From positions 28,973,927 to 29,037,926 of the forward strand of contig CM046870.1 of NCBI GenBank assembly GCA_025617745.1: a DNA stretch of 64,000 nucleotides, given 5' to 3'. Within the stretch, counting starts at the first letter, position 1; the number at the start of each line of letters is the position of its first letter. This DNA is from Heliocidaris erythrogramma (taxonomy: Eukaryota > Echinodermata > Echinoidea > Camarodonta > Echinometridae). Positions 1 through 64,000 of this stretch are shown here, in pieces. The notes beneath the pieces are model-generated. The model did not search any database, was not told where the DNA came from, and saw only the letters and a program-made list of their open reading frames with translations. A program made the position numbers and the translations under genes.

Positions 1-95
1 CGGAGCAGCTTTCTCACAGTCACAGTACCGTTACTTTCCAATCAATAACCTTTTGTTTCTGTTTACAGGAGTAGGCTCGTAACCAAGGAGACGCG
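1..95 (+). other. SNAPC1 upstream sequence and 5' UTR
   Basis: A pyrimidine-rich stretch ending in TTTACAG at 62-68 looks like a splice acceptor, so 69-95 is probably 5' UTR of the first coding exon, with a further 5' UTR exon and the promoter outside the window. An in-frame TAG at 72-74 closes the frame before the ATG at 96. A transcription start just upstream of 69 would be the alternative reading; no TATA box is visible. Confidence 0.5.
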
Positions 96-250
96 ATGGG
101 ACGTGCTCCTAAGAAGCCCCACGAGGCTCTATTCGAGGGACTGCAGACCGATCTGAAAGGACTTGTCATAAGGTTCATTGCAACGGAGAGTGTACGCTAC
201 GAAGAATTCACCAAGATTTGGAGAGCGCTCAACTTTCCACTCATCTTTTA
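96..250 (+). CDS. SNAPC1: SNAPC1 coding exon 1
   Basis: Encodes residues 1-51 plus two bases of codon 52. It starts MGRAPKKPHEALFEGLQTD and contains VRYEEFTKIWRALNF, corresponding to VRFEDFTELWRNMKF near the N-terminus of human SNAPC1. The donor is TTA/GTAAGT at 250/251. The ATG has G at -3 and G at +4, a favourable start context. Confidence 0.93.
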
Positions 251-3200
251 GTAAGTTACTGGAGAATTGGATAAAATTGAGACGTTATGAGTGGGCTTAA
301 CCTATTTCCCAGTTTTAATCACCATTTTATATTAGCTATCTACTTTGAATCAAGTCTCTACAAGAAGTTTGAGTAAACATTAAAGAAGTTATGCATCAAG
401 TACTTTGCCCAAGTTCTACTCCAACCACTTGACAGAACCATCACTATGTGGGGCTGTGTCAATTTCGGCGGCAGTCACGACCTCTTAGTCGAAGAGGTAA
501 AAACACCAATATAATCAGCAGAATTTTGAGAAAGTACTTCCTTCTACATTTTAGGATGGTAGAATATCTGTTTTCATGCCAGATTCTTCAATAGGATCTT
601 TATCATCTTGATCAAGTGAAATTTTCAGACTGATTTTGGTTGGCGATCTTGCTCCTCTCCAGCACACATACATGTATGTGCTAGATATTACACACTTGCT
701 ATGGGAGGCGATTGCTCACGGTATGAAGGTTGAGAATGCGAGGTATTCTACAATAACCTTGCATAAGTGTGAGTACAACCTGCTTTGGTTCAAGTTTCGC
801 AGCACTCATGGGACCAAGCCTATGTGGGACTGTGTTGCGAATTCATTTCTGCACTAGAGTGTAAAACAGATACCCAAATAGCACCAAGCAAGATTTAATT
901 TACTTAACCCCTTCCATGCCACCAGATTTTTGAGCAATTGCCCAAAATGTACTTTCAAGAGTTGAATATTAAAATTCAATGAGTTTTTTTCTTGAGCAAA
1001 CTAGGCAAAGATTTATTGCATAGGAATAAACATTATATTGGAGGCACAAGTTTCTGTATGAGGAAGAATTTTCAATCCATTCTGAGCTCAAATAAAATGT
1101 TCAACACTCACAATTTTGGGCGGGATTTGCCACCCACGGCATGGTAGGGGTTAAATTGTCTAGATTACCTGATTCAGGGACTCTTCAAATCTTCCTGCAA
1201 AATTGGGGTTTCAGAGTTGAAAGTGACATTTTGAATAATTATTTTCCTCTTGTGTATAAATGATTTAGACTGGACCAATGCCCGCTAATACACACAAAAC
1301 CTATTGAAGCCTGCTCATTAGGTAAAGCTATGTTGGAGTACAAGCTTATCTGATAGCTTGTATATGTGTAAGTGGAATCTCGGAGAAGATTTACCAGAAA
1401 GTTTGATAATTGTTTGAGATAGAACTAAATATGCTTTGTATTCCACCACTCCGAATTGAGTGCTCTTACTGAAAAACAACAGCAAAAATCTATCAACAAA
1501 AGAATAAAAAACTACCGGTAGGTACATATATGTCGACATGGCTGCAATTTTCTTCGGTCAAAATAAATGTTGATCAAAAGCCTGTTTAACAACAACACTA
1601 TCACAAAATCTATTTCAGCAATGTAGCTTTATAATTATATCTCTTTTCCTATTAGGAAAAAAAAACTGACTTCAAGATATATTTAGCATGAATTGGAAAC
1701 ATGTTTCAGTCGCCACCATCCCCCCCCTGTCATTGCAATAACTTACTTGTAATATTAGTATTGCATAGGTTAACTGAAAGATTTTTCAGAGCCCTTCTAT
1801 AGGAGATGAATACTGTCTAGTAAATTTTATCATGTACATACTTTTTTGTTTACAGGGTTTATTTCCTATATATCAAAAAAGCTGCAATGCAAGTAACCTT
1901 GGAATATTAGCTAATTATCATTTCAATTTATTTTTCAATTTATTTACAGTGGTATAAAGAGTGATCAACTTCTTCGAACGGTAAGTTTTCTAAAACAAAA
2001 CAGTCACATTAATGCGATTTGTTTTGAGAATGTAATAACATTTTTCCAGCTTGTACCAACAATAATTTGAAAGCCTGTGATAGCTTTGAAGAAGTATACC
2101 GCAAGGTAATTTGGAAAGTGACGACTGACAAACAAAATATGAGTAATTTAAAGTTGAAAATTGCCGTTAACTGTACATCAAAAAGATTTCTCCCGCAAAC
2201 AAAAGTTATTTTTATAGTGGTTTTGCATGTGTGTTTGATATAAGATATAAAAATCACTGTAAGGAGCATGCAGTAATTTGCTGCATTGAGTGAAAGGAGA
2301 AATTTTCCATGTTGTGAACTTAACTTCTTGATTATTTTGCTCCTTTTTATTTGCCCTTTTAAACTAATATTCTCTTACGCCCGATATTCCGGCGACAGAA
2401 GGGCTCAAACATAAATTGTTTTCAAGTTTGTGAACTGAATAGTTTTGATTCCTGAAGTAATGTAGGAACTGAAATCTGTTGCGTAGATGTAATTAATTAA
2501 CCCCCCCTCTCTCTCTCTTTATCTCTCTATCTCTCTCTCTCTCTCTCTAGTTCACATCAGAAGCATTTGCTCTGGCTGCCTCATCTCTAATCCACCCACA
2601 TGACCTCCAGACAAGAATATGTGCTATGTATATGCTGTATGGATTGTACTACTCACAACCCTCTTCACCCAAGGTCAAGGTCAGTACATCTCTTCAACAA
2701 CATCAACAATAAGATTCATCAACATACTATGTGCATGATAGGCACTTAAGACAGGAATATTTAATGGCTAAATTGATCACAATTTATTCTTCAAATTGGC
2801 AACAATAATATTTTTCTTTCAGTGCTACATGGCTCTAATAACGTGTAATGTCTTTTAAAAGAATAAACATGGTTAGGAATTTTGTTGAAAAGTTCAAAAA
2901 TTGCCAATTTTGATTGAAAAAAACAAGGATTTTGAACCTCTCAATGTGTTGCCAATTTAAGGCTTATTTTAAAGCTTATTGAAAGGGTTTAGCATCAACA
3001 TAATTATGTGCATGATAGGTACTTAACCCGATGTCTACAGGAACTGGGTGGTCCCTCTATTAAGCCTAGGTGAATGATAGAATTCAGGAGTCAGTGGTTT
3101 GACAGCCTACAGACAAGAATATCTGCCATGTACATGGCCGTAAGCAGAAATTTCAAAATCATACTTTTTTTAAATCGGTTTTAGACTTTTAAATGATCTA

Positions 3201-6200
3201 ATATTGAAACCGATCATCTTGCCCCCCAGGAAAAAATTTCTGCATACGGCCTTGGCCATGTATATGTTATACATGGATTGTATTACACTCAGCCCTGGGC
3301 CCTCTTGCATATTAAAGAGTTGTGATTAAATGCAACTCCAAAGATTAAACGCAACTTTATTTTCAACCAAGCAGGATCGAGTATATGGGACTTACGTTTA
3401 AGTGTTTGAGTTGCGTTTTTAAAATGCAACTTTTATGCAAGAGGGCCCAGCTTTAAGGTCAGTATATCAACCCATTTATAGCATGTACATGTAAGTATCA
3501 TGTGGATGATTGGATTGGATGATTGGATCAAATCATCATGTGGATGATTGGACTGGAACCAGGTTGGTTCCTGTATTAAAGTGACAGTAAACTGAAGCTC
3601 ATAAATAGTGCCATCTTTCAACAGGATTTGATAAGTGTCTGTGACTCTCATTTTCCCATCATGCTCCATTCTAGTTTGTAAAAGCTTAGAATGTACCTGC
3701 ACACAATTTTCCATAATGCCAAGTCAAAAAATTGTTTTGAATATAATTTACCTATTATCCAAACAAGCTGTTTTTCAAAATTCCATATAAAATGCAATTA
3801 ATTTTCAAATTATAATGCTAATTTAGCAATCACTGTAAGAAGGCGCTGTTCAAGTTCTACCAGTTTAATGCCACTTTAAGCCTCGGAAACTGAGAGAATT
3901 TAGTAGTCAATAGGTTAACAGCCTACAGACAAAAATATGTGCTATGTATATGTGATATGGGTTTTATTACACACAGCCTTGCTCATGCAAAGTCATGGTC
4001 AATATATTAACTCAAATAGTATTTAAATACTATGGCCTTTATTCTACTACACTTTAAACATGACACTGGATTTAATATCGGTCTAAAGTTGAGTCTACAA
4101 ATTAAGATCTACCGAACATGCTTTATATAGACCCAGCATTTGGTTTCATGGTATTAGTAGAACACAGAGCTATGCACAATGGGTGACCTGATATTTTCAC
4201 TACCGACAGTTGCTTCAGGCTTTAGGTAAACTAAGGAAAAGTATATATATATATATGTTTTTGCTTTAAGGTAGAAATACACATAAACTGTCCCCAGTAT
4301 GGCACTGTTTTGGAAATTTTAAATTTGTAATGCAAAAATTGGCGCCAGGACAAACTTGGCATCGCTCTTGTGCCGAGTCAGCCCAGATCCACTCATGGAA
4401 CCATCACTATGTGGGGTTGCGTCAATTTTGACGTTGGTGAGGAGCTCTTAAGTTGAAGAGGTAAAAAAAAACAATATAATTCGCAAAATCTTGGGAAAAT
4501 ATTTCCTTCTACATTTCAGGATGATAAAATATCTGATTTCATGCCAGATTCTTTTATAGGATCTTTATCATCTTGATCAAGTGAAATTTTCAGGCTGTTT
4601 TGGGCTGGCTATCTTGCTCCTTTCCAGCACACATACATGTATGTGCTAGAGATCACACATAGGAGGAAATTCTTTGTGGTATAAAGGTACATGTATGGAG
4701 TGCGAGGTTATCTACACAATAACTTTGCATCATGCAAGATCAAAGTAGGCAACAAATATAAGGCATGCTCAGTCTCTCATTGTGCAAGCCTCAATACCGA
4801 CCTCTGCTGTTGTTACAGTAGAAAAACACACTACTACAGTATGTCTATGGTGTGAAAATAGTGCAATATTGCATACTGCATGCATACATTGACATGCAGC
4901 AATGAATGAAGGCTGAACTGTGAATATGTCTGCTGCCCTCTCTCATTGTGAGACTTGCATGTTTATTCTCATGTGCAGAATGGAAGGGGGGAACTTTAAT
5001 TGTTCTGTTTTAATTTTTATTACCATACTTACTGGATATTTGAAAAGTCTTTGTTCTAATTTATGCTTAGCTCCAACTTTAAAAAAAAAAAATACCAAAT
5101 GTTTTTTCCTTCTTGTAATCTTCTGTGTATTTAAGATCAGATCAAATTTGAATTTCATTATTTGTTTGTTATTTGATATTCTGATATTTGAGAAGGATAG
5201 ATCTGAAAAATTTCTAAATCCTTGTTGATATGTATCATTCATTAAAGAAGAAAAGGAAGAAAAGGAAGAAAAGGAAGAAAATGCTTTATTATTGCCTTTC
5301 TGGTAGATACATGCACATGTATATCGACTCAATACATTACATGCTGCAAAATGTACACTGTACATTTCAGCATGTTTGTTGCTGTTACAAGAATAGCCAT
5401 TGTTTCCAGTAGTTTCACCATAATAATTTTTAAATTAGCACCTTTTAAAATCTTTTATAATTGCCTATTTTAAATCCATATAAAAGAACCAAAGATTTTC
5501 ATTGCATATAGTGCAGGATTTACAGCAGATTATCTTTATGAAACTAATCTTTAGATGTTTTTTTAAAAGCTGTTTGGGTAACTTACTTTCAGGGTCAGAG
5601 AGTTGGTAGGACCCGCTGGTATTCCTGATGTATGGCGACATCATCTACGTGTGGGCGTATGTGTATACCCGCAGTAAAATAGTTTTCAAATGAAATCAAG
5701 TTGTTGATCATTTGTTGTGACGTTGAGGAAATGACCGTATGACTGAACTCTTGGGAAGTTCATTGATAAAAATAGTGAGGATATTTTTGTTGGCAATTCA
5801 AGATATTTTGAAGACCTTAACGTGGGTTTGAACAATACAGGAACAGAATTGGTGAACGTCAGAATAAACTAGCTTTGCGTACTGGTACTCAAATTGACAC
5901 TGATGTCAGATATACATGGGCAAATCCATGCTATTTTGTCCCATACAGTACGTAATTGACAACATTTAAGATTTACGATTTTTGTTGTTTTTAAGCTGAT
6001 ACACCCTCTGTAGCCCTAAAAGAGCTTGGATCAGACCCAATAGGAAGTACAATTGATACCTTTGATGTCAATTTGTGTTTATGATACCATAATACATGGT
6101 AACGTATGGGACATTAAAAACACCAAGGATTTATCGTTCTGTGATAACTCCTTGAAAAGACCAAATGCCTTCGACTTGCTCATTTTTCATTTCTCTCGTA

Positions 6201-9200
6201 CATTCTTCAGACAAATTGGTGACTTTATATTTAATTTGGAAAACTGCAACAAAGAAAAAAATTGCTTATTTCTTGTAATTCCCAATACCTTATCACCACA
6301 TTGGAAACATTTTCCTCTTTTACACGAACATAAATAGTAACTACTGAAATAACCCTTTAGAGACATTTTGTGTTTTGGCTCAATAACTTTTGATTTACAG
6401 CTCTAAAACTCATACAAGATACATGTACATGAGTAGAAAGAGCAAAAATGCCTGCAGACACTATGTTCATTTTTGTTGCCTGACCAGCTTGCGTATGATG
6501 CTGGGCAATAAAAAAACGAGAATAAGCTTTAAAATCCTTCAATTGGCAACGGATTGAGAGGTTCAAAACCATTGCTTTTTTATCAAAATTGGCAATGTTT
6601 TGTAATTCAACAAAATCTATACCCATGTATACTGTTTTTAAAGACATTACACCTAATAGAACCATGTAGCACTAAAAGAAAAATATCACTCTTGCCAATT
6701 TGAAGAACAAAATGTCGTCAGTTTTACCCTTAAGTAATTCCTGTCCTGAAAGCGTTAAACTTGTCAGAAATGGATCTCTTGAGAGATGACTCGGTGAACA
6801 TTTCTGAAAGGTAATGTTAGAATGAACATAATCTGGACTTTCTGATTTTGACATTTCCAGGCTTGATGTGTGATAATATTTACCAATGTGAACATTGTAA
6901 TGCAATTATGGTCTGTGTGTGGAGGTGTGTTTGATTATCTTGTTCAGCCCCTGATCAAAAGTACAGCTGTGCTGATGATGTCATTCAAGGGCCAGACTTA
7001 CAAATGACCAGGAAAGTGAGGTATCGGGACTACTGAAGGAAGGGAGGGGGTGTAATACCTGTCACAGCTGATATTTGCTCTCTTTATCCAAGGCTTGACA
7101 CTTAGTGAAATATGTGACAAAATTGACCAATTACATTTTTCTTGTTGTTGTTGTTGGTTGGCTTGGACTCCTTTGGTTGGCCCAGATTAACAGTAATAAT
7201 TGCAATGTTTCTCATTTTGTCTTTGTGTAACTATTGTTGATTCATTTTTGCACTGACTGTTGCACATACAGGTACACGTAAAATATATATGTATTCTTTC
7301 TCTCTTTAACTTACTCTGTCTTTATTAATCTCTCTATTTCACTTTGTCCTATCTCTCTGTCTCTCTCTCTCTTTGCATCTCTCTTCCCCTCTTTCTAATG
7401 TAGATCTGTATTCAAGGCCTTTCCTATAGGTTGCAAATCACATGGAAAGGAAGATAAACTAAATTTTTCACTTACATGTTAACACATAAATTTACAAACA
7501 GAATTTTTAGGTTGCCCAACATGGGCAACCACTAATTTTGTCTTGCTCTTTGAATGTTTGGTTGCCCTAAAAAGCAGTTTAGTGGCCTCTGGCGCTGGGC
7601 CACTACTTGTGTTGAGCCTCAAGTGCTGTATTTGTTGCAGAGCTCTTGCTTCACATTTATTTGGGTTGCCAGCAAGGCAACTTAACAGTCCCTTAGGTTG
7701 CCTTTTTGCTGGCCGATGGCATTTTCATCTGGCTCTTGACAGATGATACTTGTTACTAAATACACTATCTCAATCCTCTCACATTTATCACCCAAATTGC
7801 ATTTTCTTAAACTGATATTTCTATGATAAATATTTCTGGTTTAAAACAGAGGGATACTTACCACTGCTAAAAGGCATTGCCCTTTATAGTGGAAGTGCCA
7901 TCAGCTGTGATAGTACAACATTCACCACTTTATATATGTTGGTTTGGCACAGAGAGTTCTGTCAAATCTACACTACAGGAAGCAAGAGATCTCAAAGTTG
8001 CTTGACTACTTTGTTGTTTGCCTGATAGAAAGGTGCAAAGAAATTCATGGCCAGTAGATGTCCATTTCAAGAAATTCTTAAGTTTTTGACTATTCTTGGA
8101 CTACTTCTTGTAGATGTACACAACACATTTCAGTTCTTCTATCACCTAAAATGCAGTGGGTTATTCAATGTACATGTAATTTCTGTATATCAATGATTCA
8201 TTGTTTCTTTCCAAAACAGATAGTTTAACATTTTGACCAAATTTGTTTTTGTACCCTTCTGTCGTGCACATAACCACTGAAGGAATTGAATAGATAATTT
8301 TCGACACCCTTTAATTCGACTGCCTTCCTTTGGGCACGGGCCACTAATCACCAAGGCTACAAATTTCTTGGAAACTATGATCTAAAATATATACTCAATT
8401 TGCTTAATCCAGCTTCACACTACAAACAGGAACCATTATTGCGCTTTTTCGGTGGAAAAGGGAATCAAGTTACAGAAAAGACGAAAGAATATAAAAGGTG
8501 AACAGTTAGCAACACTATTTTGAGATAATCGCAATCCAGTTTAACCTGATGTAAGCCCCACTGGCAGGATTTATTTGTAATCACCTCTCTGCATAGATTT
8601 AGCAATTTAGCAAATTACTTCTGATCATAACAGTTATCTTCCCAATGATTTAATTATGTCCACAACCCAGAAGCTGTCAGGGGAGATCATTTCGTTCACG
8701 TTATGTGCCAATTCAAGGTAATATGAATAAGCCATTGCCAATCTGGTAGCTTAATTCACACATTAATCTGCAACCTAAGAACTTAATTTCCTTTGTAAAA
8801 TATTTGGGAAAAGAAATGAATATCAAGTGCATCTTTTGTCCAAAGTACACATCGTACATATTCACCAAATATGATTGAAAAATCATTTGTCACAATTATT
8901 GTAGAATTAAATTAGAAGATGTTTTCTGAAAGCTATACTGATAAGCCCTGTTTTAGAGCTCATGGTGCATGTGTGAACCCAAATTTGAATAAAATATAAA
9001 AGTCCATGAAATAGAAAAGAAAGAGCATCAAGCCACTCCTCGTCATGCAGTACCCACACACCATTCAAAGACAGAATCTGCATCAAGTCAGTCTTGAACA
9101 AGCCAAGACTCAAACTGATTTAATGACATACTACCTTTTGCCATCAAAGTTGAGTGTTAAGCTCAGCTTATCCTGATCATATTGTGGGCGATCTTTCACT

Positions 9201-12200
9201 TAAGTTGGGTGTCCATTCTTTACTGATGGTCGACATCCTTTGGTTTGGGAGATGAATCAAAACAAGTCTGAGAGAGAGCCAGTTTTGGACTGGACCCAAT
9301 CAAAATGAGTCATGGAAGATCGCCACTCGTCTCTTCAACGCTTTAAAGGGTTAGTTGGATTCTGGTAAGAATGCAGTTTCATAGTGAAAGAAAGTGTCTG
9401 GAAATTATTGGGAAAGGTCGATTAAGTAGTACATATTAAGAATAACAGACTATTGAGAGGATTTTGAGTCGTGAAAAAAGACAATCTTTCTGAAAATCAC
9501 TGACAGTGAGAATACACTGGACACAGTCACACAGATATATCAATATATGGGACTACACATCCATCAGGCATCAAAATTGGTCTGAAACTCCTTCAAGTCC
9601 TATTTGGAATATGAAAGGGTTTTAAGAGCATTCATTTTCCTAACGTATGCAGGGAATAATTTACCTGGTATAACATAGAAATTTGCTACGTATTTTGGGA
9701 ATGATTGCTACACACATTTACAGATGTGTAGCTGTTTGCTACATGTACATTGAACAGTGTAGAATTTGAAACAAAGTATTAAAATTTAAACAAAGTATAT
9801 TAAAATTTCAGGAGGTAAATTATTTCTATGACATTGATACTCCAGTATTCTTCTACATAACAATAAAAAGAAAGAGAAAGTTCATAAATATATATTTTTC
9901 ATCTTTACCAGAACTCCACTCTCTCTTTAAAGCTCTTGCTAAGAATCACGGAAGAAGACAAGATTTAGAGAGTGCAATGAGAATTTGATCTCATTATTAC
10001 GTTTCAAGGTCGACGTCTTCTTTCATTTCAGTCTCGATTCTACCTCCCGCTTGTTGTTATTTGTGTATTTGTGCTATGTCATGCCCTGATGCACTTTTGT
10101 GTTCCTCGACTGCCCTCTGATTGTTTCATAGGTATCATGGGAAGTTTATGCTGCGCTTGAAACATTGAATGAATGAATTTTATTGACTTCTTTGTCTAAA
10201 ACGAGTCATTTTGAATCATCGGTATTACATGTATGCTTACCGGTAGTATTAAATTTAGTTGACCATTATCTGTTTTCCAATCTTGATAAGGACAGTTGTG
10301 GATGCAGTATTTCTCTGGCCAGGAGAAGGAGGGGCGGGGAGAGGGGCACAAGTCCCCAAAATCTGTGACAAGCAATAGCAACAACAAAAAACTCATTACA
10401 TTTTTCGTGCTTTTTTACTCCAAATTCTCTGACAACCCTCCCCCACTAAAAAAAACAACATGTTGGTTTGTCGGTTATCACATTTTCAGAATCTAAAAGT
10501 GCCCCCTGTACCCTTAGATCCACCACTTCAGGTCTTTTCAAACTTGAAGTGCTCATACATGTATACATACATTTTTCTAATTTTTCAACATTTGATTTCT
10601 CCTTAGAACTAAGTTGACTTCTTCAATACAAGCTGGTTCCCATTTATAATGTATTTTCATGAGTTCTTCCTTTAAAAATGTTGTTAGCTCTTTGATGAAT
10701 GTCACATGCATGGTTGATAATTTTAGTTTCATATTTTTAGATCGTATTGTGGGGTCCGCTTTATTTAATATTCTTTTATACATGTAGTTGTACACTCTCT
10801 AATGAAAGAAGGCTTTTTGAACAGATTTAACCACAAAAATGAAGATAAAGGATTAAAAGGAAGCAACTAATTAGGATAGTGTGGGGTCCGCAGGAGACTG
10901 TTTGAACATTCTAATGCAAGTATTAACTCTTCATGTTTGAGATTTTCTAATAAATAAAAGTTGGTAATTTGCACAAGTTTGTACACTAATATATTCCAGT
11001 AATTAGATGACTTCCAATTCGTAGAGAATTTTGAATGAAAGTTGCCTTAAAGAATCCTTCAACAGAAATTTGAGATCTTTTGGAAAGCAGTGTCTGCCAA
11101 GCTCCGTTATTGGCCAGGCTGAAAGTGACTTGTGAGGCCCCATTCACACCTATATTTGAGTGCTCTTTTAAAACCTAATCAGGCTTTATATTATACATTA
11201 TTAAAGGGAAATCCAACATTAATGGCAAGTTGCTTTGAAAGAAAGAGGAAAAATCAGAGAAGCAGATTGGTGAAAGTTTGAACGAAATCGGACAAGCAAT
11301 AAGAAAGTTATGAATTTTTGAAAGTTGTAATCACTATACATATGGGAATTTCAAATTGGCCGAATAGGTAATGTCACTGTGATGTAGCTGTGGACAACTC
11401 CGCCATTCGCTCCAACACACAAAATGACTAAAATGTCACTTTTATCAAAATGTATTACTCAGTAGGATCTTTTTCTTTCATGAGGACCTATAACGATATG
11501 CTATCTCCAATATATTTTGAGTACTGCCCTGAGGGTCAAAGCGCCTTGAAAAAAAACGCAAATTAATGAAAATTTTGTGTACGACAAACAGGAGATTTGT
11601 CCACAAAAATGTCACAATCGACTCGCCAAATTGGCAATTTGAGATTCGCATAGATGTAGTGATCTCATTTTTCAAACATCCATAACTTTCTTAGTCCTTG
11701 TCCGATTACTTTCAAACTTTCACCATCTTGTTTTTCTTATTTTTCTGCTTTCACACAAATCATCTTATTACCAAGGTTGGATTGCCCTTTAAGCCCGGAA
11801 AATAAAATTCTGGCTAGGTCCTAAGGAAAATGCTTGTTATATCAAAATTAAATCATATTCAATGGATAAAGAGTAACAAGAAGCTCTGATGGGACACATT
11901 GTTTGCTCTCAACTTTTGCTTTCTGAGCCCAAGATATTTTTGGCTGGGGTCTGTGGAATTGGAAAATACATGATACTAAAATTGAAATTGTATCCAATGA
12001 GTTAAGAGCGTGTGTGAAAAAGCTCTGATGGAAAATCGTGTATGCTTTCTGACTAAGCATATGATCTCTGCTTGTATTTATTCTTGTTTTATTACATAGT
12101 ACGCATAGAAGCGCTTTTAAATTATGGCACCATGCCGCTAGACTGCTGACCAGAGGTACAGCAGCTAAAACCTCAAGCTGGGCCCTTCTTTAGTGCTGCC

Positions 12201-15200
12201 CTCTTGTGTCCCACCCCCCTCACCCTCCCCCTCCCCCTCCCCCTCCCCCTCCCCCTCCCCCTCCCCCATGCTTCAATATATTTTCTGAAAAATGGGGTAT
12301 TTATGGGGGAGAACACAGAAAAAAAGGTAGAGGTACTGCCGTTGTATTTCTTCCAAATCCTGTGTTTATTATTTCGCAGCAACGTACATGTAAGAACACG
12401 TTGAGCGCATTTATTATGGCAATCCCATGAAGAGCTATCTTACCGTCGGTATTGATAACAGGGTCTTCATCTTCGCAGGAAGTCTGCGAGGATGGGAGTG
12501 CATAAGGATGTCGTTTATCAAGACCCATTTTGTGAATTACCATCGTCAAAATGTGTTTCAAGCATTCCTCAAAGCTGGGGAGCTGACTGGCAGCGGGCCA
12601 GGCTGAAGCGTTATGGTGCTCTTTCAGGTTGGCTTATTTTGACGGAAGAAGGATGTCAAGCGCTCATCATCTTGAAGAAAAAATCCCGTCTTGGTAAAAT
12701 GATATGACTGGTCGAAGGATGTTATTAGACTGTTGTAATGTGGCTAAAATCATCAGCTATATAAATATTAGATTATTTTTCAATATTAGAACCTTTAATT
12801 CAAAGTTTAAAACTGTTATGGAATCAATTCCTCTGAATGTGTGCATTCGGTTCATTATAAGTACATTGTGAGATAAAATCATCAAAATTTCCTCCATTGC
12901 GTCTTCCCTGTTTGGATTTTGAAGCTTTCTTCACAGCTTAGTTATCTACAAAACTTTCCCTACTTTGATAGTTTTCTTCTTGACTCTATGGTTAGTGGTT
13001 TGAGACCTTCAAAGTTCAAAACCAGTCATCAATATCATCTTCTTGGAACCAGGAGGGGACTACCCTGTATCATTTTACACAGATATGATTTGTGTATATC
13101 TCTCAGCAGACACTATGTCCTTCTCCACCTTTTTACTGACATTTGTGTTTACCGTACTTCTCTGTTTCTGAATTTGTGTATTTCAACCAACAACTTGGTT
13201 TATGGGCAGATCCAGAGGGCTTGGGGGGCTCACGGGGTCCAATCCCCCTTTTTTGGTGAATTAGATCCCTCTCTTTTGGCTTGTTACTCCTTTTTTACCA
13301 TTGTCTCTTTGTCAGAGATTCTGGGGGGTAATCAGTCTTTTCCCCTGATGACCTTTTTTTCCTTCTCCTTTTTCCTTGTCAGAGGTATTATGGGAAATCA
13401 GACCCATGTTTTAACATTTTTGTTGTTGTTTTGTTGTTGTTGTTGTTGTTGTTGTTTTTTTTTTTTTTGGGGGGGGGGGGGGGAGGGGGGCTGAAGGCTG
13501 TAATTCTTTTGGATTGAACCTCCCCCCCCCCTTTACAAAATCCTTTAGCCACCCCTGGGGACATTCAAAACTATTCTTATTCAGACAGTGGTACACGTAG
13601 GGTCACTTGACAATCAAAGAAAATGAGTACGAATCTCGTCTGTCATTGATACATGGGGCCAGAGAGGGAGCTAGCAGACATATCGAATGTTAAACCCAAT
13701 CTAATGGTCTCCGTTTTGAGAAGGTGGAGATTGATATGCCAGTATCATGTAGGAAAATAAACAACTGGAAAGAAAGATAGATATATAAGCAAAAGATGAT
13801 AATCAGCACAAATCTAATGTCACTATCTTTGTCTGGGTCTAGTAAATGGTTTCAGTTATTTCAATTATTTTTCTTTAAATGAATGAAGTGATGAAGAGAT
13901 GACAGAGGAATCTTTCTTAGATGAAAGATGCCTGAAGCAATTGTTTTTTTTTCCTGGTTTTATAATGTGTTGAGGAGTCAGGACAAGAGTTTTTTTAAAG
14001 GCTGAATGATCAGTTTTTCTTCTTCAAATTGGCAATGGTGATATTTTTTCAATTTATTTTGATATATATTTCTACTAAAATATTGGTAAATTGACAAACT
14101 ATGACAAGTTGCCAATTTTGTATGGAAAAACAGACATGATTTATACTGTTCGGCATGTTGCCAATTTGAAGACTTTCATCAGGCCTTCATACAATCAGGT
14201 ACCCATGACATACATACATGTACATGTACATGTATGGGCACCAAGAATCCGGGGCTCATAAAATTTCTAATTTTAACAGGGGGCTCATGCATACAGAGTG
14301 CAAAAATCTCAGTCCCCCCCCCCCTGAAAAATGTTAACTAATGCGGTGCCTGCTTAGATGTCTTAGATGATATTGTGTTAAGAAATTTTAACTCCTATTG
14401 CTCATGCATCTGATACATACTGTACACTACAGATATTTTTAGGGCTCTGAATCAAACATTACTGAGCCAAACCACAAAATATAGGCAATCATCCTGAATG
14501 GGATTACACTTTACTTTCTCAAGTGGATTGCCAAAATTTGAGATGTCTTCGTGTATGACGAAGGAAAACTTTCAATTTCTTTTGCCAAGACAAAAAATAT
14601 AGTATTAGTCTCTCTATATAGTATAGCATTAAATCCAAGAAAAACAAACCTTTTTAAAAATCTGATTTTTCAAAAAAGAATTTTTATGTGAATATATGAC
14701 AGATATGATGTTTTTTAACTTGAGTTTACAAAATGCATCGTAGATAAAGGGAAACAAACGAGGCAACTAAATCTTTTTACATGCATATAAATGATTATCA
14801 CTTTCTCGGAACTTTGTAAATATGCTTTGTTTCAAGCATTTGAAGACAGGAGTTGTGCACAGTCCAATCACTTTCATAACTTCAACTTTTAAAAATATAC
14901 ATGTAATAGGCTTTTAACATTTGATTTTTTTTAAACCTGTACTATCCTTTAATCCCGGACTATCCTTAACACTGGACTGTTTTTTTTTTTTTTGCTGTTC
15001 TCATTTGCAGTTTTATTCCTGTACTATCTCCCTAGCCAGAATGCTTAGCCCCACCTTTTTACGTTTAGCCCCACCAAAGGGCTAACCCTGCTTTTTTCTA
15101 GGGCTAAAATAAGCTTGTACTATTGTTGAGCTAGCCCGCTTTGGTAAAATGCAATGTGAACCGAAAGTGGGCTAAGCTTAGTACCGTACTATCGGTGGGG

Positions 15201-18200
15201 CAAAATCCTCGTTTAGCCCCAACGATATTACGGGACTAAGCAAAATTTTGTGTAAAACGCCTACAAGAGAAGGGAATGTATATATGGATGCAGACAACCA
15301 ATATACATTACAGGAAATAAGCTTTAAAATGTTTTGGCAGTTCTTTGGCCACATCTTTCCAAGACATTTCAGTCTGTTTATCGTTTGAACTATTAATAGT
15401 GATATTATCACCTCAGCGATAAAAACTAAGCAGTTTTAATAGAAATTCATCAAAAAAATGTGTTTTCGCCCTTCTGATAGTCTAATGATAGACAGCAATT
15501 ATTTAAAGGCTAGATTGATCACATTTTGTTCTTTAAATTGGCAACAATATTATTTTTCTTTTAGTGCTACAAGGTTCTAATAAAATGTAATGTCTTTAAA
15601 AACAACATACATGGTGAGGAACTTTGACAAAAAGTTGAAAAAGTTGCCAATTTTGATTTTGTTCCCTATTTTGAACATCTCAATATGCTGCCAATTTAAG
15701 GATTTTATTGCAAAACTTATTTTCCTTTTTAACTTGAAATTCCTGGCATCAAACGCAATATGGTCATGCAACAAAAATGGACGCAGTGCACGTACGGGCA
15801 CATCGACTAGTCTAATCACAAGTCGCTTTACATTTATTGAGAGTGTATTTAAACTTGCAATATCTGTTTAGAATACAAATATTTGTTGCACATATTTTGA
15901 ATATAGCATTGTGAGACGTAACATCTAACATACAGAACAAAATATTTGTCGGTGATTGGCAACCTTTAAAATTCATGTCATATCGTGCTGTTCTCTAATG
16001 CTTCCCAGACGGTGATTGTAGCATTCAAAGTTCGGTAAACCCTTTCAAGATCTTGTTGATATTCTGTCACCATGCAGACGCAGCAAAAACAGAGAAAATT
16101 GACTTGGAAATGTTTTGGATATGAGCTTCAAGAAACAATCTCGGACATTATGATGATGGATGTGCGGTGGATTGGGAATACAAGTCCACTGTAGTCATTT
16201 GCGGATTGAGGAGGCACAACTTGCCTATTGCTCCCCTTATAAAACCCCAAATTGTATAACTTCAATACAAAAAAAAAAGAAAAAAGAATGAGCCCCACCC
16301 CTCCTTTTTAAATTTTGAATCCAAAGGCCCCAGAATAATCTTAAACCCCCTTTATTTGCTTGTCAGAGATTTTTTCAGTAAATTAATTAGCAGCTAAAAA
16401 ATCTGATACCTTTTTGTATTTGTGTATTTCTTTTTGCTTCTTAGATATCCTTAATGAAAACTTGGGCCTGCAAGACCTGAAAATATTAATTTATTCATTT
16501 ATTTTTTTTGCTTGTCAGAGATTTTTTTGATTTGTGTGCCCCCTGCCCCCTTTTCACAGAATTCTGGATCTGCTCTGGATTGCAGCCGTGTGGTGCTTGT
16601 ACATTTATACACGTCCTATTTTATGATAACACTTTATGATGTTTGCCTATAAACACAGCTGATTTGTTCTGATTTTATATGTTTTGATTCCAAGATAATA
16701 TAATAGCAGAAAAACAATATTTCTCATTATTACATATATAAGGCATTTTAGCGGCGCATTAAAAACGCATATTTTTGCCGCTTGATTTGCGCGTGTAATA
16801 TGAGAGGATATTGCACGGAACGCTGAATTCCCCATAGGCTACAAGTACTAAACTTGCTGTGCAATATTTTGCCATATTTTGTCTGGTCTGTTGCGTGCTC
16901 GCAAATAATGCAACGCGTACACACATACGCACATGACGTCATAAAGAGGTTAAGTCAAACTTGTGTGATCACAATGAAGTATGATGAGGGGTTCTATTAA
17001 CTGAATGTGGTTGGTTAATGATTTTTATTAAAGACCTTGGATCGTCGCAATCCATGGGCCTGACTAGTTGGCCTGACTCGGGGAAATTCGGATACAATCG
17101 GGTCCAATCGTGCGCTACCGAAGGAATGTTATTGCCGGATTCCTCGCGCGATCGTTAACTCGAATCCCTCCATACGCAACCGACCAATGAGATTCAAATA
17201 CTGGAATAAAGAATGCGCGATCTTGTTTACTCAAATTGGGGTCAATGTGCGAACTTTTATTAGCTGCGCACAATAAATTGAAGTCGCTTTGAACTTTGAT
17301 CCAGAGAAAGGAGCAGCCGACTGTAAAAGCGCCCATACATGTAGATTGCGACGATCCAAGGTCTTTAAGTTCTAAATCATTTTCTTGTAGGGTATAGATA
17401 ATAATAATTATATTGGATGGCTTTTCATGGAATACCAGAAAATATTACACTCGTTATGGCCAATATTGCACTCATCTTCGATTCGTGCAATATTGGCCCT
17501 AACTCGTGGAATATTCTCTGGTATCCCATTCAGAGCCATTCAATATAATATAAATATTCAAGTTGCTTTTATAAGAAATGTACTTTTCCAAAAAAGTGGG
17601 ATTAAGATTGAATAGTTGTCTTATTTTAACAAGTGTCCAGGAAAGATATCTTCATACACTGTAGCTGCATTTAATGTATATTATAATGATTATCATCTAC
17701 AGTATAATGACATGAAAAGTAATTCCTTTTAAGCATATATACACTAATAAACACCATGATTGATATGATACAGCAGTTCAGAATATAGATTTTTTTTCAT
17801 GGATACTTGTTAACTTAAAGATCACATTACAAGAAAATTCCATCAAAGTAAATATTGGCTTAATACTTTTTATTGCATATATGGCATAAATTAAACAAGG
17901 TTATCCAAATTCAACGCTTGGAAACATTTGAAGTAATGATTATTATCAATTATAAAACGGTAAAATACAGCCCCCGATATAGCAGCTGAAGAGTTCCTCG
18001 AACGCTGCTGAGATGTGTGACGACACACCAGGGCCCAGTCCTGTCTAAGCAGACGATGTCCCATAACATCTTACACATTATTCAGTGCCTGTTTTGTCAT
18101 CTCCTCTTCACTTATTTCTCTTATTTGACTAGCGTCAGTCTTAATGTTAGTCTGTTGCCTCACTCTTAACTTCGTGTATGGTATTATTTTGATGAAAAAT

Positions 18201-21200
18201 GTAGCGTTAAAAAAATAAAGTAATCAGTCACTTGTAAACAAAATAAGACGCCATTGTATTTTCAGCTGCTTGCACCGGGGCATGTTCGGCGTGTCAAGAG
18301 GGAACGAATACCATCCGTGCTATTATTCGGAGCGCTTTTCAATTTGAAAATGGGGTTTATTTCATTGATCATTGACCCTTCTCCTGTGTATTTACAATAA
18401 AACGGTTTTAGTTATCAGAATCAGTTTCACTTTCCCTTTTAGAATGGTGTGAAATAAGGTCATGTTTAAATATACCAAACTCTTTATAATTTGATAAATA
18501 ATTGCATTGCAATTACGTTCATTCATTATAGGACGTCGTCTGCTTAAGCAGGATCGATCCCTAGTGTGACGACATCAAAACATCGCTATATTTCTGGCGA
18601 ATCCTTGGATATTCCAGATGCATAGAAGAGCTTTTATTTATGTTGTTTTTATAATCATCAGATACGCAGTTGACATAAAACTTATACGATTGCCATCTGT
18701 AAGCTTCCCAGTTTCTAGTGATACATTAATTGCCATATTTATGATTTTCTTGTAATGTGATCTTTAAGGCTATTGAATCATAAGCAACTCTTTTTTTGCA
18801 TATACCTATTTAACAAACATTTCCCCATCATTTCCCCTCTCTATTCAAATATATGGAAAAAATAAATAAAAAGAAGGAAGAGAGAGAAAAGGAGGGGAAA
18901 TAATGTGAGAAATATATGAATTCCTCTCTCATGTAAATGTCATCCACCTTGTAAAATCTCCCCCCTCCCCATATTTTGATCCAACCTATGCCACTTCACT
19001 CACTGTTGTCCTCCAGTTCTTCAGCTTTGCATGTATGCAATTCATTTGTTATGTTATCAATTATTTTACTTCTATATTTTTCCCAAAGAGCATATCTTAT
19101 AATGTCAAAATTGTTTACTTCCATGACTTTTGATGTCTTGTAAACAGGAATTCAGAGTAAATCCCTCAAGTCCCGTTGGGATATAGATGCAGCCATCCTG
19201 ATTTTTGTTGCTGTTTTTTGTTTTTGTTTACAGTCTTGTGTACCCCTCCTCTGCCCCCACTTCCTTCTCTCTCTCTCTCTCTCTTTCTCTCTCTGTCTCT
19301 TGCAATTCTCTCTGTTGCTCTCTCTGGCCATTTTGTTCTTGAATTATGTTTTGTTCTATCATCTATTTCTCTGTGCATCCTTACTATAATTTGGCTAATG
19401 TGTGTGTGTGTGTGTGTCTGTCTGTCCGTCCATTTGTTTGAAAGCGGGGGGGGGGGGGGGGGGGGGGGGGTGCACGGCCCGGATGTGCCCCCCCCCTAAA
19501 TCCGCCACTGATCTAACATACACAGGTCTGTCAATATTGTTATTTATATGAATGGAAACTGAATATTGTATTCTAATAAGTAGAAACCAAAACATGAGTG
19601 CAAGCCCTACAAATCTTATCACTTTTCATCACAGCAGCTTAACCCTCTGTCTCTCTTTCTCTCTCTCTCTCTCTCCTGTATTCTTTATAATTTCTATCTA
19701 TCCCCCTGCATGCCTTTTTTTCTCTCTCTCTCTCTGTCTCTCTCTCTCTCTGTCTCTCTCATTTTTTCCGACTGGCTGTTTCTCACTCTCTCATATTTCC
19801 ATTGTTTCTCTCTCTCTCTCTCTCTGTCACACATTTCCCCCACCATTTCCCACACCATTTCCCACTGTATCACTCTCTCACTTTCTCTCTCTCTCTCGCT
19901 CTCTCTCTCTCTCGCTTCTCTCAACATTCAACTATATATGATTGAGCATCCTTTAATTTGAGAACTACAAACAAATGCAAAATGTTGTACATTGTAGGGT
20001 ACATATTTATACATTTATTTTCGACTTAATACATGTAGCCTAATGATAACATTTTTGTATTACAATAATTGCTTCTTGACTGTTACTGAATACACCGTGT
20101 TACAATACATTTTTTTCCATTCTATAGTTAGATTTTGATTTCACTCTGCAATGATATTGAAGTTCTTCCCCTAGTTTAACCCCTAATGCTAATTAAATTA
20201 AACATATCTATATTTAAAGAGAAGTCTGCTATGAATCAATTGTTCAAATATGTTTCATCAACAAACTAATTTCCTTTCAGTATGAATGGGTACTTGGGCT
20301 GTACATAGGAGAAGACCACAACGTTCCCATGGTGCCAGGAGTAATTTTTGCTAGTCCTAATAAATCTTGCTGTGTTTAGGTCTAACTTTCCCTTTCTATC
20401 TGCAGGATTTCATATTTATGGCTTAACCTCTTTTACACCAGGAGCATGATAATACAACTGGAAGAGTCTATGAAGGGAGTTTGCTAGGCACTTCAGAGGC
20501 ATCCCTGAAGTGCCCTACTTAATCGCCAAGTATAAACGGATTAAACATTAGGGCATCCTAAAGTTAGAGCACTCTCAAAGGATGTTCAGGGCTACTTCAG
20601 AGGCAGTTCAGCAGCAGCGTATTTCTCAAGTCTGAATGGAACCTTTGTAAAACATGACTATTAAAATATTTAATCAAATCCAGGTCATATACAAACCTGT
20701 ACAATCCTATATTTCTTTGAAATTGTGCACATTTTCTTGCAGTTTTCCGCTATTCTTAGCCCATTGATGTTAGATACACCTGACAAAATTTCAGCCACTA
20801 TTATAATTCAGTGGAAATATTATTTGATATAGGGGGTGGAGTTTGCTATTTCAATGTAATGTTTTCCCCACCTGAAGTTGATGACCTTTCAAGGTTCAAT
20901 TTTTCCCTGGGCACGAAAAGACCTTGGAAAGAAATTGGTAATCTGTCCATCAAATGAAGAGTTCATCTTCTTTCCATTTGTCTGTCTAGAAAAGTTTGAT
21001 TCCGTGTTCAGACTAATAAAATTCATTGTACATACAGTACAGTATATACGATAAGTAATTTCTTTTTTCTAGTCTGAATGTGGTATGATGACAGGTACAA
21101 CATTCAAGCATCGTTTTGAATGAAAACTTAATAAAGAATCAGGGTTGTGTGAATGTCGTTTTGCACAAAAACTTTATACAGGGGGTGAGGCTTGCCGTGT

Positions 21201-21410
21201 GTGTGTGTGGGCGTGTTTAGCCGTATGTCCGAGGACATTTTCGGACAGAGAACAAAAAAAAAAATCATGAGAACAATGGTCCTCGGAAGCCGGACAATAG
21301 TCCTCGAACGTCAAACAATGAATTTGTGCCTTATTCCGTCGACTGTCCGAGGACGGAGGAACAATAGAGGAACAATACTTGTCCTCGGAAGTAAAGCCAT
21401 GTAAAGCTGT

Positions 21411-21443
<33 letters not shown>

Positions 21444-24400
21444 AACTTTGAAAGGGGATAAAGGCTAATTATAGGTCTATGAAATAATTACTTACAGATG
21501 CATGCCATCGCCACAATTGGCGTCATGGAAGATTTCCAGATTTTCATTAACTAAAAATGGTACCAATTAGCATGCCATGATGAACATACATGCACTTGTG
21601 AGGCTTTCTGACGCTGTTGGCTTTTTGAGTAAAGGGGCTGATCATAGATCAACTTTATGTTAATGATAACAATATGATAGGTCTATGTAAAGATATTGGA
21701 TCAGAGAAAATTGGTGTTGAAGGCTCATTAGCATAAATCTCTGCTCGTTTTTTATGTTGACCATTTTTAACGCTATTGTTATATCGTCTGTTGAGTGCAA
21801 GAAGGGATTAACCCGGTGTTAAAATATATAAGTAAACGCCCTTCTGGCTCTTAACAGACGATATCGTTGAGAACGTTCACCAGATTTTAACTCTGGCTGT
21901 TGAGTCATTCTGTTTTATTCTGTTTCACCAAGGAAATGCGAGTTTATATTTCCTTGGTTCATGACACGGGGTGGTCACCTTTCTCGCACCTGTTACACAC
22001 CTTCTGTTCACACTCATTAAGATTCTATGAACAGTGCATTGTTATAATGACATTCATTGTTACTGCTGATGGATTGCAGTGTATGTTAATCCAATCTATT
22101 ACTAATTTTTTATGTATTTCTATGAAAAAGAGGGATTACCCCGGATTTTGATGGCTTTTGTCCTTTCTGGATCTAATTTTTGTTCTGTCTTCTATTCGTT
22201 GGAAGTGGCCAAAGCATTCAAGGTGACGGAACAAAATGAGTAATAGTACAGTGTTCTTATTTTCGGAGATCTTTATGTGAGCCTGATTGGTTAGTCACGG
22301 ACAGACATTTGACAAATTTCGAAAGTTTGAAGGCCTGCAGACAATAAGTATTTAATTGCAGAGTGCTATTTTATGTTTCATTGTGAAGGGCATCACTGAA
22401 AATTGAAATTTGATAGAATTTGGTTGCCATGGTCGTCTACTAAAAATTAATCTATAAAATATTAAATGTCACGGATGGGCAAAATGCCTACTCTTAACCG
22501 ATCAGGCTCATGTCCATCATAGAGTCTACCTACTTTCAAGAATAAATAGTTATATTTTGCTTTGTTTTGAACTACAACCTATACAGTCCTGGAAAAAAAT
22601 ATTTACATATAGACCAAGCTTTTGTTATAGAGATATACATGTATGCATATTATATTACGCATACAAACTGAATTTTTTTCTTTCTTTCTACCTTACATAT
22701 CAAAACAATTGTACCCTGCTATTGTGGTATTTCATTTCCTTCTTACCATAGAAATAACGTTATTGGTAACCTTTCTTATCAGCTTTTTACAATTGCAAAA
22801 TTTTGCTTTAATAGTCCCGTGTACTATCGGTGGGGCTAAATGAGGACTAAGCCCCACCGATAGTACAGGAATAAACTTAGCCCATTTTCTGTTCACATTG
22901 CATTTTACCAAAGTGGGCTAACTCCATGGTTATTCTAGCCCTGGAAAAAGGCAGGGTTAGCCCCACCAAAGGTGGGGCTAATTGTCAAAACATGGGGCTA
23001 AGTGCTCTGACTAGGGAGATACGGTAGTACGGGACTAAAACAGCAAATGAGAATGGCAAACAGAATAGTCCGGGGTTAAGGAGAGTACAGGGTTAAAAAC
23101 CTGTTAATTTGGTATAATATTTTTCCCATGGCTGTAAGTTTACATTGATTTAAGTTTATTGATATCAGTTCACCATGCAGGTTTAACTTCAGGATGGAAT
23201 TAATCATCCAAACTCATATTTATCTTACAGCATTCTTGGCTGTCTGTAGTACAATATTTCTATGAAGCTGATTGCATTTGTGCCAAAAAGAAAGTTATTA
23301 CCCTTCCTCTTTGAGTGACTTGGTGCAAAGATAGCCAAGTATAAAATGAGTTTGGAGCCTAATTATGAGGTGAACTGGGGGGCGTTTCATCAAGTGTCTT
23401 GTCAGTGATTTTTACCGACAAATTTGCTCTCAGCCAATCAGATGCAAGGATTTCAGTAGCTTATAACAGTTGTTGCAACTTGTCATTAATGACAAGTTTT
23501 ATGAAACAGGGCCCAGAAGTGCATGTAAACATTTTATGTAGTTGTAAATTCGGCATCGAACAATCAGTCTGGGAAGTCGGGAAGTCGGGAAGTCGGGAAG
23601 TATCGATTATACTAATGAATTAAGAATCTCCGTTTCTCTGAATCTCGGTAAGGGGTACGATTAGTTGCCAAGTAACCTATTTGGGCTTTCATGCTTAGGG
23701 AACTTCAGATATTGAAGTGGGTAAAGTAGAACAATGTTTTGGTACAAGAGATGATTTGATTAGTGATGTAACATAGAGAAATAGATCCTTTTTTTTTCAC
23801 AATCAGTAGCATAACGGGTAAAAAAAAATTGTTGCTTATTGTGAAAAAAAAACTATTTCTCAAATAGATGGATTGGCAGCAGAGTAAGCCTACAAGAGGT
23901 TGATAGGATATTGCAGGGCAATACATTACCAGGGGTCTAGTACCAATAGACCCCTCAATTCTTTTTTTTTTTACAGGCATCTGGTCACTCTAGTGCACAA
24001 TAAACCTCAGTGTTTTGATCTGGTCCCTTTGAACAAAAAGTTATTGTGAAGTCTTGGATGAGGGTTGGAATATGGAGCCCCTTTAAACATGCACCAGAAT
24101 ATCGTTTGCAGAGCCTTTGGGGAAAAAAATGTAAGGGGGGAGGGGCAGAACTCACTTGCCCCTTCCTTGTAAAAACAATGAACCCTGCCCCCCCCAAAAA
24201 AAAAAATCCCCTGTACTTAATTGAGCATTTAAAACAAGATGGTACTGAAAGTGCATTCTGCATTTGTTCCATTTCCCATCCCTGTTAATTTGGTATAATA
24301 TTTTTCCCATGGCTGTAAGTTTACATTGATTTAAGTTAATTGATATCAGTTCACGATGCAGCTTTATTTTCAGGATGGAATTAATCATCCAAGCTCATAT

Positions 24401-27400
24401 TTATCTTACAGCACTCTTGGCTATCTGTAGTACGTTATTTCTATGAAGCTGATTGCATTTGTGCCAAAAAGAAAGTTATTACCCTTCCTCTTTGAGTGAC
24501 TTGGTGCAAAGATAGCCAAGTATAAAATGAGTTTGGAGCCTAATTATGAGATGAACTGGGGGGCGTTTCATCAAGTGTCTTGTCAGTGATTTTTACCGAC
24601 AAATTTGCTCTCAGCCAATCAGATGCAAGGATTTCAGTAGCTTATAACAGTTGTTGCAACTTGTCATTGATGACAAGTTTTATGAAACGGCTCGGGGAAA
24701 AAAAATGTTGTAAGGGGGGAGGGGCAGAACTCACTTGCCCCTTCCTTGTAAAAACAATGAACCCTGCCCCCCCCCACAAAATCCCCTGTACTTGAGTATT
24801 TAAAACAAGATGGTACTGAAAGTATTTTTTTACTCCTCTGGAGGGGGGGGGGGGGGGGGGTTGGTGAGGATTGGGATGGAATTGAATCGGCCTATACTTT
24901 CCCTTTGTTTCCCCCTTCCTCCAATAACCATGTTGCATTCTGCATTTGTTCCATTTCCCATCCCTTGATTTGTTCCTTAAAAAGCAATTTGAAAACTTTT
25001 TCAGATCATTGATACCTGATACTGCCGTTCACCCCTTATAATCTAAGCCAGCGAAAACTGTGAATCAAACCCATTGGATTGACTAAAGACGGAATGATCT
25101 TCATCGGGTTAATGATGATTCATCTGGTCGCCAGAGAGCATCATGATGCTCTGATATTTCCATGATAACCAATCATTCTGAGATCATCGAATATGATTTG
25201 TGTGGCATGCCATCTGCCAAGCATTTCATAAATGATGTGTTTTTGCTCGGTTTACAACAAGACTTGTAGCGTGTGAATCGCCCAATGCATGGGTCACTCG
25301 GTGTCACACAAGAATGCCGTGAGATAGTCATCTTCTTCAGAATGTCAGGCAATTATCCTAATGTGATTGATACTGTGTAGTCTAATGATAAGAGGAAGAT
25401 AGAGAGGAGATAGAAGAGGGGGAGCAGAGGGTGGGAGTCGGGGGGAGGAAGGGAGAAAGGGGGAGGAAGAGAGAGTTGGAGGGGGAGAGAACAGGGCGAG
25501 AGAAGAGGGTGAAAAAGAGACAGAGAGAGAGACGAAGACAGATAGGGAGAGAAAAAGAGGGGGAATAAAGGATGAGAGAGGGTGAGAGAGAGAGAGAGAG
25601 GGGGGGGGGGGGAGGGAGAGAGAGGGGAGGGAGGGAGAGAGAGGGGGTGTAGCTGAAAGATGGAGACAGACCGCGAGACGGACTGAAAGGATGATAAATA
25701 AGGAAGACATACAAGTACTTAAAACAAAAGGATGTAATCAAGGCACCAAAATGTACAAAGAAAAGAAGCTGACCCAAACCCTGTAAAACAATCTGCACTA
25801 AATATAACTGCGTCTCTAACACTTGGATATTGCAAAGGAGACGTCTTCAATTCTACTTTATGTCCTCAATGAAGATATGCACCTATCAATCTTCTTGTCA
25901 GTAATATGTTAGTTGGGGAGTATTGACAGATACCCAATGAATTTCCTATCATTTGAAACTAATTTGATATTGCATCTCTTCACTGATTCCATTTAATGAT
26001 CTTCCTTGTCTACTTTCACTGATAGTATTATGACTGATATCCTTCCCTCTTTGCTCTCTGTCCCTAGATCCGGAAGGACCTGGAGCACTGGCAGGCCTTG
26101 TTAAATCTCTCAAAGGAGCGACTAGATTTTCTACCATTTGAAAACATTGTGATATTATTTCTCCTCAACGATTCTATGTAACAATCTTTCTCATCTACTT
26201 TCATTGATAGTATTACGACTGACATCTTTCCATCTTTGCTCTCTGTCCCTACATAGATCCGGATGGACCCAAAGCACTGGCAGGCCTTGATGAATCTCTC
26301 CAAGGAGCTCAAAGACCAGGGGCACCTCGACGCAGCCTACATCTTTCTCAAGATGCACAGTGACAAGATCTTCCAGTTCACAGCAACACTCAGACACGTA
26401 AGTAATCTGGAGTACATCGCCTGCAGAGAGCCAGAAGGGTGTTAACTCTAAGTCTGTGTGAAATGATGGGCATTAGTGCCATTCTGGTACTCAGCAGACA
26501 TGTTTAGTAATACTTCCTTCCCCCACCCCATGAGAAAAGTCAAAGATTGAAGATTAAACAAAAGAAGAGTTGCTGGAGTTTGTTAGCTGCATTAGTTTAA
26601 TGTGCATGATATAATGATAAGAAGCATTTACTTTTGACATAGATATAAGGCCAAGTAAAATTGATTCTTAGTTTCTCGTCAGGATTTTTCGAAAACTGTT
26701 ATTTTTCCAAGATGGCCGCCGCACATACAAATGCTATTAGGCATGGCTTCCCGCTGTATTTATATTCTTCTTGGGTCCCTATAAACCCCCAAAAGGCATC
26801 AAGTTATAATTTTAGGGGTCTGCAGCAAAATGATGGCGGTTTAAAAAAAAAAAATGGCGGGCCCAAAAAAGGATGCAAGCGGGGACAAGAAACTATTTAT
26901 TTGGCTAAAATAATTAAAAGGAAGATAAAATTTGCAAGAGACATATTCAGTTCTGCACTTCTTGATGAATGAAAAACGAGAACGTGGAAACAAGGTAAAA
27001 TTTCTTCTATCTTTCTGCTTGTGTAAGTGGTAAATCCTTTGCCAAAGCTGCACCTGTTTCTGGAACTCTCTCCATTTGTACTTGAGAGGATTGATTGTAT
27101 TTATTTACCAATAACAAGATACAGTACATTATAATATTTACAATATTTACAGGAAAACATCATATAATTAGATCATGGCAAAAACAAGGGAGAAGCTTGG
27201 AATCAAATGAAACGATAAAGCTAAGCTTAAAAAAGAAACAAAAAATACATGTGTACTTTTAATTCATAACTCAATTCCACCTCACTGTAGGTTATCTTTA
27301 GAGTGATAAACTGATAATTGTCTTTAAATTTTCAAATTCGATGTGTCTCAAATGAAGATAGTTTACATGTAGATCATATTTACATGGAGAAGTTATGATC

Positions 27401-30400
27401 GTATGGAATCAGAGTAAAATAATCAGTATTTTGGAAGTTCAGCAGCACTTTTGTTCTCTCATTTTGCATACAAGAAGCTGCATGTGTAATCATTATTGCA
27501 ATTTTCTATGTCCTGGGTATTCATCCTAGCCAGTTTAGTACTAGTTCTCATAATTTTCTTTTCACCTTAAGTCTACATTTAGGAATTCATCAAATGAAAA
27601 TATTTGTCCTCGTTATGCTTCCTCTATTTCATGTCCGATGGGTTGTGCATACATTTTTAACGATATATGTGTGTACATGTATTTTGTTCAACTTAAAGTT
27701 ATTTTTTCACAGATCCTGAATCTTGAAAAGCATTTTTTCCTCTCTGCCTCTGTCTCACATAAGGCCTCTAACACAAGACACAAGACTGGATACAGAGAAT
27801 GTATACGAAAGATGGAATTGATTGAAATGGAATGGAATGGAATGGAATGGAATGGAATAAAATGGAAAAGACTTGAATTGAAATGAATTAGATTGCATTG
27901 GATTGGATGAATTGAATTGAATGGAATGGAATAACATTGATTTGGATTAAAAGGAATTGAATTGAACTGACTTGAATTTGATTGTTCTTCTGTCCCCTCC
28001 CCTTGTCTCAAACTACGCCTCCTACACCAGAAATAGGACGGGAGACAGAGAATACAAAAGATGGAATTGAATTGAATTGAATTGAATTAATTGAACTGTA
28101 TTGGATTGAATTGAATTGGATCGTATTGAATTGAATGGGATGGAACCTGTAATTAATATAAATTGAAATGAATTATTTAATTTCAATATGGCACGAAAAA
28201 GAGACATGATAACGAAGCTTTTCGACCTGCACTCATCAGGTTATCACGCAGGTATATAACAAATTACTTGAAATCAACTATATTATACTCGGTGAACCCG
28301 GACGCAACCCAGACGCCGTAATTTCAGAACAATCGCAAAGCTTGGACGAACTCCTTTTGTCTGCACAGAAGAGGTTCTTGCGATTGGATATAAGCAGCTT
28401 CCAGAAAGCGTAAATGCGCTGAGCTTCTGGCCCGGGACATAATTGAGAATTGATCGTCGGCATAGCTTTGTGCGCAAGCTGGATTGTTCAGCAAGTGGAG
28501 ACCAATCGCTGAATCGCATTTGGCTATCTTTGGTCTGTTAGCGTGCATTTCAGATTTGCAGGCACGGACGGGCTGCGTGCGCTGATTGGTTGTACGGTTC
28601 CGAATAATCGAGGGAATGTGTTGTTTAATGCGATCAGCCAACCGCTGAGAAGTACGGCCCACGTACCTGGCATCGCACCGGCACTGAAATTGGTAAATAA
28701 CATTACTCAAGTGGGGTGTGGGTAGTACATCCTTGCTAGTTGACGGTAGCATCCTGTGTGTAGAAAACACAATGTGTGTCGAAACCGCGTAATAGCAACG
28801 TGACACTGCGTGTTTGATCTGACTGGCGTATTTGTCAGATACCTTACCCCTCCAGGGTAGTTTGAGATACACGGGGCATTTGGCAGGTCCAAATCTGGTG
28901 TCAGATTTGGATTGTGCCTCCAGCGTCCGTGTTATGGTGCGAGATATAACATGCTCAGGGTAACCATTGTCAAGGAGGATAGTTTTGATTTTCGCGATTT
29001 CGGGAGCTAATTTGCACGCAGAGCAAATCCTATGGGCGCGGCACACTAAGTTTCTAATGAGCCCAATCTTGTATGAAGTTGCACTGTACGAGTCCCATCT
29101 CGTGTATTGCCCGGTGAATGTGGGCTTGCGGTAGACGGAAGTGATGAATTTCCCATCACTTCTCTCAACGAGAACGTCGAGAAATGGGAGCGCATTGGAC
29201 AGTTCAATTTCACATGTGAATTTTAGCGCGGGATGGAGCTGGTTCAGTTGTGTAAGGAAAACCTCACACGCTGCGCGGTTATCAAAAATTGCAAACGTAT
29301 CATCAACATACCGACAATACACATGTGGGACTATATTAAGATCGGTGGCGTTCTGTAGCAGGCGCATTTCATGAAAGCCAACAAAGATGTTAGCAAGCGC
29401 GGGGCCTAATGGGGATCCCATAGCCACACCATCTATCTGTGAATACATCGTATCATTGAAACTAAATTATTTAATTGTTCTTCTGTCCTCTCAACTGTCC
29501 AAATACAGGCCTTTTGCACCAGACAAAAGGCCAGAGACAGAGAATACAAGAGATGGAATTGAACGAAATGGAATGAAATTGAATTGAATTGAACTGTATT
29601 ACATTGGATTGAACTGAATGGAATGGAATGGAATAAAACTGAAATGGATTGAAATGAATTATTGAATTGTTTTTCTGTCTTCTCAACTGTCTAAAAAAGG
29701 CCTCCTACACCAGACAAAAGACTGGAGATGGCGAATATGAGAGATGGAATTGAATGAAATGGAATGAAATTAATTGAATTGAACTGAATTGGATTGAATT
29801 GAATTGGATCGTATTGAATTGAATGGAATTGAATGGAATAACATTGAATTGGATTGAATGGGATGGAACAGAATTGAATTGAATGGTATAGAATAGAATT
29901 GACATGAATTGAAATGAATTATTGAATTGTTCTTCTGTCCTCTCCCCTGTCTAAATCTAGGCCTCCTACACCAGACATAAGACCGAAGACGGTGAATACG
30001 AGAGCTGGAGAGCTGGCAAAGAGCTCATGACGACAACCTTCAATCCTGATCTCCTAGAGGTAAGGAACTCTGTCATTACATCTTGTTGGCACCATGGAGT
30101 AGTAGTTTGTCCTCCTATAACATGAGTTTGAACATGTGGGACTAGGCCTATGCCATGCTTTCTATCTGGAAAAATAAACATTTTGCCCAAATGGCCTAAA
30201 AAAATGTACAGTTAAGTGAAAAATTAAGGGTGCAGGGAACGTTTTAGCTCTTGAAAGCTCTAGAAGGGCTCTGGTAATTAAATGAGAGATGACAAGGCTC
30301 ATGATGACAACCTTCAATCCTGTAACAAACACACGTTTGAACATTTGGGGCTGGCCTTAACGTAAATTATATGGTGATGAAGAGAAGCTTTACCTAATAG

Positions 30401-33400
30401 CCTCAGATGTATATATGTTCCTGTGTCATCAATAACCCATTAAAATGGTGTATATTTTTGAGCTAGACGCACATCGTGAGTAGGTCATGCGCATATGACG
30501 AAGCTTTTCAGACATTTTCGAGAGCAAATCACGAACGTATCACGACGGGGGATGGTGGAAACGGTCGTAATAAATTTCAAACAATTGACGACGCTTCCGA
30601 ACCCTGCGCATGTTTGGCAAACTTTTGGAGCCTAAAATCCGAATGTTGGACTTTGCCTTTTTTTTTTTACATGTGCATCCTTCGCGAATCGTTTGCGTGC
30701 CCCGTGAAAAGCTACCTTCGATGGAAATTTTATTTTTACTAAAATAAATTCAAAGATTTGATCTAAAGACCATTCATTAATTGGTACCTGAAATGTGTCA
30801 ACACCCTGTACAGATTGTATTAAGCACACATTCAAAGTATTAAAGAATGTCATGAGGCGCTCTACCACAATGGATATTTGAGATTATATAGCAATCAGAT
30901 GGGCTTATTAAGTGCTTGTTGTTCATCACAGCTCAGGCATAAAACCAATTCTCATGCTTCCTTTTTTTTTCTTTCTTTCATGCCCAGTTTCCTGCCTCAG
31001 TGCAGGCGGTCTGATCCATTAGAATCTCATTTAGACCACAACATCATGCTTACAATTTCAAAACTTCTAATTGTGGTCCTCCTACAGTGTAAATCATATT
31101 AAGCTAGATTTCCCTTCGTTTGCATAGATGGTAATAGACATGTACACAGGAAAGTGACAGAGACAGTGAGAGATAGAGAGAGAGAGAGAGAGAGAGAAAC
31201 ACACACACAAACAGAGGAGCAGAGTGAAACAAGCACAGAGAAGACAAACATATAGTGGAAGAGAGGGAGAGAGAGAGAGAAAGAGAGAGAAAGGGGGGGG
31301 GGGGGGGAGAAGGAATAAGAACAAACATGAATTTTGAATCTTTTAGTTTGTAATTGAAGATGTTGAAATATATAGCCATGCTATGATTTAACAGGATGAT
31401 CTTGAATCATCAATGGTATCAATTCAGCTACAAGGACTTGGGATTTGTGTCCCTTTTTCATAATCCAGTTCCCCGCTTCCCATTGCTGTTTTAAATATGA
31501 ATGATATCTCACCTTCACCCTCGATAAACGGTTCAGAATTTTACTTTTGAATCAACATCATGACATCATGACAAAACAGTTGTTCTTAGTCCCAGGGTAT
31601 CTCTCACATTCAAACTTCATACCTGTATATCGAAGGGGATTTGTTTTAATCTCATTATATAATCAAAGACAGAAAAATATATTGACTCGTACATCACCAG
31701 CAATACGAAGTGAGGGAATTTAATTATACAGTATGAAAAACAAACTTTTGACATATCATGTTCATAAAACCACTAAGGTACACATGTATTAGAACAAAAT
31801 GAGAAGTATCATACATATTTACAGTACATGTCAGTGTCAGACTTCGATGTGATGGCAACTAATACAAACTAAAAACATCCAAATAAATATTTTAAAGATA
31901 GACAAAATAGATCTTTCCTGAGATAAACAGGTCTGACTTTTTTTCTTTTTTTTTCCATCACATGAAATTCTATGAATGAGAATACTCAGCAGTTTCCAAA
32001 ATCAGCAACTTTGGAAGTATTGTATGGCAGGGGTGGCTCCAGACTATTTTGTTAGAGGAGGGAGGGGGCAACACGTCTCAGAAAGTGCAAAAAAAAACTG
32101 ATATGTCTGAAAAATCTGACAAGCAAAAAAAAAGAAAAGGAAAAATGGTTATCAGATAAGGGCATATGGCATTGGGCAAATCTTAGGTGGGGCATTCTCT
32201 CCCCCCCCCCCTTAATAACACCACCCCTGATGCATGGAATCAACTTCAAAGTCTATGCACACTAACTACTTACATATCAACAATACACAGTAAAACCTGT
32301 CACAGTGACCTCTTGTGCATAAAAGCCCCCCCCCCCCCCCCTTTTCTTGGGGTGGGATAAGTATTTCTCATCAAAACATGTTTTAAAAGAAACATGTATA
32401 CCTATAAGGACCACTTGTGACCTGTCTTTTAAGACCACTTTTGTGTTTCTATTCAAACACAATAGTTTCTTATTTACACTGTATTTTGATGAAAACTTGT
32501 ATCATTCGAAAACTACTTGCTCATAATTTATCTCTTCTTGTGTCCTAGCTGGCTTGAGCGGTTCCTATACTATGTGAGTACACAGTACTCAGGAAAAAAT
32601 TGGCGACTGTAAAAATAAATACTAAAAATATAGGGTTGATACAGTTTCGAGAATGTAAAGAATCATATTGTAGAGCAAATTTCTAAAGGCTTAGTCATTA
32701 ATTAATACACTCTCAGAAAAGCTTTTAGGTTGGTTAAAATATGGACCTACCAACTGTTGGTGAAAAAAAAATCCTATATATTTTACATACAATTTTTTTA
32801 AAACCAACAGTTGGTAGGTTCATATTTTGACCAACCTAATGATTTTTCACCAACATTTCTGAGAGTGTAGAATTGTTAGGAGTTTTTCAAATTTATTCAA
32901 TGTTTGTTGGAATGCTTTACACATGTGAGGGGAAATGTAAATCATCTTATAACCTACAGCAACATAAATAACATATATTTCCTTCCTTATTATTTAAACA
33001 GCATAACATAAATTACATTGTTTTGGCATGATTCCCTGCTTCTTAAGATCAAGGTCCTTAAAGTGTCATTGGATAAAAGCTTATTCAATACCTCGAATGA
33101 TATATGTAGGACATTTATTTGCTTACTTAGTAGCTTTGTGCTTGTTTGTTCTAACATATTTTGTAGGGCATTCATTTGCTTACTTAGTTACCTAGCTTCA
33201 TGCTTGTTAGTTATAGCATATTTCTTCTCTTCAGTTCTAGGAAAGTCATAACAAGAAATGTTTATATTTTTCTGTCCAGATGGTCGTTAATACGAGAAGA
33301 ATGATATAACTGGGCGAATAAGGACAAAATTCATTAAAAAATTCTGACATAACCCCCCCCCCTCCATTGGTATGGTGCAGACCCTTCTGATTTTTGTATT

Positions 33401-36400
33401 CATCATAAATGAAAAACAAAACGAGATCTGTTTTATGATAATTGCCCAAATTGTTGATTTATTAGAGTGTACTTGGATGTATTTAGATGTATAGCTACAT
33501 GAATGAGGATTGAGAGAGGTACAGTATGTTAAGATTCTCCCAAATCCGGGGTCCTGTATCATAAAACTTGTTATCAATGAATAACAACTGCCCGATTTTT
33601 AAGCCAAATTTGCTCTCAGCCAATCAGATTCAAGGCCTTTAGTAGCTTATAACAATTATTGTAACTTTTTATGGATAACAAGTTTTGTGAATAGGGGCTC
33701 AGGAACAGGTCCAGGAAGAATGCAGACACTTTCCATTCCTTTATCCATGATAAGTAAAACAATGAAAGTGTATGCATCGTTCCTAGGGATAACAAAATTG
33801 TGTGGAAACACCTTTTTTTCTTCATTTCGTTCCTATTCATTCAGTTGTACAGTATCTATTGTCTTGGGCATGTTCACATGATCCATAGTTTATAACGTAT
33901 ATTTACACCCATCTGATTAAACAGAGATCCTAGATAATTTCCCAATGTACTGCACCATGTCTACTTTTACTTCTTGCTTTGGTCCTTTTATAGGAGATTG
34001 TGCTTTCCCAGCAGATTGTGTAGAACATGTACTAAATTCCCCCAAGAAATTCTCCTAGAAAAAAAAAAAACCCTCAAAGCTTGAGAACATGCATGATCCC
34101 GGTACAGGGATTTATCCTATGTAGAGTTTGTCCACACCTCCAAATACCTGGTACAGTCAAACCTGCTTTAACAACCACCTTGTATAGACAAATCACTGCA
34201 AATTAATGCTATTTTTGTGTTCGACAAACGGGCGAGTTCACCGCCAGTATGTCACAATTGACTGAGATTTGTATAGATTTTGGGATCTCATTTTTCAAAC
34301 ATCCATAACTTTCTTATTCCTTGTCCGATTTCTTTCAAACTTTTGCCATCCTGTTTTTCTTATTTTCTGCTTTCACAAAAAACATTTTATTACCAAGGTT
34401 GGATTGCCCTTTAAATGAACCTGTACATAAAGACCACCTTTCATGTTTCCCTTGAGCAGTCTTTATATATAAAGGTTTTTTCTCTATTTTCTGATCTGTT
34501 TTTCCCCCCAATCAAACGTTTTCGTGATTGGTAGGATGTGGAATTGATTAATAATCATTTAATTAGTGATAATGGATTTCAATGTTTTACCAGTCAAAAC
34601 AGCTTTTGCACCCATCCTCAACTTCCTAAACATAGTTCATGGTAAAGGGGAAGTTTTTTATCATTATTTAAAAAAATAGGGAAATTGACATACGTATACA
34701 AAAGATTGTTATTGGCCATTCCCTCTCCATTGACAACTTGGCTGACTTTCAAGGCTTGGAAAATACTTTTAGCCATGTCTCTGAGGTTAAGGAAATATTT
34801 ATGTCATAGGATGTGAAAGTTGACACATTTTATTTGTTTTTATTTGATCTTGTTTTGTTAAAGTACATTGTATATTACTGTGCATGTGTTTGTGACCAGG
34901 TTGAAGCGCAGTGCAATGGTTTATGTAAAGACAAGCAGGGAAAATACAAACAAATAAAGATTAAAGTGATGAAATTCTCTGAAGAAAACTGCATGGCAGT
35001 CATATTTTTTGCACTTGAACTTGAACCGGGGCAAGTGACTTTTTGATCTCCGGGGCGATTAGTCTCAACATGTTTTTTCATGTCATTCAGTACATTAAAC
35101 TGGTCTGATGGACTATTCTTTGAATGAATTCACAATGCCATCAGTCCTCTTTTACCAACCATCCTGAGAATGTAGTCATTTTAGCTAATCCTCCGTAAAC
35201 CTCATTGTTGCTATGGAGCTGAAGCCACACCCGGTCACCCCGCTGAAGATGCAGCAGTAGACTGTTACTGATTCCATCGTAATAATCGTATCCTGCGTCC
35301 TCGTAAATCGCAGTCACCATATCGCCGTTTTTCATCAATTTAATGTAGAGGTTGCGCGAGTTTGACCATTTGTTAGCATGCATTACAAAGTAGTAGGTCC
35401 CGTTGATTTGGCACGTAAAAACACTCCTTTGCGGATCAAAATCATTGCCGATATTTACAAATTCGTGGTTGAACTCCAGGATGCGGTCATCGTGGGTGGA
35501 CGCGGTGACGACATTAGTGCTCCCAAATGAGAAAGCAGACCACCGTCGTAGTGCATGTGAGTTACGACCACTATCGCCGGGTTCCCCTTTAGGTCCCCTC
35601 GGTCCCTGATGCCCTCGTGGTCCCCTGACGCCTTGCGAGTTGACTGCGCCATGGGGCTTGCCAGGGGCCCCTGGTATACCGGGGTCCCCTGCCGGCCCCC
35701 TCTTGCCTGGTAGTCCTATTGGGCCCTGGTCCCCTTTGCTTCCTGTCAGACCAGCGTAGCCTGTTGGTCCTGTATCACCCTTTGGGCCCTGGATTCCGGG
35801 AGGACCGTTTATGCCATTGTTGCCATGGTTACCTGAAAAAAAAAGTTGGAGATTATTTCGCTGTCCATCATTTCCTATTTATGGAGTTTATGTCTATGAT
35901 ATACATGTACATGTACCAAATTTGCAAACAATCTCGCTTGTGGCCCTAACTTTTAGATTCTTTTTCTGCTTCTGTTAATTCATAAAAAGTGAATCTATTG
36001 TCACCAAAGTAACAAACTCCCAAGGAAAATTTTAAAAATGAAAATTTGACATGTTGTAAACTCTGGCTGCATGGGATCTATGGGAATGCATGTTGAACCC
36101 AAATAGAAAAATACATTCAAATTGTTAATAGGTGACTTGTTTCAAAATGAACTGCTTTAAATTCCTTTTTGACAATTTCTTTACCTTTTTTCATAATAGT
36201 ATCTAAGAACAAAAAAATGAAATTCAGACCCCAGCTGGAACAATAGTTAGAAAATCCCAGCATTTCATTGTTTTTTCTAATAAACAAGAGGCCTGAGAAC
36301 AAACGGAATTGATTAAAACCAATCCAGGTTCTTGTCTTTTGGGCTTTCAGAGTAACAAAGAAATAAAAGAGGTTTAGAATCAGCCATGTCTGCAGGCATT

Positions 36401-39400
36401 ATCAAAATAGGAGCATGCTCCTTCCGCAGGGCGTCCATTGCTACCTGAAAACATAATCCAGTGATGACAAGTGCATCAACCCTTGAGAGGTCTTCTAAGA
36501 ACTCTCCTACTGGCATCGCCCATCCCTAGAGGATCAGAATAAAATGTTTCCTATTGCTCTCCTCCTCCTCTTCCTCCTCCTCTTCTTCCTCCTCTTCTTC
36601 CTCCTCCTCCTCCCCTTGACCTTCTTTTTCTTCTTTTCCTTGTCAAGTTCACCATGTCTCAAGAACTTTACTTCCCCTATAATAATGGCATTGGCCTTCT
36701 CAAAGAATTAAGCACTTCAAATTAATATAATCTTCCTTTTTCTTTTGCTTCCTTATTCCCTGATCTAATTTTCCTCTTCCCCTTATCCCCTCCCTCGTCC
36801 CTTTTCCTCCTCCTCTCTCCCTCCTCCTCTCTCCCTCCTCCTCTCTCCTCTTCCTCTCTCCTCTTCCTCTTCATCCCCCTCCTCCTCCCCTCCTCCGGCA
36901 TCATCCTCTTTTTCCTCCTCCCCTTTATCCTCCTCCCCTTAAAGGGATTCTGTAACTTTGTGGAGGCTTGTTTAATAAATTGTTGAATTTTGATATCTGT
37001 CTTGTATAATGATGTTCAGAAGGATAAATAAATAGCCAGGCGTAGAAAGGTTTTCAAATATATAATGCTATTATAAAGATATCTATGACTGAATACTCCC
37101 ATTTACGAAAGTGTACATAGCCATACGCTTTAGTCAAACACTGAGTTTATGGGGGGAAATGAGTCTGGCATTTCCGGTCACTTGCATATGTTTACTTTTG
37201 TGAAGGATATGATGATTTTGAAGTGCTTTTCACCCCCTGGGCTTCATTTTTACACCGTATTACATACACTGATAGCATGTAGGGCCCGGCAGCTCAGATT
37301 TTATCAAGCCTCTACAAAGTTACCAAATCACTTTAAGTTCATTACCGTTGCAAAATTTTTCTCCTTATCCTCCTATGTCTGTCCTTCAAGTTCATCAACC
37401 CTTACTCACTGATGTTGAACCCAAAAAAGTCATATATAGAATATAATCACTGCATGTTTTAAAGTTCCAGACTACCATGGATTTGGGAGTAAACAAAGGA
37501 AGGCGAATTGTTTTCTCATTGCCATGACTGATTTTCTCTAATTGACCATTTCCCATTATCAATGATTAAGGAACAGAGTATTCCTTTGTTCATATACCAA
37601 TTCTTTTATATTTCATGGACCTGCCAACACCACAGGGTAGCAAGAACGCCCCTGTGGTTGCGAAAACCTCATTCACAGCACCCTTCAAACAATCCTATAA
37701 TTTAGCTACAGAATCACAATCATGTGTGTTTTCACTTTGCTGATGTACATCACTATGAACATGGCGAAAAAAGAAGCGGACAAAATATTCAGCTTCTCAT
37801 TGTACCTTCCACAATTGCCCTGGTAGACAAAAGAACATCCCTTCATTGATTTTATGTAAAAATATGTAGAACAGGTGTCACATGCATATTCACCTGTTCT
37901 ACTTATTTCACATAATAGTAATGAAGGGAAGTTCTTTTGTCTACCAGAGCAATTGTGGAGGGTACAATGAGGAGCTGTATATTTTGTCCGCTCTCTTTGT
38001 CATCGTGTTCATAGTGCATGTACCTCGCCCCTTCAAAGTATAGGGCTGATCGGACTGTGATATCCCAAACAGGAGACGTACAGCAATATCTTCATGCAAA
38101 TGTACTTGTAGGACAACAGTATCGGAGGAACCTGTACTTAAAAATTACCTCTCTATAAAGACCATTTTTCTCCTTGTCATCCTTAAAGAGAATCTTGAGT
38201 TCTTGTAAAGATGCAATATAATTTTTGAGCTTTCTCATTCCTTTTACATGTATGTCAGTTTGGAAGAACATAATAGAAACACCCCCTGAAAATGAATGCT
38301 CTTCAAATGCTCTTATATTAAAAATATGACTAGAAATAACTGAAATGTTCGGGCGGAGCATTCATTCCACTTGTGTGTGTAGTCCCATGTACCCATTTCT
38401 GCGTGCAGTACATGTGCTTTTCAGTGAGATTGGGTCCATTTCTTATTTATTTTGATGATTCTAAGACAACATAGTATCAAACAATTCTTATGTAGACATG
38501 GTCAACCTTTCCCAATTGCTTTGAAACAGTTTCTTTCACAATGTAACTGCATGACCAAAACTCTACTTTATCTTTAGTGGTCTTTATGAACAGGTTTCAC
38601 TGCAGTTACTACATCAGTATACAGTGTAACATGTAAAAGATTAATTTTTGGATAGGTGCATCTGTGTTTGTACAACATATGCTTTGGTGACAGTTGCTCT
38701 GCAATCAATATCCTACACTAACCAAATTCCTTACTTCATTCTTGGACCAAAAACTATACCTTACCCTAACACTAAACCTAGCATTAAGCCCAATTGCAAC
38801 CTTATAATGCAGGGACCGCGGAACGTCTTGGAAAATGGAGGGGCTTAGTGGGGGGCTGCGTGTATACCACATTTTGCACTGCCATACGTTTGCACGTGTT
38901 TACTGAAAAAAGTGGGGGGCTACAGCCCCTCCAGCCCCCCCCCCCCCCAGTTCCGCGGTCCCTGTAATGGAAGTCCACCATGATATCAAGTTAGTAAACA
39001 GAAGCAAGAAATTTAAAGAAGAAGATTAATGAAAGTTTGAGCAAAATCTGTTGAGAAATAAGAAAGTTATGAATTTCTAAATTTGTTATTAAACGAACAC
39101 GAATCTCCAGTTTGCCCTGTACTAACAAAGAAATCATAAATTTCCATTTTCTCGATAAAAAATATTCAATCATACATGCTCTGTTGATATGTTAATTGCA
39201 CATGTTTTACAAAAAACCAGTAAGAAACAAATCTTGTCCATCATCAACAACTTAGAAGATGAAAATTTATTAAATTTGAGCAAATGGGAGAGGAGCTCAC
39301 AAGATACGTCATGGAGTTGCCAATTTGTGTTTGATTGAAAACAACTTCAAAGATTCATAACTTTCTTATTTTCTTTAGGATTTTGCTCAAACTTTCACTA

Positions 39401-42400
39401 ATCTGTTTCTCTCATTTTTTTGTTTTTTTAAGAAATAAACTAAATTCCAGGGTGGACTTCCCCTATAACCATAAGACAAAATAAAGATCAGAGCAAAGTG
39501 AACGTCACGAAGCAAATGTTGGAGCAGTGCAACCTTACCTGGTAAGCCAGCTGGTCCCTGCACCCCAGGGTAGCCAGGGTTCCCTTGCTGACCCGGTAGC
39601 CCCCTCTCACAGCACTCTCTGCATGGCCCCCTCTCATCGTGTCCAGGAGGGGGGCGTTTCGTAGGACCTAGACCCTCCCCGTGGGTTAGTCCAAACAGCA
39701 CCAGACCCAGAGAGAGTAGAAAAGACTGGAGGGATAGGCCTCCAAGTTCCATTGTAGCTGGAAGAAATAGAGAATATAAAATAGGAATTTTTAAATAAGA
39801 CGATGTTATAAGATATAAGATAAAAATTAGAAAATATAAAGTATAAAGTATGAAAATACAAAATATGAAAGCTAAAATCTAAAATGAATGTAACATATAG
39901 TGTTGCTACAAGGTAATAGCTATGCATGTGTGCTTGTGGGTGAGAACATGTAGCTCTATATATGAGCATTATAAGGCTCTGTCACAATTCTTTGTAATAA
40001 TGAATATGAAGAGCATACAGGGGAAATTTTGATAAAGGGATTTTCATTGTCAAATTTGCTTTCATGACCTTTTGATAATTAGAATGAAAGCTTTTAAGCT
40101 ATTTATTTTGAGATTAATGTCCTTCTGGCTCTCACAAGTAGCAGACAATAGTCAGGTTCACACGGAGGGAGCTAAACTTCAAGTTTCACTTGTAGTTTCG
40201 GGCCTGTGTGAACCCCCATCATTGTTTAATAGTGAGCTGTTGTTTTGTTAACTTGAAGTTTCGCTAACTTAAGGGATTCGGTAACTTTGTGGAGGTTTCA
40301 TTTAATAACTTGTTGAATTTTGATATCTGTCTTGTATAATGATGTTCAGATGGATAAACAAATAACCAGGCACAGAAAGGTTTTCAAATATATAATGCTA
40401 TCATTAAGGTATCTATGACTGAATACTCCCATTTATTATATGGCCATACGCTTTAGTCTAACAGTGAGTCTGAAAATGAGTCTGGCATTTCCGGTCACTT
40501 GCATATGTTTACTTTTGTGAAGCACATGATGATTTTGAAGTGCTTTTTTTTTTTCCTGGACTTCCTTTTTATACCATATTACATACACTGATAGCATTGT
40601 AAGGCCAGGCAGCTCAGATTTTATCAAGCCTCTCCACAGTTACCAAATAACTTTAAAGTTTAAAAATTACAAGTCCCATATGAATGTAGCTAATATGATA
40701 TTGTTTCCTCATGTTTTATGTTCTTCCTTATTTGTATATTGAGTCATGAGCATGACAAACAAAACATCCTCTGAGAGATCTGTTGTGAAAGGAATCTAGG
40801 TTGGTAGGAGTAAGCATCATCAATGAAAGTGATTACAAGCTTTATTCTGTTGTTTGTTACGATCAGACTGTCTCGTCCTTGGTAGGTGTTGTCCAATTTC
40901 CACAGTGTTCTTGAACCGGTACTGAACTTCCTCTCTCAATAGAGTGGTTCACTGACTCACCCCATCCGAGGTGTAGCTCCTATTATTTCAATCGTCACCC
41001 CCATCTCATCATTGAATGCCCCTTCCCCCCCCCCCCCCCCCCCTCTTTGCTCAGGGGATGGGGGATAGGCTTAACTTAGCCAGGCCCTGTACTCTTCGTT
41101 TTGGGCTTTGGGGATTTGTGGCTCCTAAAATTTCTATAATTGCAATTGTCAACCTCCTCTTATCATATAAGCTCATGTACAGTTTTGGTAGCAAAAAGGA
41201 AATTGGAAAGAAACATGTTGAATATAGTCTCATGTTGTTTTGCATGTATCAAAAGATGTTTGTACAAGAGAGTTTGGTATTCCATCCATTATTTCCGGTG
41301 AATTTTATCGTAAATATATGGAAGGAACTCTGGATCCCGGCAATATACTGCCCTAGGCTAGGACCGTTCCACCCTGATGGTTCCCTGCACAACCATTTTG
41401 AGACTTCGCACGGATAGCATGTGCGTCACTAGGGTTTGAATGCATGTATGGTGTATAGTGCACGCTGAAATTGTTGGGTGTTTGTATCCCTGACCCAGCA
41501 CCTAAATTATTTTTTGCCTCTCATTTATTTAATATGCCACTTTAGGAGATGAAATCTTCACAGAATCTTTGTATTGACAGTATCTTGCTATTTATCAACA
41601 AAAATCCAACAAATCAACAAAAATCCAACAAATCTGGCGAAAAGTTTTTGAGGGCTTACCAAAAGTAAACATTACCTTTAAATGCCATCCTCTCCTTGCC
41701 CAGGCAGTGGATATGAGGATGGGGGGGGGGGGGGGCAAACTCTTGTCATTCACAATACAGGGTCTAATCCAGACCCCCCCCCCCCCCACCCCTGATTATA
41801 CCCGTTTCTGACATGAAAAAACAAATATTTTGTGCATATATTCCTGCATATATTCCCTGCAAATTATTTGATTTGCAAATAAATGTTATGAAAGCACACC
41901 AACAAATTAATAAATTACCAAGCTCCAAAGCATTTCGCATAGAGTGTAATTCAGACATAAACCGCAGGGGGCAAATTAAAAACCATTTTTTTGTGTAGGC
42001 CTAAAATGATCTGGCAAGTGGGGGAAAAACAGTACCTGCTCACAACAGAGGCTGCTGAGTATACTCATTTTGCTTTGTGTTATGATAACGGAAATGTAAA
42101 GTGTACCATGCATATGTCTCCTTATTTGGCTTCAGCTTTTTTTTTTTATTGGGGGGGGGGGTCGAGGGGGGCAGGGCAAGGGGTTAGCACGTCATCTGTG
42201 AGCAAGCATTTCAGGTCAGCTAGTGATTCGAAGAAAAACACAGTGGAGCACGCACGTACGTTTGATAGTCGTCTGATTCATTTCACTTTGTGAATGGGGA
42301 CCTCTTGCCCTGGCAGATAACAACTGTTTATTAGTATATCAAACTGGATGATCAAAAATAGGAATCTAATAAGCGACAGGGGCGTGCTTGTTGGGGCAGA

Positions 42401-43230
42401 TTTATGACTGATTCCATAAACATTCAAACTTGGTGTTTGTTGCTTTGAATTTTTGGCTGCATGTTTATCAGATGTAAGAGGCAATCAGCAGATGATGATG
42501 ATGTGAAGGGCATGACCTAAATTCCTGAGAAGCCTGACTTGTAACTGAATTTGGGCCAATTTTGGCTTTTTGAGATAAAAAATATATTCTGTCTCCAGCC
42601 TGGATTCCTTCCTCCATGCTAATGCCATTGCTGGTCTTTACTCAAACATTTACTTATAAATGTCATTCCATTTCTTGTTTTGTCTCGTTTTCTGTCTCTC
42701 CTTTTCTCTTCCTCTCTGTCTCTCTCCTTTCTTTGTCATTTATGTCTGTCTCAGGGAACCCCCTTCTCATTTTGAAAGAAATGCAGACAAGAAAGTAGAA
42801 TTCAATTCTACTCGGACTGATACATCCCCCTCCCGCCCCCTCCTCAGATTGCAATTCCTTAATACCCATGTGCATCTCAAGATAACTTGACTGAATTAGT
42901 TATGCCAAGGTTAATCCAGCACTGGTTTTCTAACATTTTCAATTTTAGTAAAAAACATGTGTCATGTTTTTTGTGAAAGCTGGAAAGTACATATTAATCA
43001 AATCAAAATATTTTGCCTCCAAATTAAAAACACCCCTCAAACAGAAAAAAATAATGATCACCTATCTACAAGTTTCTCTACATTTTTTCTTGCCTGTTCG
43101 CCCCCCCCCCAAAAAAAAAAAAAGAAAAAAGAAAAAAAAAAGAAATGTGACAGAACTTTTCTCTTCCTATTCATCTTTTTCTTCTTCCTCCTCATCTTCC
43201 TCCTCTTCTTCTTCTCCTTCTTCTTCTTTT

Positions 43231-43261
<31 letters not shown>

Positions 43262-46200
43262 TTTCTTCTTCTTCTTCTTCTTCTTCTTCTTGCTCATCTT
43301 CCTCGTCTTCTTCTCCTTCTTCTTCTTCCTCTTCTTTTTCTTCTTCTTCTTCTTCCTCATCTTCTTCTTCTTCTTCTTCCTCTTCTTTTTCTTCTTCTTC
43401 GTCTTCTTCTTCTTCCTCTTCTTTGTCTTCTTCTTCTTCTTCTTCTTCTTGCTCATCTTCCTCGTCTTCTTCTCCTTCTTCTTCTTCCTCTTCTTTTTCT
43501 TCTTCTTCTTCTTCTTCTTCTTCTTCTTCTTCTTCTTCCTCTTCCTCTTCCTCCCCCCTCTCTCTCTCTCTCTCTGTGGTTTTCCTACCGAATGAAGTGC
43601 TTTCACCCTCAGATTTTTTTTCAAGATCATATTGGGATCCCATTTTCGAGATGATAATATTCTTCCAATGCGCAAATCTTCTAATAAAGTGTCAATTTTA
43701 AGAACCTTAAAGATGTCTTTACTCTGTGAGAAAAGCAAAGAAAAGAAAGAAAGATATCTTTGTCTGCCTTCATATGGCAATCAAATCATGATTCTGAGGT
43801 ACTTTGCAACAAAGAAAGCAAAGTTGATCTGATCAGAGGCGGGTAAATGTACTAGGTTCCTCTCTATTAGCTTAACTCTTCCAGTGCCGATGGCACGTAT
43901 GTATGCCATATAGACTGACTTGTCGTTTTCATTCACCAATAGCTTGACCATAGGAAAGATAAATGGTGGTCAATGTATATCAAATTTTTGAGCATAAATC
44001 AAGCATTCTAAACATATGATTATAATTATATGCTACCATAACAAAATTTTCGGAGAAAATTGCAATTTAAAAAAAAGATATTACCTTATTTTAACATTAA
44101 ACAATAGTATACAAATGAGAAATCCAAAAATAATGGACAAAAATGAAACTCAAATATAATTTTCAATAAATTCTTATGCATAACGTTGGGTAAGACAATG
44201 TTTGATATTATAAGAAATGGTCATAAATTTCCTACGAGTTTTGTACACAATATTTTGTGAAATAATAGATGGTGAATGAGGTGCAGACATTTGAAAAGTA
44301 AGCATTGATCACGTTTTGGTAAAATTTAAACGGGAGCTAAACCCCTTGGCAGTGTAAGAGTTAAAGAGAAAGTTGAGTTCTGGGAAAGGTGAAAAAATAA
44401 TTTGTTTTCTGTGTGCAGTGCATGAGCTTTTCCGCGAGAATTTGTCAATTTCTTATCATTTTGATGATTCCAAAACCTCGCAGTATACACCAATTCTAGT
44501 GCAGCCATAATCATTCTTCCCTAATAGACCGCTTCTGTCATGTATACAAATTTATGCACATATATTCTCTGAGCGCCTAGTGACGAGCTATTCTATTAAC
44601 CTGCTTTTTATAAATGAGCCTCAATGCTTGGAATCCAGTTTGCATACATTATTTGTTGCTATGTCCGGCAAGCTTTCAGGTTGTCAAGAACAACCTTTGT
44701 TTAAAAGGTATGTATAAAATTAGCATACATTACCGAAGCGGTCTATTGGTTTGAGAGAGTTTCTTTCACAATATCATCGCATGACCAGAACTCAACTTCA
44801 TCTTTAATCAAGCCTGAGAATGAGATATTAAATCGATCCTTGTGAAAAAAAGTCCCAATTTACGTCAGTTCCCCATCTTCATTATCAAGAGTCAAGCAAT
44901 CCACACTCGCTTTGAGAAATTACCTTCAACGATCGAGTGCGTGTTCACCAGCAATTTCGCCAAGTAATTAGCCAATTTGTTTGAATTTATTTATTTACAA
45001 ATTTTTTTTAAATTTATTTTATTTATTTAATTATTAGGTGGTCTGTCGGTATCGACAGATCACCTATTAATTTTGTCAGAATTTTCTTCTTTATTTTTAT
45101 TATTATTTCTTCTTTTTATTACAAATTCTTGTTCCCAATAAATCTCAAAATCGGCCAGGTCAATATCATCAGGTTTCATGTCATGTATGAGGTCAATCAT
45201 GGACATGGTCATCTAAGCTTTTGGAGGTCATCAGGTCATCGTGACGTCATCAAGACGACATTTTGTAAATTTACAAGATCGATTATATCTTCATAATCGA
45301 TAATCAAAAATCAACTATATTCACATCACATAAACTTCACATGACGGGTCATCAAGTCATGTCCTCACAGGTCATCTAGAGGTCAGGACGTGCGCGTACG
45401 CGCGCGTCAAAATTTAAAAATGCTCAAAATCACGTAGGATCAAGTCTGCACACGTTTCAGGTCATTTTGAGCATTTCAAAAATGTCCGTGCGTAAGCGTC
45501 CGCGCGCGCGCTTTACGCGCGCGCAAGTCGTAAATAACGTTAAAACGCTGTTTTTTTCGATTGATTTCCAATCCTGACACTTTTCTTCATCATTTCCATC
45601 AACTTGGAATCAATTTTGATCAATAATAAGGTCGTACGGGCGCGTCAAAGTTCAAAATCCGTGCGCGCATCTATGGCGAAAATAACGTAAAAACGTGCAA
45701 AAACATGCCTCTACAAAATTAACTCTAGCTCTTTAAATAGTCAACAAACCCCCCAATTTTTTGTCATCATCAGGTAGGGTATGAATCACAGATTTCATTT
45801 CATGTATCATTTGACCCTTATAAACATTATGATGTCATCAAAATGGCGCCAGAAATCAAAATTTCCATTTTTCATGTTTTGACGTCATCACATTTATGCA
45901 AATTTGGCTCTAGATTCGTAATTATTGGTCGTTTTTCGCCCAGATTTTAATATGTTATAGCTGAGACAATTCTCTACAAGATCAGTTACCACCGTTTTCC
46001 ATTTTGATGACGTAATCATATTGAAATTTTCAATTAAAAACGACATGTCAGAATTTCCCCTTTTTGCGTGTTATGTCTATGGGAGATGATTTTTTTTCGA
46101 ATCATGAATCTACATGACATCGTTCTCTGAGCAGTATCTCAGTTATTTTTGGTCTATTTCCTTCCAGATTTTAATATGTTGTAGCTGAGACTATAAGCTT

Positions 46201-49200
46201 TTATTAGTAAGCCCTCCAATTTTTGATCAGATGTCGGGATCATGCCCAATTTTGAACTACCAAATGGGATTTGAGAATCCCGTTTTTCGTTATGTGTTAT
46301 CTCTATGGGAAATATTTTGGTCTATTGGTCAAAGCACTTGCCTCCCATGCAGGTGACCCAGGTTCGATCCCCGGTGGGTCCATAACAATTTTTTTTTTTG
46401 TTGCTTTTTTTTACCTGTCATTTTACCATCCTCTTCGACTATTGTAACATAAAAAATCACAAATCATGTAATAAACTGCCATATTTTCCGTATTATGTCT
46501 ATTAGAAAGTAGTGTACAGTAGTTTGTGTACAACCCTACGGAAATTGTGATTTCCTGTCCTGTATTGGAGCTATATGGTTAATCTCCCAAGTATCCTGTA
46601 TCATCATCATTATTATCATCACCATCATGATCATCATCGCTATTATTATATCATCATCATCATCATTCTATCATTATAATCATCATAATCACCATTATCA
46701 TCATCACCATAAACATTTTACAATGACCGTTACACATTTTGCTACATTCCTGTCCTCACGAAACATCTCCATTCATGGTATTCTTGACATCCTATCTTCA
46801 GTTTACCATTTCCCCATTATTATGATCATCCTGATTACAATCATGATCGTACAAATTGAAAGACAGATCACCTAATTCGTCATGAGGACGAATTAAATTC
46901 TAGTTTATTATTATTATTATTATTTTTCTTTATTTTTTTCTTTTTTTTTTTTTTGGGGGGGGGGGGGGGGGGGGAGGTTGTACATCTGTATGCAATGCAT
47001 AACGTGAACAATAGCCTCACTGGACAATTTCAGAATCGTAAAACATCTCGCTGAGAGCTCCGGTGGGCCAATCAAACTGTTCACTGCTACTCAAAATAAA
47101 TGAATGACTACAGGTAATACAATAAAATGAACTATTCCAAACACCAAATAGCAGGTTATCTCATGAACAAGCCCTAGTTTACCTGGGGGTAATTGCTCAA
47201 GCTATCAAAATCAGTCCAGAATGTATTAGACAGCAACACAATAATGATTTAATTGAAAAAAAGAAGTAGAAATTTTTTACCCCCAAAATGAAATTGTGAT
47301 TAGTTATCTTTTTAATGTTTGATTTTTATTCATTCATTTATCCATTTCTTGCTTAACTCATTTAGAAAGCAGAGACAATTAAATCGATATCAAAACACTT
47401 ACATTAGGGATTTTGTGTGAATGTTTTCTATAAATACAGGTTTCAAGCAATATTTATTTAACAACAGAAAAATTCCAAAAAATGGTGCATTAATACTTTT
47501 AAAGGGATCCCTAGCCATTTTTAAATGTTATTACTACAGTAGCTCTGTATTTGCCATGGTTACTTACATACAAAATGATTAATGTCCACTTATTAGTGTA
47601 GTGTCAGTGAAATTGATACCAATGCATTTTTTTTCCAATGAATGAAATCAGATGATTATTGTCTGAATTTTCTGAGCACAAACTTGTTCCTTCATCAGGA
47701 AGCTTACCATTTACAAAATATACAAAATATAGATGTTGCTTTCGTTAATTACCTGTTATAGTTAAACTGTAAAAAAAGCTATCAAAGAAAATAAATTGTT
47801 GTTGTTATGAAGTAACTTCAACTTACCCTAAATATATGCCAATATGCCAAGAATGATTGAAAGATATATAAACCCAAAGTAGATCCGAACTGAACCACAC
47901 TTCAAGTGAAATTCAAATCCAGGAGTCTCCGCTTGGACCAAGCTTCCATTGGCTGTTATTGCACTGGCCTTTCCTCAGCTTATGAACCCATGACCAGTCT
48001 CATGTGACTGACTGACTGACTGACTGAGCTTAGCTAGTCGGCTTGGAGAAGAGTTCATGGAAGGGTACAGTTTGAGCATGAAGCTACAAACCAAGAGAGG
48101 CAGTCCTCGTTGTTATCGGCGAGAGTTGGATAGAGGGAGGGTGTTTTTTTTGTTTCGATCAGCTGGATAGTCCGTTGAGCTTCTTTTTATAGGTTTGTGG
48201 TGGGCAGCCCTCACATTGATTGAGGCTTGTGCGGTGGGACAGTACAGTCTCACTTTTGAAGGAGAAAGGATTGGGGGGAGGGAGGATTGTGTCATCAGTG
48301 AAAAGGGGGGAGGATGATTTTGAGAGGATATGATGAGAGCACATGAGAGCCCCACAAGTTTAGGCTAGGTGATGAGATAGGAGTCTCACTTTTGAAGGGG
48401 AGGGGTTGAGGGGTTAGGGAAGGAAGGATTATGTCATGAGGGATGGAAAGGGATGGGGGGGGGGGCAGGAGTGTGATTATTAGAGGTTGAGGATGAGAGC
48501 TTACATAGGTGGTGGCTGGAAAATTAGATGAGCTGGCAAAGGATGTAAAAGGAAGAAATATGGACAAGAAGAAAGTGATTTGAATACGGTAAAGAGAAGG
48601 AGAGAGTAAAAGGTAGAATCAAAGAACAAAAAAAGGGGGGATTTAATTTAAGGTTAGGAGGAGAAGGAGAAGTGAAGAAGGGGGCTAGAGAAAGTTAAGG
48701 AACAGTTTAGCTGTACGTTTGATAGAACATAAACTGAAATTGTAGAGGTAATTATAATTGAAATATGTTAAAAAGGAAGGAAAATTCCTTTTTTTTTCCT
48801 CTGGAGTAAAACAAATGAAAGCAACTATGATGAAAGTGGAAAGTAGGAGAGAGAGAGAGGGTTGAGTTTTACTGAATACTTATTTATTTTCTTCAACAGG
48901 GTTTGGTGATTCCAAATATCTGTTCAATTATCTCATTTTAGAATTAGCTTGTCATTGTACTCATGAGAGTAGGGGAACTGTGAGGTTTGATACTTGAGAT
49001 GAAAAGGAAGGAAACAGGAAGAATTTATATCTTCCTGTATATTGCTCTCAAACTTTTAAAGTCCAGGATGTAGACCATTGTAAGCTGGAGCTCAAATTGT
49101 AACCCATACTGATCATACAGTGTACTTTGTTTTCATTAATAAAAAGAACACTATATTTTGTAATCCTATCATTTAATAATGTTATAGACTTAAACAACTG

Positions 49201-52200
49201 TCAAATTTTTACTTTAACTGATTAGGTTCATAATTTTTATGTTTAGCTAACATAAAATCAAGTTGCAACGATTTTACTGATGTTGTAATTAAACGTACAG
49301 TGATTAGCACATACTGTATCTTTGCTTTAGCAAATAGTACATGTATAGTAATGTATTTCAAACACTGAATCTAGAATTTATGCTTTTTATATTGTCACTT
49401 CTGTGTAATGCCATTGGCAATAATACAGTATAGTTCCAAAATGATTTACAAAGTAAGTTTGGAATGGCATAAAGTTGTTTGGAAAAGTTTGATGGTTTAT
49501 TTTACCTGACTGCTATAAAAGTATGCTTGCAAGTAAGCAACCAGCTGATGTTTGGGGAATACTTTTCAAAACTTTCCCCTGAGACCTAAAGAGTTACTGT
49601 ACGTACTTCTTGAATTTCACTGGATGTGTCATATCAATTTTTCTTATTTCTTATAAGTCCATTTGAACTGTCTGAGTAATCAGACTTTTGGAATTCAAGG
49701 AAGCTCTTGATTTGGCTGTATTTAGTTGTCTCGATTATTCACCCGGGAAAACTATAAGGTAAATATTAGGGAAGTATGCGGAGTATGTATATTGTATCAG
49801 AATATAGATATTGTCAGTTCAGTGGTTCACCTTACGTCATGCTGTGTCCCAGTCGAGTCAGCGGGAGAAATTGATCCGTCGCACATGGTATTTATTGAGC
49901 TCGTCTTCTAACGCTGGTTTAGGAGACTCCATAACTTTCACTTTCAATATCTTCAAGATGACTCTCTCTTCCTACCAGCGTAATTGAATTTATGTTCATC
50001 CAACTGATATTGTGGAATTCCTATATAGGCCTAAAGAGTCAAAATATTGGGAAAAGATTCGTCCAGAGGGAGAATATTAGACCATTCAATTTGCGAGTCA
50101 GCTGTCAGGGTGACAATCGCTAATTGACACCGAGCGAAACATGACAAGCAATATTTTTTAGCGTCATGATTTAAAAATTTATTAGAAATCCCCTTGTCTC
50201 AGTGAGCACTTTCATTGCTTTTTGTCGACTCAGAAATAGAACAACTGATGTCTCGTAACAATTGATCAGGAATTGAATGTAATGGCTCTCTTTAAAATTG
50301 TACAATGCCATGTGGGTCACAGGATTATTAGATTTTCGTCACTCCTAGAAAATGAGCATGAATTTTTTTTTTTTCTTCATCAAGTCACCCCCGGCCCAAG
50401 ACCCGCACCTATCAGTGAAAAAAGTACATGAGAATGATAGGAGTTTTAAATTAGCTCTAGAAAGCCCTAAATAACCTTTGGTGAACTGAAAAAAAGAGCT
50501 CTGAACACAATTACAAAGACATACGAGAAATCAAGTCAAGGACAGTATCAATACCGTATTATTGTATATGGAAATCATGTTTGGATTACTTAAGTTAAAA
50601 TGTCATTGTGATGTTTACACATTTAAATAACTGATAGACATGGCTGTTGAAATTACATAGGTTGATTTTTTTTTTAGTTTTTGCGATTGCATGTGTTTCT
50701 GGTAGAAAGCAAAGTTCATGAAAATCAGTGTGAAAAAAATTTGTACTTTTACAACACCAAACCCCCAAAGGAGCTTCTGTAAACAGAGAAGTAGTCTTTA
50801 CACTGGCACCCACCACCGACATTGTTGTGGTGAACCACAGAATGTCCGATTGTGATGATGTCATCCCATTGAAGGAAACTAGGGAGAGACGGCGTAGCCC
50901 TATTCACACCAGGGGAATTATCATATAAGCCCAGAGAAAGGCATGAGATTGGTTTTAAAAGGGGGGTGACATGTCCCTTGTGCCCCCCCCCCCCCGATCC
51001 GCCACTGCATCCAAGTGTCATTTGGCATGAAACGTATATAGATAAATCACTTTTAACTATTAAAGACAGAACCATGGAATAAGCTGTATAACTTGCAAAG
51101 TCCCCCCCCCCCTTCCACCTAGTCTGTAGATATTAACCCTATTTTTTTACACTTTTAAGTGCTTAAAAAGACAATTCCGTGAAGCCTTGTAGAGCCAAAC
51201 TTTGACAGCTCTGGCTGAGTCAAATAAAGGAGTCGGGAGCAGCTACAGTACAGGGCCTATGGCGGTCTTACAGTTCAGACACTCTGTTGTTACCTGTTCC
51301 AAATCATCAGGGTTTCTGCCTGCAAACTACCCTCCACCCACCCTCCCCACTTGCAAGAACCTCTGAAAGCATCACTGTAAACCGCAAACAGGGGGAGACA
51401 GGAACTGATCTTCAAAACAACAAGGAGAGCTGGCCAACTTTCTGGAAGAGATTTATCAACATACGTCATTAATAACCCCTTGAAGAACTTATATGGAGCT
51501 TTGTAACACGTGTGCTAGGAAATCAAAGGGTACTTCTAATGATGCACTGAGTGCAGAGGGAGCATGTGCCCCCAGCTGACAACAATGCACAACACTGCTG
51601 AAATACATGCAAGCGCCCCCCCCCCCCCCAATTGACCTCTTCATTCAGGAAGCCCAGATTAATTTGTATGCTTTTCATGCAATCCCCTTCAGAATTTTGG
51701 ATCCTCCCCCCTGTTATCCATGACCCCAATCACCCCCTCCCCCAACCCCCCAAAAATTTTAAAATACAAAATAACAAAATAACAAAAATTGGGGAAAAAG
51801 TAACAAAAAAATAAAAATTAAAAATTAAATTTAAAAAATTTTAAAATGAAAAAAGTGGAAATGCAAAAAAAAAAAAATTCTTGCATTGATAGCATGAGAA
51901 GTGAGGAATTTTTTTGAAAAACAACTCCTCAAAGAATGCAAATGATATATTACATGCAGTATTGCCACTTCTGCTGCTAACATTTCACTTTCAAAAATTT
52001 CAAACACTGATAAATAAAATCAATCTGAATACCTTTGTGAGCCCTTGCCAAAACTCTTTTATAAAGAATGTGTGAAGACGGATATTTCACAGATAAGCGG
52101 AATAGCTATCTGTCTTTTTCTGATCACCTGACCGCTGTGTTCTATAAATGTATCCACATCAAAGCTTTTTCTGGGTTATCACCCTTTGTGCATGGCACTT

Positions 52201-55200
52201 TTTTGTTTATATTTAGGTAACAACAGCACCATTCGTGAGTAAAAGTATGATATCTGTTCAGGCTGTTCCACACATGGAGCCATTTGATGGGTACTCGTAA
52301 CTTTGCTTCCAGAAAATTTTCTTTTTCTTTTTATAAAAGCTCTTCTTTTTTTCACGTCAACATTATTATCAGTTCTCCAAATGTTTTTTCCCCTGGATGT
52401 CCTTTTTCATATTTTCAACAGAACAAATAATCCCTTTGAGGTAAAACCTTTTTGCAATTTGAGGCTTATAGCGTAGATTTTGTTTCATTAGTTATCTTAT
52501 ATTTCATTATTTTCAAGGGGGCACTCTTTCTTGTAGTTATATTCCTCTGTTTTTGTTTGAAGACGTGCTATCAATCCCCACTATATTTATGTTCTATAAT
52601 ATGAATACTGACCTGTGAAAATAAGTTCTGTTGAGTAGGTGAGCAATATTCCAAGTCCAAATGATATGCATTTTGCACCTTTGAAAAGTAATTTCTGGTC
52701 TATTTAGGGAAATTCCCTGGTACATTATCGGGTCTGCTCGTTATTCATAAGGACCACTATTCATTTGGTCACGCATTATGGATAGCGGTCCGTATGAACA
52801 GCGGTCATTATGACGAGCGAGGTACATGTACTTTGTCTACGGTTTGCTCGCTAGTCATAAGGGCCGCCATTTATAAAGGACCGCCATTTATTTAGTCACG
52901 CTTTATGGATAGCGGTCCTTATGAGTAGCAGTCCTTATGAATAGCGGTCATTATTACTAGCGGTCCTTATGACTAGCGAGGTTACCCCTACATTATAACC
53001 TACTTTAGATCTGTACATCATGATAATTATGAAGACTGTTCCATAAAACAATGGAAGCATTTAGCAAATGATTTGTCTGCTTATGATCTGGTCCTCACTG
53101 ACCTCATTGATTGTGCTGGCTGCTTCACAGCGGTGCTGGGGTACAGGGGCCTGCATGTCCTTCAAAGAAATACATGTATCACGTAATCTATAATGTCATA
53201 TACCCATATTCTAAAAGAATTTCAACCGTTCCTGAGTTTAAGCTCGGTCTGAGTTAGACCGAGGCGTAAGTTTTCCCTTTTTTTAGACGTGACTTAGTCC
53301 CAGCACCAGGTTTAAGTGATTTAGTAGAATCAAACTTATGTCCTTGAGAGCAAGGCATTTTATCTACATTGCTCCTCTCCACCCAGGTGTTAAAATGGGT
53401 ACCCGTAACCTTGTAGGATACGAAAGTCATTATGGTTTCTCTAGTACTGTGAGCATACATGTATGTAATAAGGCGCCTGGCTGGAATGCTCCCCAGGGAG
53501 TGGAGAAGGAGCATACATGTACATTGTATGCAGGCAAGCCTGAATCCATTGACCGGGGTAGTGATATATCTGTAAAGCGCTTCGAGAAATCGTTGATGTA
53601 TTAGGCGCTATATAGATCCAGAATATTATTATTAGCATTTTAAGGGCTTCACAAATGCTCCAGTTCACACAGGTATTTTAAAGTTTAAACCTAGACCGTG
53701 GTCTTAACCCTCAATTTACTATATGAGGCCAGAAGGGGAAATATTTATTTTAAAAAATAAAAGAATGTGATGTCCGTTGAGAGCCAGAAAGGCACTAACC
53801 GGAAAAAAGATATAGGTTAACGCCCTTCTAGTTTCAGCAGAAGTCGACTTTAAAGTTATTTTTCAACAATTTTCTGAAACGAAGAACCCTTTTTTTTTTT
53901 ACATTACTACTACTGCATTGTCTTCTATGCTTTCCGTTATTAAGTTCTCCAGGTTTGTGTGAAAGGATCCTTACTTGTCCTTCGATGGTCATTGAGAGTC
54001 ATGTGTTGATGGTTTGGCATCGGGTCCAGAATGCCCTAGACGACACATGTTTTGACCTATCCTTTCTTCAGTGATATATGATTAGTGCAATGCCCTCTTA
54101 AAGATGAAGTTGAGTTCTTGTCATGAGATTGAATTGTGAAAGAAACTGTCTCAAAGCAATTGGGAAAGGTTGATTATATAGCACATAAGAATTGGTGTAT
54201 GTTGTAAGGTATTGGAATCACCAAAATGATAAGAAATTTAACTCAATCCTGCCAAGAGTCACATGCACTGCACACAGAAAGGTGTCTATGGGACTACACA
54301 CAAATGTTCGGTCCAAACATATCAGCTGTTTCTCGTCATATTTTGAATGTAAGAGCATTTGAAGAGCAATTGTTTTCAGGGGACATATCTACTATGATAA
54401 TCTTTCAAACTAACATAAAAGAATGAGAAATCTCACAAATTATTTTTTACCTTTCCCTGAACTCAAGTTTTCCTGTAAAGTAGAACGTTGATGATTTTAA
54501 ATATTGGCTTAATACTTATTATTGCATAGATGGCATAAATTAAACAAGGTTATCCAAATTCAACGCTTGGAAACATTTGAAGTAATGATTATTATCAATT
54601 ATAAAACGGTAAAATACAGCCCCCGATATAGCAGCTGAAGAGCTCCTCGAACGCTGCTGAGATATGTGACGACACACCCTGGACCAGTCCTGGCTAAGCA
54701 GACGATGTCCCATAACATCTTACACATTTTTCAGAGCCTATTTTGTCATCTCCTCTTCACTTATTTCTCTTCCTTCATTAGCGTCAGTCTTAATGTTAGT
54801 CTGTTGCCTCACTCTTAACTTCGTGTATGGTATTATTTTGATGAAAAATGCAGCGTTAAAAAAATAAAGGAATCAGTCACTTGTAAACAAAATAAGACGC
54901 CATTGTATTTTCAGCTGTTTGCACCGGGGCATGTTCGGCGTTTCAAGAGGGAACGAATACCATCCTGCTATTATTCGGAGGGCTTTTCAATTTGAAAGTG
55001 GGGTTTATTTCATTGATCATTGACCCTTCTCCTATGTATTTACAATCAAACGGTTTTAGCTATCAGAATCAGTTTCACTTTCCCTTTATAATGGTGTGAA
55101 ATAAGGTCATTTTTAAATACACCAAACTCTTTATAATTTGATAAATAATTGCATTGCAATTACGTTCATTCATTATAGGACGTCGTCTGCTTAAGCAGGA

Positions 55201-56547
55201 TCGATCCCGAGTGTGACGACATCAAAACATCGCTATATTTCTGGCGAATCCTCGGATATTCCAGATGCTGAGAAGAGCTTTTATTTGTGTTGTTTTTATA
55301 ATCACCAGATACGCAGTTGACATAAAACTTATAAGATTGCCATCTGTAAGCTTCCCAGTTTCTAGTGATACATTAATTGCCATATTTGTGATTTTCTTTG
55401 AATATCTACTTTAAACTTTTAATTGTTAATCACTTGTCGATTGTTCAGTAGAAGTGACAGGATAAGTCCAATTTGGCATCAAATTGTCTTACACAAAATC
55501 TTGAAAATGAGAGCAGTAGATTAATGGGAGGTTAAGGAAAAGCCTGTAAACGTTGAGAATGTTATGTAATTATAAGTTTGTGATTGATCAAAAACATGCA
55601 CCTCTTCCATTTGTCCTTAACTTAACATTTCATAGACTTAAACATTTCTCAAAAAGGCCTGTTTTTTGTTTTTGCATATACTTCCTACATGGATTAGATC
55701 TATTCCTTCATCAACAACCAAGAAAATGGAAACTTGAAATTGTTGATATATGGGAGAGATGTGAGCAACTGACAAAGTAAATCACAAAGTTGCCAATTTG
55801 CATTTGATCACTTACAACTTACAACTTTATTAAAATGAATTTAATATCAGAGTGCACTTTCCCTTTAAGTTGTGGATAACGTTGTGTCGTTATGGACTTA
55901 CTGTGCTGTTCATGTTCTTCCAAATGTTCACTTTTTGTTCATCATGTATTAAGCGGATGTGAATTGATAGATTTTTGATAGACTAGGTGTTAGGTGAGAG
56001 AGATATTATTGAAAAAGCAGAGATCTTTTGTCGCAAAGGGTCAGGAAAATAGTTGTATGATATTTAGATTGGAAAGCAGGTGCAGTATACAGCCCTACAT
56101 TTGATGAACGTTTGTATGTAAATGAGCCCCATGATGCATGCTGTAAACCTGGCACTCCCAGAAAAAAATTGGCTGAGTTTTCTCCATCCCTCTCCACCTC
56201 TTCTTTCTTCTTATGTTTCCATACCCCCCTCCCTCTCTCTCACTCTCCCTCTCTCTCTCTCCCTCTCTCTCTCTCTCTCTCCCTCTCTCTCTCTTTCTAT
56301 CTCTTTCTATCTATATCTCTGTCTCTGTCTCTCTTTCTATCTCTGTCTCTGTCTCTCTCCCTTTCTCCTTTCTCTCTCTCTTTCTATCTCTCTTTCTATC
56401 TCTATCTCAGTCTCTCTCTGTCTCTGTCTCTGTCTCTGTCTCTGTCTCTCTCCCTTTCTCCTTTCTCTCTCTTTCTATCTCTCTTTCTATCTCTATCTCA
56501 GTCTCTCTCTGTCGCTGTCTCTGTATCTGTCTCTCCCAATTTCAATC

Positions 56548-56582
<35 letters not shown>

Positions 56583-59065
56583 ACACCCTCTCTCTATTAC
56601 CTATTGAAATGTATGCAGTCCGATGATATGATTATTTAGCATATGTTGATTAGTATTTTTTTCATAATTTTCATTTTGCAATTACATGTATCTCACTATT
56701 CATCAACTAAAATCAAAGAAATCTGACAATATGATGAATTCTATTAATCCATTTGAGGCATATTCCAAGAGTTCATTTTTAAGTGAGTAGCTTGAATACG
56801 TTTCTTCCAACAAATGAATATCAAATTTTGTATTTATAGGCCTACTTGACTGCTGGAGGAGCAAGATTGAAATAATTTCACAAATGCTCTTCTAGGAACT
56901 TTCAAAGGGCAAATGCACCAGAGGTCGTCCAGCAATGACTTACATATAGATCAGTTAGAAAAAGACTCTTGTCTACCAAGGCAGGAACTCCCAAAGATCA
57001 TGGAGAATAGAACTGAATGGAAAAAGCTTGTCAAATCAGTGCGAGTTATAGGCTCAACCTAGTTGTAGTAATAGGCCTTTACCATTTATTCAAATCTTCA
57101 TGTAGAAGGGCATTGATTCCTATCACACAAGACAATACATGAGTGTTTGGATTGCATAAAATCACTAAAAAATGACAACCAGTGCCAGTTTGGCCTGAAA
57201 GTAATCCTTAGAAATACATTTTTACTTTGTACCCGGTTATGCACTCCCTTTCATGAAGAACATTCATTGTCCATTAACCCTTTCAAGACAGGGATTATTT
57301 AAGGGCTAAATTGATCACATTTTGTTCTTTCAAATTGGCAACAATGATATTTTTCTTTTTATATTGCTACATGGTTCTAATAAGGTGTACGGTAATATCT
57401 TTGAAAACAATATGCATGGTTACACATTTTGTTGAAAAGTTGAAAAAAATTGCCAATTTTGATAAAAACACTGCTTTTGAACCTCTCAATGCGTTGCCAA
57501 TTTAAGGATTTTATAGCGTATTCTTGTTGTTTTTTTTAATTCCTGGCATAAAACGCAATATGGTCATGCAACAAAAATGGATATTGTGTTTGCTCTTGCA
57601 TCTGGTATATCTTTTAAAGATCTGAATCAACAGCTATTGAGCCTAACCACAGAATGTGGTCAGTTTAGATGTCTCGAAACGGTGAAAAAGAAATATTCAT
57701 GTTGTGATTATTCCTTTGTGTGTCTTTTCTTATGTAGCAACTTCATGGCATTCATAACCAATATCAGCAGATGAAGCAAGACATGGGTTTTCAGGATAAC
57801 CTCTCAATGAAGCTGGTTAGGGAATCCATGGCTGATCACATAATAAAAAGGTAAGCTATAACCAGTCACTTTTACTCCATACCCATCGATCCCCACCCTG
57901 AGCCCAGGGCAGTGTTTCATCACGTGGCTTGTCAGTGATTTTTACGAACAAATTTGCTCTCAGCTAATCAGATGGAAGGATTTCAGTAGCTTATAACAGT
58001 TGTCGGTAAAAATCACTGACAAAACAACGCTCCCCTGTTTGCTCTCTCCTTTACGTCCTTTTGCATCTTCAACCTCTTTGCATTTTCTATATCTCTTCTC
58101 CCTCTAGTGCAGGTACCTTTGGCTGAGCCCCCTTCCCCTCATATACATCTTATTTGCCCTTTTTCCTGTTTGGCTTATCTTGTTGCTTTCATTAGTCTGT
58201 CTTTATACAATGTATGTATGTACCGTATGTGGATCCCTCTTTGTTTCCACTTTTCTCTCTCTTTTTCCTCCCTTTTCCTCCTTTTCCTCCTTTTTCCTCC
58301 CTTTTCCTCCTTTTTCCTCCCTTTTCCTCCTTTTTCCTCCTTTTTCCTCCTTTTTCCTCCCTTTTCCTCCCTTTTCCTCCCTTTTCCTCCTTTTCCCCCT
58401 CTCCCCAACCCTGTTTTCACCATTACCCCCCTCTCTCTCCCTCCCTCCCTTTTGCTGTCTATCTTTCTCTTTCGCTTTCTGGCATTCACTGTCTCTCCTT
58501 ATTCCTCCCTCTCCTTATTCCTCCCTCTGTCCCTTCTCTCTCCCCCTTCTCTCCCCCTTCTCTCCCCCATCTCTCCCTCTCTCTCCAATGCTCTCCCTCT
58601 CCTTCTCTCCCTCTCCTCTGGATTTCTCTCTCTCTCTCTATCTCTATCTCCAATTAGAGACAACCTTACCAAATTCCTCTTTTTAGTATACAGTTGCCCT
58701 TGATATCAAGTTGCAATCAATTTACCATTGATAAGGCATGGCCCTGATATGAATGTCCATACACAGAAGAAATAGAATTGATACAGAAGAAATAGAATTG
58801 ATGAAGAAGAAAAAAAGGAAGACTATTGTTCACTTCTTATTCTTGTTACTTTTGCAGGATTCATGCTCACCAGGCATCTGATGATGATGAAGATGATAGC
58901 GAACAAGAACCGGAAGCTAACCCAGCCCAAGAGAGAGCTGCTAGACTTGCCTTGATCAAGAAGAAATCTTTCTCTAGCAAAGGACAGGTAAGAAGAAGAT
59001 GATGATGATGATGGTGATGATGATGGTGATGATGGTGATGATGGTGATGGTGATGATGATGATGG

Positions 59066-59120
<55 letters not shown>

Positions 59121-62100
59121 GGTGATGATGATGATGGTGATGATGATGGTGATGATGATGATACTGATGATGATGGTGATGATGATGGTGATGATGGTGA
59201 TGGCGATGATGGTAATGGTGGTGATGGTGATGATGGTGATGGTGGTGATGATGGTGATGATGGTGATGATGGTGATGATGGTGATGATGATGGTGATGAT
59301 GATTATAGTGATGATGATTATAGTGATGATGATACTGATGGTGATGGTGATGATGGTGATGATGAAGAAGAGAAGAGGAGGAAGGAGGAGGAGAAGGAGA
59401 AGGAGAAGGAGAAGGAGGAGGAGGAGGAAGAAGAAGAAGGAGTAGTAGAAGGAGAAGGAGAAGAAGAAGAAGTTATGATTATGATTATGATTATGATGAA
59501 AGATTATGTCATAACATAAATATTACAGAACTGCCTATTACAAAAATACAGTGTACATGTATATGATTTAGATAAGGAAATGCGTTTTTGTTGTAAAGCA
59601 TTAAGAATTTGAAATTTATTTCTGATTGAATGTTTCTTGTGATAAAACAAGCACTTCATAACCATGTACATGTGTGATTTGCAAGTACAATGCATTATAG
59701 GATAAATACGATATGCAAAAGACCTGAGAACTCTTTCCATAACCATTCCTACCCCTTTACACCAACTCTCTGACAGTTACAAAAATATATCAGAACCGTG
59801 AGCGATTTAGCTCTAGAATGCAGTAAAAGAGCTCTGGAAATCTAGAAAAGAAGTCTAATATGAAAAACAAACAAATACGGTACATAAAGTTTTCACAGGA
59901 AATCTTACTCTGACTGTACAGCAAATCCCAAAAGAGCTCTTGCGAACATGAAATTAATTTCTACATTGCTCTTTAATCGCCATGGCAACACAGGGATCCA
60001 GCTCCCAGCGTCACCTCCAGGATGCGGCCACCTCCGCCTCCGAGATGGACGAGAAACCCTCCCTCTCCCCAGCTAGGTCGGGGAGGCGGGGCCGCAAGAG
60101 GGTGAAGAAGATGCCAGGCAGGAAACGGGTGGAGAAAGACAGACCGGCCACGGAGATGGAGAAGAAGAAGGCGTGGTCCATCCTCCCGATGAGAAGGCTG
60201 ATAGATGTTGAGGAGGAGGAGGAGGAGGAGGAAGAAAATGATGAAGGTGATTATACAGTGAAACCTGTTTAAAGCCTTGTTCACTCATGACGTGGCAAAC
60301 ACATTAAAGAATTTTTTTTTAGATAACTGCCATGGCAGATTTAATTGGTATCATTGTAATGCGGCACACATTTCTGTTTCTGTATCTTAGATAAGTGAGT
60401 ATTCTTAGGAAGTTTTGTTGTTGACCCAAACTTGTTCATTCATTTACATGTAAAATGGTTTTTCATTTTGCCACGTCACCTTTTTAGGCAGTTTAACCCA
60501 TACGATGCCAGAGCCTTGTGTACTGATCTGTGTAGCGGTGCTGCGTATACATGTATGTGCACTAGCCCGTGCTTGTGTCCCACAACCATTGATAGTAGCC
60601 TCTGAAGCGCTGCCACATACATTTTTTGTTTGTGCTTAAGCCCCCCAAAGCTAAACCTGGCATGGGGGGGGGGGGAGGGATTAGTTGCTGGCACTGGCAC
60701 TGGGTTTGCTACATGGGGGCAGATTAAAGGTCAACATGTTGTGTGTTAACATGGCTATATAGTGACCACTTGCATATGAAGACCACATCTTTTTCCCTCC
60801 TCAGAATTTATCATTTAAGTCTGTACAATAGGAACCCATACATAATGGCCACCTGTCTGTAAGAAAATGTTTTTCTTGACACCATGTACATGTACTTACT
60901 ACATGTATACACTTTTCAATGTAATAAACAAAATACAGTTTTGAATTTCAGTAGGCTCATTTAAGTGGATGCAACCTAGATGGATTCAAAATTCAAGGCC
61001 CCCAGAACTTGATTCTTGTTTAGGATAATTTTTTATTTGCTTTTTTACTGCAGGTTTGCTATTACCGATAATTTTTAAAATACTTCATTTTCATTTATAA
61101 ATGAAAACCAGATGGTGTAATTGTCAACATACGATCCTTAAACCTTCAATCAGTGCTTCGCACGATATCTCATGCAAATCTTGAATAGAGAAGCTCCAAA
61201 TTCGTTCAAACCTCTTCTTTTAATAAGGATTCATATGGCAGGACTGTGTTTCATTCATCGTGATGCTAAACACATTAGTTTCTTTGGAATTAGCTGTGAT
61301 AGTGGAAACATGTACATGCACTTATTGATTCTGGTTTGGCTTAATCAGAGATGACAGTTTCTAGGCAACATATTTACCAATGTGAACAGAATTATTGCCA
61401 TATCATGGTCATTTGTGTTTTTAGACAAGCTGAAGTTATTATACTTACTACAGACCATTTTGTCATATGTTAAAGACGTTGAATTTTTTAATAAATTTGT
61501 CTTGGAATGTAAGAAAAACAGCCCATTAGAAGTTATAAGGAAAATGATCGACATTTAGTAGGGGAAGATTAATGTATATGTGTAATAAGAAAAATTCTGA
61601 ATTAATACCTGGTATTTGTAAATGTGACCGTAACTGTAAAATCGGAAATGTAATTAATGTTCACATTTGTGTCCTTTTCCTGTTTTTGTATTTCCTTTGT
61701 AATCTCTCCTTGAAGATTCCGATGATGAGCAAATCCAAAGGAAGAAAAAAACGGCGAGCAAACCAACAAAAGGGAAAGATGCAAAAGGTGAGAGGAGTTT
61801 GCACATAAAGGTCACTTTATTATTTTCTATCATAATGTCAATCATCCATTTTCTCAAATACATGTACCATGATTATGCTCAGTGAAAGTTGCTTGACTTT
61901 GCAATTAAGATTATATGTCATGTATTACAGAGGAATTAGCAATTAGTGTTTAGTTTTCCTCTTAGGTTTTAGGAATATTCTCATTTTTCATGCCCAAACA
62001 CAACTGAAGGGGAGGAAGTATAATTTATTACATGTACATTGTATGACAGTAAGTTGATTTTATTATAAAATCTTTTCTTGAACTGGTGCTAAGGTCACAT

Positions 62101-63152: not shown

Positions 63153-63233
63153 GAGTCAATCATTATCTAGGGTGGACTTGTTATCAACAGGAGTTTTCCT
63201 GAATTTTGGCTCAAGGCCCAGTTGATTTTATTG
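63153..63233 (+). other. SNAPC1 3' UTR start
   Basis: Sequence after the stop. No AATAAA is visible here or in the transposon that follows, so the transcript end cannot be placed within the window. Confidence 0.5.
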
Positions 63234-63826
63234 TTAAAGGGCAAATCCAAACTTGGTAATAAGATGATTTGTGTGAAAGCAGAAAATAAGAAAAACAGGA
63301 TGGTGAAAGTTTTGAAAGAAATCGGACAAGGACTAAGAAAGTTATGGATGTTTGAAAAATGAGATTACTACATCTGTGCGAATCTCAAATTGGCAATTTG
63401 GTGAGTCCATTGTGACATTTTTGTGGACAACTCTCCCGTTTGTTACGCACAAAAATATCATTAATTTGCGGTTATCCTCGAGGCGCTTTTACCCTTGGGG
63501 CAGTACTCAAAATATATTGGAGATAGCATATTGTTATAGGTCCTCATGAAAGAAAAAGATCATACTGAGTAATACATTTTGAAAAAAAGTGACATTTAGT
63601 AATTTTGTGTGTTGAAGCGAATGGGGGAGTTGTCCACAGCTACATCACAGTGACATTACCTATTCGGCCAATTTGAAATTCCCATATGTATAGTGATTAC
63701 AACTTTCAAAAATTCATAACTTTCTTATTGCTTGTCAGATTTCGTTCAAACTTTCGCCAATCTGCTTCTCTGATTTTTCCTCTTTCTTTCAAAGCAACTT
63801 GCTATTAAGGTTGGATTTCCCTTTAA
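63234..63826 (-). mobile_element. TTAA-bordered TIR element, family D, copy 2 (593 bp, inverted)
   Basis: TTAA borders with ends AGGGCAAATCCAAACTTGG and AAGGTTGGATTTCCCT. It is the reverse complement of 11201-11792 with few differences. It begins about 80 bp after the SNAPC1 stop, so it may form part of the 3' UTR. Confidence 0.85.
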
Positions 63827-64000
63827 TAATAATAATAATAATATGGACATTTGTATTGCGCCGGTATCCATCATGAAAGATGCTCATGGCGCTTTAAGGG
63901 GTAAGTTGATCAAAAGGCTTCCAGGACTGGGCAGATCATACCAAATTTCTGGGCTGAATTTTAGTCTCAGTATGCATGCCTCTGATAATCATTTGAATCC
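63827..64000 (+). mobile_element. SINE-like fragment at the window edge
   Basis: An (AAT)n stretch followed by GGACATTTGTATTGCGCCGG and TGCTCATGGCGCTTTA. GCGCC..GGCGCTTT blocks next to trinucleotide repeats suggest a SINE-like repeat read from its tail. It is cut by the window end. Confidence 0.45.

Follow-up and report, generated by a model that had tools for sequence, protein, structure and literature searches.

The SNAPC1 gene of Heliocidaris erythrogramma carries decayed direct copies of the edges of exons 3, 4 and 5 in the adjacent introns. The reading that best accounts for them, and one in which we have considerable confidence, is neutral local tandem duplication ("stuttering") with a breakpoint that now and then falls within an exon. 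The material is a window of 64,000 nucleotides from one assembly (GCA_025617745.1, contig CM046870.1, positions 28,973,927–29,037,926 of the forward strand); positions given below are those of the window and of its forward strand unless marked (−). A first-pass annotation of this window had recognised the copies upstream of exon 5; it had missed the copy downstream of that exon and the partial ones at exons 3 and 4.

Exon-edge copies within SNAPC1

The identification of the gene as SNAPC1 in the first-pass annotation is borne out by Pfam PF09808 (E 2.6e-44) and by the alignment of exons 1–6 with human chain C of PDB entry 7xur (E 1.3e-37), which covers exon 5 and continues into exon 6. The coding part of exon 1 is at 96–250 (end approximate), exon 2 at 1949–1980 (approximate), exon 3 at 2551–2679, exon 4 at 26257–26397, the real exon 5 at 29961–30059 and exon 6, for which no copies were found, at 57738–57850; for exons 8 and 9 the borders are guessed. 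Exons 3, 4 and 5 are 129, 141 and 99 nt long and, as read from the sequence, both ends of each are in phase 0. Intron 5 also houses a gene for a collagen and C1q domain protein at 35141–35878 (−) (Pfam C1q, E 9.7e-30), of which an open frame near 39600–39770 may be the first exon.

Upstream of the real exon 5, blastn finds four copies, at 27742–27816 (71% identity), 27958–28065 (81%), 29455–29557 (82%) and 29640–29748 (85%), and exon 5 scores 63 against this flank, compared with a maximum of 28 over 100 shuffles. In each case the copy is part of a unit in which a pyrimidine-rich acceptor region and 49 nt of exon 5, counted from its start, lead into a tract of GGAAT/GAATT pentamers. Unit 1 (27716–27816, exon part 27764–27816) is followed by a tract at 27817–27957; unit 2 (27958–28065, exon part 28017–28065), in which the acceptor AG has been lost, by a tract at 28066–28158; unit 3 (29455–29557, exon part 29509–29557) by a tract at 29558–29650; and unit 4 (29640–29748, exon part 29700–29748) by a tract at 29749–29911. 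Between units 2 and 3 sits an element at 28183–29444 (−), with AATTATTTAATT at both sides and with reverse transcriptase and GIY-YIG matches that both fall under the Pfam cut-offs; from the pairing of these two domains we take it to be Penelope-like. In the intervals that do not cross this element the units are spaced 253, 191 and 261 nt apart.

Over the 49 exon positions, copies 1–4 agree with the real exon 5 at 38, 40, 38 and 42, respectively; indels are absent from this part except for an insert of 4 nt in copy 1. In the ungapped copies 2–4, the 38–42 matches in the first 49 nt give way to 11–14 in the next 50, and the cut reads GATGGA^ATTGA in all four copies. Period-5 autocorrelation is 0.69–0.73 in the four tracts, compared with 0.28 immediately before copy 1 and 0.23 beyond the real exon, and within the array the pentamer is confined to the junctions where a truncated exon meets the following unit. 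All four tracts have their pentamer variants in a common order, the score of each pair being reached by at most one (0 or 1) of 300 block shuffles. In its description of the array, namely four degraded acceptor and half-exon copies, one place of truncation, continuation as pentamers and a unit of about 190–260 bp, the first-pass annotation was therefore accurate.

Exon 4 has a plain tandem copy, at 25941–26119, that consists of the last 127 nt of intron 3 and the first 52 nt of the exon (26068–26119), lies 185 nt upstream of its source and is 81% identical to it. Its exon part is more alike to the source (45 of 52 positions, 87%) than its intron part (104 of 132, 79%), as expected if one copy alone is constrained. 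Copies of the other exon edge follow exons 3 and 5. In exon 3 copy A (3060–3300), the 3' half and its left flank are present as interrupted pieces at 3106–3136 and 3255–3296, with a donor-like GTCAGT near 3458, and in copy B (3876–4007) the left flank and 3' half are joined by a decayed donor region (78% identity over 3922–4007). The 3' half of exon 5 recurs in intron 5 at 30284–30322 (85%), 276 nt downstream.

A test of both flanks of 10 exons (100 shuffles each; for exon 10, about the first 200 nt of the exon) places exon 3 downstream, exon 4 upstream and exon 5 on both sides clearly above shuffled sequence. Exons 7, 8 and 10 also beat the shuffles, through GAT, GGA and GAA low complexity, and these matches are excluded from the copy count; exons 1, 2, 6 and 9 did not rise above their 100 shuffles in this test. 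The window also contains a dispersed repeat family, at 2748–2980, 6521–6745 (−), 15490–15721 and 57285–57522. On either side of its copy at 2748–2980 lies a direct repeat of 33/34 nt (2717–2749 and 2993–3026, 91% alike), which is either a long target duplication or else a piece of the exon 3 tandem.

Occurrence elsewhere in the genome

Searches of the 1.06-Gb assembly (26 contigs) separate the two components of the exon 5 unit. With exon 5 alone as query, the matches are the exon itself and copy 4, the more decayed copies 1–3 being missed, whereas unit 4 as query recovers all of the exon 5 units and gives at least 52 matches in the genome. At least 47 of these lie outside the SNAPC1 array. None of the 47 begins before query position 102, and the exon part ends at 109, so that they are matches to the pentamer only. 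The four outside loci that were read have the pentamer in common and otherwise share a separate 142-nt match in one pair. For exons 4 and 5, the exons covered by this search, the acceptor and exon parts found matches at SNAPC1 only, at the sensitivity used, and the exon 4 duplicate found its own pair as its sole match. We conclude that the pentamer is no product of SNAPC1 but a microsatellite common in this genome. Of the genome-wide satellite that the first-pass annotation had set against its own proposal, one part is found: the pentamer is dispersed, and the acceptor with its half-exon is, at this sensitivity, local. The motif itself is that of human satellites II and III, (GGAAT)n; here it forms short scattered tracts of mixed GAATT and GGAAT.

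A base rate comes from 82 exons among 186 listed matches (112 Helicase_C and 74 myosin), each taken as the HMM-matched part of the exon together with flanks of 1.5 kb. The sample combines the best 30 of the 112 Helicase_C matches, the best 30 of the 74 myosin matches and 22 of the other 82 Helicase_C matches, chosen by hand in order of rank; matches with an in-frame stop, nearly identical twins, close neighbours and a few more on contig C2 were passed over in this last set. The sample represents two families, and the rate is a rough one. Five of the 82 exons have direct copies that score 42.1 bits or more within 1.5 kb, and none has inverted ones. One of the five, L032, was set aside as an exon-edge case, being a repeat of more than 1 kb with an in-frame stop that is likely to be a transposon or pseudogene.

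The remaining four appear to be exon-edge copies, and copying of this kind is therefore not special to SNAPC1. A Myosin-head exon at L065 (G000:C6:24200670-24203828) has three upstream partial copies of its acceptor and 5' half (70–83%), L046 has one acceptor and 5'-half copy, and L016 has two 3'-half copies, one of which includes the donor. At L076 (G000:C20:27075825-27078965, positions 1507–2640 of the locus) the intron after a DEAD-box helicase exon consists of GGATT/GAATT pentamers and holds two decayed 3'-half copies of that exon, again a combination of an exon half and a pentamer array. Period-5 stretches of this kind occur at two of the 82 loci, L076 and L063. The latter (G000:C19:36127884-36131159, positions 1780–2080) is a myosin intron made up mostly of GATTA-type pentamers, without exon copies.

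Mock segments drawn from the introns of the same loci had direct copies in 63 of 828 cases and inverted copies in 28 of 828; these segments are non-independent within a locus and some overlap exon copies. Against the direct mocks no enrichment of exons was found, whether L032 was kept (5/82, Fisher p 0.83) or left out (4/81, p 0.51). Two candidate regularities did not survive this comparison. Within the window, four of the seven loci with near direct duplications touch exons, which had suggested that exons are targeted; this was rejected, sampled intron segments being duplicated as often. A fixed position of the cut was likewise rejected, as the sampled exons of other genes break at about 43–99 nt.

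Origin of the copies and of the pentamer

Neutral local duplication would account for both kinds of copy. A duplication whose right end lay in an exon would leave an extra acceptor and exon 5' half upstream, and one whose left end lay in an exon an extra 3' half and donor downstream; an intact exon with both splice sites survives in the other copy, so that the duplication would be tolerated. For exon 5, the common GATGGA^ATTGA junction points to one founding event with amplification afterwards. We propose that one duplication created this junction, that a pentamer of the GAATT type, a kind common in the genome, then expanded there, presumably by slippage, and that unequal exchange multiplied the resulting unit of about 260 bp to four truncated copies, the Penelope-like element being inserted later into the array. 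The common variant order suggests that the tract was probably long already before the unit multiplied. The direction of the duplications and their neutrality are, like this order of events, presumed rather than proven.

Two observations count against this account. The copied exons of SNAPC1 (3 of 10) exceed the sampled rate (4 of 81; p 0.011), though the gene was picked for its odd look, and the breakpoint depth is similar in exons 3, 4 and 5, at about 47–54 nt from the exon start, for which we have no explanation.

The pentamer might have been present in the intron beforehand and have promoted the duplications by template switching or unequal pairing, the exon edge being carried along. The abundance of pentamers in the genome, the homologous order of the SNAPC1 tracts and the second, independent array of exon half and GGATT/GAATT pentamers at L076 all fit such an origin. 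Simple duplication would, however, leave a tract to the left of unit 1, where there is none, and the exon 4 duplicate and the copies at L016, L046 and L065 have no such stretches. We regard a driving pentamer as possible, with the balance of evidence tilted against it. Growth of the pentamer at the junction, as the neutral duplication account has it, appears favoured by its restriction to the interval between a truncated exon and the next unit; a left-hand tract may also have existed and been lost.

The first-pass annotation proposed the exon as the cause of the array, its own purine repeat probably having grown into the pentamer. Such a seeding would agree with the onset of the pentamer exactly at exon nucleotide 49 in all four copies and with the lack of pentamers before copy 1 and beyond the real exon. 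The proposal sits poorly with the occurrence of the same microsatellite at unrelated loci, with its absence from the exon 4 duplicate and three of the four sampled exon-edge cases, and with the equal duplication of intron segments, and we now consider it improbable. What stands of that interpretation is a local array of exon 5 edges with one cut, interrupted by a Penelope-like element; the satellite seeded by a coding exon is what has been weakened.

Selection for splicing decoys or poison acceptors that tune the output of SNAPC1 is less probable still. The acceptor AG noted in the first-pass annotation for copies 1, 3 and 4 is confirmed, with copy 2 lacking it, and is found in the exon 4 copy as well, in each case with a pyrimidine-rich tract; in copies 2–4 a TGA follows in frame after 17 codons, soon past the cut. 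Neutral decay alone could, however, leave the AG in three of four copies, one acceptor has been lost, the exon and pre-acceptor parts are similarly decayed, both exon 3 copies and one exon 5 copy are 3' halves of no use to an acceptor decoy, and intron mocks are duplicated at a similar rate. A decoy role is conceivable and finds no support in these features; judged by their sequence, the copies look like non-functional debris. Finally, a mobile element or dispersed satellite that had captured SNAPC1 sequence would explain the dispersal of the pentamer in the genome and is otherwise hardly credible, given that SNAPC1 is, at the sensitivity used, the only locus to match acceptor and exon sequence from exons 4 and 5.

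Relation to exon stuttering

The closest known parallel is exon stuttering in chicken, described by Hron et al. (2026; PMC12954441) as direct tandem copies of exon edges with the splice site in the adjacent intron. The repeats described there are imperfect and mixed, both exon-derived and intron-derived, and extensive variation of intron length between individuals is a further feature. Of 236 stuttered introns, 190 are on dot chromosomes, where they make up 3.4% of introns; the tie to GC-rich genes and dot chromosomes is presented as an association rather than a definition, and among other vertebrates the authors found no stuttering except in GC-rich genes of gerbil (PMC12954441).

The published screen uses blastn-short with a threshold of 42.1 bits (PMC12954441). 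Applied to SNAPC1, it gives proximal matches of 42.1–48.1 bits for exon 3 downstream, exon 4 upstream and exon 5 on both sides, copy 4 alone of the four upstream copies reaching the threshold. It also returns one proximal (exon 8) and four distal (exon 10) matches, all of GGA/GAA low complexity. Twenty shuffles gave no match of 20 nt or more. With the introns inverted there was no proximal match, and every distal one came from the GAA run in exon 10.

The SNAPC1 copies resemble chicken stuttering in several respects: they are direct, tandem and imperfect copies of exon edges with a splice site, pass its threshold, extend across the exon border into intron sequence (127 + 52 nt in the exon 4 copy, the acceptor in exon 5) and are likewise a mixture of exon-derived and intron-derived repeats. 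They differ in setting. SNAPC1 is not on a dot chromosome, being 29.0 Mb along the 41.9-Mb contig C18, and contigs C1–C21, at 37–79 Mb, are unlike a bird karyotype. In place of GC-rich sequence, the window is AT-rich, with a GC content of 0.376 (0.328 in the exon 5 array minus the Penelope-like element), and the locus has interspersed repeats, old copies (71–85%) and AT-rich pentamers. A tandem genomic duplication across an intron–exon boundary is also described for potato RdRp (PMC4974935), and the copies of exons 4 and 5 similarly span an intron end and exon start; in the potato case the duplication produced a new spliced intron, of which there is no evidence at SNAPC1. In the literature covered, which lies outside subscription papers, no report of exon stuttering in invertebrates was found.

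For annotation these copies carry a warning, since partial exon copies with splice sites may pass for exons; at L016 a copy fragment overlaps a Helicase_C match above the Pfam cut-off. More tentatively, and against somewhat adverse odds, stuttering may be pervasive in this AT-rich, dot-less animal genome, at a frequency per exon similar to that of the chicken dot chromosomes and driven partly by ATTGG/GAATT pentamers rather than by GC content. If so, this would argue that exon stuttering requires neither GC content nor dot chromosomes, and the old, decayed copies would let the fate of stuttered exons be followed.
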